A stretch of DNA of 64,000 bases from Chloroflexota bacterium (GTDB lineage Bacteria; Chloroflexota; UBA6077; CF-72), in the NCBI GenBank assembly GCA_019239775.1, contig JAFAZN010000363.1, positions 1-64,000 of the forward strand, in the 5' to 3' direction. The notes below the pieces were generated by a model. That model was not told the origin of the DNA, made no database searches, and worked only from the letters and a program-made list of their open reading frames with translations. A program made the position numbers and the translations under genes. Position 1 is the first letter of the stretch; each line of letters starts with the position of its first letter. Shown piece by piece: positions 1 through 64,000 of this stretch.

Positions 1-806
1 TGCGCAACTTCGGCCAGCGGCGGTACTTGCAGGGACACCGTGGCCACGCCGATCACCGCGTCCACGGACGTGACGCCGAGGAGCGCGAGGCTCGCACGCC
101 TCAGGTGACGTTGGGTGCGAAATGCCTCGACCGTGAGCCACAAAACCAAGCCGAAGCCGACGTAGGCCAGCAGTCGGTGGTACAGCTGAACGTCGGCCAA
201 CGGATCGCGGCCGAATGGCAAGATCCCGAGCCCGTTGCAATCGGGGAACACACCGCTGCATGCCCAACCCGCACCGACCGCCTGGACGGCAGCGCCGCTG
301 AGCCCGACCGCAAACAACACGAATGCGGTGACTTCTGCGACTCGCTTGAAGAGGTCGGCCTGAGGCGCATCGACGCGCTGTGCACCGGGCGGGCCGATCA
401 TCCAGGTGCTGGCAGCCCAGGCGCTGCTTCCAAGGACGATTAGGCCGAGGCCGTCCGCGGTCACTTCACCGAGCGTGAGCAGGTCCAGCGTGTTCAGAAC
501 GGCGGCGGCGATGGCGCGGACCGCGTACAGGAGTGGCGCCAACGTGGCCGCGAGCAAGAGGCCTGAATCGAAGCGGCGCGTCAGCCAAGCAGCTGCGCAC
601 ACGGCCGCAACAAGCACGGCAGCCACGACCGTGACGACAGCGTCGACGCTATCGAGCCACGCTATCGCAGGTAGGGCGCGCGCGGCACTGTCGAGCACCA
701 GCGCGAACGCGCACACGAGCGACGCGGCCACCGCCAACGCGCGCAGGGCGACGCGCGGCGTGGCCAGGATGGCGGCGGGCGAACGTGCGGTGACGACGAG
801 CGCCAT
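1..806 (-). CDS. ctaA: Heme A synthase-like protein (CtaA/Cox15), 3'-partial
   Basis: Runs off the left edge, so it lacks its C-terminus and is missing from the ORF track. I translated 268 codons from an ATG five bases after the ctaD stop. The first ~155 residues are hydrophobic (about four membrane segments) and unrecognised. From about residue 160 it resembles CtaA/Cox15: a loop with two Cys ending PDCNG, then LYHRLLAY carrying the likely heme-ligand His, then SLQVPPLAEVA. Family members oxidise heme O to the heme A used by the adjacent oxidases. The long N-terminal stretch before the first recognisable CtaA block is unusual; it could be a diverged repeat or a fusion. Confidence 0.6.
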   Translation of the reverse strand, partial: MALVVTARSPAAILATPRVALRALAVAASLVCAFALVLDSAARALPAIAWLDSVDAVVTVVAAVLVAAVCAAAWLTRRFDSGLLLAATLAPLLYAVRAIAAAVLNTLDLLTLGEVTADGLGLIVLGSSAWAASTWMIGPPGAQRVDAPQADLFKRVAEVTAFVLFAVGLSGAAVQAVGAGWACSGVFPDCNGLGILPFGRDPLADVQLYHRLLAYVGFGLVLWLTVEAFRTQRHLRRASLALLGVTSVDAVIGVATVSLQVPPLAEVA

Positions 807-811
807 AGTCG

Positions 812-2569
812 CTAATGTGTTGGCGCAGCCGTAGGCGGCGCGCCACTCTCCAGTGCGGGCCGGGTCTGGGTGGGTGCGAGCACAGCGAGGCGCAGGTCGC
901 GCAGCGGCCGCTCGGAGCGGATCCGCGGCAGGCTGGCGAAGTTGTACTCAGGCGGCGGCGACGTGGTGAGCCACTCCAGGGTGTTCCCCAGCCAGGGATC
1001 GTTGCCCGCGGCAGGCCCGCTGCGCCACGAGCTCAGCATGTTCCACACGAAGATCAGGACCGAAATACCCATCAGGAACGCGCCGATGGTCTCAACCACG
1101 TTCCAGGTAAGGAAACCAGTATCGACCGGGTAAGTCGCGATGCGGCGCTGCATGCCCATCACGCCCAGGATGTGCATCGGAAAGAACGTCAGGTTGAAGC
1201 CGACGATGAGCAACCAGAAATGCCACGCGGCCACACTCTCGCTATACAGGCGACCTGAGATCTTCGGAAACCAGTAGTACGAGGCGGCGAAGACAGCGAA
1301 CACACTACCGCCGAACAACACGTAATGGATATGCGCGACGATGAAGTACGTGTTGTGCAACTGGTAGTCGACCGGGACGACGGCCGAGTAGACCCCACTC
1401 AAGCCACCGATCACGAACATGGTCAAAAAGCCAACCGAGAACAGCAGCGGCGCCTTGAACTGCAGGTGGCCGCCCCACAGCGTGCCCGCCCAGTTGAAGA
1501 TCTTCACGCCTGTCGGAACGGCAATGAGCATGGTCATCAGCATGAAGAAGGTCTGGCTGATGACGGGTAGGCCGACCGTGAACATGTGGTGGGCCCACAC
1601 CAGGAAGCCAAGAAAGCCGATCGCGGCCGTAGAGTAAGCCACGGCTTTGTAGCCGAAGATCGGCTTGCGACTGAACACTGGCAGCACTTCAGAGATCACA
1701 CCAAAGTACGGCAGGATCATGATGTAGACGGCGGGGTGCGAGTAGAACCAGAAGCCGTGCTGATAGCCAATGACGTCGCCGCCGCCGTTGGGGTCGAAGA
1801 AGTGGGTACCCAGGTGGCGGTCCGCCAGCACCATGAGCAGGGCCGCGGCAAGCGCAGGCGTTGCGATCAATTGAATGAACGACGTGGTCAGGATCGCCCA
1901 CACGAACAGCGGCAGGCGATGCATGGTCATGCCTGGCGTACGCATGTTCAGGATGGTGACCAGGAAGTTCATCGAGCCCAGGATCGAGGAGGTGCCAAGG
2001 ATGATCACGCCGATCAGCCAGAGGCTCTCGCCGAAGGGGCTCTGGCCGTTGGTGCCGATAACGCTGAGAGGCGGATACGATGTCCAACCCGCATCGGCGG
2101 CTCCAGTTACGTACTTGCCGGTCGGGTCTGGGAACCAGAACCCTGAAATGATCAGCAGCCCGGCGGGCACGATCATCCAGAACGACAGGGCGTTGATCTT
2201 GGGAAACGCCACGTCGCGGGCGCCGATCATGAGCGGCACCAGGTAGTTGCCGAGACCGCCGACGCCGAAGGGGATGATGAACAGGAACAGCATCACCGAG
2301 GCGTGGATCGTGAAGATCTGGTTGTAAGTCTCGTCCTGGAATGGCGCCGACTCGGGCAACGCAAGCTGCGTACGCACCATCAGCGCCGCGATCCCGCCGA
2401 TCAGGAAGAAGATGAAGGTCGAAATGATGTACATCAGGCCGATCTTCTTGTGGTCGGTGGTGGTGAGCCAGGCGCCGATGCCTCGTCGCCGCGTGTGAGC
2501 CGGACGTCGTGGGCTGGGCGCGAGCGCGCCTGGCCGCGCAGCGACTGGTGGTGCAGCGGTTATCGCCAT
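812..2569 (-). CDS. ctaD: Cytochrome c oxidase subunit I, A2 type
   Basis: Catalytic subunit of a heme-copper oxidase that reduces O2 to water and pumps protons across the membrane. About 12 membrane segments in 585 aa. Visible ligands are the low-spin heme His in FTIHASVM (residue ~89), the active-site HPAVY His-Tyr pair, the WAHHMF CuB pair and VAHIHY. K-channel motif PTGVKIFNW and the D-channel Asp in GARDVAFP are present. The proton-gate Glu of A1 enzymes (GHPEVY) is replaced: here it is FYSHPAVY, the Tyr-Ser signature of A2-type oxidases. It lies 25 bases downstream of its subunit II and has no subunit III or IV of its own nearby. Confidence 0.97.
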   Translation of the reverse strand: MAITAAPPVAARPGALAPSPRRPAHTRRRGIGAWLTTTDHKKIGLMYIISTFIFFLIGGIAALMVRTQLALPESAPFQDETYNQIFTIHASVMLFLFIIPFGVGGLGNYLVPLMIGARDVAFPKINALSFWMIVPAGLLIISGFWFPDPTGKYVTGAADAGWTSYPPLSVIGTNGQSPFGESLWLIGVIILGTSSILGSMNFLVTILNMRTPGMTMHRLPLFVWAILTTSFIQLIATPALAAALLMVLADRHLGTHFFDPNGGGDVIGYQHGFWFYSHPAVYIMILPYFGVISEVLPVFSRKPIFGYKAVAYSTAAIGFLGFLVWAHHMFTVGLPVISQTFFMLMTMLIAVPTGVKIFNWAGTLWGGHLQFKAPLLFSVGFLTMFVIGGLSGVYSAVVPVDYQLHNTYFIVAHIHYVLFGGSVFAVFAASYYWFPKISGRLYSESVAAWHFWLLIVGFNLTFFPMHILGVMGMQRRIATYPVDTGFLTWNVVETIGAFLMGISVLIFVWNMLSSWRSGPAAGNDPWLGNTLEWLTTSPPPEYNFASLPRIRSERPLRDLRLAVLAPTQTRPALESGAPPTAAPTH

Positions 2570-2594
2570 GGCGTCAGCTGGCTCCCTCCTGTTG

Positions 2595-3770
2595 TCACTT
2601 CAGCGTCTCGAGGTAGGCGACGATGTTGGTCGCCTCCTGGTCGGTCAGCCCGAGGTTCGGCATGATCGTGCCCGGCTTCAGGCCAGGCGGGTTCATGATC
2701 CACGCCTTGAGGTCGTTCGGGCCGTTGTTCGGCACCGCGCCACCCGCGATGCGATTGCGCGAAGCGACGCCGGCCAGGTTGGGGCCGATGGTGCCGTTGG
2801 CGCCTGGGATGTTCGGAATGGTGTGGCAACCACCGCAGCCCTTCTGCTGAATCAACTGAGCGCCTACCGCGGGATCACCGCCACCCGGGGCCGGTTGCGG
2901 CGGGTTGGCGGGTGCTGGCGCGCCTGGCACGGGCGCGGGCGAGACTGCAGGTAGTACAGACGGCTGGACGCCTGGTGAAGCCGCCGGTGCTGGTACCACA
3001 GGTGCCGCTGACGGGCTGGCTGCCGGGTTGGGCACGGGCGCCGCCGGCGCGGCCGCGCCGGATTGCTGTTGTTGGAGCCAGGTCTGGAAATCGGCGGGCG
3101 CCTGGGTGGTGACGCGGAACAACATGCCGCTGTGGCCTGCGCCGCACAGCATGGCGCAGACGCCGCGGAATTCGCCCACCTGGTTGGCCGTGAAGGTTAT
3201 GTGGTTGATGCGGCCGGGGTTCGCATCGATCTGACCGAACAGGTCGGGTACCCAAAAGCCGTGGATCACGTCGACTGCGGTCACGTCGAAGACGATTTGC
3301 TGGCCGGTGGGCAGGTGCAGGTCGTTGGTGGTTTTGACGCCGGAGTTGCCGTAGCCGAACTCCCACGAGAACTGTCGGCCGGTGACGGAGATGTGCATGA
3401 GGTTGGGATCGGTGGGAATCTGGCTCAGCTCACCGAGGCGCGTGACGGTGATGCCAAACAGGCCAATGAGGATCAGCGCGGGCACGGTGGCCCACATCAC
3501 TTCCAGGCGCGTATTGCCGTGGATCTGCGGCGGCTCCTGGGTTGGTAGCGGTGTTCTTCTTCTGAATCGCAGGCTGGAGTAGATCAGCAGGCCTTCGACC
3601 AGGATGAACACGATCGTCGCCAGGACCAGCGTGAACCAGAACAGCTGGCTGATCTGTTCGGCGCCGTCAGACGAAGGCGCGACCGGCCAGGGCTGGGCGG
3701 CGGCAGGCGAGGGGAGGGAGAGCGCTGCGAAAGCCAGCGGGACGGCGAGCAGCAGTCGACGCATCAACAA
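2595..3770 (-). CDS. ctaC: Cytochrome c oxidase subunit II fused to cytochrome c (caa3 type)
   Basis: Accepts electrons through a CuA centre and passes them to subunit I. Layout: Sec signal peptide ending AAAQ (a second in-frame Met two codons in is an alternative start), two membrane helices, a cupredoxin domain with CuA ligands in CAMLCGAGHSGM, a ~65-residue Pro/Ala-rich linker, then a class I cytochrome c with CGGCH and distal Met in IMPNLG. The fused heme domain defines caa3 oxidases. In CxExC of typical CuA sites the middle Glu is Met here. First gene of the A2 operon; promoter not identified. Confidence 0.96.
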   Translation of the reverse strand: MLMRRLLLAVPLAFAALSLPSPAAAQPWPVAPSSDGAEQISQLFWFTLVLATIVFILVEGLLIYSSLRFRRRTPLPTQEPPQIHGNTRLEVMWATVPALILIGLFGITVTRLGELSQIPTDPNLMHISVTGRQFSWEFGYGNSGVKTTNDLHLPTGQQIVFDVTAVDVIHGFWVPDLFGQIDANPGRINHITFTANQVGEFRGVCAMLCGAGHSGMLFRVTTQAPADFQTWLQQQQSGAAAPAAPVPNPAASPSAAPVVPAPAASPGVQPSVLPAVSPAPVPGAPAPANPPQPAPGGGDPAVGAQLIQQKGCGGCHTIPNIPGANGTIGPNLAGVASRNRIAGGAVPNNGPNDLKAWIMNPPGLKPGTIMPNLGLTDQEATNIVAYLETLK

Positions 3771-3937
3771 ACGCTACTCATCATGATAGCCATAGGCCCG
3801 CATCGTGCGGAGCCCACACCGCGGTGAACGCCGCACAGGGTCCGTGGGATGACTCTCCGCAGGGTGGCACTCCGTGGGCAACACTCCCGTGAGAGTCCAC
3901 CCCTCTGAGGAGTAGACTCGTCCGGTAGGGCGGCGTC

Positions 3938-4246
3938 ATGGAGAACAAGGGCGCGTTACTCACCGTCGCGATTCCGCTGGTTGCCTTCAAGATCTGGTTC
4001 GCAATCTTGCTGCTGATGTACGCGCCGACGCGCGACACGATGGTCTGGATCGCGGCCACGCACTGGACGCTGCTGATCGTGTTCGGCTTCATGATCGCGG
4101 CCGCCATCCCTGCGTACAGACTGCTGAAGGGTCGCCTCAAGCGCGGCCGCCTCCGCCGAGCCGAATTCATGGTCGAACCCGAGCCGAAGGTGGCTCAGTG
4201 CTCGGCCCTGTGGGAAACCGTGTCGCGACTCGAGGGCGGCGACTGA
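3938..4246 (+). CDS. Small two-helix membrane protein, unknown function
   Basis: 102 aa. Two clear hydrophobic helices (about residues 7-27 and 38-59) are followed by a strongly basic RLLKGRLKRGRLRR segment, so the C-terminal tail probably faces the cytoplasm. It stands alone on the plus strand between the two oxidase operons, and its last 52 bases overlap the 3' end of the opposing gene. A G-rich segment ~8 bases upstream of the ATG could act as a ribosome site. I do not recognise the family. Position suggests, but does not show, a link to oxidase biogenesis. The hydrophobic pattern argues for a real gene; the C-terminal part could be shadow of the opposite strand. Confidence 0.55.
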   Translation: MENKGALLTVAIPLVAFKIWFAILLLMYAPTRDTMVWIAATHWTLLIVFGFMIAAAIPAYRLLKGRLKRGRLRRAEFMVEPEPKVAQCSALWETVSRLEGGD

Positions 4247-5280
4247 TCCGACTCAGGCCGGGTCGCCAACCAGAGCGCCCCAAAGCCGATGATGAAGATG
4301 CCGCAGACCGCTGCCAAGACCGCCTTGGCGATCGTGATCGGTCCGATCTCGAATTCGCTTTTGCCAAGTTGCAGAAGACTTGTTCCTAACGTTGAGATGA
4401 TCGCGGCGATCACCACAATCAACGCAGGCGGAATCAGAAACGGCAGCACTTTGTACTGAAATGGATCCGGCCCCGAAGCCAGCTCAGCGGCATCGGGCGG
4501 GGTCTGCGGCAGACCTGCAAAGGAGCCAACAATGCCACCCACCGCACCGCCAGCGAGGATGCCGCCGACGGCCAAAGCAGCCTGCCAGCCGCCAAAGTCC
4601 ACGTTGGGTAAGACTGGCGGCAACACGATCGCCAAGCCAGCGCCCACCAGCGCCCCAACGATAGCCCCGACCACGATTCCGGCCGCGCCGAAGTCCTCAG
4701 AATGCGCAACCGCCACCGCCTGCAACGGCTCGTCGTGGGTTAGGTCGGAAGCGATGGCCGCGTCGTCGGAAGACGTGTCGTAGAGCTGGCCCAGCGTGAA
4801 ACCGTAGATGAGGTGCAAGACCAGGTTCCCGAGCGGCACCAGCGGCCCAGCCGACAGAGCCCAACCGAGCATGTTGACCATCGCCGCGGGCAAGAGCACC
4901 AGCAACGACACCAACCATGGCAGCAGCGCGAAGCGCACGCCGCGTTCCCAACCCGGCCCGCGTCCGATCCACCAACTGAGGCCTCGGTTCCACTCGATAA
5001 ACCGTGCGTAGAGCAACGCCCAGACAATGCCGAGCACCACGTGAATCGCCAGGGCGTAGGCCGGGCGGCCGCTGCTGAAGCCGACGACTTCGTTATGAGT
5101 GAGCTGCCAGAGCCATTGCCGTAGCACGTCACCCTGCGAGTCTGCGGCGCCGTTCGCGAGCACGTAGGCGATCATCAACGCCGCCGTCGAGGTACCGATT
5201 GCAACGAACCCGGCGATGATGGCATCCGACAACCAGCGCTCACGAACGCGCGTGCGACGCTCGAGCGTTGCTTCAGTCAT
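4195..5280 (-). CDS. Polytopic membrane protein, unknown function, last gene of A1 oxidase operon
   Basis: 361 aa with about eight predicted membrane helices. The fifth and sixth are glycine/alanine-rich (GAIVGALVGAGLAIVLPP, GGILAGGAVGGIVGSFAG), typical of tightly packed helices. The N-terminus is short and charged and the C-terminus cytoplasmic-looking (ESDQSPPSS). The start codon directly abuts the ctaG stop, so it is co-transcribed with the A1 oxidase genes. No metal-binding or catalytic motif is visible. An assembly or accessory role is inferred from position only. Confidence 0.8.
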   Translation of the reverse strand: MTEATLERRTRVRERWLSDAIIAGFVAIGTSTAALMIAYVLANGAADSQGDVLRQWLWQLTHNEVVGFSSGRPAYALAIHVVLGIVWALLYARFIEWNRGLSWWIGRGPGWERGVRFALLPWLVSLLVLLPAAMVNMLGWALSAGPLVPLGNLVLHLIYGFTLGQLYDTSSDDAAIASDLTHDEPLQAVAVAHSEDFGAAGIVVGAIVGALVGAGLAIVLPPVLPNVDFGGWQAALAVGGILAGGAVGGIVGSFAGLPQTPPDAAELASGPDPFQYKVLPFLIPPALIVVIAAIISTLGTSLLQLGKSEFEIGPITIAKAVLAAVCGIFIIGFGALWLATRPESDQSPPSSRDTVSHRAEH

Positions 5281-6105
5281 CTATCTACTGGCTACCCCCT
5301 GTGTCACGCCCGGGCGCCGGTTCGCCGCTTCTTCGCGCGCGGCCCAGGCAAAGAACACCACACCCGTGGCGATCAGAAAATACACGCCACCGCCGACCCA
5401 CATGATCAGGCCGCCAAGCTGCTGATCTTCGAGCGCGCCCAATGCCGTCAGGCGTGGCGCCAGCTCATAGGTGATGTACAGCGGTGCGGATGCCATCGCG
5501 AGCAGCGCGCCGACCAACGATGCCGGAATCGTCTGCAGGAACAGATACAGCACCTGGCCCAGAGCCGGATACGGTACCGAGATCTCAGGCACCGGACTCA
5601 GTACGGGCATCCACATCAGCATAGCCGTCAATACGAATACCACGTGTTCGGCGGCATGCAATGGCTCGCTGGCGAGCGTGAGTTCGTAGAAGACCGGGAT
5701 GTGCGCGAAGGCGAAGATCAGGTTGAATCCGAAGAACGCGACGAGCGGGTGACGCGCCCAGCGCACGAAGCCTGCGAGGCGGGTGGCGGCGAGCAATTCG
5801 CGCAGCAACCAGGCTGGCATGCCGCCCAGCAGCAGCGGCGCGACACCGAGGATCAACAGCAGATGCTGCAGCATGTGCGCGGTGAACAGGTACTTGTCGC
5901 CGATCGTGTCGAGAGGACTTGCCAACGCCACGAGGGCGAGCGCCACGCCGCCGTAGAACGCAATCTGCTTCGGTGTCGAGACAGGCGTTGCAGCCACAAA
6001 CTTGTCCCTGTACGTCTGAGTGCACAGCCAGTACAGCGCCGCGACAGCAATTGCACCAGCCACCACACTCGGGGAGGGGCTGAATAACGCGAGGGTGGGT
6101 TCCAC
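5281..6105 (-). CDS. ctaG: Cytochrome c oxidase assembly factor CtaG (caa3 type)
   Basis: 274 aa, about seven membrane helices. Matches the caa3_CtaG family by SPLDTIGDKYLFTAHMLQHLL near residues 65-85 and the following PLLLGGMPAWLLR. Known family members are needed for maturation of caa3 oxidase, probably copper delivery. The conserved His residues in FTAHMLQH and later FAFAHIP and HAAEH are candidate metal ligands. It follows ctaF by about 25 bases in the A1 oxidase operon and abuts the unknown membrane protein downstream. Confidence 0.93.
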   Translation of the reverse strand: MEPTLALFSPSPSVVAGAIAVAALYWLCTQTYRDKFVAATPVSTPKQIAFYGGVALALVALASPLDTIGDKYLFTAHMLQHLLLILGVAPLLLGGMPAWLLRELLAATRLAGFVRWARHPLVAFFGFNLIFAFAHIPVFYELTLASEPLHAAEHVVFVLTAMLMWMPVLSPVPEISVPYPALGQVLYLFLQTIPASLVGALLAMASAPLYITYELAPRLTALGALEDQQLGGLIMWVGGGVYFLIATGVVFFAWAAREEAANRRPGVTQGVASR

Positions 6106-6128
6106 GGTGTGGAGGGGCCTGGCGACCC

Positions 6129-6473
6129 CTAGGCGAGGTGGTGGGGTAGTGGGTACTGGCCAAACAGGAACATCAACGCGGTGATGATGGAGCCGCCCAC
6201 CATCAGGCCGAAGCCGAACACGCCGAGGAACAACGGGTGATCGAACTTCAAATGCATATAGAAACCAACCACCATCACGAACTTCGAGGCGGACAGGACG
6301 AGCAGCAGCGGAACGAGAAAGGCGCGCACCGACTCCTGGGTGTAGAAGAAGACCTCGGCGACCGTGATGATCGCCAGGATCACGCCAACAATGGTGTAGG
6401 TCTTTGCGCCTGGATGCGCGTGCTCAACCGCGTGTTCTTCGGCGTGGCCGTGGCCGTGATCAATCGTTGCCAT
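6129..6473 (-). CDS. ctaF: Cytochrome c oxidase subunit IV (prokaryotic type)
   Basis: 114 aa. A His-rich N-terminus (HGHGHAEEHAVEHAH) is followed by three membrane helices with the family pattern FVMVVGFYMHLKFDHPLF. Subunit IV is a small non-catalytic subunit that stabilises the oxidase. Its ATG overlaps the ctaE stop by one base (TGATG), indicating translational coupling. The His-rich tail is longer than usual and might bind metal; that is inference. Confidence 0.93.
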   Translation of the reverse strand: MATIDHGHGHAEEHAVEHAHPGAKTYTIVGVILAIITVAEVFFYTQESVRAFLVPLLLVLSASKFVMVVGFYMHLKFDHPLFLGVFGFGLMVGGSIITALMFLFGQYPLPHHLA

Positions 6474-7123
6474 CAGTCAGGTATGAGATACACGAGCGTG
6501 AAGATCAGGATCCACACGATGTCGACGAAGTGCCAGTAGAGGCCGGCGATCTCCACGAGCAACGAGTGTTCCTGATGCAACTTGCCTCTGAACGAGTGCG
6601 TAACCAGCGAACCAAGCCAGAACACGCCGATCGCCACGTGCGTCCCGTGGAAGCCTGTCAGTGTGAAAAAGGTCGACCCGAACAGGTTGCGGCTCAAGGT
6701 CAAACCGTCGTGATAGAAAGTGGTGAACTCGTAGAACTGGCCGCCGAGGAAGACGCAACCGAGTAGGGCGGTGGCTGAGAGCCACACCCGCATGCGGCGC
6801 TCTTCGCCACGCTGAATAGAGGCCAGCGCGAGCACCATCGTCAAACTGCTCAGCAGCAGGACGAACGCGCTAACCGACGTGTACGGCACGTCGAAGGTCT
6901 CGCGCGGTAGCGGTCCGTCGATACTGCGGTTCTTGTAGACCATGTAGGTCGCGATTAGCGTGCCAAAGAACATGCAGTCCGACGCGAGGAACGCCCACAT
7001 CAACAACTTCCGGTTGTCGAGCCCCGTGCTGGTGTGCGGGTGTTCCAGGACCAGCGGCGCGCCAGCCGTTGCTGGCGGCGCGGCGCCTGTATCGACGATG
7101 ACCGGGACAGCGGTATGCGCCAT
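6473..7123 (-). CDS. ctaE: Cytochrome c oxidase subunit III
   Basis: I start it at MAHTAVPV (216 aa), whose ATG overlaps the ctaD stop by one base. The longer ORF-track version adds 47 residues read from the ctaD coding region in another frame and looks artefactual. Five membrane helices. Family motifs are KLLMWAFLASDCMFFGTL near residue 37, FYHDGLTLSRNLFGSTFFTLTG and the final AGLYWHFVDIVWILIF. Subunit III binds no metals but protects subunit I from turnover inactivation. Only the A1 cluster carries this subunit; the A2 cluster lacks it. Confidence 0.96.
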   Translation of the reverse strand: MAHTAVPVIVDTGAAPPATAGAPLVLEHPHTSTGLDNRKLLMWAFLASDCMFFGTLIATYMVYKNRSIDGPLPRETFDVPYTSVSAFVLLLSSLTMVLALASIQRGEERRMRVWLSATALLGCVFLGGQFYEFTTFYHDGLTLSRNLFGSTFFTLTGFHGTHVAIGVFWLGSLVTHSFRGKLHQEHSLLVEIAGLYWHFVDIVWILIFTLVYLIPD

Positions 7124-9063
7124 TACGCTGGCTCGAACGACCAGCCGTAGATGCTGCCGATCAGCAGCATCAGGCCAAGGATTGCGAAGATCGGAATCGT
7201 CACCGGACCAAACGAATCGGCAAACAGCAGGCCGCTGGCCATCGTCGCCAGTCCGACCGCGCACAGCAGCGGCCAGAACGATGGCGACGGCATGTGGATG
7301 ACCGGCGGTGCAGCATCGGGCGCCGCGACCGCGACAACGTCGTGCGCGGTTTCCGTCGCGTGACCAGGCCCGCCAGCCAGCGGCTCAACCTCGATCGGAT
7401 CGAGGTGCATGCGTTCCGGATGTTTCATGGCCCACCACGCGTCGCGCGAGTGCACCGTCGGGATACGCGCAAAGTTGTAAATGGGCGGGGGTGACGGGAT
7501 CGACCACTCGAGGGTGGCGCCATCCCACGGATCGTCGGGCGCGATCTCGCCGAAGCGCAAGCTGGTGAACAGATTGATCACGAACAGCAGAACTGAGAAG
7601 CCCAGACCGATCGCACCAATTGTCGAGAGCTGGTTCAGCTGGGTCACACCCAGGTCGGGACCATAGGTGTAGACGCGGCGCGGCATGCCCAGCAGCCCCG
7701 TCCAGTGCATCGGCATGAACGTGACGTTGAAGAAGATGAGGAATGTCCAGAAGTTCCATTGGCCAAGCGTCTCATTCGGCATGCGACCGCTCATCTTGGG
7801 GAACCAGTAATAGACGCCCGCGAAGAGCGCCATGATGCTGCCGCCAATCAACACGTAGTGGATGTGGGCAACGATGAAGTAGGTGTCGTGCTGGATGAGA
7901 TCAGCCGGTGGCGACGCGTGCATGATGCCGGTCACGCCACCAATGATGAACATGCTGATGAAGCCGACCGCGAACAGCATTGGTGTCTTGAAGCTGACCG
8001 ACCCTTTGAACATCGTGCCGATCCAGTTGAAGATCTTCACGCCGGTGGGCACGGCGATCAGCATCGTGCTGGAGGCAAACACCGCGTCGGCGATCGCGCC
8101 GAGGCCGACCGCGAACATGTGGTGCGCCCATACGCCAAAGGCAAGGAAGGCGATTGCGATACCCGAGTAGACCATTACGGCGTAGCCAAACAGCGGCTTG
8201 CGCGAGAACACCGGGATGATCTCGGAGACGATGCCCATGGCGGGCAAGATCAGGATGTACACCTCAGGATGGCCAAACACCCAGAAGAGGTGCTGCCACA
8301 GGACAGGGTCGCCACCATGGGGCACGCTGTAGAAGTTGGTGTCGAAGAAGCGGTCGAACATCAGCAGGATGAGTCCGACCGTGATCGACGGGAAGGCCAG
8401 CAGCAGGAGCACCATCGTGATGAGCGACATCCAGCAGAAAATGGGCAGCCGCATGAAGCCCAAGCCCGGCGCGCGCATGTTGACGATGGTTACGAAGAAG
8501 TTCAGGGCCGCGGCGATCGACGCGACGCCAAGGACCTGTAGGCCGAGCATCCAGAAGTCGATGCCAGGGCCGGGTGAGTATGTTCGGGTGGTCAGATTGG
8601 CATAGCCGAACCAGCCTGCGTCAGGCGCACCGCCGAGCAGAAAACTGATGTTCAGCATGATGCCGCCCAGGATGAACGCCCAGTAGCTGAAGGCGTTCAG
8701 GCGTGGGAAAGCCACGTCTCGGGCGCCAATCTGCAGCGGAATGATGAAGTTGAAGAACGAGGCACCCAGGGGCATGATCGCCAGGAAGATCATGGTCGTG
8801 GCGTGCATCGTGAATAGCGAGTTGAACATCTGGGCGCTGACCAGGTTGTTCTCGGGCGTCCAGAGCTGCAGGCGGATAACGAGCGCTTCGAGGCCGCCGA
8901 TCACGAAAAACGCGCCAGCTGAGACGCCGTACAGGATGCCGATGCGTTTGTGGTCGACGGTAGTCAGCCAGCTCCACAGGCCCTTGTAGGCGGGGTCTGC
9001 CAGTGTTGGCGGGGCGACGACCATTCCGCCAACGCGCGGCAGCGGTGCGCTAACTACGGCCAT
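7123..9063 (-). CDS. ctaD: Cytochrome c oxidase subunit I, A1 type
   Basis: 646 aa catalytic subunit. All ligands are visible: His in LFTMHATTM, the GHPEVYI motif with the proton-gate Glu and His-Tyr pair, WAHHMF, and IVAHIHYVL. K-channel PTGVKIFNW and D-channel GARDVAFP are present. Compared with the A2 copy it has a ~60-residue longer C-terminus containing two further predicted membrane helices (WPLLCAVGLATMASGLLF and IPIFAILGLMLLIGSIYGW) after a Pro/Ala linker. This resembles proteins where a piece of subunit III or IV is appended. It sits between its subunit II and III genes. Confidence 0.97.
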   Translation of the reverse strand: MAVVSAPLPRVGGMVVAPPTLADPAYKGLWSWLTTVDHKRIGILYGVSAGAFFVIGGLEALVIRLQLWTPENNLVSAQMFNSLFTMHATTMIFLAIMPLGASFFNFIIPLQIGARDVAFPRLNAFSYWAFILGGIMLNISFLLGGAPDAGWFGYANLTTRTYSPGPGIDFWMLGLQVLGVASIAAALNFFVTIVNMRAPGLGFMRLPIFCWMSLITMVLLLLAFPSITVGLILLMFDRFFDTNFYSVPHGGDPVLWQHLFWVFGHPEVYILILPAMGIVSEIIPVFSRKPLFGYAVMVYSGIAIAFLAFGVWAHHMFAVGLGAIADAVFASSTMLIAVPTGVKIFNWIGTMFKGSVSFKTPMLFAVGFISMFIIGGVTGIMHASPPADLIQHDTYFIVAHIHYVLIGGSIMALFAGVYYWFPKMSGRMPNETLGQWNFWTFLIFFNVTFMPMHWTGLLGMPRRVYTYGPDLGVTQLNQLSTIGAIGLGFSVLLFVINLFTSLRFGEIAPDDPWDGATLEWSIPSPPPIYNFARIPTVHSRDAWWAMKHPERMHLDPIEVEPLAGGPGHATETAHDVVAVAAPDAAPPVIHMPSPSFWPLLCAVGLATMASGLLFADSFGPVTIPIFAILGLMLLIGSIYGWSFEPA

Positions 9064-9106
9064 ATGCGCTCGAGCTCCTTCCTGGCGGGCGATCGTCCGT
9101 ACATGT

Positions 9107-10117
9107 TCACTTCAAGGATTCCAAATACGCCACGAGCACGTCCAGTTCGTGGTCGTTCAAGCCGAGATTGGGCATGATCGAGCCGGGCTTGACCCCGGGC
9201 GGGTCCTTGAGCCAGGTGCGCAAGCCGTCGGGCGTGTTGTCGAGCACGCTTCCAGCAATGACGCCCCGACTGGCAACGTGCGTCAAATTCGGCCCAACCT
9301 TGCCTTGAGCTGGCGTCCCGTTGATGGTGTGGCATGCCGCGCACCCGCGTGTTTGAAACAGCTGTCCACCCTCGGCCGCCGTGGGATCTGTCGGCGTCAC
9401 GGCTGGCGCCTGCTGGGAGGTCAGCCACGCCTGGAAATCCGTAGGCGTCTGGACGATGGCCTTTTCACGCATGTTGCCATGCGAGTAGCCGCACAACTGA
9501 TAGCACTGTCCTGGGAACTCGCCAACCGCGTCGGGCTTCATCCAGATGTAATTGGTATGGCCCGGAAATGCGTCGCGTTTCCCGCCAAGCGCTGGGACCC
9601 AGAACGAATGGATCACGTCGTCTGAGTGCAGCACCAGGTTGACCGTCTGGCCCACCGGCAGGTGCAGCTCGTTGGCTGTGAGCACGTTGCCGTCGAGATA
9701 GCCAAACTCCCACCAGAACTGGTGCCCAGTCACGTCAATATTGATCGAGCCTGGCGGTGCAGGTGCCTGGGTACTGAAGATCACCGGCAGCGTGAAGAAC
9801 AGGATGGCGCCGACGACCAGGACTGGACCCGTCGTCCACAGCACCTCGATGATGGTGCTGCCATGGATCTGGGGCGGCAACGGATCACCCGCCCGGCGGC
9901 GGTAGCGGATCGCCGTCGCCACCAGCACAATTTCGACGACCCCGCCAATGATGACGCCCAGAACGATGGTCAGGATGAAGAGGTTCAGCCCCTCGTTTGC
10001 GTAATCGGACCGAGGATTGAACGCCGTCTGCGGGTTAAAGCTCGTATCGGTGACGCACGCGCTGCTGAGCAACGCGAGCGCCGCCGCGACGGTCAACAAG
10101 CGGGCACATCGAGCCAT
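9107..10117 (-). CDS. ctaC: Cytochrome c oxidase subunit II fused to cytochrome c, lipoprotein
   Basis: I start it at MARCARLL (336 aa), which gives a lipoprotein signal with lipobox LSSAC (Cys about residue 21). The ORF-track start 34 codons earlier would lie inside the opposing gene and bury the signal. Two membrane helices, cupredoxin with CuA motif CYQLCGYSHGNM (Gln where Glu is typical), then a cytochrome c with CAACH and IMPNLG. The linker between the two domains is much shorter than in the A2 paralogue. First gene of the A1 operon. Its start codon is only ~11 bases from that of the divergent gene. Confidence 0.95.
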   Translation of the reverse strand: MARCARLLTVAAALALLSSACVTDTSFNPQTAFNPRSDYANEGLNLFILTIVLGVIIGGVVEIVLVATAIRYRRRAGDPLPPQIHGSTIIEVLWTTGPVLVVGAILFFTLPVIFSTQAPAPPGSINIDVTGHQFWWEFGYLDGNVLTANELHLPVGQTVNLVLHSDDVIHSFWVPALGGKRDAFPGHTNYIWMKPDAVGEFPGQCYQLCGYSHGNMREKAIVQTPTDFQAWLTSQQAPAVTPTDPTAAEGGQLFQTRGCAACHTINGTPAQGKVGPNLTHVASRGVIAGSVLDNTPDGLRTWLKDPPGVKPGSIMPNLGLNDHELDVLVAYLESLK

Positions 10118-10128
10118 CGAGACCTGAA

Positions 10129-10740
10129 ATGAGCATAGCAGCGGATGCGCTGACGACGCTTGTGGACGACGTGCTGGCCTGTCGCAAGTGTGAGCTGGCG
10201 GGTCTGTTGGCCGCCGCAAACCCGATTCGCCCGGCGGTGCTGGAGGACGCCCGCGTGGTGCTGATCGGACAGGCGCCCGGACCGGTCACCGATCGCAAGG
10301 GGTACCACTTCGCCGGGCCCGCGGGCACCTTCCTGTCACTCTGGCTGGACCGCGCGGGCTTTCCGCCGAACTACTTCCGCGAACATGTCTATCTGACTTC
10401 GCTAACCCGTTGTTTTCCGGGCAAGTCACCGTCGGGCAACGGCGACCGCCCACCCTCACGAAGCGAAGTTGCACTGTGCCGTCCGTACCTCGACCGTGAA
10501 CTCGCCCTGTTGCAACCAAAGTTGGTGATCCTCGTCGGGAAGATGGCAATTGACACCTTCCTTGGAAAGAAACCTCTGACCGAAACAGTGGGCAAGGTCT
10601 ACGAGCACGAAGGCAGAGCCTTGCTGCCATTGCCGCATGCGAGCGGCGTCTCGCGTTGGCTCAACGCGCCCGAGAACCGTGCGCTGCTCGATCAGGCACT
10701 AACGGAACTGAGTCACCTACGAGTCGCCCTGGGCCTTTGA
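10129..10740 (+). CDS. Uracil-DNA glycosylase superfamily protein with Fe-S cysteines
   Basis: 203 aa. CRKC near residue 19, then RCFPGK and ALCRPY supply four Cys in the arrangement of the [4Fe-4S] UDG families. The phosphate/uracil-binding loop is IGQAPGPVTDRKGYHF, and LPHASGVSRW near the C-terminus corresponds to the minor-groove loop. Such enzymes remove uracil or deaminated bases from DNA; the exact UDG family is unclear. A second, clearly family 4 enzyme is encoded at 43567-44208. Start chosen at the first ATG, which leaves very little space for a promoter next to the divergent ctaC. Confidence 0.85.
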   Translation: MSIAADALTTLVDDVLACRKCELAGLLAAANPIRPAVLEDARVVLIGQAPGPVTDRKGYHFAGPAGTFLSLWLDRAGFPPNYFREHVYLTSLTRCFPGKSPSGNGDRPPSRSEVALCRPYLDRELALLQPKLVILVGKMAIDTFLGKKPLTETVGKVYEHEGRALLPLPHASGVSRWLNAPENRALLDQALTELSHLRVALGL

Positions 10741-10820
10741 GTCCGCCACCTCAAGTGCGCGGTGGTGGCTCCGGCCACGGCTCTTTCCCAACAGGGCCCC
10801 CTCCGGGGAAGAATGACCTT

Positions 10821-11528
10821 GTGTGGTTGGGCCACCGCGTCTCGGTTGTCTTCCCTGCCTTCAACGAGGAGGCTGGCATCGCCCAGGCCGTGGCCGACTT
10901 CGGAGCCATCGAGGCCGTCGACGAGGTGCTGGTGATCGACAACAACTCGCGCGATGCCACCGCCAGTCGCGCAACCGCGGCGGGCGCCCGCGTTGTCTGC
11001 GAGCAACGTCAAGGCTACGGCCATGCCCTGCGACGTGGCCTCGCTGAGGCGCAGGGTGAATATGTCGTGCTCGCGGAGCCGGACGGCACCTTCATGGGCA
11101 AGGACGTCCTGAAGCTCCTGGCCTATGCCGACGATTTCGACCTGGTGCTCGGCACGCGCACCACGCGCGAGCTCATCTGGCACGGCGCCAACATGGGCTG
11201 GCAGCTGCGCTGGGGCAATTGGGCCGTCGCCAAACTGCTGCAGGTGCTCTTCGGCGGTCCGTCGCTTTCGGACTGCGGCTGCACGCTTCGACTGATCCGC
11301 CGCTCCGCAGCCGAACGCATGCTGCCGCGCTTTACGGTTGGCGGCTCGCACTTTCTGCCCGAAATGGTCTGCCTGGCGCTGCTCTCACGAGCGCGCCTGG
11401 TCGAGGTGCCGGTGAACTACCGCACCCGCGTAGGTCATTCCAAGATCACCGGCTCACTGTCCACGGCGGTCCGCGTTGGCGCCCACATGGTCGGGATCAT
11501 CCTGCGCTACCGCATCTTCGGACGATGA
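10821..11528 (+). CDS. Family 2 glycosyltransferase (DPM1-like)
   Basis: I place the start at GTG 10821 with a GGGGAAG site upstream; the ORF-track version extends back into the UDG gene with a low-complexity Pro/Gly leader. About 235 aa. GT-A fold motifs: VVFPAFNEEAGI, IDNNSRDAT and the metal-binding AEPDGTF. The family transfers a sugar to a polyprenyl phosphate, making the donor for membrane GT-C enzymes. Its stop overlaps the ATG of the following GT39-like gene (ATGA), which supports a donor/transferase pair acting in the envelope. Confidence 0.87.
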   Translation: MWLGHRVSVVFPAFNEEAGIAQAVADFGAIEAVDEVLVIDNNSRDATASRATAAGARVVCEQRQGYGHALRRGLAEAQGEYVVLAEPDGTFMGKDVLKLLAYADDFDLVLGTRTTRELIWHGANMGWQLRWGNWAVAKLLQVLFGGPSLSDCGCTLRLIRRSAAERMLPRFTVGGSHFLPEMVCLALLSRARLVEVPVNYRTRVGHSKITGSLSTAVRVGAHMVGIILRYRIFGR

Positions 11529-13249
11529 CCGCCGTCCTTCGAACGGAAACCCCACAGACCCGTGCCCTGTCTTCTGGTGCGATGGGCGTCGGGCGTTTGG
11601 GACTTGCGCTGGCCATCGGCGGGGCCGTGATGTACCTCGCGCTGGTCACAGCGCAGCTGAATCGCCCGCTGATGTACGACGATGCGAACTTCGCCCTCGC
11701 TGCGCGAGCCGTCGCCGACACAGGCCTGCCGTTTGGCAACCAGGGCTGGATGAGCGAGCGCGGCGACCTGACCCAGCGCGAGCAGTGGGCGTTGTGGCAT
11801 CCACCGCTGTACATCTACGCGCTCGGTGCCTTCGCCAGGGTCGGCGGTTGGACGCCGCCGGTGCTGCGCGGCCTCGGCATCCTGGGCGGCCTCGCAACGC
11901 TGCTATTGACCTGGCTGCTCGCGCGTGACCTGACGCGTGGCCCACCTCCGACGAGGGACCTCGCAGGCGGTCTCGCGGTCGCGGTCGTCGCGGTGTGCCC
12001 ACTGGTGGTCCAGAGCACCTTGATCCTGGACATCGACTTCAGCGTGCTGCTGCCACTGTCGCTGCTGTTCCTGTGGCTGTATCCCCGTCTGCAGGATCGA
12101 GGCTGGTTCTGGCTCACGCCGCTGTTTGCGCTGCTGCTCTGGGCCAAGATGACCAACCCCATCACACTCATCGCGGTGCTCGGGACGTGGCAGGTGCTGC
12201 GCGGTCGTTTTCTTCGCGCAGTTGTCCACGTGATTGGCATTGGAGGCGTCGGTGCGCTGCTGGCCGCCGCTTTCTGGATTGCGATCGGCACCTGGCTGCG
12301 CTTCCCCCTGGACATGCCCTTTGGCGTGAACCTCATCGAAGCCCAGGATTCGGCCGACGTCGCTCGGCGCGCCTATGTGAGCGCTGGTGCGTTCATCGAA
12401 GGCCTGCAGCCGACAGTGATCTGGCTCGGCCCCGGCCTCGTCACGCTTGGCCTGCTCGGCGCGGGCGCACGCCTGGCTGGCCTCGCTCGCCTGTGGCAGA
12501 TGCGTCGGGTCGACCTGTTGATCGGCGTAACGATTCTCCTGGTTCTGCTGTACGTCAACAAGAGCGCGGGGTGGTTTCCCAAGTACCAGGTCCCGCTAGC
12601 CCCGCTGCTAGCCTGCATGGCCGCTCCTGTCGTGGCCGGGCTCGCCGTTTCACGCCTGCGCGTCGCCGCGATCGCGCTCACCGCATCCGCTCTCCTGAGT
12701 GGCGGCATCAGCTTATGGTTAGTGCGCGATCAGTGGGCGCTCGAGCGCACGTGGGCCATCGCGCCGGCGGCAGCCGCATCACTTCTGGGCGTGCTGGTTG
12801 TCGCGACGCTGGTGGGCATATCGCTGCGCGCGCCGGCTATCACGGGGTGCATGGCCGTTGTGGGTTTGGCCCTCGGTTGGTCGCTGGCGGTTGACGTCGT
12901 ACAGGTCGCCGCGCCCTATCAGACCGATTACTGGTACGGCACCACGGGAACCCTGGAAGCCGCCGCGTGGGTGGACGCACACCTCGCACCGAATGACACC
13001 TATGTGTCCTCCAAGGAGGTAGCAATCCGCTCGAACGCCCAGCGTTATGTCGACCAGGACAACCTGGTGTATCTGCTCAGCATTGGCCGGCCGTTCGAAT
13101 CGACGTGGTTGGGCGAGCCGCTCCACGCGCTCGTTATCTGGGAGCGCGACCCGTACATTGCGGATCTCATGGGGCGAACGATTCCGCACTCACAGTTCGC
13201 AGAGGTGGCGCGGTTCGGCGACTATGCGATCTACGCGGCGTCGTCGTAG
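11525..13249 (+). CDS. GT39-like membrane glycosyltransferase
   Basis: 574 aa from the ATG overlapping the GT2 stop; the 102-residue N-terminal extension in the ORF track is GT2 shadow. About eleven membrane helices. The first extracellular loop carries YDDANFALAARAVADTG, the Asp-Asp motif typical of ArnT/protein-mannosyltransferase-like GT-C enzymes, and WHPPLYIYALG. These enzymes use polyprenyl-phosphate sugars on the outer face of the membrane to glycosylate lipids, polysaccharides or proteins. Acceptor unknown. Its 3' end overlaps the opposing DUF218 gene by 19 bases. Confidence 0.85.
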   Translation: MTAVLRTETPQTRALSSGAMGVGRLGLALAIGGAVMYLALVTAQLNRPLMYDDANFALAARAVADTGLPFGNQGWMSERGDLTQREQWALWHPPLYIYALGAFARVGGWTPPVLRGLGILGGLATLLLTWLLARDLTRGPPPTRDLAGGLAVAVVAVCPLVVQSTLILDIDFSVLLPLSLLFLWLYPRLQDRGWFWLTPLFALLLWAKMTNPITLIAVLGTWQVLRGRFLRAVVHVIGIGGVGALLAAAFWIAIGTWLRFPLDMPFGVNLIEAQDSADVARRAYVSAGAFIEGLQPTVIWLGPGLVTLGLLGAGARLAGLARLWQMRRVDLLIGVTILLVLLYVNKSAGWFPKYQVPLAPLLACMAAPVVAGLAVSRLRVAAIALTASALLSGGISLWLVRDQWALERTWAIAPAAAASLLGVLVVATLVGISLRAPAITGCMAVVGLALGWSLAVDVVQVAAPYQTDYWYGTTGTLEAAAWVDAHLAPNDTYVSSKEVAIRSNAQRYVDQDNLVYLLSIGRPFESTWLGEPLHALVIWERDPYIADLMGRTIPHSQFAEVARFGDYAIYAASS

Positions 13250-13854
13250 CCGCTCAGGTATGGCACGAGCAACTGTAACCAACTGTCGAGCACCGCTCGG
13301 CGGTCCTCGGCGTTCTGGTACCAGTGCGCGGGATCACGCCCGGGCGTCGCGTCGGAGTAAGCCACCATCTCCAGGCTGATGCCCGCCGGCTGCAGGACCT
13401 CTGAGAGCTGGCGCTGGACGATGCGCGAGCCGATCCCGCCACCGCCAACAACCATCACCGAGTGCGCCCCGTCCGCCTGGATCGCGGGCAGGGCAGCTTG
13501 TGCCTGCTGGCCGCCTTGCGTGGAGGGCGCTCGCACGATGCGCAGGCGATCGGCGGGGGTTGGTGCTGGCGAAGCCAAACCCAATCGCACGAAGTCGGAC
13601 CAGTACGCGACCAACGCGTGCGTCTTGACTGGCGCCTCGACGATCACCACGTCGCGCACGAGGCCCTGTTGGCGCCAGGCTTCGGCCGCGGGCACCGCAC
13701 CCGTGCCTGTGCCTTCGAGCACAAGCGCAACGTCGGCAGGCACCAGGGGATCGCTAACGGCCAGGCTGGTACCGAGCAGCGGCAGCCATACTGCCGCCGC
13801 AAGCACCAGCGCGCCAACGACCACGACCGGTATCACTACAAGTAGCCGAAGCAC
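13231..13854 (-). CDS. DUF218 / YdcF-SanA-like membrane-anchored protein
   Basis: 207 aa with one N-terminal membrane helix (residues 4-28), then an extracytoplasmic DUF218-type domain: DVALVLEGTG, AAEAWRQQGLV, a central region ending GAHSVMVVGGGGIGSRI. Compared with classical DUF218 proteins the DAIVVLGGG opening has changed to DVALVLEGTG. SanA/YdcF relatives affect envelope integrity; biochemical function is not established. Convergent with the GT39-like gene. Confidence 0.7.
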   Translation of the reverse strand: MLRLLVVIPVVVVGALVLAAAVWLPLLGTSLAVSDPLVPADVALVLEGTGTGAVPAAEAWRQQGLVRDVVIVEAPVKTHALVAYWSDFVRLGLASPAPTPADRLRIVRAPSTQGGQQAQAALPAIQADGAHSVMVVGGGGIGSRIVQRQLSEVLQPAGISLEMVAYSDATPGRDPAHWYQNAEDRRAVLDSWLQLLVPYLSGYDDAA

Positions 13855-13954
13855 CAGGTAAAAACCCCCAGACCAAGAATAGGGAGATTCCCCCGGGCGA
13901 TATCGGGGCGATGGCCGTCTTCAGGTGCAGCGACCTTCCCGTACGCTCGCATTA

Positions 13955-14701
13955 ATGACCACCACTGCGCCCAGTGCTACGCCGCAGGCAACCGCATCGG
14001 TGCCGACGGCGCGTCAATTCATCCGCTATCTCTTCTATAAGGTCAGGCCGAGCTGGCGGCAGGATCTGGGGCCTGGGCACCACTCCGAACAGCATGCCGA
14101 GTTGGCGCGGGTGCTACAGCAGTTCAAGGAGCGAATGGCCGTCCTGCGCGCCTACAGCACCCTCGGAACACGCGGCGATGCCGATTTCATGTTGTGGATG
14201 GTCAGCGAGCGTCTCGAGGATTTCCAGGAGCTGCAGTCCGCCATGCTCGCGACGACGATGGGCCGCCACCTGGAGACGCCTTACTCGTTTCTGGCCATGA
14301 CGCGGCGGTCGCAGTACGTCGATAAGCACGTGCACGAAGACGGCGATGGCGAGGGGCGGCGCACTCAGATTCGACCCACCAATCGCAAGTACCTGTTCGT
14401 GTACCCGATGGTCAAAAAGCGGCCGTGGTATCGCCTCAGCCACGAAGAGCGCCAGGCGGCCATGGACGAGCACATTCGCGTTGGCCACGAGTTTCCTCGG
14501 GTCAAGATCAACACGAGCTATTCGTTTGGGCTGGATGACCAGGAGTTCGTGGTTGCTTTCGAGACGGACTACCCGGGCGACTTCCTGGACCTCGTCGAGC
14601 GCCTCCGCGGTGGCGAAGCCAGCGCCTGGACCGAGCGCGAAACGCCGATTTTCACCTGCATCGCCGGCGGCTTCGACGAGGTGCTGGAGCTGGTGCGTTG
14701 A
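13955..14701 (+). CDS. hemQ: Coproheme decarboxylase (HemQ, chlorite dismutase family)
   Basis: Converts Fe-coproporphyrin III to protoheme in the coproporphyrin-dependent heme pathway. About 248 aa from ATG 13955 (a GTG ten codons earlier is possible; neither has a clear ribosome site). Family signatures: KYLFVYPMVKKRPWY, which contains the catalytic Tyr position, and MDEHIRVGHEFPRVK with the proximal-His region followed by SYSFGLDDQEFVVAFE. First gene of the heme operon. The position next to hemE and hemH, rather than alone, supports decarboxylase rather than chlorite dismutase activity. Confidence 0.93.
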   Translation: MTTTAPSATPQATASVPTARQFIRYLFYKVRPSWRQDLGPGHHSEQHAELARVLQQFKERMAVLRAYSTLGTRGDADFMLWMVSERLEDFQELQSAMLATTMGRHLETPYSFLAMTRRSQYVDKHVHEDGDGEGRRTQIRPTNRKYLFVYPMVKKRPWYRLSHEERQAAMDEHIRVGHEFPRVKINTSYSFGLDDQEFVVAFETDYPGDFLDLVERLRGGEASAWTERETPIFTCIAGGFDEVLELVR

Positions 14702-14721
14702 CCGCGACCGGGCTTTCGACG

Positions 14722-15765
14722 ATGACCGGCGCCGAGCGCATGCGCGCCGCATGCCGTCTTCAGCCAGTTGATGCCACCCCGGTGTGGTTCATGCGCCAGG
14801 CCGGCCGCACGCTCGCGCGCTACCGCGCGTTACGCGAGCAGTACCCGATCCTGACCCTAGCCAAAACGCCTGAACTGTGCTCGCGCATCACCCTCATGCC
14901 AATTGAGGAGCTTGGCGTAGACGGGGCAGTGCTTTTCGCGGACATCATGTTGCCCCTGGAGCCGATGGGCGTCTCGCTCGAGATCCAACCGGACCTCGGC
15001 CCGGTCATCCACGCGCCGATCCGAGACCTTTCCGCCGTCGAGCGCCTGCGCCCACTCGAGCCGTCTGAGGGAGTGCCTTTCGTCCTTCAAACGATCCGCG
15101 GACTTCGCTCGGAGCTTTCGGACGGCCGCGCGGCAATTATCGGCTTCAGCGGTGCGCCCTTCACGCTGGCGTGCTATCTCATCGAAGGTCGTCCTTCGCG
15201 CGACTACGCCCGCGCAAAAGCGCTCATGTTCGGGCAGCCGACCGTCTGGGCAGCACTCATGGATCGCCTCACCGACGCGATGGCCGCCTACCTGAGCGCG
15301 CAAGCAGCCGCCGGCGCCGACGTCCTGCAAGTCTTCGACAGCTGGATTGGCTCACTTTCGCCTACCGACTACGCACGCTCTGTGTTGCCATGGATGCAAC
15401 GCCTCTTTGCTGCCCTTCGTGGAACGGGCGTGCCAACCATCTACTTTGGTACGGGCAACGCGTCGCTGCTGGAGCTCATGTCGGCCGCGGGAAGTGACCT
15501 CATGAGCGTGGACTGGCGCGTGAAACTCGACGACGCCTGGCAACGCGTCGGACATGACCGTGGCGTCCAGGGCAACCTCGACCCGGTACGGCCGCTCGCG
15601 GGATGGGACGCGACTCAGGACGGCGCGCGTGATGTCCTGGCGCGGGCCGAAGGCCGGCCGGGGCACATTTTCAACCTCGGGCACGGGGTCATGCCCGAGA
15701 CCGACCCGGACGTGCTGAAGCGCCTGGTGGACATGGTCCATACCGAAACCGCAAAGTCAGCGTAG
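14722..15765 (+). CDS. hemE: Uroporphyrinogen decarboxylase
   Basis: Decarboxylates uroporphyrinogen III to coproporphyrinogen III in the cytoplasm. Signatures PVWFMRQAGRTLARYR near the N-terminus and GFSGAPFTLACYLIEG near the middle, with the catalytic Asp in LFADIMLPLEPMG. I prefer ATG 14722 (MTGAERMRAAC, normal family length); a TTG at 14698 overlapping the hemQ stop would add eight residues. The TAG stop shares its last G with the hemH GTG start. Confidence 0.97.
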   Translation: MTGAERMRAACRLQPVDATPVWFMRQAGRTLARYRALREQYPILTLAKTPELCSRITLMPIEELGVDGAVLFADIMLPLEPMGVSLEIQPDLGPVIHAPIRDLSAVERLRPLEPSEGVPFVLQTIRGLRSELSDGRAAIIGFSGAPFTLACYLIEGRPSRDYARAKALMFGQPTVWAALMDRLTDAMAAYLSAQAAAGADVLQVFDSWIGSLSPTDYARSVLPWMQRLFAALRGTGVPTIYFGTGNASLLELMSAAGSDLMSVDWRVKLDDAWQRVGHDRGVQGNLDPVRPLAGWDATQDGARDVLARAEGRPGHIFNLGHGVMPETDPDVLKRLVDMVHTETAKSA

Positions 15766-16709
15766 TGGTGGTCACGGGCGTGGTTCTGATGACCTACGGG
15801 TCGCCACGTAGTCTCGACGACGTGGGCGCGTACATCACGCGCGTCCGTGGCGGCCGCGAGCCAGATGCCGCGCTGCTGGCCGAGTTCCGCCGCCGCTACG
15901 AAGTCATCGGCATGTCGCCGTTGGTCGACGTCACGCAGGCCCAGGCGGCCGCGCTCGGCCAAGTGCTTGGCCGCGACTACCGAGTTGCGGCAGGCATGCG
16001 CTTCAGCGAACCGTCCGTTGCGGACGCCGTCTCAGAACTGCGATCCGAGGGTGCACAACGTCTGCTGGGCGTGATCCTGTCGCCGCAGTATTCCGACACA
16101 CTCATGGGTGGCTACCTGCAGGCTCTCGAAGCCGCTGCCGATGGCGTGGCCGTTCGGACGGTTCGCGCCTGGCACCTCAATCCCGCGTTCGTGGACGTGC
16201 TGGCCAGCCGCATTCGTGGCGCCCTCGCGGCCTTCGACGACGACTCTCGATACTCGACTCCTGTCCTGTTGACGGCGCATTCGCTGCCCAGGCGCGTCGT
16301 GGATCGCGAACCGGAGTATGTCGAGCAGCTGCGTGAGACGGCTGAAGCAATTGCCACGGCCGCGGAGCTGCCAGACGAGCAGTGGTCCTTCGTGTACCAG
16401 AGCGCTGGGCACACGCCAGAAGAGTGGCTCAAACCCGACCTACTCGAAGTCTTGCCGCAGTTGGCCGGCAGGGGCGTTCGCCAGGTCGTCGTGGCGCCCG
16501 TGCAGTTCCTGGCTGACCACCTCGAAACCCTGTACGACGTCGACGTCGCAGGACGCGAGCAAGCCTCGCAGGCCGGCATCGACAGGTTCGTGCGGGTGGA
16601 GGCGCCGAACGCTGCGCCGGACTTCATCGAGGCGCTGGCAAGCGTCGTCCGCGGCGAACTCGCCGCATGGGACAGTAGCCCAGCGCGAGTGGCATGGCTG
16701 CGCGCGTGA
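15765..16709 (+). CDS. hemH: Ferrochelatase (coproporphyrin or protoporphyrin)
   Basis: 314 aa. Inserts Fe2+ into the porphyrin. N-terminal GVVLMTYGSP, catalytic His in LLTAHSLP, and the Glu-containing DHLETLYDVD close to the C-terminus are all present. Because hemQ is in the same operon, the likely substrate is coproporphyrin III (CpfC-type activity); this is inference from context. GTG start overlaps the hemE stop (TAGTG) and the 3' end overlaps hemC by 16 bases. Confidence 0.95.
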   Translation: MVVTGVVLMTYGSPRSLDDVGAYITRVRGGREPDAALLAEFRRRYEVIGMSPLVDVTQAQAAALGQVLGRDYRVAAGMRFSEPSVADAVSELRSEGAQRLLGVILSPQYSDTLMGGYLQALEAAADGVAVRTVRAWHLNPAFVDVLASRIRGALAAFDDDSRYSTPVLLTAHSLPRRVVDREPEYVEQLRETAEAIATAAELPDEQWSFVYQSAGHTPEEWLKPDLLEVLPQLAGRGVRQVVVAPVQFLADHLETLYDVDVAGREQASQAGIDRFVRVEAPNAAPDFIEALASVVRGELAAWDSSPARVAWLRA

Positions 16710-17608
16710 TCCGCATGGGAACGCGGCCAAGCCCGCTAGCCCGCGCGCAGGCAGAGCAGGTCGCGGCCCTGTTGCGCGAGCGTGTCGAGGTCGAGATCGT
16801 CCCCATTGCGACCAGCGGTGACCACAGTCAGGGCAAGAACGAGACAGGTCCTGACTGGGGCGCGGGGGTGTTCGTCAAAGAGCTCGAGGCGGCGCTCCTG
16901 CGCGAAGAAGTAGACCTCGCAGTGCACAGTCTGAAGGACGTCCCCCCGTTGATCACACCGGGTCTCGTGCTGGCGGCCATTCCAGTGCGCGGGGACCCCG
17001 CCGACGTGCTCGTCACCTCGGATGGGCGTGGACTGGAGGCGCTGGCCGCTGGCGCACGAGTCGGCACCAGTAGCGCGCGGCGCTCGGCGTTTCTCCGCGC
17101 CGCGCGGCCTGATGTGCACTTCGTGCCGATACGCGGTAACGTCGAGACGCGGCTGCGCAAGTTGGCAGACGGCGACTACGACGCGATCGTTCTCGCTCAG
17201 GCTGGCCTGCAACGTCTCGACCTGGAGGTCGCCTGCGTTGAGCTCGATCCGGAGCTCTTGCCGCCCGCGCCCGGACAGGGCGCGCTCACGCTGGAGTGCC
17301 GCGCCGGCGATCGCGACACGATCGCGCTGGTAGAGCCGCTGCACGATCCAGCGACAGCCGCCGCGGTGCGTGCCGAACGTCACCTCATGGCAAATCTCGA
17401 TGGCGGCTGCCGCCTTCCGGTCGGCGCCCTGGGCCGCCCACGGGCTGACGGCGGGCTGCACCTCCTGGGCGGGCTCGCGCGCGACGACGGCACCCTCAGC
17501 GTCGCCGACGCGCTCGGGCGGCTCGACGCACCTGAAGCCCTGGCAGACCAGCTCACCGAACGTCTGCGCATGCCGGGCGCCCCGCAACGACGAGTGATGT
17601 ACGCATGA
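16694..17608 (+). CDS. hemC: Hydroxymethylbilane synthase (porphobilinogen deaminase)
   Basis: 304 aa. Polymerises four porphobilinogens. RMGTRPSPLARAQAEQV at the N-terminus, the loop around HSLKDVP, RRSAFLRAARPD, and the dipyrromethane-cofactor Cys in GGCRLPVGALG. All expected Arg-rich binding motifs are present. Internal to the heme operon, with an ATGA overlap to hemD. Confidence 0.97.
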   Translation: MAARVIRMGTRPSPLARAQAEQVAALLRERVEVEIVPIATSGDHSQGKNETGPDWGAGVFVKELEAALLREEVDLAVHSLKDVPPLITPGLVLAAIPVRGDPADVLVTSDGRGLEALAAGARVGTSSARRSAFLRAARPDVHFVPIRGNVETRLRKLADGDYDAIVLAQAGLQRLDLEVACVELDPELLPPAPGQGALTLECRAGDRDTIALVEPLHDPATAAAVRAERHLMANLDGGCRLPVGALGRPRADGGLHLLGGLARDDGTLSVADALGRLDAPEALADQLTERLRMPGAPQRRVMYA

Positions 17609-18306
17609 CGCCGCTGCGCGTGCTGAACACGCGACCGCGCGAGCAAGCAGCAGAGCTGTCCGCATTGCTGCGCGTTGCTGGATTCGAAGCGGTCGAGGCA
17701 TCCGCGATTGCCATCGAACGCGCCTGGTCAGCACACGATTTCGAAGCCACGTTGAGCGCTCTGGCCTCAGGCAGTTATGCGTGCGTGGTCCTGCAGAGTG
17801 CGAACGCCGCGTGTGGACTCGAGGAGCACCTCCCTAATGCGAGTGTGGTATGCGGCGCCTCGACCGCCCGTGCACTCGACCTGGACGCTGCCGTCACACT
17901 CGAGCGCTTCAGCGCAGCTGCTGCCCTCGAGGCCATGACGCCAGTCCTGCGTGCGGGCGACCGCGTACTGGTCCCGCGCGCAGCCGAAGGCCGTGATGAG
18001 CTCGTCGATGGCCTCCGAGCCCTCGGTGTGGAGGTGGATGCGCCCGTGGCATACCGCACCGTCGCCACTGTGGACGCAGCATCGCAATTGCGCCTTGGCG
18101 GCATCGACGTTGTGACGCTGTGCAGCCCATCTGCCGTTGCGCCGATCGCGGCCGCGGTACCACGCGAAGCGTTGGTGGTGTGTATCGGGGCCACGACCGC
18201 CGACGCCGCGCGAGCGCATGGTGTGCGCGTGGATGCCGTCGCCGACCAAACCAGCATGCGCAGCCTGGTCCATGCGATCGAACGACTGGCGGGCGCGCGC
18301 GTATGA
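17605..18306 (+). CDS. hemD: Uroporphyrinogen-III synthase
   Basis: 233 aa. Cyclises hydroxymethylbilane with inversion of ring D. The family is poorly conserved, but the N-terminal VLNTRPREQAAELSALL, central VLVPRAAEGRDELVDGL and C-terminal VVCIGATTADAARAHG follow the HemD pattern. Placement between hemC and hemA with ATGA overlaps on both sides makes the assignment secure. GC and codon usage look like those of the neighbours. Confidence 0.93.
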   Translation: MTPLRVLNTRPREQAAELSALLRVAGFEAVEASAIAIERAWSAHDFEATLSALASGSYACVVLQSANAACGLEEHLPNASVVCGASTARALDLDAAVTLERFSAAAALEAMTPVLRAGDRVLVPRAAEGRDELVDGLRALGVEVDAPVAYRTVATVDAASQLRLGGIDVVTLCSPSAVAPIAAAVPREALVVCIGATTADAARAHGVRVDAVADQTSMRSLVHAIERLAGARV

Positions 18307-19565
18307 GCGGGCGGCTGCTGGTCTTCGGCGTGAGTCATCACGCTGCGCCGCTGGAAGTGCGCGAGCGGCTCGCCATCGACGAGAGCATGTGGCGGGCTCA
18401 CGCGCCGAGGCAGCCTGCGACCGTTCTCCTTTCCACCTGTAACCGCGTTGAGGTCTATGCCTGGATCGAAGGCCGCACCCAGTCGGCTCGTCGAACCCTG
18501 CTGCGCGCGTTGAGCCGCGCCACCGACGTGGACAGCACCGAACTCGAACAGTACGGTGTGTCGCGCTCGGGTCGTGAGGCGTTGCTGCACCTGGTGCGCG
18601 TGGCTTCGGGTCTTGACTCAATGCTCGTTGGCGAAGAGCAGATCCGTGGCCAGGTCCGCGAAGCGTTGCGGCTGGCCGAGGAGTCGGAGGACCTGCCGAC
18701 CTCGTTACGCGGCGTCTTTCAGCGTGCGATCGAGTCGGCACGCCGCGTGCGCGGCTCGACTCGGCTTGGTAAGGCGCCATCGATCGCCGCGGCTGGCGTT
18801 GGCGTGGCGCGTCGCGCCCTGCCGACTGATGTCAGCGGCCAGTTAGCAGTGGTGCTGGGTGCCGGCGTAATGGCGCGCGCGGCTGCCGAGGCGCTCCTCG
18901 CCGCGGGCGCGCACGTACGCGTGCTGAACCGAACGGCGGAACACGCCATGCGCGTGATGCACCAGTTGCGTGGAGCGATCGAGATCGGCACTCTCGACGC
19001 CCTCCCCGAGGTGCTCGCCTCGGCGGCGCTTGTAGTTGGGGCGACCGCGGCCCGCTCCACCCTGGTGGACTACGCAGCCGTGGCTGCCGTGGTGCGGTCG
19101 CGCTGTGCGCCGCTCGTGCTCCTGGACATTGCCTTGCCGCGTGACGTCGACCCGAGAGTGCGCGAGCTCGGTGGTGTGTCGCTGATCGACCTGGATGATC
19201 TCGAACGCCTGTGTCCGGTTGATGCGCAGACCCGCTCAGTGGAGCGCGAGCGGGCTGAAGAGCTGGCGTGCCAGGAGGCGCAGCGCCTGGCCGATTGGCT
19301 GCGCACACGGGCGCAAGCGCCCGCGATCGCTGAGCTCCGTACGTATGCGGAGGCTGTTCGCCTGAGCGAGCTGCGGCGATCCGCGACGCGCCTGCGCGAC
19401 CTTACGCCGGAGCAGATTGCCGCGGTCGAAGCTCTAACCACCAGCATCGTCAACAAGCTGATGCACGGCCCAACCGTGGCGCTGCGCGATGCCAGCGTCG
19501 AGCGCTCGCGCGCGCACATTCTGCGGGTGTTGCGCCCGCGCACCTCACGTGGAAGGAGCGCTTGA
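18303..19565 (+). CDS. hemA: Glutamyl-tRNA reductase
   Basis: 420 aa from the ATG overlapping the hemD stop; the ORF track adds 61 residues of hemD shadow. Reduces glutamyl-tRNA to glutamate-1-semialdehyde with NADPH. Signatures: GVSHHAAPLEVRERLA, catalytic Cys in LLSTCNRVEVY, GLDSMLVGEEQIRGQV, and a nucleotide-binding segment VLGAGVMARAAAEALL. C-terminal dimerisation helix present. Its presence means the C5 pathway to 5-aminolevulinate is used. Confidence 0.97.
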   Translation: MSGRLLVFGVSHHAAPLEVRERLAIDESMWRAHAPRQPATVLLSTCNRVEVYAWIEGRTQSARRTLLRALSRATDVDSTELEQYGVSRSGREALLHLVRVASGLDSMLVGEEQIRGQVREALRLAEESEDLPTSLRGVFQRAIESARRVRGSTRLGKAPSIAAAGVGVARRALPTDVSGQLAVVLGAGVMARAAAEALLAAGAHVRVLNRTAEHAMRVMHQLRGAIEIGTLDALPEVLASAALVVGATAARSTLVDYAAVAAVVRSRCAPLVLLDIALPRDVDPRVRELGGVSLIDLDDLERLCPVDAQTRSVERERAEELACQEAQRLADWLRTRAQAPAIAELRTYAEAVRLSELRRSATRLRDLTPEQIAAVEALTTSIVNKLMHGPTVALRDASVERSRAHILRVLRPRTSRGRSA

Positions 19566-19571
19566 CGAATC

Positions 19572-20639
19572 GTGGAACACACGACGCGTGCCCAGTTCCC
19601 ACAGGCGCGACCGCGTCGACTGCGCCGTACCGAAAACCTTCGACGCATGGTGCGCGAGACGCATCTCCGCACGGACGGGTTCATCTACCCGGTCTTTGTC
19701 GTGCCTGGCACCGACGTGCACGAAGAGATCACCTCGATGCCTGGCGTGTACCACCAGTCAATCGACCGTGTAGTCGAGGATGCGCGCGAGGTTGCTGACC
19801 TCGGAATACCGGCGATGCTGCTGTTCGGCCTGCCGCCGTTCAAGGACGCCGAGGCTTCCCAGGCGATGGCTGTCGATGGCATCGTGCAGCAGGCTTTACG
19901 CGCCATCAAGCGTGCCGCACCGTCGCTGGTACTGATTGCCGATACCTGTTTGTGCGAGTACACGAGCCATGGTCACTGCGGCGTGCTCGGCGCGGCGGGT
20001 CAAGAGGGCTTCATCGACAACGATCTCTCGCTCGAGCTGATGAGCCGCACGGCGGTGTCGCAGGCCGAAGCTGGCGCCGATATCGTGGCGCCCTCCGACA
20101 TGCTGGATGGTCGAGTTGGCGCCATTCGCGCCGCGCTGGATGCGCGCGGCCTGCACGACACCCTCATCATGTCGTACGCGGCCAAGTACGCCAGCGCGTT
20201 TTACGGTCCGTTCCGCGACGCAGCCGACTCAGCGCCGCAGTTTGGCGATCGCCGCGGCTATCAGATGGATCCGCCCAACGGCCGCGAGGCCGTGCGCGAG
20301 GTTGGCTACGACCTGGCCGAAGGTGCAGACATCGTGATGGTCAAACCAGCACTGCCATACCTCGACGTGGTGCACGCCGTGAAAACGGCGTACCCGGATG
20401 TGCCGCTGGCGGCCTACAACGTTAGCGGCGAGTACTCGATGCTCAAGGCAGCCGTTGCGAATGGCTGGCTGGATGAGCGGCGCGCCGTGATGGAAGCGCT
20501 TACCGGAATTGTGCGCGCTGGCGCGGACATGATCATCACGTATTACGCCAAGGACGTGGCCCGCTGGCTGCGCGACGACGACACGTCACACACCGCCACA
20601 TCGAACGGCGCCTTTCGCGTCGGGCCATCTCACGCGTGA
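19572..20639 (+). CDS. hemB: Delta-aminolevulinic acid dehydratase (porphobilinogen synthase)
   Basis: 355 aa from GTG 19572; a GGAAGGAG ribosome site lies ~13 bases upstream. Condenses two aminolevulinates. The metal site [14 protein letters not shown] has the Cys set of zinc-type enzymes. The two catalytic Lys are in [13 protein letters not shown] and [13 protein letters not shown]. The C-terminus carries ~20 extra residues ([12 protein letters not shown]). Stop overlaps the hemL GTG (GTGA). Confidence 0.97.
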
Positions 20640-21976
20640 GCGTGCCGCGTGAGGGACTCGCCGCACGAACACAGAGGTCCGAGGCGCTCTTCGCCGAGGC
20701 GCAAAAGCACCTGCCGGGTGGCGTCGACTCCCCGGTAAGGGCTTTCCGCGGCGTGGGCGGCACGCCGCGCTTCATCGCCCGCGCCAAAGGCTCAGCGGTC
20801 TGGGATGAAGACGGCAATCATTATGTCGACTACCTGGCTTCGTGGGGCCCGCTGATCGCGGGCCATGCCCACCCGGGCGTGGTGGCCGCCATTCAGGAGG
20901 CCGCCACCCGCGGCACAAGCTATGGCGCGCCCACCCAGGCCGAGGTCGAGCTGGCGCAACTGGTCAAGCAAGCATTTCCGAGCATCGAGCTCGTACGGTT
21001 CGTCAGCTCGGGCACCGAAGCGACGATGACCGCACTGCGCCTGGCGCGCGCGTTTACCGGGCGCGACCTCATCCTCAAGTTTGACGGGGGCTATCACGGC
21101 CATGCCGATGGCCTGCTGGTACAGGCTGGCTCAGGGCCGCTGACATTGGGTGCGCCTGATTCGCCGGGTGTGCCCGCGGTGGCCGCGGCTCAAACGCTGT
21201 CGGTGCCCTACAACGACGTGGTTGCGGCGCGCGATGCATTGGCCGCGCACCCGCGACAAGTCGCGGCGGTGATCGTCGAGCCGGTGGCGGGCAACATGGG
21301 GGTGATCCCGCCTGCGCCCGGGTTCCTCGAACACCTGCGCGAGCTCACGCGGGCGGATGGCGCGCTGTTGATCTTCGACGAGGTCATCACCGGCTTCCGC
21401 GTCGCGCTGGGCGGCGCGCAAGAACGTTTTCGCATCCGGCCCGATCTGACGTGCCTCGGCAAAATCGTTGGTGGCGGCTTGCCCGTAGGTGCCTACGGCG
21501 GACGCGCCGACATCATGCAGCAGATCTCGCCGCTCGGGCCCGTGTACCAGGCAGGCACTCTCTCAGGCAACCCGCTCGCCATGGCAGCAGGCCTTGCCAC
21601 ACTACGACTGCTGACAGAGCCTGGCGTCTACGACCATCTCGAACGGCTCAGCGCTCGCCTGACGGATGGACTCGGCAACGCCGCGCTCAGTGCTGGAGTC
21701 GCATACACCACCAATCGTGTGGGCTCGATGTTCACGGGCTTCTTCTGCCCCGAACCTGTCACTGACTACGCTTCGGCCAAAGCGGCCGATACCCGAAGAT
21801 ATGCGCGCTTCTTCCACGCGATGCTGGAGCACGGCGTCTACCTGGCGCCCTCGCAGTTCGAAGCGGGGTTCGTGTCGCTGGCGCACACCGAGGCCGATAT
21901 CGATGCCACACTCGCCGCTGCCGCTGAGGCCTTTGGCGAAGTTACGAGTCGCGAGTCCCGCGTCGCGGGCGAGTAG
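20636..21976 (+). CDS. hemL: Glutamate-1-semialdehyde 2,1-aminomutase
   Basis: 446 aa PLP enzyme making 5-aminolevulinate from glutamate semialdehyde. [13 protein letters not shown] near the N-terminus, [23 protein letters not shown], and the PLP Lys in [16 protein letters not shown]. Last gene of the eight-gene run hemQ-E-H-C-D-A-B-L. The last ten residues (SRESRVAGE) are polar and unconserved-looking. About 70 bases separate it from the selenoprotein candidate downstream. Confidence 0.97.
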
Positions 21977-22047
21977 CTTCCGTCGTGCTGCAAAGAAAAG
22001 TTCGCCACCGTTCGACGGAGTCCGGTTAAACTCGTGACTCGAGAAAC

Positions 22048-22545
22048 GTGACTACAGAAGCCCCTGTAACGGTCTACACGACCCCCACTTGACCCTGGTG
22101 CTCGCGAGCGAAGGAGTTCCTTCGCAAAGAGGGCGTTCCGTTCGAGGTACGCGATGTGTCGGTCGACGCCGATGCGGCGCGCGATATGGTGCAGCGCACT
22201 CGCCAGATGGGCGTGCCGGTCATTGCCGATGAGCAGGAAGCCATCGTTGGCTTCGACATGCCAAGGCTACAGCGCATGGCCGCGCGGCATCGACGCGGCG
22301 GTGGTCTTGGGCTGAAAGTCACCGATTTCAAGGACGGGCCTGGCGCGTATGTTGGCGGCGTGCGCGAGGACTCGCCTGGTGCGCGCGCGGGCGTCGAAGT
22401 TGGCGACGTGATCCTGGAGCTTTCAGGTCGAGCCGTCTCGGGCGTCGCGGATCTGGAGCAGATCGCGGCAAGACGGCCGCCAGGCCAGCCCACGAGCATG
22501 ACCGTCCAGCGCAACGGCGAGACGCGCACGCTGATTCTGCGCTAG
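22048..22545 (+). CDS. Glutaredoxin-PDZ fusion, probable selenoprotein (in-frame TGA = Sec)
   Basis: Read through an in-frame TGA at 22090-22092, the frame encodes 165 aa from GTG 22048, the only start between that TGA and the upstream in-frame TAA at 22027. The N-terminal domain is glutaredoxin: VTVYTTPT-U-PWCSRAKEFL, with Sec at residue 15 replacing the first Cys of CPWC. GVPVIADEQEAIVGFD follows, containing the cis-Pro motif (GVPVI) and the glutathione-binding GFD. A Gly-rich hinge leads to a C-terminal PDZ domain (VREDSPGARAGVEVGDVILEL). The ORF track starts at 22156 and loses the active site. A SECIS-like hairpin follows the TGA. Expected role: thiol/selenol redox; the PDZ domain may bind a protein C-terminus. 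Confidence 0.85.
22101..22131 (+). promoter_or_regulatory. SECIS-like hairpin downstream of in-frame TGA
   Basis: Starting 15 bases after the TGA, GCGAAGG and CCTTCGC form a perfect 7-bp stem closed by the tetraloop AGTT. Outside it CTC/GAG adds three more pairs beyond a small internal loop. Bacterial SECIS elements are stem-loops in the coding region just 3' of the UGA, with a G (often GU) in a small apical loop at a similar distance. The fit is structural; I computed no energies. Confidence 0.75.
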
Positions 22546-22904
22546 CCCGCCCCGCGCCGCGCACCACGGTTCGTGCTCGACCGTGTAGTGCGCGGTAGCT
22601 TCGCCTGCACCGGCTGCGCTTCGCGCGCCCACGGACCTTCGGAGAGTTTGAGACCGTTGTGGGCCACCACCATGGGGCGTGGACGTGTCGAGGGCTTCGA
22701 CCCTGTCGGTGTTGCCACCAGGGCGCGAATGCTGGTCCCCAACGGTTCACCCGCGGGCGAGCCGCGCCGGCGAGGTGAAGGTAAAGAGCGCGACTCGCAT
22801 GTCGGTACAAATCTCGCCGGGAGGCGAAAAGTTGGCTCTTGCACAACCTTTCGTGCAGGTGTATATTTCGCTTCAACCAAACTATTTACGCTGCCCGAAG
22901 GACC
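22546..22904. other. Intergenic region, no gene recognised; contains MarR-operon promoter
   Basis: 359 bases between the selenoprotein candidate and marR. Open frames cross it on both strands, but their translations are Arg/Pro/Gly-rich without any family resemblance and I read them as high-GC noise. The last ~65 bases drop in GC and hold a promoter-like element and a palindrome, annotated separately. I see no clear terminator for the upstream gene. Confidence 0.6.
22839..22867 (+). promoter_or_regulatory. Sigma70-type promoter with overlapping palindrome upstream of marR
   Basis: TTGCAC, a 17-base spacer and TATATT form a near-consensus housekeeping promoter 38 bases before the marR ATG. 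Within the spacer an inverted repeat TGCAC-N8-GTGCA (22840-22857) overlaps the -35 box. That is the expected place for autorepression by the encoded MarR protein. The local AT-richness contrasts with the surrounding ~65% GC. Confidence 0.65.
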
Positions 22905-23378
22905 ATGGACGAAGAACGCATCCAACGCATACATCGCATCCTCTCCTGCTCCGAGGCGCTCGTGCATGGCTTCAATCCCAGTCGCGATCGCGCCTGGCTG
23001 CGGCTGGATCTCACCATGCCGCAGCTCAAAGCACTGATTTACGTCACCAAGAACCAGAACTCGACGAGCGGCCAGATCGCCGCGAGCCTGGGTGTTGGCC
23101 TCTCCACCATTACCGGCATCGTTGATCGGCTGGCCGAACAAAGCCTGGTCACTCGCCGCGAGGATCCGCGCGATCGACGCGTCACGCGCGTGCTGCCGAC
23201 TCCGACTGGCGCCGAGCTGGTCGACGAGCTGATCCAGTACCGCAACGAGGTGGTGACCGCGATCCTGTCGCAGCTCGACCCCGACCAACTGCAAGTGGTG
23301 GAGTCCGCCTTTCAGTATCTCCTCGACGCCGCCGCCAAGCTCGACCGCGAGCGCAATCACGCAGGAGCCGTGGCATGA
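22905..23378 (+). CDS. MarR-family transcriptional regulator
   Basis: 157 aa from ATG 22905 with GAAGGA just upstream; the ORF track adds 22 unlikely residues overlapping the promoter. Winged-helix domain: LTMPQLKALIYV, recognition helix region GQIAASLGVGLSTITGIVDRL, wing VTRREDPRDRRVTRVLPTPTG. MarR proteins repress efflux operons and release DNA on binding drugs or phenolics. The stop overlaps the next gene (ATGA), so regulator and pump are co-transcribed, which suggests autoregulation. Confidence 0.93.
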   Translation: MDEERIQRIHRILSCSEALVHGFNPSRDRAWLRLDLTMPQLKALIYVTKNQNSTSGQIAASLGVGLSTITGIVDRLAEQSLVTRREDPRDRRVTRVLPTPTGAELVDELIQYRNEVVTAILSQLDPDQLQVVESAFQYLLDAAAKLDRERNHAGAVA

Positions 23379-25801
23379 CTCATCTCAAACTCATCGGTGC
23401 AACCACAGCTGTGCTCATTTTCGTAGCTGGCTGCGGCCCTATCGCCGTGCCCGGCAGCTCCAGTGGGTCGCAGGCGCAGGCCATCAGCGTGCCGGCCGCG
23501 ACGGCGCAGCATGGGGACATTCAGCAAACCCTGACCTATAGCGGTGACGTCCGCGCCAAGGACCAGATCACCGTGTTGCCGAAGGCATCGGGTCGCGTAC
23601 AACAGGTGCTCGTCGACATCGGCTCTTCCGTGCACGCGGGCGACGTGGTAGCGGAGCTGGAGCAAGACTCGCCCGAAATCGCCGTCCTGCAGGCACGCGC
23701 CAATCTGGCCGCGGCGCAGGCAAAGTTGGCAACCATCCAGGCTGGCGCCAAGCCAGACGACGTGGCCGCCGCACAAGAGGCCGTGGCGCAACAGCAGGCG
23801 CGCCTCGACTCAATGTTGGCCGGTGGGCGCCAGGAAGACGTTGCCGCCGCCCAGGCCGCCGTGGCCGCGCAATCCGCCAAGCTGAACTTAATGCTCAGCG
23901 GTGGTCGCGCCGAAACGGTCGCGCAGGCTCAAGCGGCCGTCGACGCGGCACAGCAGAAGCTCGCGTTGCTTCAAAAAGGTGCGACTGACGATGTGCGCCA
24001 GGCAGCCGCCAGCGCGGTGAGTGCCGACATGGCCCAGGTCACCGCGACGGAAGCCTCGTATGCCGCGTTGGGCGGTACCTCAGCAGCAGACCTGGAGCAA
24101 CTACAAGCCCAGGTTGATGCGCTCCAGGCCCAGGTGAACGCCGGGCAAACGGCGGTGAGCTCAGCCGATGCGGCTCTCCAAAACCAGGTCGGCTCCAGTG
24201 CGGCTGACGTGCAGGCGGCGCAAACAGCGTACGACCAGGCCCAGGCGCAGCTCACGGCTGCTCAGGCGGCGTTGAACCAGGCTCAGAATCCGACGCAACT
24301 CTCAATCGCCCAGGCGCAAGCAGCCCTCACGGCTGCGCAAGCGCAGGAGGCCGGCGCCGAATCGAACCAGACGGCGCTGGAGCAGAAGGCCGCGGGTTTG
24401 TGCGCGCCCTTGATCAGTCCAATCACCGGTCAGGCGTACCAGCAGCCGAACAGTACCGCGTGCGGTGTGGCCAAGAGTGCGGCTGATGAAGCGGTGCAGG
24501 CTGGCAATGCCGCAATCGACGCCGCCCAGGGCCAGCTCGACCAGCTTCGCCGCGGCGGTGCCCCGGCCACGCTGGCGGCAACCCAGGCGCAGGCCACCAG
24601 CGCTCAGGCACTGGTCAAAGCCACCAAGGCGCGGCTCGATGCGCTCACCAACGGTGGTGTGCAGGCACAGCGTGCGCAGCTTCAGGCCGCGCACGATCAG
24701 GCCGTCAGCCAACTCACCCAGGCACAGGACAATTTGAGTGTCGCGCAGGCACGCGTGCAGGCCGCGCAAAACGGCACGCTCGATGCTCAGCGCAAAGCCG
24801 CGCAGGCACAGGTCGACGCCTCCCGTGAGAAGTTGAAGGCGGACCAGGCGCACCTGGACCAGATCTCAGCCGGCCCCCAGGACGAGGACGTGCAGGCGGC
24901 CCAGGACGCGGTCACCCAGGCGCAGCAACAGCTGGCGCTCGCAACACAACCTGCCACGACGCAGGACATCGAGGCGCAGCGCGCTCTCGTCAACCAGGCA
25001 CAGGAGCAGCTGCAGAAGGCGCAGCAGCCCTACACCGACTACGACATCCAGCAGCAACAACACATGGTCGCGCAGGCTGAAGCGCAGCTGCGCGGCCGCC
25101 AGAATCCGTATACCGACCAGGACGTTCAAGCGGCGCAGGCCGGTGTCGATCAGGCGCAGGCTGCGCTCGAGCTTGCACAGCTGGGCGTGCGCGAGACGCA
25201 GGTCGTCGCACCAGTAGACGGCATCGTGTTCGATCGGCAGGTTTCGCCGGGCGCACTCGTTGGACCGACCTCGCCGATCATCACCTTGATCCCACCAGCC
25301 CTCGAAGTCGCAATCAACGTCGACGAGGCGCAGCTGGGCAACGTGACGCAGGGGCAGCAGGTGTCGCTGCAGGTACCGGCCTATCCGGATCAGACCTTCA
25401 ACGGCACCGTCACGGCGGTTGCCCCCGGCATCGATCAGAAAACGCGCACCGCAAGCGTGCGCATCCAACCGCAAGACGATGCGGGTAAGCTGAAGCCGGG
25501 CATGCTGGCCCAGGTCAACATCATCACCGCGACGCGCAGTGATGTGCTGCTGGTGCCGCGTGAAGCAATCGTCGGCACGCCCAGCACCAACGCACCGGCC
25601 ACACTGGTCACGCTGGATGGTGGGCATGCCGCGCGAGTAACAGTTCAGCTCGGGCTGATTGGCGACCGAACGGTCCAGGTCAGCAGCGGTCTGAATGACG
25701 GCCAGGTGGTGGCCGTTGGCAATGCAAACGGGTTGAACACAGGTGACGCGGTCGTCCCGCAGCTGCGGCCGACGCTCGCCTCGACGGTGGGAGTCCAGTA
25801 A
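23375..25801 (+). CDS. Very long HlyD-type adaptor lipoprotein with ~500-residue repeat coiled coil
   Basis: 808 aa. Lipoprotein signal with lipobox FVAGC (Cys about residue 20). A split biotinyl-lipoyl domain opens at GRVQQVLVDIGSSVHAGDVV and closes at VVAPVDGIVFDRQVSPG near residue 610. Between them are ~500 residues of Ala/Gln-rich coiled coil with repeats of the type KLxxLxxGGRxEDVAAAQAAV. A beta-barrel and membrane-proximal region follow (VNIITATRSDVLLVPREAI). Membrane fusion proteins usually carry far shorter hairpins. Probably an extracytoplasmic tunnel or spacer for the downstream transporter. Many Cys-free Ala repeats argue against a misread. Confidence 0.9.
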   Translation: MTHLKLIGATTAVLIFVAGCGPIAVPGSSSGSQAQAISVPAATAQHGDIQQTLTYSGDVRAKDQITVLPKASGRVQQVLVDIGSSVHAGDVVAELEQDSPEIAVLQARANLAAAQAKLATIQAGAKPDDVAAAQEAVAQQQARLDSMLAGGRQEDVAAAQAAVAAQSAKLNLMLSGGRAETVAQAQAAVDAAQQKLALLQKGATDDVRQAAASAVSADMAQVTATEASYAALGGTSAADLEQLQAQVDALQAQVNAGQTAVSSADAALQNQVGSSAADVQAAQTAYDQAQAQLTAAQAALNQAQNPTQLSIAQAQAALTAAQAQEAGAESNQTALEQKAAGLCAPLISPITGQAYQQPNSTACGVAKSAADEAVQAGNAAIDAAQGQLDQLRRGGAPATLAATQAQATSAQALVKATKARLDALTNGGVQAQRAQLQAAHDQAVSQLTQAQDNLSVAQARVQAAQNGTLDAQRKAAQAQVDASREKLKADQAHLDQISAGPQDEDVQAAQDAVTQAQQQLALATQPATTQDIEAQRALVNQAQEQLQKAQQPYTDYDIQQQQHMVAQAEAQLRGRQNPYTDQDVQAAQAGVDQAQAALELAQLGVRETQVVAPVDGIVFDRQVSPGALVGPTSPIITLIPPALEVAINVDEAQLGNVTQGQQVSLQVPAYPDQTFNGTVTAVAPGIDQKTRTASVRIQPQDDAGKLKPGMLAQVNIITATRSDVLLVPREAIVGTPSTNAPATLVTLDGGHAARVTVQLGLIGDRTVQVSSGLNDGQVVAVGNANGLNTGDAVVPQLRPTLASTVGVQ

Positions 25802-26677
25802 ATGAGCGTGCAAGTACAGGGGCCGCAGCAGCGGCCCGTTGCTGAACCAAATCTTGACGGTCATGGCCGTCCGGCCAGCATCGAAACCGATGCGCCAGTC
25901 GCGCCGAGCCGTCCAACTGGACCAGGGCCCGCACCCGCGGCCGCGGCCGTCGAGGTGCCGCCGCCCACGCCGCGGCGACGACCTGCGTTCCTCAGTCGGC
26001 GGGTACTGCTGCCTGTTCTGGCCCTCATCGTAATTGTCGTCGGCCTGTTCGGCTTCAACGCCTGGCGTGACAGCGCGCTCTACGTCTCGACTGACAATGC
26101 TCAACTCAGCGGCCAGCCAGTTCAGGTTGGCGCGATGAACGCTGGGAAGGTTGACGCGATCATGCCTGGCATTGGCGCGGCCGTGCACAAGGGCGATGTG
26201 ATCGCTCAAGTGGCGCTGCCGTCCCAGGTCGGCGTCGGCCAGGGCGGTCAGCCCAAGATGGGCTTCCTTGGCGCAGGCGATACCCACGTCGACGTGACGG
26301 CGCCGGTCGACGGCATCGTCATCGCCGAGCCAGTGGCTGTCGGTGCGACGGTTGCCGCTGGGCAGCCGATCGTGTCGGTCGTCGATCCTTCAGCGCTCTA
26401 TGTGAACGCGAATATCGAAGAGACCAACATCGCCCGCGTTCGGGTCGGCCAACCAGTCACGGTCCATGTCGATGCCCTCGGAGCGGACATTCCCGGCAAA
26501 GTCGAAGCCGTGACCCCTGCGACGGCAGGCACGTTTTCGATCCTACCGAGCTCGAATACCTCGGGCAACTTCACCAAGGTCACCCAGTTGGTCCCCGTAC
26601 GTATCTCTGTGAACCTGGGGAATCAACCCATGCTCGTGGGCGCCAACGTGGAAGTGAAAATCCGTGTTGGTGACTAG
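25802..26677 (+). CDS. HlyD/EmrA-family adaptor lacking the coiled-coil hairpin
   Basis: 291 aa. A ~60-residue Pro-rich cytoplasmic N-terminus is followed by one membrane helix (VLLPVLALIVIVVGLFGFN), the EmrA motif YVSTDNAQLSG, and a lipoyl domain split by only ~35 residues (IMPGIGAAVHKGDV ... VTAPVDGIVIAEPV). Then comes a beta-barrel (VNANIEETNIARVRVGQPV). EmrA proteins normally have a long helical hairpin at the split. Here it is absent, as if that job were given to the 808-aa partner immediately upstream (stop and start abut, TAAATG). Confidence 0.88.
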   Translation: MSVQVQGPQQRPVAEPNLDGHGRPASIETDAPVAPSRPTGPGPAPAAAAVEVPPPTPRRRPAFLSRRVLLPVLALIVIVVGLFGFNAWRDSALYVSTDNAQLSGQPVQVGAMNAGKVDAIMPGIGAAVHKGDVIAQVALPSQVGVGQGGQPKMGFLGAGDTHVDVTAPVDGIVIAEPVAVGATVAAGQPIVSVVDPSALYVNANIEETNIARVRVGQPVTVHVDALGADIPGKVEAVTPATAGTFSILPSSNTSGNFTKVTQLVPVRISVNLGNQPMLVGANVEVKIRVGD

Positions 26678-26690
26678 GACCTGAAGCCCG

Positions 26691-28295
26691 ATGGCTGCTG
26701 CCAATCCGCCGATGGGCGCGGTCGCCCTGCCAGCGCTGCCGCGCTTCGGACTGCTTCGCGGCCTCGACTACCAGTGGCAGGTGCTCATCTGCGCCGTGGT
26801 CGGCACCTTCATGGTGATGCTCGACCAGACGGTGGTGAATATCGCGCTGCCCAAGATCACGACCGTCTTTGGCGTCGGTGTGCACGAGACGCAGCTGGTC
26901 GTCACCAGCTACATGCTGGCGCTGGCAGTGATCATGCCTGCGACCGGGTACCTGAGCGACACCTTCGGCACCAAGCGGCTGTACTTGATCACGATGGCCC
27001 TGTTCACAGGCGGAAGCCTGCTGTGCGGGCTGGCCTGGAACAACACCAGTCTGGTCGCGTTTCGCGTGATTCAGGGCCTGGGTGGCGGCATGATGTCGCC
27101 GCTGGGCATGACCATGCTGTTCCAGGTGGTCCCACCGCAGCGGCGGAACACGTTCATGGGCTTCTTTGGCCTACCGCTGATGCTCGCTCCGGTGCTTGGC
27201 CCAACATTGGGTGGCTACCTGGTCGAGTACATCGACTGGCGCGTGATCTTCACCTTGAACGTACCGGTGGGCGTGCTGGGCCTGTTCCTCGGCCTCACGC
27301 TGCTGCGCGAGACTGAGCATGTTCCCGGACTGAAGTTCGACCTTCGCGGGTTCATGCTCTCGGCGGTTGGCTTCAGCGCGCTCCTACTCGGGTTCACCGA
27401 TGCTGCGACTGATGGATGGACCGCTCCTGGCATCCTGGTGCGCTTCGGCATCGGCATCGTGGCGCTGGGCCTATGGGTCTGGGTTGAACTCACCGATGAG
27501 CACCCGCTGCTCGAGCTGCGGCTGTTCAAGATTCCGATCTTCACGTTCTCTGCCCTTGTGACGTTCGTGCTGACGGTGGGCATGTTCGGAGCCATGCTCG
27601 TGCTGCCGCTGTTCCTGCAGAATCTGCGCGGGCTTGGCGCGGCTGAGTCAGGCCTGATCCTGGTAAGTCAGGTGCTGCCGATGACCGTGGCGATGCCGCT
27701 GGTTGGGCGTCTGGTGGACAAGGTTGGCGCGCGCGCCGTGATTTTGACCGGCTTGCCGCTGCTCGCGATCACCACGTGGCAGTTTGGGCTGTTGGACATG
27801 AACACGTCAGACATGACGATTCGTCTGTGGCTCGCCGCGCGTGGCTGCGCGATGGGGCTCGTGATGATGCCGTCGATGACGGCGGGGCTGAATGCGGTGC
27901 CGCTGCCGTTGATGAGTCGAGCATCGTCGATGAGCAACGTGATGCGGCAGGTCTTTGGCGCCTTCGGCACCGCGATCATCGTGACGGTGCTGCAGGTGCG
28001 CCAGACGTTCCACTCGGCGATCCTGGCGCAGACGGTCACCCCAGACAACCTGCCGCTGCAACAACTGATGAACTCAGCGCAGCAGTGGGGCGTGGCTCAG
28101 GGCCTCGATTCGGCCCAGTCCTCGGCAATGGGCGTGATGATGGCAGCGAAACAGGTGGCCCTGAGCGCCGCCGTCATGGGCTTCGACGACGTCTTCCGCC
28201 TGACCGCGGTCATCACCCTGCTGGCCGTGATCCCGGCTGTCTTCATGAAGACGACCCGCACCCCAAGCCGAGGCCCAACCATCATCGCCGACTGA
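26691..28295 (+). CDS. DHA2-family MFS drug exporter (EmrB/QacA type)
   Basis: 534 aa, about 14 membrane helices. Motif D1 LDQTVVNIALPKI in helix 1, motif A GYLSDTFGTKRLY, motif C-like GFFGLPLMLAPVLGPTLGGYL. Proton-driven export of hydrophobic compounds. Follows the EmrA-type adaptor by 13 bases and completes the MarR / adaptor / adaptor / transporter operon. No TolC-like outer-membrane gene is seen. Ends three bases before the opposing tRNA-Arg gene. Confidence 0.93.
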   Translation: MAAANPPMGAVALPALPRFGLLRGLDYQWQVLICAVVGTFMVMLDQTVVNIALPKITTVFGVGVHETQLVVTSYMLALAVIMPATGYLSDTFGTKRLYLITMALFTGGSLLCGLAWNNTSLVAFRVIQGLGGGMMSPLGMTMLFQVVPPQRRNTFMGFFGLPLMLAPVLGPTLGGYLVEYIDWRVIFTLNVPVGVLGLFLGLTLLRETEHVPGLKFDLRGFMLSAVGFSALLLGFTDAATDGWTAPGILVRFGIGIVALGLWVWVELTDEHPLLELRLFKIPIFTFSALVTFVLTVGMFGAMLVLPLFLQNLRGLGAAESGLILVSQVLPMTVAMPLVGRLVDKVGARAVILTGLPLLAITTWQFGLLDMNTSDMTIRLWLAARGCAMGLVMMPSMTAGLNAVPLPLMSRASSMSNVMRQVFGAFGTAIIVTVLQVRQTFHSAILAQTVTPDNLPLQQLMNSAQQWGVAQGLDSAQSSAMGVMMAAKQVALSAAVMGFDDVFRLTAVITLLAVIPAVFMKTTRTPSRGPTIIAD

Positions 28296-28298
28296 AGG

Positions 28299-28371
28299 CG
28301 ACCCCCGTGGGATTCGAACCCGCAACCTCTACCTCCGGAGGGTAGCGCTCTGTCCGTTGAGCTAGAGGGTC
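28299..28371 (-). tRNA. tRNA-Arg (anticodon CCG)
   Basis: Reverse strand folds as a cloverleaf: acceptor GACCCTC/GGGGGTC with one G-U pair, D arm GCTC/GAGC, anticodon stem CTACC/GGTAG with loop CTCCGGA (anticodon CCG), five-base variable loop, and T arm with TTCGAAT. The T stem has one C-A mismatch. Discriminator base G. CCA is not encoded. It immediately follows, convergently, the efflux transporter gene. Confidence 0.93.
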
Positions 28372-28385
28372 GTGCGGGTGAGATT

Positions 28386-28973
28386 CTAGCGCGTGCTACG
28401 GGCGACGTGGAGCACGCGCTGGAGGACCGTCACCGTCGTGAGCAGGGTCAGCAAGACCAGGGCTAGCTCAAGGGCTAGCGGCGCTGCGGCGGCCAGGAGC
28501 AGGCCGAGGCCAAGAGTGATGATGCGCTCGGGGCGTTGGAACCAGCCTACGTCTTTGGCCTCCAGGCCGACGCCTTCGGCGCGGGCTCGGGAATACGAAA
28601 CCATCAGCGAACCGACCAGGGCCAGGTACGCGAGGATCACGCCTACCTGGTTCGAAGTCCAGAGGTAATACCAGAGCACTCCCAGGAAGACCGCCGCTTC
28701 GGCGTAGCGGTCGCACACAGAGTCCAGGAAGGCACCGAAGTTGCTCACGCGGTTTGTCGCGCGGGCAAGAGCGCCGTCGAGCGTATCGGTAGCGCTGAAC
28801 GCAAACAGGCATAGGCCCGCCGCCAGGAACCAGCCCTGCGCCGCCAGCAGCCCAACGGACGCTGTGAGCAACGAGCCGACGACCGTCAGCGCGTTTGGTG
28901 TGAGACCGAGCCGGCCGAGAAACAGCGCCGGCCCAACAGCCAGCGTCCGAAAACGAACTTTGAGTTGTCGCAA
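28386..28973 (-). CDS. CDP-alcohol phosphatidyltransferase (PgsA-like, possibly phosphatidylinositol-phosphate synthase)
   Basis: 195 aa, about six helices. The full catalytic motif is present: DTLDGALAR, then GAFLDSVCDR, matching D-x2-D-G-x2-A-R-x8-G-x3-D-x3-D. These enzymes join CDP-diacylglycerol to an alcohol. Motif alone does not give the alcohol; the neighbouring PimA-like and acyltransferase genes point to inositol phosphate, as in actinobacterial PgsA1. Last gene of a four-gene minus-strand operon, 13 bases after the PimA-like gene. Confidence 0.9.
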   Translation of the reverse strand: MRQLKVRFRTLAVGPALFLGRLGLTPNALTVVGSLLTASVGLLAAQGWFLAAGLCLFAFSATDTLDGALARATNRVSNFGAFLDSVCDRYAEAAVFLGVLWYYLWTSNQVGVILAYLALVGSLMVSYSRARAEGVGLEAKDVGWFQRPERIITLGLGLLLAAAAPLALELALVLLTLLTTVTVLQRVLHVARSTR

Positions 28974-28986
28974 ACGTTCTTGTCAG

Positions 28987-30186
28987 TTAGACGCGCAGGA
29001 GGCCGGCCATGCGTCTCACGCGCGCGAAACGCACCCGCTGCGGCTCTGGCTCTTCCTCTCGGCGGGCAAGGACCTCCTGGTAATAGGAGAAGACCTGGGC
29101 AGCAACACGCGGCCAGTCGAAGCGCTGCGCCTTCTGCTGGCCTGCGCGCCGCATGCTGGCCCGCAGCTCGGTATTCGCCAGTAGACGTACCAGCGCATCC
29201 GCAATCGCCTCAGGCTTCTGGCGCTCCACCAGGAGGCCTTCAACTCCATTGGTCACCACGTCGCGATACCCCGGAATGTCTGAGGCCACAATCGGCGCGC
29301 CTGCCGCCATCGCCTCCAACAGCACGATGCCAAACGACTCTTGGCCGGTATTTGGAGCACAGAAGACCGAGCACGCCTGGTAGTAGCGAGGCAGGTCCTC
29401 CGTCGCGACGTAGCCAGCAAACACGACGTCCTCGTCCGACCAACCCTGGCGCAGAGCGAAGCGTTTGTAACCCTCCAGCGGACGACCCCGGCCGACCACC
29501 ACGAGGCGCGCATCAGGAACACGCTGCAAGACCGACGGCCAGGCGCGCAGGAGGTAGCGCAGTCCCTTGCGTTTTTCCAAACGACCGACGAACAGGACCG
29601 TCGGGCGCGAATCACCGAGCTCACCAAGAGGACTGAGAGGGGTGTTGAAGCGTGGAAAGTCGATCCCGTTAGGGATGATCTTGTAGTCGGCCGGAAAGTA
29701 CTCGCCGACAAAGTCATGAGCCGCGGTCGAAACCGCGATGTGGCCGTGCAGCTTGCGGAAGAACGGCCTCAGGATCGGTTTGCCGTAGAAGTACGTGAGC
29801 GGCGTGTTGCGATACGCGTGAAACGTGCCGATGTTCGTGGTGTTCGAATGCCGCAGAACCGTGAGCGGCAACGCCGGCATCATCGGCTCGTGCAGATGCA
29901 CCAGGTCGAACTGTTCCTCCGCCAAAAGCCGCTTGGCCTGGAGATACGACCGCAATGAGAGCGTGATGCGCGCAACCGAGCCGTTGGCTGGAATCGACAC
30001 CACGCGGCCGATCCGATGCACGGGCGCATCGACTGAGGCCACTGGCTCAGTTTCGTCGTCTGACGACGGCGCAACGATGTGCACCTCGTTGCCCCGAGCC
30101 AGGAACTGCTCCGCGAGGTGGGAAACGTGCTCAGTGACGCCGCCGGGGTACGCGAAATCGTATGGGGAGACGAGCGCGAGTTTCAT
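28987..30186 (-). CDS. PimA-like GT4 glycosyltransferase (phosphatidylinositol mannosyltransferase family)
   Basis: 399 aa GT-B enzyme. N-terminal VSPYDFAYPGGVTEHV and HLHEPMMPALPLTVLRHS resemble PimA, and HAYRNTP follows. C-terminal nucleotide-sugar site: VLFVGRLEKRKGLRYLLRAW and the E-x7-E motif ESFGIVLLEAMAAG. In mycobacteria PimA adds the first mannose to phosphatidylinositol at the inner membrane. The resemblance in motif and gene neighbourhood is strong; the actual lipid acceptor is inferred. Confidence 0.88.
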   Translation of the reverse strand: MKLALVSPYDFAYPGGVTEHVSHLAEQFLARGNEVHIVAPSSDDETEPVASVDAPVHRIGRVVSIPANGSVARITLSLRSYLQAKRLLAEEQFDLVHLHEPMMPALPLTVLRHSNTTNIGTFHAYRNTPLTYFYGKPILRPFFRKLHGHIAVSTAAHDFVGEYFPADYKIIPNGIDFPRFNTPLSPLGELGDSRPTVLFVGRLEKRKGLRYLLRAWPSVLQRVPDARLVVVGRGRPLEGYKRFALRQGWSDEDVVFAGYVATEDLPRYYQACSVFCAPNTGQESFGIVLLEAMAAGAPIVASDIPGYRDVVTNGVEGLLVERQKPEAIADALVRLLANTELRASMRRAGQQKAQRFDWPRVAAQVFSYYQEVLARREEEPEPQRVRFARVRRMAGLLRV

Positions 30187-30201
30187 AGTCGTCTCACCCG
30201 G

Positions 30202-31128
30202 CTACGCTTCGGGCCAGCGCCGCTGGAAGACGGTCCATTGTTCTGGATGCTTGGCGACATAGTACTGCAGGCGTCCGGCCACAGCCTGAGTTAGACGCAG
30301 CACATCCGTCTTGGTGTCGCCGCTGCGTTCGATCTCCGGAAGCGGTTCGAACCACGCGTCGAACCGACCTCCCTCCTTGCGGGCAGCCACCGCCGTGAGG
30401 ATCGGCGCGCCGGTGCGCGACGAGAGCCAGCCAGCACCATCTGGAAAGCGTGTGGGTGCGTCGAAAAACTGAATGATCGGGCCAGTGCCGCTCACTTCCC
30501 GATCGGTTACCAGGCCGACCAGCTCGTTGCGCCGCAGCGCTAACAGCAGCTCGCGTACTGCTGACGAGCCCGCGGGCAGTAAGCGCGTGCCGTGCACCTG
30601 GCGCTGCCGCGAAAAGAAGTCGAACACCTCGATTGGCTCGAACGGCTCGATGACGCCGGTGACCGGATAGCCGAGCGCGGGCAGGACCTGGGCGACCAGG
30701 GCAACACTGCCGATGTGGGCGCCTGCGCAGATCACGCCGCGGCCGCCAGCGAGAGCCCGATCGAGGTGCTCGAGACCGTCAATGTCGACCAGGTCCAGCA
30801 GCTGCTGCCGCGTGAAGTGCGGAAGCGCGAGCGTGTCCCAGTAGTTCAGTGCGCCATGAAAGAACACACGCGCCACCTCACGGGTGGTGGGGTCGCGGCC
30901 CGTGACATGGCAGAGGTTGTCGCGCACAGCGGCACGAGCATCTGGACGGCTTGTATACCAGAGCGCGCCGACCAGCCGGCAGATGGGCTCGGCAAACCGG
31001 TCGCGCCCCAGCACGCTCGTAGCGGCGTCCGCCGCGCGTAGGCCGGCAAGGTACAGGCGAACGACTAGGGGAATGCGTCGGCGTTCAGGCCGCGCTCTTG
31101 CGGCCACATGTGTCGGAACATGAACCAT
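30202..31128 (-). CDS. LpxL/HtrB-PatA family acyltransferase with altered HX4D motif
   Basis: 308 aa. LPLAT fold: NLCHVTGRDP, GVICAGAHIGSVAL, then LVTDREVSGTGPIIQFFDAP and the C-terminal YYVAKHPEQWTVFQRRW typical of the HtrB family. The catalytic HX4(D/E) motif reads HIGSVA: the His is kept but the acidic residue is Ala. The ORF-track start overlaps the upstream gene by 64 bases; a GTG seven codons in is an alternative. It may be inactive, or an accessory partner of the paralogue. Confidence 0.85.
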   Translation of the reverse strand: MVHVPTHVAARARPERRRIPLVVRLYLAGLRAADAATSVLGRDRFAEPICRLVGALWYTSRPDARAAVRDNLCHVTGRDPTTREVARVFFHGALNYWDTLALPHFTRQQLLDLVDIDGLEHLDRALAGGRGVICAGAHIGSVALVAQVLPALGYPVTGVIEPFEPIEVFDFFSRQRQVHGTRLLPAGSSAVRELLLALRRNELVGLVTDREVSGTGPIIQFFDAPTRFPDGAGWLSSRTGAPILTAVAARKEGGRFDAWFEPLPEIERSGDTKTDVLRLTQAVAGRLQYYVAKHPEQWTVFQRRWPEA

Positions 31129-31946
31129 TGGTCGGGGTACCGACGAATAATGCCCTCCAACCAGCTCATGATGCCTTGCATCATCACCGACACGTCGTCG
31201 CCGCGCTCGCCAACGATCGGCGGCCCGATGTGCGCGACGTAGCCGTTTCCTCGGGGATCACGCACGAGCGCGGCCGGCACGACGGGGGAACCGGTGCGCA
31301 AAGCCAGCGTGGCGGCGCCGCCGGGGACCCGTGTACCGCGACCGAAAAACGTGACCGGGACGCCGTCTGCCTCCATCGGGCGATCCACCAGGACAGCAAG
31401 GCCCTCCTGCTTGCGCAGTGCGGCGAGCATTTCACGCGGCCCGTTTTCGATGGGTATGGCTTTGACGCCAGCGGCGATGCGCGTGCGCTGGACGCGCTCG
31501 TTCCACCGCTCGGGCTTGAGCGTTTCGACTAGCGCGCTTACCGGCCGACCGCGCGCGGCGAAGGCGGCGCCGGCCATATCCCAGTTGCCGATGTGGCCGG
31601 TCGCGAACACCACGCCTTTGCCAACGCGGTAGGCCGCATCCACGTGCTCCCATCCCTCGACGCGGACGTTGTGCACAAACTCCGAGGTATCGAGATGGGG
31701 CAGTCGCACCAGGTCGATCATGTAGCGCGCGTAATTGGCGAACGCCGCGCGCGTGAGACGCGCAGCCTCACGCGGATCGGCCTGTGGCCCAAGCACCTGA
31801 TGCATGTTGTCGGTGGCGCGACGCAGGTAACCGCGTGCAAACAGCGCCAGCGCGATCGGCGTGCACCAACCGACCAGCCGATAGGCAATACTCACCGGGA
31901 CAAAACGCATCAGGACGGTCCCCATCACGTGGACCCAGTAGATCAT
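31065..31946 (-). CDS. LpxL/HtrB-PatA family lipid acyltransferase
   Basis: 293 aa. N-terminal membrane-associated segment, then intact HX4D in VFATGHIGNWDMAG, substrate loop LVDRPMEADGVPVTFFGRGT, and QWFMFRHMW at the end. Proteobacterial members acylate lipid A; the actinobacterial member PatA acylates the mannose of phosphatidylinositol mannosides. No other lipid A genes are in the window and pimA/pgsA-like genes follow, so a PatA-like role is the better guess. First gene of the operon, divergent from prfB. Confidence 0.88.
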   Translation of the reverse strand: MIYWVHVMGTVLMRFVPVSIAYRLVGWCTPIALALFARGYLRRATDNMHQVLGPQADPREAARLTRAAFANYARYMIDLVRLPHLDTSEFVHNVRVEGWEHVDAAYRVGKGVVFATGHIGNWDMAGAAFAARGRPVSALVETLKPERWNERVQRTRIAAGVKAIPIENGPREMLAALRKQEGLAVLVDRPMEADGVPVTFFGRGTRVPGGAATLALRTGSPVVPAALVRDPRGNGYVAHIGPPIVGERGDDVSVMMQGIMSWLEGIIRRYPDQWFMFRHMWPQERGLNADAFP

Positions 31947-32007
31947 TCGTGGCGCACGTTATTCGGTTACACCGCCGTGCGACAAGTCGCTTTGTTACAC
32001 TTGGCGC

Positions 32008-33127
32008 GTGCCTGCGGAAGAACTGATTGCTTCGCTTCAGGGGCTTCACAGTCGTATTTCCACGTTGCTGGTGCGTCTTTGACGCGACTGGCAAACAGGC
32101 ACGTCTGAACGAGCTCGATCAACAGGCTGCATCGCCAGATCTCTGGACGGATCAAACGAGCGCACAACAGGTCATGCGCGAGCTGGCAACGCTGCGTGAG
32201 GAGCTCGATCCGTGGCTCGCGGTGGAACGTCGCACGAAAGACACGTTGGAGTTGGTAGAGCTCGCTGCCCTCGAAGAGGATCAGGGGATTCTCGATGAGG
32301 CACAGCGTGACGCGGACGCGCTCGCCAAAGAAGTCGACGAGCTCGAATTCAAGCTCCGCCTGAATGGGCCCTACGATCGTTCAGACGCGATCATGACGAT
32401 CACTGTCGGACTGGGCGGCGTGGACGCCCAGGATTGGGTGCAGATGCTGATGCGGATGTACCTGCGTTGGGGCGAACGTCGCAAGTTCCAGACTGAAGTT
32501 TTGGACCTGGCGGAAGGTGAAGAGGCCGGCTACAAATCGGTGACGATCACGCTGCGCGGGCAGTACGCCTACGGCTATCTGAAAGGGGAGCGCGGCAACC
32601 ATCGACTGGTGCGGTTGTCGCCATTCGATCAGGCGCATCGGCGCCAGACCTCGTTTGCCCGAGTCGAAGTCATGCCGGACGTCGGCGAGGCCGCGCCCAT
32701 CGAGATCCGCGACGAGGACGTGGAATTCGAGGCGTATCGCTCGGGGGGTCCGGGCGGACAGAACGTCAACAAGGTCAGCACCGCCGTCCGACTCCGCCAC
32801 AAGCCGACGGGCATCGTCGTCACGGCGCAAACGGAACGCTCGCAACTGCAGAACCGCGAGAACGCGATGCGGTTGCTCAAGAGTCGCCTGGTCGAAATGG
32901 AGCTGGAAAAGCGCGAAGGTGAGCTTGCGCAGCTGCGCGGCGAGCATATCGACGCAAGCTTCGGGACCCAGATCCGCAGCTATGTGCTGCACCCCTACAC
33001 CATGGTCAAGGACCTGCGGACCGAGTTCGAGACGAGCGACGTGAACGGCGTGCTCGACGGCGACCTCGACGGGTTTATCGAGGCCTACCTGGCCTGGAGC
33101 GTGGGACGTGCCGCCGAAGCAGCGTGA
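32008..33127 (+). CDS. prfB: Peptide chain release factor 2, expressed by programmed +1 frameshift
   Basis: Terminates translation at UAA and UGA. The gene starts at GTG 32008, runs 24 codons to CTT-TGA at 32077-32082, then continues in the +1 frame from GAC 32081; coding is join(32008..32079,32081..33127), ~373 aa. The ORF-track start at 32027 is an artefact of the shifted frame. RF2-specific SPF tripeptide in [11 protein letters not shown] and the GGQ loop [13 protein letters not shown] are present. Its 3' end overlaps hisH by 20 bases. Confidence 0.96.
32071..32083 (+). promoter_or_regulatory. Programmed +1 frameshift site of prfB
   Basis: CTTTGAC, identical to the slippery site of E. coli prfB. 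GGTG three bases further upstream (32070-32073) can pair weakly with the anti-Shine-Dalgarno; E. coli has the stronger AGGGGG there. RF2 shortage lets the ribosome slip past the UGA, giving autoregulation. Confidence 0.92.
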
Positions 33128-33767
33128 AATTGTTGTGGTCGATTATGACGCAGGCAATCTGCGTAGCGTTCAGCGGGCGCTGGAAGCTATGGGCCAACAC
33201 GTACGCGTGACGCCGGATCCGCGTGAAGTGCACCGCGCTGAAGCGCTCGTGCTGCCCGGCGTTGGCTCGGCCCAGGACTGCATGCGGAAGCTCGAAGAGC
33301 GCGACCTGATTGCGCCGCTGCGGGAGTATGCCGCGTCGGGAAAGCCGTTCCTCGGCGTCTGCGTAGGCCTTCAACTGCTGTACGACGGATCGGAAGAAGG
33401 CGGTGGCGTCGAGTGCCTGGGCATCCTACACGGCACCGTTCGCCGCTTTCCGGCAGAGGCTGGCCTCAAGGTGCCGCAGATCGGTTGGAACTCGATTACG
33501 CTGCGGCGCGAGCACCCACTGCTCGACGGCGTGCCTGATCGGACGTACTTCTACTTCGTCCACTCTTACTACGCCGACCCCGCTGACGCCGAAACGATAG
33601 TTGCGACGGCCGAGTACGGACTGGACTTTGCAGCCATCGTTGCGCAGGACAACGTCGTCGCGACGCAGTTCCATCCCGAGAAGAGCGCGGATCTCGGCCT
33701 GCGGCTGTATGCCAACTTCGGCCGCATCGCGGCAGGCAACGATGTTTACGCCTATTCCCGCGATTGA
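33108..33767 (+). CDS. hisH: Imidazole glycerol phosphate synthase, glutaminase subunit
   Basis: 219 aa class I amidotransferase that supplies ammonia to HisF. Nucleophile Cys in [11 protein letters not shown], with His and Glu in ATQFHPEKS; oxyanion-hole motif [13 protein letters not shown] start inside the end of prfB. It overlaps hisA by 26 bases. Part of the run hisH-hisA-hisF-hisIE for the middle steps of histidine synthesis. Confidence 0.97.
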
Positions 33768-34455
33768 CATACGCGGTGGGCGCTGCGTGCGCCTGGTCCA
33801 GGGTGACTTCGGGCGCGAGACGCGCTACGCGGACGACCCCGCGGAGATGGCGCGGCACTGGCAATCCCTCGGCGCGCAGCGCTTGCACGTGGTGGACCTG
33901 GACGGCGCCCGTAACGGCGTGCGTGCTAACGCGGCCGTCATCGCCAAGCTTCTGCGAGGGATGGCCATCCCGGTGCAGGTTGGCGGTGGTGTGCGTTCGC
34001 TGGAGACGGCGCGCGCGCTGCTGGAGGAGGGTGCAGATCGCGTGATCATCGGAACGCGCGCGGCAGAGGATCCCGATGCACTTTCTGAATGGGTTGCTGC
34101 AATCGGCTCCGAACGTGTGGTCGTCGGCGTGGATGCGCGGGATGGTCGCGTGGCGACCCACGGCTGGACGACCGCGACGGACCATCATGTGCTTGACTTC
34201 TGTCAACAGTTGTGCGAACTCGGTGTCAAACGGGTGGTTTATACAGATGTGGGGCGGGATGGTGTCCTTGGCGGACCGGACATACTGACCACGCAGGCGC
34301 TGGCCAAATACGTCGCGGTGATCGGCAGCGGTGGCGTGTCGAGCGTGGAGCACCTGCGCGCGCTGGCTAACGCAGGCGCCGAGGGCGCGATCATCGGCAC
34401 CGCGCTCTACCAGGGGCGACTCAAACTTGAAGATGCGTTGGAAGTGGCATGCTGA
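33742..34455 (+). CDS. hisA: ProFAR isomerase
   Basis: 237 aa TIM barrel from ATG 33742; the ORF track adds 47 residues of hisH shadow. Isomerises the ProFAR aminoaldose to the ketose. Catalytic Asp in [13 protein letters not shown], phosphate loops VQVGGGVR and IGSGGVSS, and the second Asp region YTDVGRDGVLGG. Complete and unremarkable; overlaps hisF by a few bases. Confidence 0.96.
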   Translation: MFTPIPAIDIRGGRCVRLVQGDFGRETRYADDPAEMARHWQSLGAQRLHVVDLDGARNGVRANAAVIAKLLRGMAIPVQVGGGVRSLETARALLEEGADRVIIGTRAAEDPDALSEWVAAIGSERVVVGVDARDGRVATHGWTTATDHHVLDFCQQLCELGVKRVVYTDVGRDGVLGGPDILTTQALAKYVAVIGSGGVSSVEHLRALANAGAEGAIIGTALYQGRLKLEDALEVAC

Positions 34456-35213
34456 CCCGGCGCATCATCCCGTGCTTGGACGTCGCCGACGGCAAGGTCA
34501 TCCGCGGAGTCAAGTTTTCCGCCGACCGTGTCGTCGGAGACCCCGTTGAGCTAGCCGCGGAGTACAACCGCCAGGGTGCCGACGAGCTCGTCTTCTACGA
34601 CATCACGGCCTCTGCCGAGAATCGTGGCTTGATCGTGGACGTGCTGCACCGAACGGCTGGCGAGGTGTTCATTCCGTTGACCGTGGGAGGTGGCGTGCGC
34701 ACCAGCGACCAGATGCGCGACCTCTTGCGCGCCGGCGCAGACAAGATCAGCATCAACACCCAGGCAGTGCTGAATCCTGACCTGATCGCCGAGGGCGCCG
34801 ATCGGTTTGGCTCGCAGTGCATCGTGCTTTCGATGGACGTGCTGTGGAACGCGGAACGCGCGTTTTACGAAGTCGTCACCCATGGCGGCCGCAACCGCAC
34901 TGGCATGGATGCTCTGGACTGGGCGCATCGCGGGGTCCAACTCGGGGCCGGCGAGTTGGTAGTCAACAGCATCGACGCCGATGGCACGCACGAGGGTTAC
35001 GAGCTGCGCTTGACACGGTCGATTGCCGACGCAGTCTCCGTCCCGGTCGTTGCCAGCGGTGGCGCCGGCAGTCCCCAGCACATGTACGAGGTGCTGAGCG
35101 AAGGTCACGCCGACGCTGCGCTAGCGGCGGGCATCTTCCACTTTGGTGAGTTCACCGTGGCGGACGCGAAGCGCTACCTTGCCGATCGCGGCGTGGCGGT
35201 CAGACCTGCATGA
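34449..35213 (+). CDS. hisF: Imidazole glycerol phosphate synthase, cyclase subunit
   Basis: 254 aa TIM barrel that cyclises PRFAR with HisH-derived ammonia. IIPCLDVADGKVIRGVKF at the N-terminus with the catalytic Asp, LTVGGGVR, and the second catalytic Asp in NSIDADGTHEGY; phosphate loop VVASGGAGS. Overlaps both hisA and hisIE. Confidence 0.97.
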   Translation: MLTRRIIPCLDVADGKVIRGVKFSADRVVGDPVELAAEYNRQGADELVFYDITASAENRGLIVDVLHRTAGEVFIPLTVGGGVRTSDQMRDLLRAGADKISINTQAVLNPDLIAEGADRFGSQCIVLSMDVLWNAERAFYEVVTHGGRNRTGMDALDWAHRGVQLGAGELVVNSIDADGTHEGYELRLTRSIADAVSVPVVASGGAGSPQHMYEVLSEGHADAALAAGIFHFGEFTVADAKRYLADRGVAVRPA

Positions 35214-35830
35214 ATATCGCCGACTTGAACTATTCGATGGGCGGCCTGTTGCCCGTGGTCGTGCAGCACCACGTTTCGGGGCAGGTGCTCATGGTGGGCT
35301 TTGCCAACGCCGAGGCAGTGCGCAAGACTATCGAGACTCGGCACGCCTGGTTCTTCAGCCGCAGCCGCCAACGCCTGTGGGAAAAAGGCGAATCCAGCGG
35401 CAACTTCCTCGATCTCCACGGCGTTCGTGTGGACTGCGACGCGGACGCATTGATCTATCTGTGCGAGCCGCACGGCCCGACGTGCCATACAGGCGCGCCG
35501 AGTTGCTTCTTCAACACGGTAGACGACGTTCCCGTGGCGGAGACCAGCGGTGAGGCGGCAGCGCACCTCTTCACCACGATCCTGGAACGACAGCGCGCGG
35601 GTGACCCAAACACGTCCTACGTGGCCAAACTCCTGCACGATGGGGTGGACCGGGTCGCGCAAAAAGTGGGTGAAGAGGCTGTTGAGACGGTCATCGCGGC
35701 GAAGAACGCCGATCGTGAGGAAGTTGCCCGCGAGGTTGCTGACCTCTGGTTCCACTCGTTCATCCTGCTCGCGCAGCAGGGCATGACGCCCGAGGATGTC
35801 TGGCAGGTGCTGCAGCTAAGAAGGCGGTAG
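35210..35830 (+). CDS. hisIE: Bifunctional phosphoribosyl-AMP cyclohydrolase / phosphoribosyl-ATP pyrophosphatase
   Basis: 206 aa. HisI half (to ~residue 115): FFSRSRQRLWEKGESSGN, metal site VDCDADALIYLCEPHGPTCHTG. HisE half: KLLHDGVDRVAQKVGEEAVETVIAAKN and EVADLWFHSFILL with the acidic Mg site. Catalyses steps 2 and 3 of histidine synthesis. ATGA overlap with hisF; last gene of the his run, overlapping the opposing yqhQ by 15 bases. Confidence 0.96.
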   Translation: MNIADLNYSMGGLLPVVVQHHVSGQVLMVGFANAEAVRKTIETRHAWFFSRSRQRLWEKGESSGNFLDLHGVRVDCDADALIYLCEPHGPTCHTGAPSCFFNTVDDVPVAETSGEAAAHLFTTILERQRAGDPNTSYVAKLLHDGVDRVAQKVGEEAVETVIAAKNADREEVAREVADLWFHSFILLAQQGMTPEDVWQVLQLRRR

Positions 35831-36850
35831 CAGCGGAGGTATCGGCGCGGGCAGGTCGTCCAGGGTGACCTCGCTGAAGTCGTCAGTCGACAGCGGCCGC
35901 TGATCGCCTTCTTTTTGAAGGAGCTCGGTCATCGAAGCGATGGCAACTTCCATCTGCGACTCGTCCGGATAGCGCGTGGTGAGAGCCTGCAGCAGCAGCC
36001 CGGGCGCAACGATAATTTTCATGAACGCGCTATCCGGGTACTTGCCGCCAAGGCGCAGCAGCTCGTACGCGATGCCAGCAATAACGGGGATCAGCAGGAT
36101 GCGCGAGAGTACGCGTATCCACCAGTCCGGCGTGCCGAGAATCGCAAACAACACGATCGAGATCGCCACGACTTCGAGCAAGAAAGCCGTGCCGCACCGC
36201 GGATGCGCCGGCGAGTATTTGCCGACGTGCGGTGGATCGAGCGGGTCGTTGTGCTCCCAGGCGTGAATGGTCATGTGCTCGGCGCCGTGATATGCGTAGA
36301 CTCGCTTGACGTCGGGCATGGTGCCAATCAAAGCCACGTAGCCGACGAGCAGGAAAAGACGAATCACGCCTTCGGAGAGGTTGCTCCAGATCGAGCTCGA
36401 ACCGCCCAGCACACGCTCGGCCAGACCTACCACGGCAAGAGGTGTGACAAAGAACACGCCAATGCCAAATGCAAGGGCAACAACGACCGTCGTCCACGCG
36501 AGTGGCTTGCTCAAGCTCGCGCCCTGCGATTGGCCGTCGCTTTCCTCGGGTTCCGCCGCCATTTGCACGTCGGCTGAGAACATCAACGCCTGCATGCCTA
36601 AACCGAGTGCATCCCAGAGCATGGTCATGCCGCGCACGAGCGGGATTTTCTGGATGATGCCGCCGTACAGGTGCTTCGGCAGCGGGCGCGAGGTGACGAT
36701 GATGTTCTTGTCGGGAGCCCGCACCGCGACCGACATATACGTTCGGCCGCGCATCATCACCCCCTCCAGAACGGCCTGACCGCCGTACGAGATCTTCGGC
36801 GTCCGCTTCTGCGTGTTGCCGGATGCCTCGACGGCGGCCTGTGCATTCAT
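35816..36850 (-). CDS. yqhQ: DUF1385 membrane protein, YqhQ family
   Basis: 344 aa. Family signature GGQAVLEGVMMRGRTYMSVAVR at the N-terminus, several membrane helices, then YAYHGAEHMTIHAWEHNDPL and HPRCGTAFLL with conserved His/Cys that could bind metal. Biochemical function is unknown. It follows rpmE by 22 bases in the ribosomal-protein operon. The final ~25 residues are Pro/acidic-rich and overlap the hisIE 3' end. Confidence 0.92.
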   Translation of the reverse strand: MNAQAAVEASGNTQKRTPKISYGGQAVLEGVMMRGRTYMSVAVRAPDKNIIVTSRPLPKHLYGGIIQKIPLVRGMTMLWDALGLGMQALMFSADVQMAAEPEESDGQSQGASLSKPLAWTTVVVALAFGIGVFFVTPLAVVGLAERVLGGSSSIWSNLSEGVIRLFLLVGYVALIGTMPDVKRVYAYHGAEHMTIHAWEHNDPLDPPHVGKYSPAHPRCGTAFLLEVVAISIVLFAILGTPDWWIRVLSRILLIPVIAGIAYELLRLGGKYPDSAFMKIIVAPGLLLQALTTRYPDESQMEVAIASMTELLQKEGDQRPLSTDDFSEVTLDDLPAPIPPLLPPS

Positions 36851-36872
36851 ATGGGAGTGCGAAAAGGGTCGA

Positions 36873-37082
36873 CTAGCGCTTCTTGGCCTGCTGCAGACGC
36901 CGCTGGAAGCGCTCTACCTGCCCAGCCGTATCAACCAGGCGTTGCTCGCCAGTGAAGAACGGGTGGCAGGCCGAACAAACGTCGACGTGCAGACGCTCCT
37001 TGGTCGATCGGGTCTGCCAGGAATTGCCACAGCCACAGGTGACCGTGGCCTCTTTGTATTCGGGATGGATGCCAGCTTTCAT
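36873..37082 (-). CDS. rpmE: Ribosomal protein bL31, zinc-binding form
   Basis: 69 aa. [10 protein letters not shown] and [11 protein letters not shown] supply the Cys set of the zinc-containing (C+) form, followed by the usual RF.RR basic tail. Sixteen bases after rpmA. A C-minus copy used under zinc limitation is not in this window. Confidence 0.96.
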
Positions 37083-37098
37083 GTGATGCTTCGATTTC

Positions 37099-37356
37099 TC
37101 ACGCGACCGCGTAAACGCTGATGCGCTTGCGCTCCTTCGTTGCTTGCTCGAACCGTACTTGTCCGTCGATTAAGGCGAACAGTGTGTGGTCGCGGCCTAT
37201 TCCTACGTTGCGACCCGGCTTTACTACGGTGCCTCGCTGGCGCATCAGCACCGAGCCTGCACGCACAACGTCGCCGTCGCCGCGTTTGACGCCGAGCCGC
37301 TGGCCTGGACTGTCGCGGCCATTGCGCGAGCTACCGACCCCTTTCTTGTGTGCCAT
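37099..37356 (-). CDS. rpmA: Ribosomal protein bL27
   Basis: 85 aa from ATG 37356 ([16 protein letters not shown]); the ORF track adds 13 residues overlapping rplU. Full N-terminal tail reaching the peptidyl-transferase centre, without the cleavable Firmicutes-type leader. [16 protein letters not shown] is the family core. Ends in [11 protein letters not shown]. Confidence 0.97.
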
Positions 37357-37363
37357 TGGTGTT

Positions 37364-37708
37364 CTATGCCTCCGATGGGGCGGACTGCCCGTCAAGCACG
37401 ATGTCCGTGATGCGTACTCGGGTCAGCGACTGGCGGTGACCGGTCTTGCGGCGATAACGGACCTTCGACTTGTAGCGAAAGACGATGATCTTCTCGCCGC
37501 GCGCGTGCTCGACCACCTCAGCTCGAACCACGGCGCCATCCACGCCGGGTGCGCCGACCCGCGTTTGACCTTCGCCGTTATCGGCGACCAGGAGCACTCG
37601 CCCAAGGTCGAGTACATCGCCCGGCTCACCATGGAGCCGTTCAACCGCAATGGTGTCGCCAGTTTTGACGCGGTACTGCTTTCCGCCGGTTTCGACAATG
37701 GCGTACAT
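37364..37708 (-). CDS. rplU: Ribosomal protein bL21
   Basis: 114 aa. [18 protein letters not shown] at the N-terminus and [21 protein letters not shown], the rRNA-binding segment. First gene of rplU-rpmA-rpmE-yqhQ. Preceded by ~200 non-coding bases containing a TATACT box at 37798-37803 on the minus strand, a candidate -10; no convincing -35. The C-terminus has ~10 extra residues after DIVLDG. Confidence 0.97.
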
Positions 37709-37911
37709 CGTTCAGTTCTCCGACCCCGGGTGATTGTTTCGACGGCGTACAAGAAGACGCCGCGGGCACTGCTACGCACAGCCACGCGGCTTGGAGAGTA
37801 TACACATTCACTTCGCCACGGGCTCTCGTGCGCGCAGATCAAGGCACTATCGGCTGGGGGCCCTCGAACCTTGGGCGGAGGAGACCTCCCGTATCGGACG
37901 GACCCTGTCTC

Positions 37912-38502
37912 TTACGCGGGCTCCGGCTCGGGCAATGTTGGCAGCTCTTCGATGGAGCGCAAACCCAGGTACTGCAGGCAGTCGGGCGTGATGGCCAGCA
38001 GTGCGGGGCGACCGGCCGTTTCACGTCGGCCAACTTCGGCGACGAGGCTGCGTCCGAGCAACGTAGCCACAGCACTATCGGAGTTGACGCCACGAACGGC
38101 GTCGATCTCACCGCGAGTGGCTGGACCGCGGTACGCGATCACGGCGAGCGCTTCGAGCGCGGCGCGCGACAAACGCACCGGTGGCGGGGCGCCGAGATAG
38201 CGTTCGATGACTGGCGTCGAACTGGGCGCGGTGGTCAGCTGCAAACGGTCCGGGCCGCGCTGTAGCGCCAGGCCCAGCGGCGGCTCCTGGTCGAGTACCT
38301 CGCACACACGCTCGAGGTGCTCGGGTTCGATCTCGAGCAGGCGCGCGGCGTCGTCTGGAGTGAGCGGCCCGGCAGCCGCGAACAGCAGTGCGACGAGGTG
38401 GCCAGCCAGCTCGGCATCGGTGATTTCACCTGGGTGCAGCAACACCAGAGTCGAGCCCTCATCGGACCGCGGGCGGCTGCGCGCACTCTCAATCCTGGAC
38501 AC
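37912..38502 (-). CDS. scpB: Segregation and condensation protein B
   Basis: About 196 aa from GTG 38502, a plausible start overlapping the yfhO stop slightly; the ORF-track ATG lies 12 codons further in. Two winged helices; signature LSRAALEALAVIAYRGPATRGEIDAVRGV and EVGRRETAGRPALLAITPDCLQYLGL. ScpB dimers bind ScpA and help SMC compact the chromosome. The usual upstream scpA is not adjacent here; glycosyltransferase-like genes are instead. Confidence 0.93.
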   Translation of the reverse strand: MSRIESARSRPRSDEGSTLVLLHPGEITDAELAGHLVALLFAAAGPLTPDDAARLLEIEPEHLERVCEVLDQEPPLGLALQRGPDRLQLTTAPSSTPVIERYLGAPPPVRLSRAALEALAVIAYRGPATRGEIDAVRGVNSDSAVATLLGRSLVAEVGRRETAGRPALLAITPDCLQYLGLRSIEELPTLPEPEPA

Positions 38503-40879
38503 GTGTTCTAAGTATAGGCCGCCACAGCAACAGTGCAATTATGACAACCATGCCGGCGAGGCTCAGTAGCGCACCGCGTTTGAAGCTGGGCGAATCGAAG
38601 TAGATTTCAACGTCGTGCTGGCCAGCGGCCAGTGGCACTCCGCGCAAGAGGCCATCCGCGTGCTGCAGCGGAACGTCCGCGCCATCGACACGTGCGCGCC
38701 AGCCCGGGTACCAGGCTTCGCGCTGCAGCAAAAAGCCCGGTTGCGTCAACGTGATGTGCGCCTTCCAGTGTTCGGGTTCCGCCACGTCGGGTGTCACGGC
38801 AAGCGGTGCAGCACCTGGTGTCGAGGAGGAGGAGGAGGAGGAGGAGCCTTCCACCACGACCTCACGGTTCGGGTCAAAGTCCGGCGAGCCCATCCGCGCA
38901 AGTGCAGCCTGCTCGTCGCCCACGCGAGTCGTGCCGAAGACCACCAGGGACAGAGGCACCGTCTCGGGCCGCACGAGCAGGTGTAGATCGCCGAAGTCAA
39001 CGGTCTGGAGACCTTGGGGTACGGGTGTCGCCGCGTTCGTGACGAGGTATCGCACCCCCAAGAGGTCGAGTAGCCGGTTGGACGGCACCCGGTCCAGACG
39101 CGTCAAGAGCACGCCGTCGGGACGTGGGGATTCGACGACCAGCCCACTGAGATCCAGCCAACGCAGCAGCGGCAAGACGCCGCCGTCGTACCCGTCGGCG
39201 GTGTTCAGTCCGAATTGCAGCGGGACGTTCGGTGTCAGCGTGTCGTGCCACTTCTGGGCCACCAGGACCTGGTCGACCAGGGATGAGGGCAGGCCGGAAA
39301 GTTCATCGCGCACGGCAGGTTCAGCGGCGGGCACATACTCGGGGCGAGCCAGGCTCAATAGGCGCTCCTGGGCGGTCACGTTGTGCGCGCGAAACCAGTC
39401 CACGGTCTGGCCGTCCGTGAATGCAGCCGGTGGTGCCTGCCGCGCCGGGGATGCATTCGCCGCGGCCCACACCTCGCCGCCGGTGAGCACGAGCAGCAGA
39501 CTTACCGCCAGGGTCCGTCTGCCAAGATGCGGCAGCGCGCCGATCAGGACAGTGACGCCCGCAAGCGCGACGAACATCGCAGGCGTTCGCCGTGACGCGA
39601 AGGATTCGCCGCTGAACTCCTGCCAAGTAAGCGCGACCACCAGGAGCAGGACGAGCACGGCGATACGCACCCAGAGCCAGCGCGAGCGCAGAAACACCTG
39701 TGCGCCGCGGCCGACCCAGTCTGCGCCAACCCCCGCCAGGATGGCGGCGCCGAATTCCCAGAGCAGCAGCCAGCGCGCCGGAACACGGAAGGTATCGAAA
39801 CCTGGGACAGCGCTGAATGCGAACGCGTACAGGCCTGTGTTCTCGCCGAGAGCCAGGAACAATCCAAGGAGCGCCAGGACTGCGCCAAACGCAACCGGGC
39901 GAGCCGAACCACGCAGCACAGCAAGGAGGGCGAGCGTGACCGAGCTCGCACCCACGTAACCCAGGTATTCCGTGTACGGGACAGTGATCCAGTACGGCGG
40001 CAGCAGCGCTCGGACGGCCAAGTAGGACGGCAGCGACCCGGCGACGGCGTCAGACCAGTTGATGCCGTCACCGCGGATTGAGAGCGGGGCGAGCTCCAGG
40101 GTTGGCAGCAGCTGCGCAGCGGCGAGAGCTGCCCCAAGGGTGCACATAGCCACGCCACCTGCCGCGCAGGCGATCAGCCAGCGGCTGCGCCAGGGGGCAA
40201 CAACGAGCCCGAAGATGCCCAGCACGATCAGCGTCATGTACGTCTCTTGCGGATGGCCGGCCAGCAGCTGCAGGCCCAGGGCCAGCGCCCCCAGCGCGAG
40301 CCATTTCAGCGCGCGGGTGACGACAAAGCGGTGGTACGCCAGGAGCACGGCAGGCAGCCATGCCGCGGCGCTGATCTGATTGAGGTGACCAACCTGGCCG
40401 ACCGCGAAGCCGCCGAACGCGTACGCGATGCCAGCAATAGCAGCGGCCATTGGCAGCGTGCCGAACGCGTGCCGCACCAGTAAGTACGTGAAGTACGCCG
40501 CCAGAAACGTATGTAGGATCAGCTGGACGGTGTAGACGGTGTGAACTGGCCCGAGCAGGAACAGCCACGACGGCGGGTATAGGACCGCCGTCTGGGGATT
40601 CGCCAGGAACGGCGCGCCCAGGAAGAGTTGCGGGTCCCACAATGGGATACGGCCCGCCAGCAGTGACTGCGCGAGGAACACGCGCTGCGGGTAGAAGTAG
40701 ACGAACGCGTCGTAATCGACCAGGGCGCGGCCGAGGAAGACCAGCGGGTAATAGAACGCCAGTGCCGCGACCGCGAGACCCAGCGCAGCCGACATGTCGG
40801 GCGCGATCGGCCAGGTCAGGCCGGCGAACCGTCGCCAGCGCGCGGGGGCGACGTGAGGTGCTGTCGCCGTAGCGCTCAC
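38489..40879 (-). CDS. YfhO-family GT-C membrane protein
   Basis: 796 aa from GTG 40879, which overlaps the GT2 stop (GTGA). About a dozen helices occupy the first ~480 residues, with YDAFVYFYPQRVF and PLWDPQLFLGAPFLANPQTAVLYPP, hallmarks of YfhO proteins. An extracytoplasmic C-terminal domain ends with one more helix. YfhO in Firmicutes glycosylates lipoteichoic acid using lipid-linked sugar. A run of eight Ser, encoded by an uninterrupted trinucleotide tract, sits at ~residue 690. Confidence 0.9.
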   Translation of the reverse strand: MSATATAPHVAPARWRRFAGLTWPIAPDMSAALGLAVAALAFYYPLVFLGRALVDYDAFVYFYPQRVFLAQSLLAGRIPLWDPQLFLGAPFLANPQTAVLYPPSWLFLLGPVHTVYTVQLILHTFLAAYFTYLLVRHAFGTLPMAAAIAGIAYAFGGFAVGQVGHLNQISAAAWLPAVLLAYHRFVVTRALKWLALGALALGLQLLAGHPQETYMTLIVLGIFGLVVAPWRSRWLIACAAGGVAMCTLGAALAAAQLLPTLELAPLSIRGDGINWSDAVAGSLPSYLAVRALLPPYWITVPYTEYLGYVGASSVTLALLAVLRGSARPVAFGAVLALLGLFLALGENTGLYAFAFSAVPGFDTFRVPARWLLLWEFGAAILAGVGADWVGRGAQVFLRSRWLWVRIAVLVLLLVVALTWQEFSGESFASRRTPAMFVALAGVTVLIGALPHLGRRTLAVSLLLVLTGGEVWAAANASPARQAPPAAFTDGQTVDWFRAHNVTAQERLLSLARPEYVPAAEPAVRDELSGLPSSLVDQVLVAQKWHDTLTPNVPLQFGLNTADGYDGGVLPLLRWLDLSGLVVESPRPDGVLLTRLDRVPSNRLLDLLGVRYLVTNAATPVPQGLQTVDFGDLHLLVRPETVPLSLVVFGTTRVGDEQAALARMGSPDFDPNREVVVEGSSSSSSSSTPGAAPLAVTPDVAEPEHWKAHITLTQPGFLLQREAWYPGWRARVDGADVPLQHADGLLRGVPLAAGQHDVEIYFDSPSFKRGALLSLAGMVVIIALLLWRPILRTRVQD
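38823..38846. repeat. (GAG)8 trinucleotide tract within the yfhO-like gene
   Basis: Eight perfect GAG units on the plus strand (CTC on the coding strand) encode a run of Ser in a presumed loop of the YfhO-like protein. Length changes of whole units would keep frame. Confidence 0.9.
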
Positions 40880-41613
40880 GCGGGGATGAAGCGGTAACGC
40901 AGAAGCGTCTTCAGCACGACGAATCCGTCGTGCCACGAGATTTTCTTACCTTCGGCGAACTCGCGGCCTGCATACGAGATTGGCACTTCGTAGATACGAT
41001 TGCCCATCTTCAAGATGCGGGCAGTGATTTCTGGATCGAAACCCCAGCGCGGCTCGCGAAGCTTCAGCTGCCGCGCAATATCGATGGTGAAGACTTTGTA
41101 ACAGGTCTCCATGTCGGTCAGGGTCGTGTCGAAAAGCACGTTGCACAGCAGAGTGAGGAACTGATTGCCCAGCGAGTGCCAGAAATACATCGCGCGGTGC
41201 TCACCGATGAAGCGGGAGCCATACACCACACGTGCCTTACCGGTTTGAATTGGCCGTAGCAGCACGGGGTAATCCGCGGGATCGTATTCGAGGTCGGCGT
41301 CCTGAATGATGACGACGTCGCCAGAGGCGCACTTCAGGCCGTCCTGCACGGAGGCGCCTTTGCCACCATTACGCGGGCGCAATCGCAGAACGATGTCGCC
41401 ACGCTCAGAAGCGCGCTTTTGCAGGAGCTCGCGGGTGCCGTCGGTCGAACAGTCATCGACCACGATGACCTCTTTCTCGACGGGGACGGCGTGAACGCGG
41501 TCGATCAGCTCATTGATCGTGCCGCGCTCATTGAAGCACGGGACGACGACCGAAGCGCGGAGCGTGATTGGCGTGAGTGCATACAGCGGAAGTGCGCTGG
41601 GCGTCTCGCTCAC
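40876..41613 (-). CDS. Family 2 glycosyltransferase (polyprenyl-phosphate hexose synthase type)
   Basis: 245 aa from GTG 41613, which overlaps the previous stop (GTGA); the ORF track adds ~58 shadow residues. VVPCFNERGTINELI, VDDCSTDGT and the metal-binding IQDADLEYDP define a GT-A enzyme of the DPM1/undecaprenyl-phosphate mannose type. YGSRFIGEHRAMYFWHSLGNQF and the short C-terminus lack extra membrane helices. Likely makes the lipid-linked donor for the GT-C proteins on either side. Confidence 0.92.
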   Translation of the reverse strand: MSETPSALPLYALTPITLRASVVVPCFNERGTINELIDRVHAVPVEKEVIVVDDCSTDGTRELLQKRASERGDIVLRLRPRNGGKGASVQDGLKCASGDVVIIQDADLEYDPADYPVLLRPIQTGKARVVYGSRFIGEHRAMYFWHSLGNQFLTLLCNVLFDTTLTDMETCYKVFTIDIARQLKLREPRWGFDPEITARILKMGNRIYEVPISYAGREFAEGKKISWHDGFVVLKTLLRYRFIPA

Positions 41614-43106
41614 TGGGCTCCGGGCAAAAACAATCGGTAAGTGGCGCCGTTGACCTGCACGCTGCGGTCCAGGAAGTAGAACTGGCCGATCGCGGCCAGC
41701 ACAGGCTCCGGGTACAGCTCGGCGTCCAGAATGACAATAGCGTATCGATGGTCGCGCAGGTCGTTCACCATGGGCGTGGGGTCCCAAAGGCCGGATTCGT
41801 ACAGGTTGCGGAGGTGCGTTGCGTTGCCGACCAACGGCTTGCCGGCGACCACCGCGAAGCTCGGATCCTCTGAGAGCGCAGGACCGCGCAAGCCGCGTAC
41901 CTCCGACGCGATCAGCTGGCCGGCCGCGACGTCATCCAAGCTCGGCGCCCGCCCCAGGAAGGCACTCTGCGGACCGCGGTCTGGCAGCCACGGCACGACG
42001 CTGCTGAGCGCTGCATGCGAGAGAAGCAGGGCCTGCATGAGGAGCGCGGCGCCAATGCCAAGTCGCAGCTGCAGCGAGGGCGCACTGTCGAGGAAGCGAC
42101 CGATCCAGATGGCCGCAAGCACGCACATCGCGGCGATCGCGCCAAGGAAATAGGACTCTCCGGCGCCCCACTTCGCCACGCCAAGCGCCGAAACGCCGGC
42201 GGTGATCACGTAGAGTGCCCATGGCGACCATTGGCGCTTGAGCAGCATGGCCGCACACTGCCAGATTGCGAGCGCCAACAGCACACAGTGCAGCACGGAG
42301 AAGTTCGACGCGTATGCGGCAAGCTGGTTGGCGTCGAACGGATTGGCGTTACCCGCCACCACGTTGAGCCAGAAGGCGCCGTGCGTGAAGAGCATGAGCG
42401 CACCCAACCCGACCGCTCCCACAGCGCCAACCGCTGCAAGCAGCGACGCACCACTGCGTGGCTGACGCAACGTCACTGACGCCGCGGCCGCCACGACCAC
42501 GTCGATCGCGGTCGGCTTGGTGAAGAGTGCGGCCGCCAGTACGAGACCTGCAAGCAGAATGCGCCGCCGTGTGAGCTGTGCGTCCAGGAGCGACAACGCC
42601 ACAACCGCGCCGAGCAGTTCGAGACTGTTCACCCGGGCCAGCGGCGTTGTATGGAAAACATAGGGCGATGCGAGGAAGAAACCGCCCGCCAGAAGGCCCG
42701 CCACGTGTCGGTGGGTCGAGCGATATGCGGCGGCTCCGAGAACCGCCGCCGTCGCTAGCGCGCTCAGGGTCGAGACGATTCGCGCCCCGGTAAGTCCCGG
42801 TCCGAGCCACGCCATCGGAATCGAAACGAGGTAGCTCCACAGGGGCGGATAATTGGAGGAGTAATAAGGAAAGCTGGCGTTGCTCGTATACGGCAGCTGA
42901 CCAAGGTTGATCAGCCAGCCGCTCCAGGCGTCATAGCCTTCGCCCTGGTCCAGGTCGAAAGGAAAGGTGACAAGCTGCGCCGCGAACTGCACGAACGCCA
43001 CGGCGTAGACCGCGAGCAGCAGGAGCGCGGGCCAGAGCTCTGGCGTCAGCACCGAGGCGCGTAGGGACGTGAGGCGCCCGGATTGGATGCGGCTAGCGTG
43101 CTGCAA
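41610..43106 (-). CDS. GT39-like membrane glycosyltransferase
   Basis: About 498 aa if started at TTG 43106 near the end of the upstream gene; GTG 43052 is an alternative. The ORF-track N-terminus lies in the neighbouring gene. About eleven helices. The extracellular loop FPFDLDQGEGYDAWSGWLINLGQ has the acidic pair seen in GT-C enzymes, and SNYPPLWSYLVS is the usual pre-helix motif. Forms a tight three-gene run with the GT2 and YfhO-like genes. Substrate unknown. Confidence 0.82.
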   Translation of the reverse strand: MQHASRIQSGRLTSLRASVLTPELWPALLLLAVYAVAFVQFAAQLVTFPFDLDQGEGYDAWSGWLINLGQLPYTSNASFPYYSSNYPPLWSYLVSIPMAWLGPGLTGARIVSTLSALATAAVLGAAAYRSTHRHVAGLLAGGFFLASPYVFHTTPLARVNSLELLGAVVALSLLDAQLTRRRILLAGLVLAAALFTKPTAIDVVVAAAASVTLRQPRSGASLLAAVGAVGAVGLGALMLFTHGAFWLNVVAGNANPFDANQLAAYASNFSVLHCVLLALAIWQCAAMLLKRQWSPWALYVITAGVSALGVAKWGAGESYFLGAIAAMCVLAAIWIGRFLDSAPSLQLRLGIGAALLMQALLLSHAALSSVVPWLPDRGPQSAFLGRAPSLDDVAAGQLIASEVRGLRGPALSEDPSFAVVAGKPLVGNATHLRNLYESGLWDPTPMVNDLRDHRYAIVILDAELYPEPVLAAIGQFYFLDRSVQVNGATYRLFLPGAQ

Positions 43107-43560
43107 GCGGTCGCCTCCAGCGACGAACGTCGAAGGCGAGCAGTGCCCCGACGGCAGCGAGGGCGGTGATGAACGCGATGGCCACAGGTGCGCCGAGAAG
43201 ATCGAGCAGGAACCCAGTGAACCACTGGCCAACAAGGCCTGTCGATTGGCCGAGGAGGTGTTCAGCGGGCAGCAGCGCAATTGTGATCAGGCCGAGACCG
43301 GCGAGACGCCGCCGCGGCAACGCAACGCCTGGCCGCGTCCGGCGTGCGTACCCGAGCGCGGCGGCAAGCGCACAGCCCAGGGGAAGCACGAACGTGGCCT
43401 GACCCAGTAACGCGTCCATCACATCGTGCAGCGGAACGAGCACGCGGCCTTCGGCAGGAAAGAACACGATCACCGACAGGACCGCTGCGCCGAGGATCGC
43501 GATGGCGCCAAGCGTTTCAGCTCGGCGGTCCGCCTCAGGCGAAAACGTGTGCGACATCAC
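43093..43560 (-). CDS. Four-helix membrane protein resembling the FtsK N-terminal membrane domain
   Basis: 155 aa, four predicted helices (roughly residues 18-35, 45-65, 84-100, 122-142) with a short charged C-terminus. ALLGQATFVLPLGCALAAALGY resembles the 4-TM domain that anchors FtsK DNA translocases, but no motor domain follows. It lies between the family 4 UDG gene and glycosyltransferase genes on the same strand. It could be a split FtsK domain or an unrelated membrane protein. Confidence 0.65.
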   Translation of the reverse strand: MMSHTFSPEADRRAETLGAIAILGAAVLSVIVFFPAEGRVLVPLHDVMDALLGQATFVLPLGCALAAALGYARRTRPGVALPRRRLAGLGLITIALLPAEHLLGQSTGLVGQWFTGFLLDLLGAPVAIAFITALAAVGALLAFDVRRWRRPLAAR

Positions 43561-43566
43561 TTCGGT

Positions 43567-44208
43567 TCAGAAGAGCGGCAGTTGGTCCAACTGCTTCGGA
43601 GCAGGCTCGGCGGCGACGGCTGCCAGTGCCAGCACTTCGCGTTTGCGGCGTTCCTGCTCCAGCAACACGGGAACCTTCGCGAAATCTTCCTGGTAGATGC
43701 GCCGCATCTCGGGCGTTGGCGTTCGCAAAATTGCAGCTGGGTGGTACATCGCCAAACAGGTGATGCCGTTCCATTCGCGTGTGCGTCCGTGCAGGTCGCG
43801 CATCGGACCCTGGCCGACGAAGCGTGCCATTGAGTAACGACCGAGCGTAACGATGAGTTTCGGCTGCAGCACCGCGATCTGCCGCTGCGTGAACGCGTCG
43901 CACGCCTGGAGCTCGTCGGGCAGCGGATCGCGGTTGCCTGGCGGCCGGCACCGCACCACGTTGGTGATGAACACGTCCTGGCGTCGCATGCCAATAGTTC
44001 GAAGCATCTCGGTCAGTAACTGGCCGGCTGCGCCAACGAACGGTCGACCCTGCTGGTCTTCGTGAAAGCCCGGGCCTTCGCCGATGAACATGACTTCCGC
44101 GGTCGGACTACCTTCGCCAGGTACGCCGACGGTGCGGGTCTGGCACAGCTTGCACATCTGGCAGGCACGCACATCGGCGCCAATCTGCTCGAGTGTCTCG
44201 GCCATCAT
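43567..44208 (-). CDS. Family 4 uracil-DNA glycosylase (Fe-S)
   Basis: About 213 aa from ATG 44208 (a second Met follows). CQMCKLCQTR near the N-terminus and the later RCRPPGNR / LQACDAF Cys give the [4Fe-4S] set. Motif 1 GEGPGFHEDQQGRPFVGAAG is the family 4 uracil-binding loop, and MYHPAAILR is motif 2. Removes uracil from DNA. The C-terminal ~25 residues are charged then end KQLDQLPLF, resembling a sliding-clamp binding peptide (QxxLxLF); that is inference. Confidence 0.93.
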   Translation of the reverse strand: MMAETLEQIGADVRACQMCKLCQTRTVGVPGEGSPTAEVMFIGEGPGFHEDQQGRPFVGAAGQLLTEMLRTIGMRRQDVFITNVVRCRPPGNRDPLPDELQACDAFTQRQIAVLQPKLIVTLGRYSMARFVGQGPMRDLHGRTREWNGITCLAMYHPAAILRTPTPEMRRIYQEDFAKVPVLLEQERRKREVLALAAVAAEPAPKQLDQLPLF

Positions 44209-44236
44209 TCCCGCCGCAAGGTTACCCTGGTCGCCT

Positions 44237-45427
44237 ATGGCTGGCCCGCTCTCCGGCATCCGCGTTATCGACCTGACCCGCGCCCTGGCGGGTCCGTACT
44301 GCACCCTGCTGCTCGGCGACATGGGAGCCGACGTGATCAAGATCGAGCTGCCGGGCAGCGGCGACGAAACACGCCAGTGGGGCCCACCGTTTGTGGCGGG
44401 CGAAAGTAGCTACTTCATGAGCGTGAACCGCAACAAGCGCAGCGTCACGCTTGACCTCAAGTCAACAGCAGGCGTGGAAGCCCTGAGGCGGTTGACGCAG
44501 TCCTCGGACGTGTTAGTGGAGAACTTCCGTCCGGGGACGATGGACCGTCTCGGTCTGGGGTGGGACAGAGCGCGCGAGTTGAACAGCTCGCTGGTGTATT
44601 GCGCGATCTCGGGCTTTGGGCAGGATGGCCCCCGAGCGAAGCAACCCGCCTACGACGGCATCCTGCAGGGCATGGGCGGCGTGCAGTTCCTCACGGGCGA
44701 ACCGGACGGCGGTCCTACGCGGGTAGGGGTGCCGATTGCCGATATTTCGGCAGGGATGTTCGGTGCGTATGCAGTGGCCAGCGCCCTGACATGGCGCGAA
44801 CGCGATCCGCAACGCCGCGGACAATTCATCGACACGTCAATGCTGGGCGGCCAGGTCGCACTGCTGTCCTACCAGGCGGGCCGTTACTTTGCCACGGGCT
44901 CGGCGCCGACTCGCATTGGCAACCGCCACGCCAGCATCGCGCCCTACGAGATGTTCCGTACCTCGGACGGCTATGTGAACGTGGCGGCGGCGAACGAGCC
45001 GATGTGGCAGCGCTTTTGTAAGGCGCTTGACCTCCAAGGTCTTTTTAGCGATCCACGCTTCGGCACGAATCCGGACCGTGTCACCAACCGTGCGGAGCTG
45101 AGCGCTCTGATCGAGGAGCGCCTGTCCAGCCTGACCCAGTCGGAGGTCATCTCTCGCCTCGAGGCCGCTGAGGTCCCGGTTGGACCCGTGTACGACCTTG
45201 CGCAGGTCTTCAGCGATGCGCAGTCCGAGCACCTGCGCATGACGCAGCCGACGCCGCACCCCAAGGTGCCCGACCTCCGAACAACGGGCTTTCCCTGGCG
45301 GATGTCCGAAACCAACCCCGAGGTGCGCTGCCCGCCTCCACTGCTGGGGCAGCACACGACCGAGGTCTTGCGCGAGATCGGCTACACCGACTCGGAAATC
45401 GCCTCGCTGACTGCTGGCGCCGACTGA
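44237..45427 (+). CDS. Class III CoA-transferase (CaiB/BaiF, formyl-CoA:oxalate type fold)
   Basis: 396 aa from ATG 44237; the ORF track adds 51 residues antisense to the UDG gene. Moves CoA between carboxylic acids. GIRVIDLTRALAGPYCTLLLGDMGADVIKIE, RNKRSVTLDLKS, and the catalytic Asp in QPAYDGILQGMGG. The fold includes oxalate, carnitine and aromatic acid CoA-transferases and motifs do not fix the substrate. Its 3' end faces and overlaps the oxalate-oxidoreductase-like operon, so oxalate is an attractive guess. Confidence 0.88.
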   Translation: MAGPLSGIRVIDLTRALAGPYCTLLLGDMGADVIKIELPGSGDETRQWGPPFVAGESSYFMSVNRNKRSVTLDLKSTAGVEALRRLTQSSDVLVENFRPGTMDRLGLGWDRARELNSSLVYCAISGFGQDGPRAKQPAYDGILQGMGGVQFLTGEPDGGPTRVGVPIADISAGMFGAYAVASALTWRERDPQRRGQFIDTSMLGGQVALLSYQAGRYFATGSAPTRIGNRHASIAPYEMFRTSDGYVNVAAANEPMWQRFCKALDLQGLFSDPRFGTNPDRVTNRAELSALIEERLSSLTQSEVISRLEAAEVPVGPVYDLAQVFSDAQSEHLRMTQPTPHPKVPDLRTTGFPWRMSETNPEVRCPPPLLGQHTTEVLREIGYTDSEIASLTAGAD

Positions 45428-46452
45428 GTCGGCATGTTCAGCGGCGTCCCCGCTTCAATCCCAAACGAAACCACGCCCGGGATAAGCCAGTTGGTCCACT
45501 GCTCGTCCACGCGGCGCTGAAACAGGTCGTAGTCCTCATCCTTGAAGTGAGCGAAGCGGCCCTGTTGAGCGAGGTATTCCCGCACCGGCTTGCGTTTGGC
45601 GCGCCCTGAGGCAATCGCGCGAGTGGTCCCGTTGAGCTTGACGACGTGATCCTCCATCTCCCAGAGCGACCAGATCCCGGTCTCGACCGCGAGCTTGCCG
45701 AGCTCGTGCGACAACTGGGGATCGTAGTGCCAGCCCTTGGGACAGGGATCGAGCACGTGGATGAAAGCCGGCCCGCCTGAGGCCAGGCCCTTGCGGACCT
45801 TGTTCATGAAGTCGACGCCATAGGCCGCGTCGGCCGTGGCGATATACGCGGCGTCGGGGTGTCCAGCGACCAGCGCGCCGGGCGTGTTCTTCTTCCAGCG
45901 CGTGTGCATGATGCGGCGTTGCTTGCCGGTCGGTGAAAAGGTCGTGACCGCGCCGTAGGGCGTCGAGCCCGAAAGCTGGATATCCGTGTTGGCATACGAC
46001 TCGTTGTCGTAAAGGATCACCAGGAAGCGGTACTCGGCGTGCGTCAGCGCCGCCGAGATGGCCGAGAGCCCCATGTCCGCGCCGCCACCGTCACCGCAGA
46101 ACGCGATGACGTTGATGGGCTCATCCTTCAGCTTGCCTTTGCGCATGAGCACCTTGAGGCCGGCCGAGGCGCCGAGCGCCGCGGAACCCGCCGCACCAAG
46201 CTGCGTGTGCATCCACGGCACGACCCAGGGCGTTGTGTAGTAGCTAGTGTTGGCGACGTACATGCAGCCGGTCGAGCCCAGCACAATCGTGCGCGGCCCG
46301 GCGGCCTTGGCGATGTAGCGCATCACCAGCGCGCTCTCGCAACCCTGACAAGTACGGTGTCCCGAGACGAAGTACTCGGTGTACGGGACCTGCTTGACGG
46401 TCTTGATCGAGCTCAGATCCACATCTGGTGGACGATCGACAGCGATAGTCAT
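45382..46452 (-). CDS. 2-oxoacid:ferredoxin oxidoreductase beta subunit, probable oxalate oxidoreductase
   Basis: 356 aa TPP-binding subunit. HRTCQGCESALV and GSTGCMYV give three cluster Cys, DPCPKGW the fourth, together a [4Fe-4S] site. TPP/Mg motif CGDGGGADMGLSAISAALTH with YDNESYANT. Works with the alpha and gamma-delta subunits encoded immediately upstream. Gene order gamma-delta, alpha, beta is the one I recall for the Moorella oxalate oxidoreductase genes. Six bases separate it from the alpha gene. Confidence 0.88.
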   Translation of the reverse strand: MTIAVDRPPDVDLSSIKTVKQVPYTEYFVSGHRTCQGCESALVMRYIAKAAGPRTIVLGSTGCMYVANTSYYTTPWVVPWMHTQLGAAGSAALGASAGLKVLMRKGKLKDEPINVIAFCGDGGGADMGLSAISAALTHAEYRFLVILYDNESYANTDIQLSGSTPYGAVTTFSPTGKQRRIMHTRWKKNTPGALVAGHPDAAYIATADAAYGVDFMNKVRKGLASGGPAFIHVLDPCPKGWHYDPQLSHELGKLAVETGIWSLWEMEDHVVKLNGTTRAIASGRAKRKPVREYLAQQGRFAHFKDEDYDLFQRRVDEQWTNWLIPGVVSFGIEAGTPLNMPTQSAPAVSEAISESV

Positions 46453-46458
46453 TAGCGA

Positions 46459-47697
46459 TTACTCCCGAACCCCGATCCAATGCACATTGGTCTTCAACTC
46501 GCCTGCATCGGCTTTCTGCAATAGCGTAAACATTTCCTGGCCATCCGCGGCCGTGAACTCGCGGCCGCCGAGGCCGCCGATGATGTTGATCATGGCCGGG
46601 CGCCTGGGACTGTCGTAGAAAGCCGCCCGGAACTCTGTAAAAAGCACACCCCCGTGGTGCGGCGAACCGAAGCTGTAGTCACGATCGATGATGCCGACAG
46701 CCTTGAAGCCGCTCAGTCGCTCAATGACCTCCTCGGCTGGGAACGGCCGGAACCACTTCAGCCGAGCGAAGCCAACCTTGTGGCCTTGCTCGCGCAGGCG
46801 CCGCACGATAACGCGACCTGGCATGGCAATCGTGCCCTGGCCGACGAGCACATAATCGGCGTCGTCGGTCATGTACGTCTCCATGAACGGCTCTTTCTGG
46901 CGGCCAGTCAGCTCGTAGTACTCGCGGTAGGCGTCGCGGATCACTTCAGGTGCGCGGCGCATCGCGGCATCGTTCTGCTTGCGAATCTCGGTCAGCCAGT
47001 CCTGGTCGACCTGCGGCGCGATGGTGATCGGGTTGTCCGGGTGAAACAGACGGTCGCCGAGGTCGTACGCCGGCAGGAATTTGTCCACCATTTCGCGCGG
47101 CGGCACCTTGACCAGGTGCTGCGAGTGCGTCAGGAACGCACCATCGGTGCTCACCGCGCACGGCAACATCACGCGCGGATCTTCGGCCACCTTGTAAGCG
47201 ATCAGCGCCGCATCCAGGGCTTCCTGGCCGGTTTCGACCCAGGTCATGAGCCAACCGAGATCGCGGACGGCGAGGGCGTCGTTGTGCTCGACGCCGAATG
47301 CCCCTGGATCATCCAGCGCACGGTTGCCAACGTTAGCCACGACCGGAAGGCGCAGACCGGCCGTCACAGCGATGGCTTCAAAGGCGTAGAACCAACCCAC
47401 ACCCGAGCTGCCCACGAAGGCACGTGCGCCTACGGCACTGGCGTGCTTGACCAGCTCGAACTGAGAGTGCTCGCCCTCGGCGACGATGTACTCGCAGTCC
47501 ATCTCGCCGTTGGCGATCATCGTCGCGACGGCTTGCATGACCGCGTCGTAGGGCCGAATTGGATACGCGGCAACGATGTCGACGTCCGCGAGCCGTAGTG
47601 CGTGCGCGATGGCTTCCGAGCCTGTGACCAGGAGCTCTTGCTCGCCCTCCAACTTGGGCGCCGATGCCGCCGCTCCAGGTTGTGTCGCAATGGCCAT
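46459..47697 (-). CDS. 2-oxoacid:ferredoxin oxidoreductase alpha subunit, probable oxalate oxidoreductase
   Basis: 412 aa. In pyruvate enzymes the substrate loop reads YPITPST; here it is AAYPIRPYDAVM, with Arg (residue 48) at the Thr31 position. As I recall, oxalate oxidoreductase has Arg31, Arg109, Asp112 and Phe117 in alpha. With the +17 offset set by Arg48 these fall on Arg126, Asp129 and Phe134 here, all matching. Oxalate would be split to two CO2 with electrons to ferredoxin. Residue numbers are from memory, so the alignment should be checked. Confidence 0.85.
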   Translation of the reverse strand: MAIATQPGAAASAPKLEGEQELLVTGSEAIAHALRLADVDIVAAYPIRPYDAVMQAVATMIANGEMDCEYIVAEGEHSQFELVKHASAVGARAFVGSSGVGWFYAFEAIAVTAGLRLPVVANVGNRALDDPGAFGVEHNDALAVRDLGWLMTWVETGQEALDAALIAYKVAEDPRVMLPCAVSTDGAFLTHSQHLVKVPPREMVDKFLPAYDLGDRLFHPDNPITIAPQVDQDWLTEIRKQNDAAMRRAPEVIRDAYREYYELTGRQKEPFMETYMTDDADYVLVGQGTIAMPGRVIVRRLREQGHKVGFARLKWFRPFPAEEVIERLSGFKAVGIIDRDYSFGSPHHGGVLFTEFRAAFYDSPRRPAMINIIGGLGGREFTAADGQEMFTLLQKADAGELKTNVHWIGVRE

Positions 47698-47700
47698 GGC

Positions 47701-48894
47701 TTACTCCTCACCTCCGGCCACCGTCACTGGCCACTTTCTCTCCTGGACATCGTGTACAGCGGCAGTTTTCTTGGCCTTTTCCACCAACTCCGGGTGGAGC
47801 GGAACACCATGTTTCTGGAGGAACGCGCGGTAGGCCTCAGGGTCCGCCTTGTAGACCGCGTACAGACTGTCGTTATCGTCGAACGCCAGCTCGTTGACCA
47901 TCACGATGCAGTCCGGTACCGGACAGACTTCTTCGCAGATCGAGCAGCCGATGCACGCCTCGTACACCACCTCGTAGGTACCTTCAGGCGTTACCTCGAA
48001 GCACTCGTCCGGGCATTGCAGCCAGCACTGCGTGCACTTGATGCAGGTGTCGAAATTGACGAGTGGGCGCCGCGTGCGGGTGCTCCACTTTTTGTAGAGC
48101 GGATTGCGCGTGCCAACCTGCTGTGCCTCGACGATGATGCCCTCGCGCATCTGGGTCCAGCCGGGCTTCTGGTACTCCTCGAACGAGGTGCTGCTGCCCT
48201 CGCCAGCATTCACGGGGCGTATCTTGAGCTGGTCGTAGTTGGCCTTGACGGCGTTGACTCGGGCCTCGTCCTTGGTGCGCTCTCGCACCAGAGTCAATAC
48301 CGTGTCCAGCGAGACGACCTGGGGTGCCACGCGTGCCACAGCGGCGAGGCAGTTCCAGTCCGTGTTGTCGTCGTTGTCGACCCACAGCCCGGCGAAGCTC
48401 GCCGAACCCTCCGGTGCGAACACGCCCGCGTGCACCGGGCTCGGCACCACGACCAGGGTGTAGTCGTAGGGTTTGGTCTTTATCGCCTTGAGCAGCTCCT
48501 CGGGTTCCTTGTCCGAGGTGACCAGGAGAAAACCACCTGGCACCACCAGCTTGTTGATGGGCTGCACGCCGTACCAGGCCCAGGACTCAACGCCCTTGCT
48601 CATGGTGTCGTCGACCACGATCGAAATTTCGACGCGCTCGGGTTCGTAGCGAGCCAGGGAAGACTCCAGCTCGACCTCATCGGTGGCTACTACGGCGAAG
48701 TTTTTGGATGGGATACCGTTGCGCTCGGGCGAATCGCCGTAACGCGCAAAGGCTGTGCCGACTTTGCCTTCACGACGCGCGCCCAGGACGACGCCGCGCG
48801 AAATACGATTGGCGAGCCGCTTCTGGAAAATGCCGCGGTACACGACCTCGACAGACCAGGAGGCTGGCGCGGACGCCGAGCCGTTTGGGTGCAT
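47701..48894 (-). CDS. 2-oxoacid:ferredoxin oxidoreductase fused gamma-delta subunit, probable oxalate oxidoreductase
   Basis: About 397 aa from ATG 48894, which has GGGAGGTG seven bases upstream; the ORF-track start 24 codons earlier would put the operator palindrome inside the gene. The gamma-like part (to ~270) lacks the usual GRGGQG motif but keeps FARYGDSPERNGIPSKNF. The delta part has two ferredoxin motifs, CIKCTQCWLQCP and CIGCSICEEVCP, for two [4Fe-4S] clusters. Gamma-delta fusion is a feature of oxalate oxidoreductase. First gene of the operon. Confidence 0.87.
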   Translation of the reverse strand: MHPNGSASAPASWSVEVVYRGIFQKRLANRISRGVVLGARREGKVGTAFARYGDSPERNGIPSKNFAVVATDEVELESSLARYEPERVEISIVVDDTMSKGVESWAWYGVQPINKLVVPGGFLLVTSDKEPEELLKAIKTKPYDYTLVVVPSPVHAGVFAPEGSASFAGLWVDNDDNTDWNCLAAVARVAPQVVSLDTVLTLVRERTKDEARVNAVKANYDQLKIRPVNAGEGSSTSFEEYQKPGWTQMREGIIVEAQQVGTRNPLYKKWSTRTRRPLVNFDTCIKCTQCWLQCPDECFEVTPEGTYEVVYEACIGCSICEEVCPVPDCIVMVNELAFDDNDSLYAVYKADPEAYRAFLQKHGVPLHPELVEKAKKTAAVHDVQERKWPVTVAGGEE

Positions 48895-48926
48895 AGCCTG
48901 CACCTCCCTCACTTTAAGTGGCTGGA

Positions 48927-48937
48927 TGGTCTGACCA
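48927..48937. promoter_or_regulatory. FadR-type operator TGGTCTGACCA in the divergent promoter
   Basis: A perfect 5+1+5 palindrome that fits the GntR/FadR-subfamily pattern tNGTnnnACNa and resembles the E. coli FadR core TGGTNNGACCA. It lies between the divergent oxidoreductase operon and the enoyl-CoA hydratase genes. A FadR-type protein is encoded 1.7 kb away. Confidence 0.65.
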
Positions 48938-49000
48938 ATTTTCGGCATCCGCTCAAGGGCTGTCAAGCGACGTACCCTTGGAAGCTGGAGTCTGGTTTAG

Positions 49001-49777
49001 ATGGCCGAATACGAGTATGTGCTGTCGAGCATCGATGGTGCCGTCGGCATTGTGACGTTGAACCGACCAAAGCAGCTCAATGCGCTGGCGGGACCGATGA
49101 TGCGCGAGCTGGTGGATGCGCTCGAAGGACTCGATGCCAATCAGGATGTACGTGCGATCGTCATCACCGGCGGGCCAACCGTGTTTGCGGCGGGAGCGGA
49201 CATCAAGGACATGTCCGACGCCACTCCGGTCGACATGTTGCTGCGCAACAACATCGGCCTGTGGGACCGACTAAAGAAGGTGAGCAAGCCGTTGATCGCC
49301 GCCGTCGCGGGCTACGCATTGGGCGGTGGCTGCGAGCTGGCGATGCTTTGCGACATCATCGTCGCGGCCGAAAATGCGCGGTTTGGCCAACCCGAGATCA
49401 ACATCGGCTTGATGCCAGGCGCGGGCGGCACGCAGCGTTTGACGCGCTCGATCGGCAAGTTCCTGGCGGCGGACATGATCCTCACGGGGCGGATGCTGTC
49501 CGCTGAGGAGGCCCTTCAGCATGGACTCGCGGCGCGCGTGGTGCCGCACGAGCTGATCGTGGACGAGGCTGTGCGGCTGGGCAAACAGTTAGCGAAACAG
49601 CCACCGGTGGCGCTGCGGCTCGCCAAGGAAGCGATCACGCGTGCCTTCGAAGGTCGTGTCGACGACGGCATCGAGTTCGAACGCAAGACGTTCTATCTGC
49701 TGTTTGCAACCCAGGATGCGCACGAGGGCATGCAGGCGTTCATCGAGCGGCGCCAGCCGACCTACCAGGGTCGCTGA
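49001..49777 (+). CDS. Enoyl-CoA hydratase (crotonase family)
   Basis: 258 aa. Both catalytic Glu are present, in GGGCELAMLCDI and FGQPEINIGLMPGAGGTQRL, so hydratase activity is expected. Oxyanion hole AAGADIKDM. Hydrates 2-enoyl-CoA in fatty acid or aromatic ring-cleavage pathways. Starts 100 bases from the divergent oxidoreductase operon and shares its putative operator. Stop/start overlap TGATG with the next gene. Confidence 0.94.
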   Translation: MAEYEYVLSSIDGAVGIVTLNRPKQLNALAGPMMRELVDALEGLDANQDVRAIVITGGPTVFAAGADIKDMSDATPVDMLLRNNIGLWDRLKKVSKPLIAAVAGYALGGGCELAMLCDIIVAAENARFGQPEINIGLMPGAGGTQRLTRSIGKFLAADMILTGRMLSAEEALQHGLAARVVPHELIVDEAVRLGKQLAKQPPVALRLAKEAITRAFEGRVDDGIEFERKTFYLLFATQDAHEGMQAFIERRQPTYQGR

Positions 49778-50547
49778 TGCCGATAGCGGTGCAGGGCCCT
49801 ATCGAGGGCGTGCAGACCATCACGCTGAATCAGCCAGACAAGCTCAATGCGCTCTCGGCCGAGATGCTGCGCGAGCTCAGCCAGGCCGTTCGCGCGGCTG
49901 AACGCGACGATGCAGTTCGCGCCGTGGTGCTGACTGGGGCTGGAAGCGGCTTCTGCTCGGGCGCGGACATCAGCGAGTTCAGCACGGAACTGGAAGCGGG
50001 TGAGCACCTGCGTTCGACGTTCAATCCGCTGATCACGCGCTTGCACACTCTCGAGAAGCCGGTCCTCGCCGCGATAAACGGCGTTGCGGCTGGTGCTGGA
50101 CTGAGCCTCGCGCTCGCGTGCGACCTGCGCTTTGCGGCTTCGTCGGCGCGTCTGGTCGTGGCGTTTATCCGTATCGGCCTGGTCCCTGACGCGGGTCTGA
50201 CTTACTTCCTTCCGCGTCTCATCGGACCGGCGAAAACCCTGGAGCTCGCCTGGACCGGCGATCCGATTGGCGCGACCGAAGCCTACGAGTTGGGCTTGCT
50301 GAACAAGGTCGTGCCTGACGACCAGGTGGTCTCGCACGCGCAAGAGCTCGCGAGCCGCTTGGCCACTGCACCGCGAAAAGCCGTCGCACTCGTCAAACGC
50401 GCGGTGAACCAGGCTCACGAGCTACCAATCGAGCGCGTGCTGGAGATGGAGGCCGCCTACCAGACCATTGCCTCGCGCGATGCCAACTTCGCCGAAGGCC
50501 TGGCCGCGTTTCGCGAAAAGCGCCCGCCGCGCTTCAACGATAAGTAA
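49777..50547 (+). CDS. Enoyl-CoA hydratase/isomerase, PaaG-like
   Basis: 256 aa crotonase paralogue. The first catalytic Glu is absent (AAGAGLSLALACDL) and the second position is Asp in VAFIRIGLVPDAGLTYFLPRL, the pattern of PaaG (epoxyphenylacetyl-CoA isomerase). Together with the upstream hydratase it suggests CoA-thioester degradation, for example of phenylacetate-like compounds. No other paa genes are in view. Converges on the FadR-type regulator gene. Confidence 0.9.
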   Translation: MPIAVQGPIEGVQTITLNQPDKLNALSAEMLRELSQAVRAAERDDAVRAVVLTGAGSGFCSGADISEFSTELEAGEHLRSTFNPLITRLHTLEKPVLAAINGVAAGAGLSLALACDLRFAASSARLVVAFIRIGLVPDAGLTYFLPRLIGPAKTLELAWTGDPIGATEAYELGLLNKVVPDDQVVSHAQELASRLATAPRKAVALVKRAVNQAHELPIERVLEMEAAYQTIASRDANFAEGLAAFREKRPPRFNDK

Positions 50548-50586
50548 CTTCAGGGGTCCAGGATCCCTCCTGGTTCTCGTTTACTG

Positions 50587-51381
50587 CTACTTGGCGGCTT
50601 CGGTTTCGAGCGCGCGCAGGATGCCGTCCCGCACGAGTGTGATGTGCTCGAGCGAGGCGTCGTACGCCGCCTGCGGATCGTGCGCCTTGATCGCGCTGAG
50701 GATCGCCTCGTGTCCGCGCAGGCTGAGCTGCGGCCGATCGGGCACATGCAGATAGCTCTGGCGTGACTCGCGCAGCAGGTCCAGGATGAGGTTGTGCAGC
50801 CGTAGCAGGATGTGGTTATCGGCGGCTTGCGCCAGCGTGTAGTGGAACGCGGTGTCCTCGTCCACAAACGGGCGGCCTTCCAGAATGCAGTGGCGCTGGC
50901 GTTCCAACAACGATTCGAGCTGCGCAATGTGCTCCGCACTTGCGCGCTGAGCCGCACCGCGCGCGATCCCTGGCTCGATCAGCTCGCGCACCTCGAGCAC
51001 CTCTGCCAGCTCCTGCCGCCCGCGCAGAATCGCCGCCGCCAAGGGCGGTACCAGCGCCTCGGTATCAGCGGTGCGCACGAATGTGCCACCACCCTGACGG
51101 CTGTCGATGACGCCTTGCATCTCTAGCGCGCGCAGGGCTTCGCGAACCGACGTACGTGATACACGGAAGCGTTCGGCAAGCTCGCGTTCGGGTGGGATCT
51201 GGTCGCCTGGCGCCCAGCGACCTTCGCGAATCAGTGCGCGAATCTGCTCGACGATGCGCTCGTAGATCCGACTTCGCTTGACGGGTTCGATCAGCACGTC
51301 AGCCGAAGTATCTTGCGCTGTCAAAGCCTGGTGTTGCCTCGAGTGCCTGCCCGGAAATCGGCACAAGCATAACGCAGCCAC
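50587..51381 (-). CDS. GntR-family regulator, FadR subfamily with FCD domain
   Basis: 264 aa. The first ~30 residues are doubtful; a TTG at 51324 is an alternative start. Winged helix: GDQIPPERELAERFRVSRTSVREALRALEMQG with wing GGGTFV. FCD effector domain carries the metal-ligand pattern DEDTAFHYTL, LRGHEAIL and SLEHITL. FCD regulators sense organic acids or acyl-CoAs. Likely controls the neighbouring CoA genes and oxidoreductase operon through TGGTCTGACCA. Confidence 0.92.
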   Translation of the reverse strand: MAALCLCRFPGRHSRQHQALTAQDTSADVLIEPVKRSRIYERIVEQIRALIREGRWAPGDQIPPERELAERFRVSRTSVREALRALEMQGVIDSRQGGGTFVRTADTEALVPPLAAAILRGRQELAEVLEVRELIEPGIARGAAQRASAEHIAQLESLLERQRHCILEGRPFVDEDTAFHYTLAQAADNHILLRLHNLILDLLRESRQSYLHVPDRPQLSLRGHEAILSAIKAHDPQAAYDASLEHITLVRDGILRALETEAAK

Positions 51382-51406
51382 GGTAGACTGCCCGAGCTAG
51401 CCGACC

Positions 51407-52018
51407 ATGGGATTCAACTTCTTGCGGCGTCAGTTGAATGAGCGCGAACGCGCCGTCGCGGAGCGTCTTCCGCCAGGTCAGTACCTCACCGAGAAGTGGC
51501 CCGTATTGCACTACGGGAGTGTGCCGAAGGTGGATCTCGCGACCTGGACATTCACGCTGGACGGTCTCGTCGTCGAGCCGCGCACGCTGACCTACGACCA
51601 CGTGAAAGCGCTGCCCCGCAAAACGGTGGCATCGGACGTCCACTGCGTAACGCGGTGGTCCCTCTTAGACAGCACCTGGGAGGGCGTGCCTGTTTCAGAA
51701 GTGATGAAGCTGGTTGAGCTCAAGCCCGAGGCAACCCACGTGATGGTGCACGGTGAACATGGCTACACCACCAACCTGAGCCTCGACGACTTCTTGCGGG
51801 ACGAAAACATGCTCGTCGATACACGCAACGGTGAGCCGATTCCGGCCGAGCACGGTTGGCCGCTGCGGCTATTCGTGCCGCACCTGTACTTCTGGAAAAG
51901 CGCCAAGTGGGTTCGCGGCTTCGAGTTCATGGCGGGCGACCGCCCGGGCTTCTGGGAGCAGTACGGCTACCACATGCGCGGCGACCCCTGGGCCGAGGAG
52001 CGCTACGGCTGGCAATAG
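51407..52018 (+). CDS. Sulfite-oxidase-fold molybdopterin oxidoreductase, cytoplasmic
   Basis: 203 aa, no signal peptide. Moco-ligand Cys in [18 protein letters not shown]; conserved [17 protein letters not shown] and [23 protein letters not shown]. This is the short form of the sulfite oxidase/YedY fold without heme or dimerisation domains. Substrate unknown. Divergent from the FadR-type gene by 25 bases, so it may share its control. Confidence 0.92.
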
Positions 52019-52027
52019 GCCCAGGGG

Positions 52028-52033
52028 TATACT
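52028..52033 (+). promoter_or_regulatory. Candidate -10 box (TATACT) for rpsF
   Basis: TATACT in the context GGGGTATACTGCCCC, 61 bases before the rpsF start. A near-identical GGTATACTCTGCC occurs before rpsR at 52925-52930. No consensus -35 at 17 bases in either. Confidence 0.45.
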
Positions 52034-52093
52034 GCCCCATTCCTTTCTGCCCCCAGTTCGCGGGGCTACGAAGCCATAGGAAGGGACTTCCAA

Positions 52094-52429
52094 TTGCGCG
52101 ACTATGAGTTAATGGTCGTACTCGACCCGAATCTAGACGACACCGCTATCGAGGCGCTGAACACGCGTATCCAGAACATGGTCACCCAACGCGGGGGCAC
52201 CCTCGAAAAGGTGGACAACTGGGGACGCCGGCGCCTGGCCTACCCCATTGGCCGATTTCGCGATGGCGTGTACATTCTGAGCCGATTTCAACTACCGCCT
52301 AACGCGGCGGCCGAAATTGAGCGCGCTTTGAAATTGACCGAGAGCGTGATTCGACACCTACTCGTGCGCGCCGAAGGGTTGCCGACTGCCGCCACGGCGG
52401 TGGCCACCGCGACGGCCGCTCGCGAATAG
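52094..52429 (+). CDS. rpsF: Ribosomal protein bS6
   Basis: 111 aa from TTG 52094, preceded by [25 protein letters not shown] at the N-terminus, [20 protein letters not shown] in the middle, [12 protein letters not shown] near the end, then an Ala/Thr tail. First gene of the classical rpsF-ssb-rpsR set. Confidence 0.96.
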
Positions 52430-52465
52430 CGAATACAAAATCAGTCAGGGAGGCCCGGAAGCGTC

Positions 52466-52915
52466 ATGGCCGGTCTGTGCAAGGTGATCGTCATTGGCAA
52501 TCTGGGTCGCGATCCCGAGAAGCGGTACACGCAGGACGGTCGGCCGGTCACGCGCTTCAGTGTGGCGGCCACAACACGACGTCGCGAGCGCGATGGTGAA
52601 TGGGCGGATCACACCGAATGGTTCAGTGTGACGGTGTTTGGCCGTCAGGCTGAAACACTCGCCGAGCGCGTCACCAAAGGCACACGTATTTATGTTGAGG
52701 GTCGCCTCGAGTCGCGTCAGTACGAGACCCAGACCGGACAAAAGGGGTTTTCACTAGACGTCGTGGCAAACGAAGTGATCCCGCTCGACACACGCCAACG
52801 TGACGGTGACTTCTCCAGTGCGGGCGAGTTCGAAGCGGCTGCTCCAGCACCGACCTTCGCCTCACGTGGCGCGCCGAAGGAGGAAGCGGCCGACCTGGAG
52901 GACCTGCCGTTCTAG
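52466..52915 (+). CDS. ssb: Single-stranded DNA-binding protein
   Basis: 149 aa. OB fold from VIVIGNLGRDPEKRYTQDG to GFSLDVVANEVIPL, short Gly-poor linker, and the acidic interaction tip DLEDLPF at the C-terminus that recruits repair proteins. Lies between rpsF and rpsR, the usual arrangement. Confidence 0.97.
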   Translation: MAGLCKVIVIGNLGRDPEKRYTQDGRPVTRFSVAATTRRRERDGEWADHTEWFSVTVFGRQAETLAERVTKGTRIYVEGRLESRQYETQTGQKGFSLDVVANEVIPLDTRQRDGDFSSAGEFEAAAPAPTFASRGAPKEEAADLEDLPF

Positions 52916-52924
52916 TTCCAACGG

Positions 52925-52930
52925 TATACT
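52925..52930 (+). promoter_or_regulatory. Candidate -10 box (TATACT) for rpsR
   Basis: TATACT ten bases after the ssb stop, in a GGTATACTCTGCC context shared with the rpsF upstream region. Suggests an internal promoter in the operon. Confidence 0.4.
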
Positions 52931-52997
52931 CTGCCGACCTTTCTGCTCCTGTCTCTGACCTGGAGCTGCAACCCAGAGAAAGGACCTGCTCAACCTT

Positions 52998-53555
52998 ATG
53001 GTGATGACCACTCCAGCGGCGCCTGCGACAACTGGTGCGCCGAGCACATCCGGCCTTCGTTCGGGGTCTGGGCCAGCGCGCCGCCGCCCTGGCGAGTTCA
53101 GCGGCGGTGGCCGCAAGTTCACTCCGCGTCGCAAGGTCTGCCAGTTTTGCGTCGACAAGATCAAAGAGGTGGACTACAAGGACCTTGGCCGCCTGCGCCG
53201 ATTCTTGTCAGAACGCGGCAAGATCGAGCCGCGACGCAAGACAGGCACATGCGCTGCCCACCAACGCTCGCTGAACGTCGCGCTGAAGCGTGCGCGCCAA
53301 CTCGCTCTGCTGCCCTTCACAGCCGAACACATCCGTGTAACAGGCGTGGTGGTCCGCGAGCCTGGCACGCCGCCATTCCGCGGTGCCCGGCCACGGCCGC
53401 CTGAGATCGACGGCGCCGAGCCGACAACGGACGGCACAGCTGAAGCCAGCGACGCCACGGCGCCAGCTAGTGCTGCTATTCCTGCACCGGAGCCAGCGCC
53501 TGAGTCGCCTGAACCCGCCCCCGTCGCCGTAGCCGAGGAAACAGCCACTACCTAG
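52998..53555 (+). CDS. rpsR: Ribosomal protein bS18 with long N- and C-terminal extensions
   Basis: 185 aa; ordinary bS18 is about 75-90. Core: [33 protein letters not shown] and [23 protein letters not shown], a zinc-type Cys set. The core is preceded by ~40 Pro/Gly/Ser residues and followed by ~80 Pro/Ala/Glu residues ([19 protein letters not shown]) predicted to be disordered. A start at the third codon (second ATG) is possible. Two bases separate it from the parvulin gene. Confidence 0.95.
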
Positions 53556-53557
53556 TC

Positions 53558-54832
53558 GTGTTTCCTGATCCACCGACGGTTCGCAACAGCCCGCCGTCGA
53601 GCACACGGCGGGTGCGCGGCGCCCGTGAGAGCAAGAGCGCCACGGTGCGCGCCGCGGCCGCTGCTCCGAGCCGGCGACAACAATCGCGATGGCGGCGCGA
53701 GCAGCACCAGCAGCGCCTGCTTTACATCGCCGTCGCGGCGCTGGTGGTGGTCGTGGCGCTGATCTTCGCCGGCGGTCTGCTCTACGACAACGTGTACCGC
53801 GCGAACCAGGTTGTGGCGCAGGTGGGGCCCGACTCGATTACTGCCACGCAGTTGCTCGATGAGATTCGGCCACAGTCGCAGGCGCTGGATGCCCAGGCGA
53901 AGCAATTTGGTGGAGCGTCCGATCAGCAGGTCTCCGACTATCTCACTCAGCAGAAGCGCAGCATGCCAGACCAGGTGCTCAACGACCTGATCGACGTGCA
54001 CCTCATTCAGCAGGAGGCCGCTCGCCGCGGAATCAGCGTGACGCCGGCCGAGGTAGACGACAAGGAACGTGAGACCGTCGCGCAGTTTCAGGCTTCCCAA
54101 AATCCCGCGCCCACCGAGGAGCCAACCGCGACGCCTGAGGCAAGCCCCACCAGCGAAGGCGGCGCTGCTTTGACGTCGTTGACCCCGGCCGTCCCCACCG
54201 CGGTGCCGACGGTCGCACCCGCGACGACACCGACGCCTGTGCCGACGCTCGAGGAATCAGCCTACGGTTCCGCGGTCCAGCAATTCCTCGACAAGAACAG
54301 CCTCAGCGAAGCCGATCTGCGCACGCAGCTCGAGCGCAGTTTATTGCAGGACAAGGTGCAGGCCGCGGTGGGTCAGGATCAGGTCCCCGATACGCAGCCG
54401 CAGGTGCACGCGCGGCAGATTGTCGTCGCCACCTCTGACCAGGCCAACGATCTGCTCGGACAGTTGCAGAATGGCGCCGACTTCGCGGCACTAGCTTCGG
54501 CGAACTCGACCGATACGGCCACCAAGGCCAATGGCGGCGACATGGGCTGGTTTGCAAAAGGCATGCAGTCGTCCAAACCGATCGAGGACGCCGCCTTCAG
54601 CTTGCAGCCAGGCCAGTTGAGCAGCGTGATCCAGGACTCGGCCGGCTACCACATTGTCCAGGTGATCGAGACGGACCCCGCCCGCGCGGTGCCAGCCGAC
54701 CAGCTCACGAGCCTGCGCCAGAAAGCATTCAGCGACTGGCTCACCGGCCAACGCAGTAGCCAGAACGTGAAGATCTCGTTGGATCAGTCAGAAAAGGACT
54801 GGATCCTGGGACGACTCGGCGTCCGCCCCTAG
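53558..54832 (+). CDS. Membrane-anchored parvulin-type peptidyl-prolyl isomerase (PrsA/SurA-like)
   Basis: 424 aa from GTG 53558. A basic cytoplasmic N-terminus (~50 residues) precedes one membrane helix (LLYIAVAALVVVVALIFAGGLL). A SurA_N-like chaperone region follows (QVLNDLIDVHLIQQEAARRGI), interrupted by a ~60-residue Pro/Thr spacer. The parvulin domain contains VHARQIVVAT, GADFAALA, GGDMGWF and GYHIVQV. Folds exported proteins outside the membrane. Reading frame follows rpsR almost directly. Confidence 0.9.
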   Translation: MFPDPPTVRNSPPSSTRRVRGARESKSATVRAAAAAPSRRQQSRWRREQHQQRLLYIAVAALVVVVALIFAGGLLYDNVYRANQVVAQVGPDSITATQLLDEIRPQSQALDAQAKQFGGASDQQVSDYLTQQKRSMPDQVLNDLIDVHLIQQEAARRGISVTPAEVDDKERETVAQFQASQNPAPTEEPTATPEASPTSEGGAALTSLTPAVPTAVPTVAPATTPTPVPTLEESAYGSAVQQFLDKNSLSEADLRTQLERSLLQDKVQAAVGQDQVPDTQPQVHARQIVVATSDQANDLLGQLQNGADFAALASANSTDTATKANGGDMGWFAKGMQSSKPIEDAAFSLQPGQLSSVIQDSAGYHIVQVIETDPARAVPADQLTSLRQKAFSDWLTGQRSSQNVKISLDQSEKDWILGRLGVRP

Positions 54833-54883
54833 AAGTTCGGCCGACAAGCCCCTTTGCTTCCCGAGCCGCAGTCGGCTGAACTT
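54833..54883 (+). terminator. Large inverted repeat after the parvulin gene
   Basis: AAGTTCGGCCGAC at 54833-54845 pairs with GTCGGCTGAACTT at 54871-54883 (13 positions, one G-U) around a 25-base loop, starting at the stop codon. The T tract after it is weak (CTTCTGTG), so it may be an mRNA-stabilising hairpin rather than an intrinsic terminator. Confidence 0.55.
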
Positions 54884-54953
54884 CTGTGACAGATTTGCGC
54901 GAGGAACGCGGCAAGCCACACCGGACCTTGTCAGCGGGCGGTCGGCCGCGTTC

Positions 54954-55322
54954 CTAGCGCCAGTGGATGAGCACCATCCCCAGCATCTGGCTGAGGAGGC
55001 ACAGCACGATCAGCACGGCGAGGACCGCGGCGAGTCGGCTCGGGCGCGTGGGAATGGGTTCGTGCGCCAGCGGCCGGCGCTGGCGTGCCACGCGCGGCGC
55101 ATCAACTCCGCCTTCAAGCAGGCGTAACTGCGGAAGCTCCTCGCGATCCAGCGTTCTGTCCCGCGGATCGCTGCAGGATCGCGATAGCACGTAGGGAAGC
55201 AGCTCGTCCCCATCGGCCAGCAGCGCGCTCAGCCGCGCCTGGCGAACCTTGACCGCCAACGGCTGGCGTTGGGCTGCCAGCAGCGTGGCACGAAGTGCTG
55301 CGAGCTCCTCGTTTTCCATCAC
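54954..55322 (-). CDS. Small protein with C-terminal membrane helix, unknown function
   Basis: 122 aa. A helical, charged N-terminal half (EELAALRATLLAAQRQPLAVKVRQARL) leads to a single hydrophobic helix at the extreme C-terminus (LAAVLAVLIVLCLLSQMLGMVLI), the layout of a tail-anchored protein. I recognise no family. It stands alone between the parvulin and DinB genes. The amphipathic/hydrophobic pattern favours a real gene. Confidence 0.6.
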   Translation of the reverse strand: MMENEELAALRATLLAAQRQPLAVKVRQARLSALLADGDELLPYVLSRSCSDPRDRTLDREELPQLRLLEGGVDAPRVARQRRPLAHEPIPTRPSRLAAVLAVLIVLCLLSQMLGMVLIHWR

Positions 55323-55403
55323 ACAACCCGCCGCTCTTGAGTGTAGGCAATGACTCAGACTGCTTCAAAGAGGTCACAGGCATTCCGGCTACACTCAGCA
55401 GCC

Positions 55404-55889
55404 ATGACGGCCGAGGAACTCATCGCCCGGGTGGAGCGCACAGTCGAAAAGCTCCTGGACGAGGTGGAAACACTCCCGCGAGACGTGCTGTATCGCGAGC
55501 CGAGCCAGGGGGAATGGCCAGTGATGAGCACGCTCGCGCATCTCGCCGAGCTACTGCCGTTCTGGGCGCATGAGGCAGCCGACCTGGCGGCATCACCAGG
55601 CAAGCAAGTTGGTCGCACCCATGAAGACCCCGACCGCCTGGGTGCTATTGAGCAACACCGGAACGATTCGCTTGGTGCCACGGTGCCACGCATCCGCACC
55701 GCACTGAACCAGTGCGTTGCCACGTTGCGCGCCATTCCCGAGGAAGGATGGCGCGCAGCGGGCCCGCACGTACGTGGCGGCCAGGTCACAGCCGCTGAAC
55801 TGGTCGAGCGTTTCGTGGTGCGTCACGCCGAAGACCACGCGTCGCAGATCCATGCAACGCTCGAGGTGCTCAGGACGGCGAAGACCTAA
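55404..55889 (+). CDS. DinB-family four-helix metal protein
   Basis: 161 aa from ATG 55404 (MTAEELIARVERTVEKLL); the ORF track adds 18 residues. The metal-binding His set of the DinB/YfiT fold is visible: LAHLAELL in helix 2 and VVRHAEDHASQIH in helix 4. Family members are thiol-dependent transferases or of unknown activity. Converges on the flavin reductase gene with a 4-base overlap. Confidence 0.83.
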   Translation: MTAEELIARVERTVEKLLDEVETLPRDVLYREPSQGEWPVMSTLAHLAELLPFWAHEAADLAASPGKQVGRTHEDPDRLGAIEQHRNDSLGATVPRIRTALNQCVATLRAIPEEGWRAAGPHVRGGQVTAAELVERFVVRHAEDHASQIHATLEVLRTAKT

Positions 55890-56365
55890 TCGTGCCAGGT
55901 CCCGTAGGTACGCCTGAAGTACATCAGCGGGTGGGTTCCAGGGGCGGGTGGCGAACCGTCCGTGACCTCGGCGAGGAAGATCAGGTGATCGCCCGCGTCG
56001 AGCTCCTGTGAGATGTTGCACACGGCATGTGCGATGGTGTCGGTATGCAGCCAGGGCATACCGTTGCTGGCGGGGCGCCAGGATACATTCTGAAACTTGT
56101 CTGGCTCTTTCGACGCGAACATATTTGCGAGGTCGCCCCGACCCGCTGACAGATAGTTGACGACGAACTTCTTTGAGTGACGCAGCGCGGGCAGCGTGTT
56201 GCTGTTCTTGTCGACGCAGACCAGCATCAGCGGCGGTGTGGCCGAGACGCTGCAGAGCGCGTTGGACGTCAGCCCCCGCGGCTCGTTCTGCTCGTCCATG
56301 GCAGTGACAATGCCGACACCCGTCGGAAATGCGCCCATGATGGCAAAGAAGGTCGCACGATCCAT
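55886..56365 (-). CDS. Flavin reductase-domain protein
   Basis: 159 aa. FMN-binding split barrel: FPTGVGIVTAMD, GLTSNALCSVSATPPLMLVCVDKNSNT, KKFVVNYLS, and a C-terminal HPLMYFRRTYG. Such proteins supply reduced flavin to two-component monooxygenases, or act as flavoproteins themselves. AGGAGG lies 13 bases before the ATG. No partner oxygenase is nearby. Confidence 0.9.
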   Translation of the reverse strand: MDRATFFAIMGAFPTGVGIVTAMDEQNEPRGLTSNALCSVSATPPLMLVCVDKNSNTLPALRHSKKFVVNYLSAGRGDLANMFASKEPDKFQNVSWRPASNGMPWLHTDTIAHAVCNISQELDAGDHLIFLAEVTDGSPPAPGTHPLMYFRRTYGTWHD

Positions 56366-56391
56366 CCGGCTTGATCAGCCTCCTGTAGTAC

Positions 56392-57708
56392 TTGGCTGAA
56401 ACGGTAACACGCTCTAACGAGATCCTGGGCGCGCGAGAGCGGCTCGAGTTCGAGACGCTCCTGCAGTGGCTGCGGCTGAGCTTCCTGTTGACACCGCTTC
56501 TGGTGCTTGCGTCGTCGGGACCGTCCGCCGCAGGTTACGCAGCATCGATTGCCGTGGCCGTCGCAGCGTCGTTTGCGTGGGTGGCCCTGCTGCTGCGATT
56601 CAGGCCCCGACTTTTGCTGCGCATCCAGCTGTTTCTGCGCGCACTGGACTGCCTGCTGGTCTACATGATCCTTGTCAGCTACCACGCCTTTCTGCACGAC
56701 GCGTACTACGACTCGGTGTATTTGCTGTTCGTCGTGGCAGCCGCGGCGACGCATGGTCGGCGCGGCGCCTGGACGTTGTCGGCGTTTGCCGGCCTCGCCG
56801 TGCTCGTAAGTCGGCTGCAGCTGATCGCGACCAACGCGATCGTTTATGCGCCGCGCCACCTCACCGACGCGGCCTTTTACACGCTGCTCTTTCTGATCAC
56901 CTCGAGCGCGGTGGCCTTTTTGATGACGCGCACAGCAGAGGTGGTCGCGCAGCGTGAGCGCGCGCTGAGCGCGCAAATCGCCTCTCGCAACGTGGAGCTC
57001 GAACGAACCGCGCAGGAGCTGGCGCGATCCGTCCAGCTGCGCGACGGCATGCTCGCTGGCGTTACGCACGACCTGCGCACGCCGGTGACGGTGATCAAAC
57101 TGCAGGCGCAGATGTTGCGGCGCAGAGTGGACGAGCGACTGGCGGGGAGCGTCGACCAGATCGATCGCGCCGCGACACGTATGGCGCGCTGGATCGATGA
57201 GCTGCTCGAAGTTGCCACCGTCCGGACGCCGGACGACCTCGAGCTGACGGTCAAACACGCGGACCTCGTGGCCGTGCTGCGCGACGTCGTCGACGAGCAG
57301 CAGCAGAGCACCCATCGGCATAGCTTCCAATTCGACGTAGCACCCGAATCGATCACTGGTGTCTTTGACGTGCCGCGGCTGGAGCGGGTACTCCACAACC
57401 TGGTCGGCAACGCGATCAAATACAGCCCGCGCGGCGGCTGCATTTCGGTCTCGGTGCACCAGAATGACGGCTGGGCCTCAATTCAGGTCCGCGATCCCGG
57501 CGTGGGCATTCCCGCCGAGGACCTCCCGCACATTTTCGAGCCATTCCGACGGGGCACGAACGTGGTCGGCCACATCAGTGGCACGGGGATCGGCCTGGCC
57601 AATGCACAGCGGATCGTCCAGCGCCATGGCGGCACCCTCTCGGCCGAGAGCGTGGCCGGCAGGGGCAGCACGTTCACGGTCCGCATCCCGCTAGAACCCC
57701 CCACCTAG
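56392..57708 (+). CDS. Orphan membrane sensor histidine kinase
   Basis: 438 aa from TTG 56392 (no clear ribosome site). About six N-terminal helices form the sensor, followed by a coiled-coil (RNVELERTAQELARS), H-box GVTHDLRTPVTVIK with the phosphorylated His, N-box NLVGNAIKYSP, and G boxes RDPGVGIPAEDL and GTGIGLA. No response regulator is adjacent. The neighbouring Flp pilin genes are possible targets, on position only. Confidence 0.93.
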   Translation: MAETVTRSNEILGARERLEFETLLQWLRLSFLLTPLLVLASSGPSAAGYAASIAVAVAASFAWVALLLRFRPRLLLRIQLFLRALDCLLVYMILVSYHAFLHDAYYDSVYLLFVVAAAATHGRRGAWTLSAFAGLAVLVSRLQLIATNAIVYAPRHLTDAAFYTLLFLITSSAVAFLMTRTAEVVAQRERALSAQIASRNVELERTAQELARSVQLRDGMLAGVTHDLRTPVTVIKLQAQMLRRRVDERLAGSVDQIDRAATRMARWIDELLEVATVRTPDDLELTVKHADLVAVLRDVVDEQQQSTHRHSFQFDVAPESITGVFDVPRLERVLHNLVGNAIKYSPRGGCISVSVHQNDGWASIQVRDPGVGIPAEDLPHIFEPFRRGTNVVGHISGTGIGLANAQRIVQRHGGTLSAESVAGRGSTFTVRIPLEPPT

Positions 57709-57779
57709 GGGACCCTAAATCGCCCCTAGAAGGCCGGGTCCTTTGAGGGCCGACGTGCGTATTTCCTCAGAGGCAACCC

Positions 57780-57950
57780 ATGCAGGTGGATCGAACGCAT
57801 CATGATCGAGGGCAGGGGCTCGTGGAGTTCGGGCTGTTGCTCGCGCTGGTCGCCGTGGTGGCGATCTTCGGATTGCTGATATTCGGAAACACCGTGAGCT
57901 CCATGATGTCGACGCTGTCACACACGGTTTCAGCCAACATCGCACCCTAG
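57780..57950 (+). CDS. Flp/type IVb pilin-like small protein
   Basis: 56 aa, too short for the ORF track. MQVDRTHHDRGQGLVEFGLLLALVAVV shows the prepilin pattern: short polar leader, Gly, Glu five residues later, then one hydrophobic helix. AGAGG lies eight bases upstream. Assembled by Tad-type machinery in other bacteria, but no tad genes are in the window. Followed by an intrinsic terminator. Confidence 0.8.
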   Translation: MQVDRTHHDRGQGLVEFGLLLALVAVVAIFGLLIFGNTVSSMMSTLSHTVSANIAP

Positions 57951-57974
57951 CAGCTCGTCCAGCAAACATTTCGG

Positions 57975-58008
57975 GCCCGCATTGTCTTCGGACGGTGCGG
58001 GCCTTTCT
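57975..58008 (+). terminator. Intrinsic terminator of the plus-strand Flp gene
   Basis: GCCCGCATTGTC and GACGGTGCGGGC pair over 12 positions (two G-U) around a TTCG tetraloop, then CCTTTCTG. A near-identical copy in inverted orientation lies at 58058-58085. Confidence 0.85.
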
Positions 58009-58049
58009 GTGTCCTGTTGCAACCGGCCGCGGAGAACTGCGGTTTAAAT

Positions 58050-58087
58050 GCAAAAGCGCCCGCACCGTCCGAAGACGATACGGGCGC
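58050..58087 (-). terminator. Intrinsic terminator of the minus-strand Flp gene
   Basis: Mirror image of the 57975 hairpin with two base differences, again with a TTCG loop. On the minus strand it is followed by GCGCTTTTGC. It terminates the convergent pilin gene. Confidence 0.83.
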
Positions 58088-58111
58088 CTATAGCTCGTTA
58101 GTCGACCGGTC

Positions 58112-58264
58112 TTAGACCGAGCCGCCCAGCTTGCTGAGCAGGCTGCTCACCGCTGGTCCGAAGATGACGAGACCCGCGATAGCCAGGACGGCGACGAGGG
58201 CAATGATCAGGCCGTATTCGACCAGGCCCTGCGCCCGGTCCCGAGTCTGCTGCAACAGCTGCAT
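58112..58264 (-). CDS. Flp/type IVb pilin-like small protein
   Basis: 50 aa, too short for the ORF track. MQLLQQTRDRAQGLVEYGLI then IALVAVLAIAGLVIFGP: the classical Flp motif with Glu-Tyr after the processing site and a single helix. Similar along its length to the convergent pilin at 57780 (QGLVE[FY]GL, LALVAVxAI, [IV]FG). The pair probably arose by inverted duplication. Confidence 0.83.
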   Translation of the reverse strand: MQLLQQTRDRAQGLVEYGLIIALVAVLAIAGLVIFGPAVSSLLSKLGGSV

Positions 58265-58337
58265 GTCGAAAGCATCTCCTCAGAAGCTTTATCTCAACTC
58301 TGGCCCCGCAGTGCGCGGGCCTATGTCCAGAATCGAC

Positions 58338-58351
58338 CCGCTTATAAGCGG
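58338..58351. promoter_or_regulatory. Palindrome containing a TATAA box upstream of the minus-strand Flp gene
   Basis: CCGCTTATAAGCGG is a perfect 14-base palindrome 74 bases upstream of the start. Its centre can serve as a -10 box on either strand, so a bound protein would block transcription. Confidence 0.5.
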
Positions 58352-58405
58352 TCCTTACCCCCCATTTGGGGGACTGACGTCCTGAAAGGGCATGACTTTG
58401 GTCCT

Positions 58406-59794
58406 GTGATGATGCGTTCAAGTGTTTCTGCCTGGTTGACCTTGTTTTCACTCAGCCTCGGCTACGGAGTAGTTCAACTCGACGTCACCATCGTCAACGT
58501 GGCTCTGAACAGCATCGCCGCGAGCTACGGCGGAGCTGTCTCAGGTCTGCAATGGATCGTGAGCGCCTACACGCTGACGTTCGCGGCCGTAATCCTGACG
58601 GCCGGCGCCCTCGGCGACCGCATCGGCGCGCGGCGCATGTTCATGGCTGGTTTCGCTGTGTTTGGCGTTGCGTCTCTGGCATGCGCGCTGGCGCCCTCGT
58701 TAGGCGTGCTCATTGGCGCACGCTCGGTTCAGGGCCTGGCGGCCGCCATCCTGGTGCCGAACTCGTTGGCGCTGGTTAATCACACGTTCCCCGACGCTCG
58801 GGCGCGCGGGCGCGCCGTTGGAATATGGCTTGCTGGCGCGAGCCTGGCTCTCACGGCTGGTCCGGTGGTTGGCGGCGTGCTGATCGCATGGGTGGGCTGG
58901 CGCAGCATCTTTCTGGTCAACGTGCCGCTTTCCGTCATCGCTTTGTTGTTGGCGTGGCGGTATGCGCGCGAAACACCTGCCGATCTGCGACATGGTCTGG
59001 ATCTGATTGGTCAGTTCACGGCAGTGGTTGCCCTGGGTAGTCTGGCAGCGGCACTGATTGGCGGCGGCGCACTTGGCTGGCGTGATCCGCTCGTGCTTGG
59101 CGGGTTCGTGCTCAGTGCGATCGCCGCGGCGCTGTTCGTTGGTATCGAGCAGCGCAGTCGCGACCCGATGCTGCCGCTCCAGCTGTTCCGCCGCCCGATG
59201 TTCAGCGTGACGGCGGCGAATGGCCTGCTCGTCAACATCACGTTTTATGGGCTGATCTTCGTGCTCAGCCTGTACTTCCAGCAGGTTGATCAGTGGTCGC
59301 CACTCTCGACTGGGCTGGCGTTTTTTCCAATGATGGCGATGGTGCTGCCGGCCAACCTGATTGCACCGCGCATCGCCGAGCGACTCGGCGCGGTGCCAAC
59401 CATCGTTCTTGGTCAGGCGATTGCGCTAGTTGGTTTTCTGGCGCTGCTGGACCTACAGCCGGGCACCCCGTACTTGATGATCGGCCCGCAGATGCTAGCG
59501 ATCGGCTTCGGACTGGGCCTCTTGGTCCCGCCGCTCACGTCGTCGCTGCTAGGCAGCGCGGATAAGCAGCACTCGGGCATCGCCTCAGGTGTGCTGAACT
59601 CGATGCGTCAAACCGGCAGCGTGATCGGCGTGGCCCTGTTCGGCTCCCTGATCGCCGCCACCAACGGCTTCGTCCCCGGTGCCCGCACCTCACTAGAAAT
59701 CTCCGCTGGCATCCTGGTGCTCGGCATCCTGACCGTCCTGAGTGCCGGGGAGGGGATTCGAACCCCTATGCCCTTTTGGGGCCGCGGATTTTAA
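58406..59794 (+). CDS. DHA2-family MFS transporter
   Basis: 462 aa from GTG 58406 (or the ATG codons that follow). About 14 helices. LDVTIVNVALNSI in helix 1, GALGDRIGARRMFM (motif A) and GASLALTAGPVVGGVLI (motif C). Proton-driven exporter of unknown compounds. The last ~17 codons (GEGIRTPMPFWGRGF) are antisense to the tRNA-Leu gene; the stop codon itself lies inside the tRNA. Confidence 0.9.
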   Translation: MMMRSSVSAWLTLFSLSLGYGVVQLDVTIVNVALNSIAASYGGAVSGLQWIVSAYTLTFAAVILTAGALGDRIGARRMFMAGFAVFGVASLACALAPSLGVLIGARSVQGLAAAILVPNSLALVNHTFPDARARGRAVGIWLAGASLALTAGPVVGGVLIAWVGWRSIFLVNVPLSVIALLLAWRYARETPADLRHGLDLIGQFTAVVALGSLAAALIGGGALGWRDPLVLGGFVLSAIAAALFVGIEQRSRDPMLPLQLFRRPMFSVTAANGLLVNITFYGLIFVLSLYFQQVDQWSPLSTGLAFFPMMAMVLPANLIAPRIAERLGAVPTIVLGQAIALVGFLALLDLQPGTPYLMIGPQMLAIGFGLGLLVPPLTSSLLGSADKQHSGIASGVLNSMRQTGSVIGVALFGSLIAATNGFVPGARTSLEISAGILVLGILTVLSAGEGIRTPMPFWGRGF

Positions 59795-59828
59795 GTCCGC
59801 CGCGTCTGTCCAGTTTCGCCACCCCGGC
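59743..59828 (-). tRNA. tRNA-Leu (anticodon TAA)
   Basis: Acceptor GCCGGGG/CCCCGGC with discriminator A. Anticodon loop CTTAAAA on stem GCGGA/TCCGC, anticodon TAA. Long variable arm GGCCCCAAAAGGGC as expected for Leu. T arm GGGGTTCGAATCCCC. CCA is not encoded. Confidence 0.95.
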
Positions 59829-59831
59829 GGG

Positions 59832-61094
59832 TCAGGCAACAGTGGGTGTGAGTATAGGTCTCGGCACGCGCACGAAGCGCAGCAGCAGCACTAGCGCGAG
59901 CACGATAGTGATGGCGAGCATCGCGAAGATGCCGCGGTAGCCGAAGCGCGGGAGAAAAACCTCGGCGGCCACCACCACGGACAATGGAATTGCGACCGAC
60001 TCGGCGGCCGCTTTCAGTCCCGCGAAAACGCCCGTTTTTTCGGGAGGAATCAGCGCGGTCAGCAGCGGCCAGCTGACCGCGGTGGCGGCGCCGTTGCCGA
60101 CGCCGGCCACCAGCACAACCGCCGTGGTCTGCGGCAGGTCTATCACCACCACGCCAGCGATCGCGCTCACGGCCAACAGCGACCAGCCGATGGCCATCAC
60201 GCTGCGCGTGCCGATATGGTCCGCGAGGCGGCCGAACACGATCGCTCCAACCGCGGTGACCACCAGCAGCGCGGCCGAGAGACCGAAGGCGACCTGGTTG
60301 GTCTGGTGGATGTCCTCCACGACGAACAGAACCAGGTACGGCAGGATCGCGTTCAGGCCAAACTGGTAGACGAACAACGTGCCGAGATACCGCACCGCTT
60401 GGCGGTGCTCCAGCACCGCATCGACGTACGCACGCAGCGGTACGTGCTCACGCTCAGACACGGTCACAGGCTCGCGAACGCCGACGACGGTCACGCCGAA
60501 ACTCACTAACAGCACGGCAGCAACGATGACGTACGTCCACAGGGGTACGGCGGCGCCCGAGGCAGTCGCGAGATAGATCACGAGCAAGAACGCCACTGAG
60601 CTCACCAGCTGCACGCCTGTGCTCAGCCCCGACAGCCAACCACGATGCTCGAGCGGCACGATGTCGGCGAGCAACGCCGTGTACGGGTCAACCGCAACAT
60701 TGAAGAAAATAGAAAACAGAAAGATCACGATTGCGAGCGGCAACAAACTCGAGACGAACGCGCCCGCGATGAAAAACACCGCCGAAAGCGGAATGCCAAC
60801 CAACATGAACGGACGTCGGCGCCCCACGGGCGTCCAAACGCGGTCGGATAGCGCCCCAATTGTTGGCTGAATAACGGCGCCTTCAATGCTGCGCGTACTG
60901 GACAGCAAACCGATCAAGAGATCAGGCGCCCCGAACGACTTCAGAATGGGCGGGAGAACAAAGTTGTTGAATGCGTAAAAGGCGCCCGTGCCCACCGACG
61001 CGGACGCATAGAGCAGCGACAACGTCCGCGATGGCCCCGAAGTGCGATCCTTAGAGTCTCCTTCGATCACGTGCTGCTCTTGTGATCGGAGCAC
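59832..61094 (-). CDS. MFS transporter, SLC45/GPH-like
   Basis: 420 aa, 12 helices. GALSDRVWTPVGRRRPFMLVG between helices 2 and 3 is characteristic of the SLC45/GPH-like sugar transporters, and DPYTALLADIVPLEHRGWLSG follows. Probably proton-coupled sugar or glycoside transport; substrate is not deducible. The 3' end directly abuts tRNA-Leu, transcribed in the same direction. Divergent from the GT39-like gene by ~25 bases. Confidence 0.88.
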   Translation of the reverse strand: MLRSQEQHVIEGDSKDRTSGPSRTLSLLYASASVGTGAFYAFNNFVLPPILKSFGAPDLLIGLLSSTRSIEGAVIQPTIGALSDRVWTPVGRRRPFMLVGIPLSAVFFIAGAFVSSLLPLAIVIFLFSIFFNVAVDPYTALLADIVPLEHRGWLSGLSTGVQLVSSVAFLLVIYLATASGAAVPLWTYVIVAAVLLVSFGVTVVGVREPVTVSEREHVPLRAYVDAVLEHRQAVRYLGTLFVYQFGLNAILPYLVLFVVEDIHQTNQVAFGLSAALLVVTAVGAIVFGRLADHIGTRSVMAIGWSLLAVSAIAGVVVIDLPQTTAVVLVAGVGNGAATAVSWPLLTALIPPEKTGVFAGLKAAAESVAIPLSVVVAAEVFLPRFGYRGIFAMLAITIVLALVLLLRFVRVPRPILTPTVA

Positions 61095-61118
61095 AGGTCA
61101 CAATCACGTTTACGCATT

Positions 61119-62366
61119 GTGCCCCGGCGTCCGTTGATCGTCACGAGCATCTTTGGGCTAGCACTGCTTGCGCGGTTGCTGATCCTGGCATTTCGCTCGG
61201 ATGATCTCCAAACCTGGGAGTACGAGACGCTGGCGGGAAATATTGCCAGCGGCAACGGCTATGTGATCACGCGGTTCGGCCACGATGTGCTGGCCTTTGG
61301 TGACGGCAACTTGTATTCGTTCCTGGCAGGTGCCGTCTACGCCGCGATCGGCCACATTCCATTGGCACTTGCAGTACTTCAGGCGGTAATCGCCTCACTT
61401 GCGGCTCCGGTGCTGTACGTCATTGCCGAGCGGCCATTTGGATGGCAGCGCGCGTCGCTTGGCGCGGTACTGGCTGCACTTCATCCAGGGTTGCTTGCGT
61501 ACACCTTGAAGTTGCATCCGCTCGGGCTCGACGTCTTGCTGCTCTCGTTGCTCACGTATTGGAGCTTGCAGCGGCAGTGGACGAAACGCGGCAGCCTCAT
61601 GGCCGGGCTCACGCTGGGGCTCAATCTCATGAGCCGGCCGACCTACTTCTTCGCAGGCGTCGGTACCTGGTCGCTGCGTTGGATCAACCGGCGGGCAAAT
61701 GGACGGTACCTGGCCGCGGCAGTTGCGATCGCGGTTGTCGTCGGGATGCCGTGGGTTGTTCGGAACTGGGCGCGCCTTGGTGAACCGCTGCTCATTTCGA
61801 CCAGTTTCGAGGACGTGTGGAAGGGCAATAACGCCGCGGCCACAGGTTCGGGATTCGTCGCCCCTGGCATAACGGTGTTCGACGTCGCCTCACCCACGCT
61901 ACGCGCGCGCATCTTCCAGTCCGACGAGCTCCAGGTCAACAACATGTTCGCCGAAGAGACGTTGGAGTTCATCCAGCAGTCGCCCGACCAGTTCGCAAGT
62001 CTTGTCGTGCGCAAGTTCTTCTATTTCTGGTGGCTGCCGCAACAGGCAGGCGTGCTGTACCCCAGCACCTGGCTAGCGGCGTACCAGGTCTACGCGCTGG
62101 TAATCTTCGCATTCGCGGCGATTGGCGCGGCGGGGATTTTGCGCAACGGTACGTCGGATGAACGCAACCTGCTGTCGATGATCGTCTCGGTCGGGCTGCT
62201 GCTGGCGGTGGCGCACGCGCTGGCGTATGTCGAGGGAAGGCACCGCTGGGGCATCGAGCCGCTGGTCCTGCTGATCACGGCTCGCGGGGTCATGACGGTC
62301 CTTAGCTCGCTTCGAGGCGCGAGTTGGCGTCAATGGCGCGAATTACGTCGAGCGAGCGAGACGTAG
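61119..62366 (+). CDS. GT39-like membrane glycosyltransferase
   Basis: 415 aa from GTG 61119, about ten helices. The first loop DDLQTWEYETLAGNIASGNGYV contains the acidic residues and GNIASGNGY pattern of ArnT-like proteins; LMSRPTYFFAGV and EGRHRWGIEPL follow. Shorter than the other two GT39-like proteins and without a GT2 neighbour. Acceptor unknown. Confidence 0.83.
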   Translation: MPRRPLIVTSIFGLALLARLLILAFRSDDLQTWEYETLAGNIASGNGYVITRFGHDVLAFGDGNLYSFLAGAVYAAIGHIPLALAVLQAVIASLAAPVLYVIAERPFGWQRASLGAVLAALHPGLLAYTLKLHPLGLDVLLLSLLTYWSLQRQWTKRGSLMAGLTLGLNLMSRPTYFFAGVGTWSLRWINRRANGRYLAAAVAIAVVVGMPWVVRNWARLGEPLLISTSFEDVWKGNNAAATGSGFVAPGITVFDVASPTLRARIFQSDELQVNNMFAEETLEFIQQSPDQFASLVVRKFFYFWWLPQQAGVLYPSTWLAAYQVYALVIFAFAAIGAAGILRNGTSDERNLLSMIVSVGLLLAVAHALAYVEGRHRWGIEPLVLLITARGVMTVLSSLRGASWRQWRELRRASET

Positions 62367-62449
62367 CTGAGCACGATCACCGTGATGAGCAGCGCAGAAT
62401 AGAACAAGCTCAGCCCGAGATCGACGGCCCCCAACGCCGGCACGACGGG

Positions 62450-63808
62450 TCAGCGTAGCACGCGGTCGCAGGCGGTGACGAAGCTCCTGGCTAGAGCGGG
62501 CGTGCCTGCGAAGTTCAAGTGGATGTAGGACGCCAAGGTGGAACCAATGCAAAAGCCTTCCAAGGCATCGCTGTCTGACAGGCGGTACGCGGCGACCTGG
62601 GCAGTCGGCGCGTTGGCTACAGACCAGTGGAATTCGTGGCCGCGCACTCGCATGCCTTTCGGCATGAGTGGCGAAGAACGCAGCGACTCGACCTCCCGAT
62701 AACCGATCGTCAGGGTTCGGCGCTGCATTCGCGAAGCCGCGGGCAGCACCCCAAACATCGGCAGGGTCTCACCTTCAAACGTGGTCAACGTCTGGCCCAG
62801 CGCCATCAGGCCGCCGCATTCGGCATAGAGCGGCATCTCGCGCGCGACATGCCCGCGAATGGCAGTGCGCATGGGCTGGTTGGCGGCCAGCTCGCGGGCG
62901 TAGAGCTCAGGAAATCCGCCACCGATGTAAACGCCTCGCGCATCTGACGGCAGCGCCACATCATCCAGCGGCGAAAACGGAACGACCTCAGCGCCGCAGT
63001 CGCGCAGCAGATCGATGGTGTCCTGGTAGTAGAAGCCGAAAGCGCGATCCTGCGCCACAGCGATGCGCGGCGCGCCATTGGCAACCGGCTGCGATTGCAC
63101 CGCATTGGTGGTCAGGTCTGGCGCCTCATGCGCGATCCGCCACAGCGCCTCGAGATCGAACCGCTCATCGACTAGGGCCGCAAGACGCTCCAGCGCACGC
63201 GTTGACATGGCGTGTTCGGACGCGGGCACGAGGCCAAGGTGGCGTTCTGGAACCGCAACTTCGGGATCCATGGGCAGGCTGCCAAGAACCGGCAGCCCGG
63301 TTGCAGCGCGGATCGCATCAGCGGTCGCCTGCAGATGGCCGGCGCTGCCAACTCGATTCAGAATCACGCCTCGCAGATCCACGCCGGGCTGCATAGCGCA
63401 GCAACCCAGAACCAGCGCCGCCGCCGTGCCGCTCATGGCCGCGACGTCTAACACCAGAATGACCGGGCACTGGAGCGTGCGCGCCAACTCGGCGGTGCTG
63501 CCCTGTTGGGTGGCGCCGATCCCGTCGTAGAGCCCCATGACGCCTTCGATCACCGCCAGGTCGGCTTCACGCATGCCACGCGCGAAGACGCCGCGTAAGG
63601 CGGCGTCGTCAAGCAGCCAGACGTCGAGATTGCGCGAGGGTCGGCCCGCCGCGAGTGCATGCAAACTGGGATCGATGTAGTCCGGGCCCGCTTTGAATGG
63701 CGCAGGACGGCGCCCGCGGGTCCTGAGCGCGGCGAGCAGCCCGAGTGTGACGGTCGTTTTGCCGACGGAACTGTGCGTGCCTGCCAGAAGGAGCCGCGCG
63801 CTCACCAT
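62450..63808 (-). CDS. cbiA: Cobyrinate a,c-diamide synthase
   Basis: 452 aa. ATP- and glutamine-dependent amidation of corrin side chains in cobalamin synthesis. N-terminal P-loop-like GTHSSVGKTTVTLGLL and FKAGPDYIDPSLH. Glutaminase half with nucleophile Cys in YAECGGLMAL and His in SYIHLNFAG. CobB (hydrogenobyrinate) and CbiA (cobyrinate) forms cannot be separated by motifs. No other cobalamin genes are in the window. Confidence 0.93.
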   Translation of the reverse strand: MVSARLLLAGTHSSVGKTTVTLGLLAALRTRGRRPAPFKAGPDYIDPSLHALAAGRPSRNLDVWLLDDAALRGVFARGMREADLAVIEGVMGLYDGIGATQQGSTAELARTLQCPVILVLDVAAMSGTAAALVLGCCAMQPGVDLRGVILNRVGSAGHLQATADAIRAATGLPVLGSLPMDPEVAVPERHLGLVPASEHAMSTRALERLAALVDERFDLEALWRIAHEAPDLTTNAVQSQPVANGAPRIAVAQDRAFGFYYQDTIDLLRDCGAEVVPFSPLDDVALPSDARGVYIGGGFPELYARELAANQPMRTAIRGHVAREMPLYAECGGLMALGQTLTTFEGETLPMFGVLPAASRMQRRTLTIGYREVESLRSSPLMPKGMRVRGHEFHWSVANAPTAQVAAYRLSDSDALEGFCIGSTLASYIHLNFAGTPALARSFVTACDRVLR

Positions 63809-63823
63809 CTCGAACTTACATGT

Positions 63824-64000
63824 TCACGCGAGGGCTACGAGGTTGCGTTGGCGCAAGATCCGCCACACCCGCGTGGCAGTCCAGCCCTGGTCCATCTGCG
63901 GCGGCTGCTCGAGCCGGCGTGGCTGGCCGTCCGCGAAAGTCTCCACCACGGTCTCGTTGACGCGTATGACCCCATCCAGATCGCCGCGCAGGAACTCGGG
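63824..64000 (-). CDS. C-terminal end of an unidentified protein, 5'-partial
   Basis: The last 58 codons of a minus-strand frame entering from the right edge and stopping 15 bases before the cobyrinate synthase start. The translation (GDLDGVIRVNETVVETFADG and TATRVWRILRQRN) is not low-complexity and looks like a real protein end, but I do not recognise it. The tight spacing suggests an operon with the synthase gene. Confidence 0.5.
   Translation of the reverse strand, partial: PEFLRGDLDGVIRVNETVVETFADGQPRRLEQPPQMDQGWTATRVWRILRQRNLVALA

Follow-up and report, generated by a model that had tools for sequence, protein, structure and literature searches.

The window, the whole 64,000-nucleotide stretch from an uncultured Chloroflexota bacterium that was analysed here, holds a frame in which a single TGA interrupts a glutaredoxin domain that is followed by a PDZ domain, and a perfect hairpin lies just downstream of that TGA. 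The question is whether the TGA ends translation or is read as selenocysteine (Sec) under the direction of the hairpin. Comparison of sequences argues strongly for the second reading: with a probability of about 95%, the hairpin would be the bacterial SECIS element for Sec insertion into a 165-residue glutaredoxin-PDZ protein.

The gene and its surroundings

22048-22545, + strand: predicted glutaredoxin-PDZ selenoprotein gene; GTG start, one in-frame TGA, TAG stop at 22543-22545; 165 residues
22066-22278, + strand: glutaredoxin domain, residues 7-77 (PF00462 over residues 7-60, E 7e-17)
22090-22092, + strand: in-frame TGA codon, predicted to be read as Sec, first residue of the U-P-W-C active site; the same codon is TGA in 31 further relatives and TGC or TGT in 27 others
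22108-22114, + strand: 5' arm of the putative SECIS stem, GCGAAGG (sequence, fold, conservation, covariation)
22115-22118, + strand: loop AGUU at the tip of the putative SECIS stem; its G (alignment column 27) and the first U after it (column 28) identical in 32/32 TGA genes
22119-22125, + strand: 3' arm of the putative SECIS stem, CCTTCGC (sequence, fold, conservation, covariation)
22300-22533, + strand: PDZ domain, residues 85-162 (PF13180, E 5e-13)

The GTG at 22048 is the sole standard start downstream of an in-frame upstream TAA. Reading the TGA as Sec gives the glutaredoxin part the active site UPWC, and the product then combines PF00462 with the U/CxxC active site that characterizes a Sec-glutaredoxin domain. 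A mechanical gene call reported only a 129-aa PDZ ORF from 22156, and a conventional call would drop the glutaredoxin half of the protein; the Sec reading would correct a gene that standard annotation would reduce to a PDZ-only fragment. No signal peptide is evident in the 165-residue product. Upstream, hemL (glutamate-1-semialdehyde aminomutase) ends 71 bases before the gene start, and a MarR-type regulator lies downstream. Both neighbours are kept beside the gene in its nearest relative (L021/L050) and are absent from the examined flanks of more distant relatives, and the neighbourhood therefore says little about function. Further along the window, 23375-25801 encodes an 808-aa RND/HlyD-type adaptor whose coiled-coil part is rich in Ala and Gln, repetitive and unusually long.

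The hairpin and the bacterial SECIS model

A sequence-only reading of this DNA had described a perfect 7-bp stem with loop AGTT beginning 15 bases after the TGA, and this is what we find at 22108-22125. It had added three outer pairs; the CTC at 22101-22103 is able to pair with the GAG at 22129-22131 across an internal loop, but only 43% of the corresponding cells are paired in the window's clade, and these pairs do not belong to the conserved element. Folding, which had been proposed as a check, gave a minimum free energy of -13.2 kcal/mol for 22101-22131 (z -2.96; 1/200 shuffles as good). A longer stretch starting at 22087 is less striking and only modestly better than its shuffles (z -1.40; 12/200 as good).

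The bacterial SECIS model, as set out in the accessible text of PMC13188914, allows an apical loop of 3-9 nt, an upper stem of 4-16 bp, a UGA-to-apical-loop distance of 16-37 nt and an energy of -7.5 kcal/mol or lower, with a G within the first two loop positions that is usually followed by G or U. The window element, with its 4-nt loop, 7-bp stem, distance of 22 nt (22093-22114) and energy well below that limit, lies inside all of these bounds; its A-G-U-U loop follows the G-position rule. The earlier claim that distance, small loop and G-T fit the model is thus borne out. The fit is weak evidence, though, because the published limits without the energy limit (stem of at least 4) would accept 72% of the TGA triplets in the window. 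The Zhang and Gladyshev 2005 consensus, as it appears in PMC13188914 (Fig. 2A), likewise shows a loop of 4 nt whose second position is G and whose next is U, a stem of 7 bp, a distance of 22 nt between UGA and loop, and an energy below -7.5 kcal/mol. All tested features agree with that consensus, and what the glutaredoxin-PDZ family keeps is just a simple stem, an outer helix not being conserved. As a SECIS element, the window hairpin is ordinary.

How often would such a hairpin arise by chance? An equally good one, defined as a Watson-Crick stem of at least 7 with SECIS loop and spacing, follows 1.8% of the window's TGA triplets (31 of 1698, both strands counted) and 1.2% of all window positions. 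When synonymous codons were re-drawn with the protein fixed, stem pairing as good as that of the window gene had p=0.0185. The hairpin is rare by chance, as had been claimed; as the independent support for recoding that the sequence-only reading saw in it, it is suggestive and not decisive by itself. Rfam at curated thresholds found only two tRNAs in the whole window, a search that is uninformative for such short and variable elements.

Selenocysteine machinery of the genome

The genome to which the window belongs (7.2 Mb, 507 contigs, 91% complete) encodes SelA, SelB, SelD and tRNA-Sec. The genes for SelA (551 bits) and SelB (344 bits) are adjacent, and the tRNA-Sec (66.7 bits) has a UCA anticodon. 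SelD (375 bits) contains an in-frame TGA of its own (L131, G000:C231:25653-26582), with an 8-bp stem and loop GUG 33 nt downstream, and the formate dehydrogenase alpha subunit also has an in-frame TGA (L125, G000:C330:25716-26471), with stem GUCCCC/GGGGAC and loop GGUCU 18 nt after the UGA; both stem-loops are given by our own reading. The loops of SelD, formate dehydrogenase and the window gene share G-U or GGU. Since the machinery genes are present and the SelD and formate dehydrogenase TGAs are accompanied by stem-loops, decoding of UGA as Sec by this cell is a well-supported prediction. The tRNA-Sec (G000:C11:1919-2012) is on a different contig from selA-selB (G000:C101:39886-43091).

Relatives with selenocysteine and with cysteine

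Relatives were sought in 400 Chloroflexota genomes and in the nearest 60, most of which are drafts. A scan of named genomes returned mostly PDZ-only matches from other phyla, which were left out; its sole ortholog was L050, on the same contig as L021. The active-site codon is TGA in 32 genes from 31 Chloroflexota genomes (window gene included) and TGC or TGT in 26 genes that were folded, with a 27th, L118, also Cys. At least one of SelA and tRNA-Sec was found in each of the 31 TGA genomes (SelA in 30/31 and tRNA-Sec in 26/31 at the thresholds used).

It is these relatives that settle the SECIS reading, because the TGA genes keep the stem and the Cys relatives are without it. The stem occupies identical alignment columns, 15 nt past the TGA, in 32/32 TGA genes; nine of them (L022, L031, L032, L036, L037, L041, L044, L048 and L102) are one pair short. 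Synonymous re-drawing with the protein fixed gave p<0.05 for stem pairing in 26/32 TGA genes and in 0/26 Cys genes. Two Cys genes, L045 and L119, both unfused, by our count come within one pair of one register (p 0.09 and 0.06). Neither of the contrary patterns named in the sequence-only reading turned up: 0/32 TGA orthologs lack the hairpin, and 0/26 Cys orthologs keep it at p<0.05. Most genomes of the Cys relatives also encode Sec machinery, and the missing hairpin is therefore a property of the gene rather than of the genome.

Covariation and history of the stem

Compensatory changes among orthologs had been proposed as another check, and they are present at three pairs. The 32 TGA genes use two pairing registers. 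In the clade of the window gene (KEFLR, 7 genes) seven pairs surround AGUU. The other 25 genes (mostly KEFLS or KGFLS) have eight pairs around a loop of 3 nt, in most cases GUU, and their 3' arm is displaced by one base because a Ser codon TCN, not Arg CGC, follows the Leu. The stem hardly varies in the clade of seven, and the covariation accordingly comes from the 25-gene register. There, pairing holds in 96% of cells and in 39-68% when the register is slid, and cells changed on both sides number 21, against 6.3 in shuffles (reached in 0/500, a count not to be taken as a probability since related sequences are not independent). At pair 20-36, C-G gives way to U-A, with Val replacing Ala on one side and synonymous Ser TCG/TCA on the other; at pair 26-30, A-U gives way to either G-C or C-G, with Gly or Ala replacing Glu; and at pair 23-33, A-U gives way to G-C, with Arg replacing Lys and the facing Leu codon changing synonymously between CTT and CTC.

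In a tree built from 39 fusion proteins with the hairpin codons excluded, pairs 20-36, 26-30 and 23-33 changed a minimum of 5, 4 and 3 times and the register once. The best tree requires no fewer than 7 exchanges between Sec and Cys, of which 3 lie on well-supported branches. The stem tracks Sec in 39/39 tree rows and in 3/3 independent contrasts on well-supported branches, which all agree and are too few for significance (sign test, p 0.25). Some Sec/Cys contrasts fall within one bacterial family (pairs L029/L042 and L094/L097). The codon re-draw test is independent of the tree.

Alternative explanations

Translation could instead truly end at the TGA, or the codon could have decayed; the working gene would then be just the PDZ ORF from the GTG at 22156, and the hairpin a by-product of the constraints that protein and codons impose at A-K-E-F-L-R. 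A 129-aa ORF does begin there, and equally good hairpins after 1.8% of the TGA triplets in the window are what this explanation would draw upon. It is hard to reconcile, however, with a frame in which the glutaredoxin part is conserved on both sides of the TGA in the 31 other TGA genes as well as in the Cys genes. Nor do the residues themselves dictate the stem, as the Cys relatives L027 (CPWCVRAKEFL) and L029 (CPWCNRAKEFL), nearly identical at these residues, choose different codons and lack the stem, and the leucine codon, which in TGA genes is CTT or CTC and matches the opposite arm, is CTT in no Cys gene. We therefore consider a true stop very improbable.

Even less probable is readthrough of the UGA by another route, such as a near-cognate tRNA or UGA read as Trp or Gly, with the hairpin serving as a pause or stability element. 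One could imagine a hairpin past a stop codon favouring readthrough, but the relatives carry Cys at this codon and not Trp or Gly, and the genome has a full Sec system with TGA at the Sec sites of SelD and formate dehydrogenase.

Proposed mechanism

Decoding of UGA as Sec through SelB is textbook knowledge. Applied to this gene, SelB carrying GTP and Sec-tRNA-Sec would bind the mRNA stem and its AGUU loop, 22 nt past the UGA, and would bring selenocysteine to the A site of the ribosome, where the UGA lies; the stem would next be unwound by the ribosome and translated as codons (A-K-E-F-L-R). The product would be a dithiol-type glutaredoxin-PDZ protein with Sec as the catalytic, attacking residue of UPWC. 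Judging from its domains, it is probably a thiol-disulfide reductase, and the PDZ domain probably binds the C-terminus or a loop of a partner or substrate protein. Established SelB-dependent Sec insertion, as summarised in the accessible text of PMC13188914, accounts for every part of this scheme.

Relation to known selenoproteins

Sec-containing glutaredoxins are already known from the open texts of PMC13188914, PMC1794560 and PMC1088965. The window protein shares with Sec-glutaredoxin (PF00462, UxxC; PMC13188914 and PMC1088965, open texts) the glutaredoxin domain with its UxxC active site and differs from it in having a C-terminal PDZ domain. The model closest to its glutaredoxin part is GlrX_YruB (TIGR02196), at 77.5 bits and below the cut-off of 88.55. 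Trx7/PDZ (NF041199, CxxU) is likewise a selenoprotein that joins a thioredoxin-fold domain to a PDZ domain, but its redox domain differs and its Sec is at the second motif position; the window protein scores 29.8 bits against a cut-off of 300, through the PDZ part only. The Uxx-star selenoproteins (NF041212 and NF041114) have a glutaredoxin-like fold with Sec as well, but the window protein, with its UPWC, falls below both cut-offs (57.2 against 66 bits and 34.5 against 72).

Searched by term, the open texts of two reviews gave Trx7/PDZ (CxxU) as the only PDZ selenoprotein. The open texts of two papers on Dehalogenimonas, also Chloroflexota (PMC4918011 and PMC13390414), describe SelD and formate dehydrogenase as containing Sec; a term search of them found no mention of a glutaredoxin. 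In the open papers searched by term, the glutaredoxin-PDZ fusion seems to be unlisted as a selenoprotein, and our reading would add it to those of Chloroflexota.

A broader proposal is that this is a widespread, unlisted Chloroflexota family of Sec-glutaredoxin-PDZ proteins, with repeated Sec/Cys exchange accompanied by gain and loss of the SECIS element, one shift of register by one base, and a PDZ domain that supplies defined clients; we judge the odds for it to be about even. If true, a selenium redox enzyme would gain specific client proteins through its PDZ domain. The related genes, either Sec with the stem or Cys without it, amount to a natural experiment in how SECIS elements are gained and lost.

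Some minor observations concern individual genomes. 'TAG' matches in L094 and L118 had hinted at Sec encoded by UAG, and the hint was rejected, both being Cys genes with TAG elsewhere. In genome G287 the glutaredoxin-PDZ fusion is present twice, once with Sec (L107) and once with Cys (L118). Genome G025 carries the Sec fusion gene L032 and also L048, a glutaredoxin without PDZ whose active-site codon is likewise TGA and which forms a 7-bp stem. Genomes G002, G212, G275 and G337 each have two tRNA-Sec matches above the Rfam cut-off.
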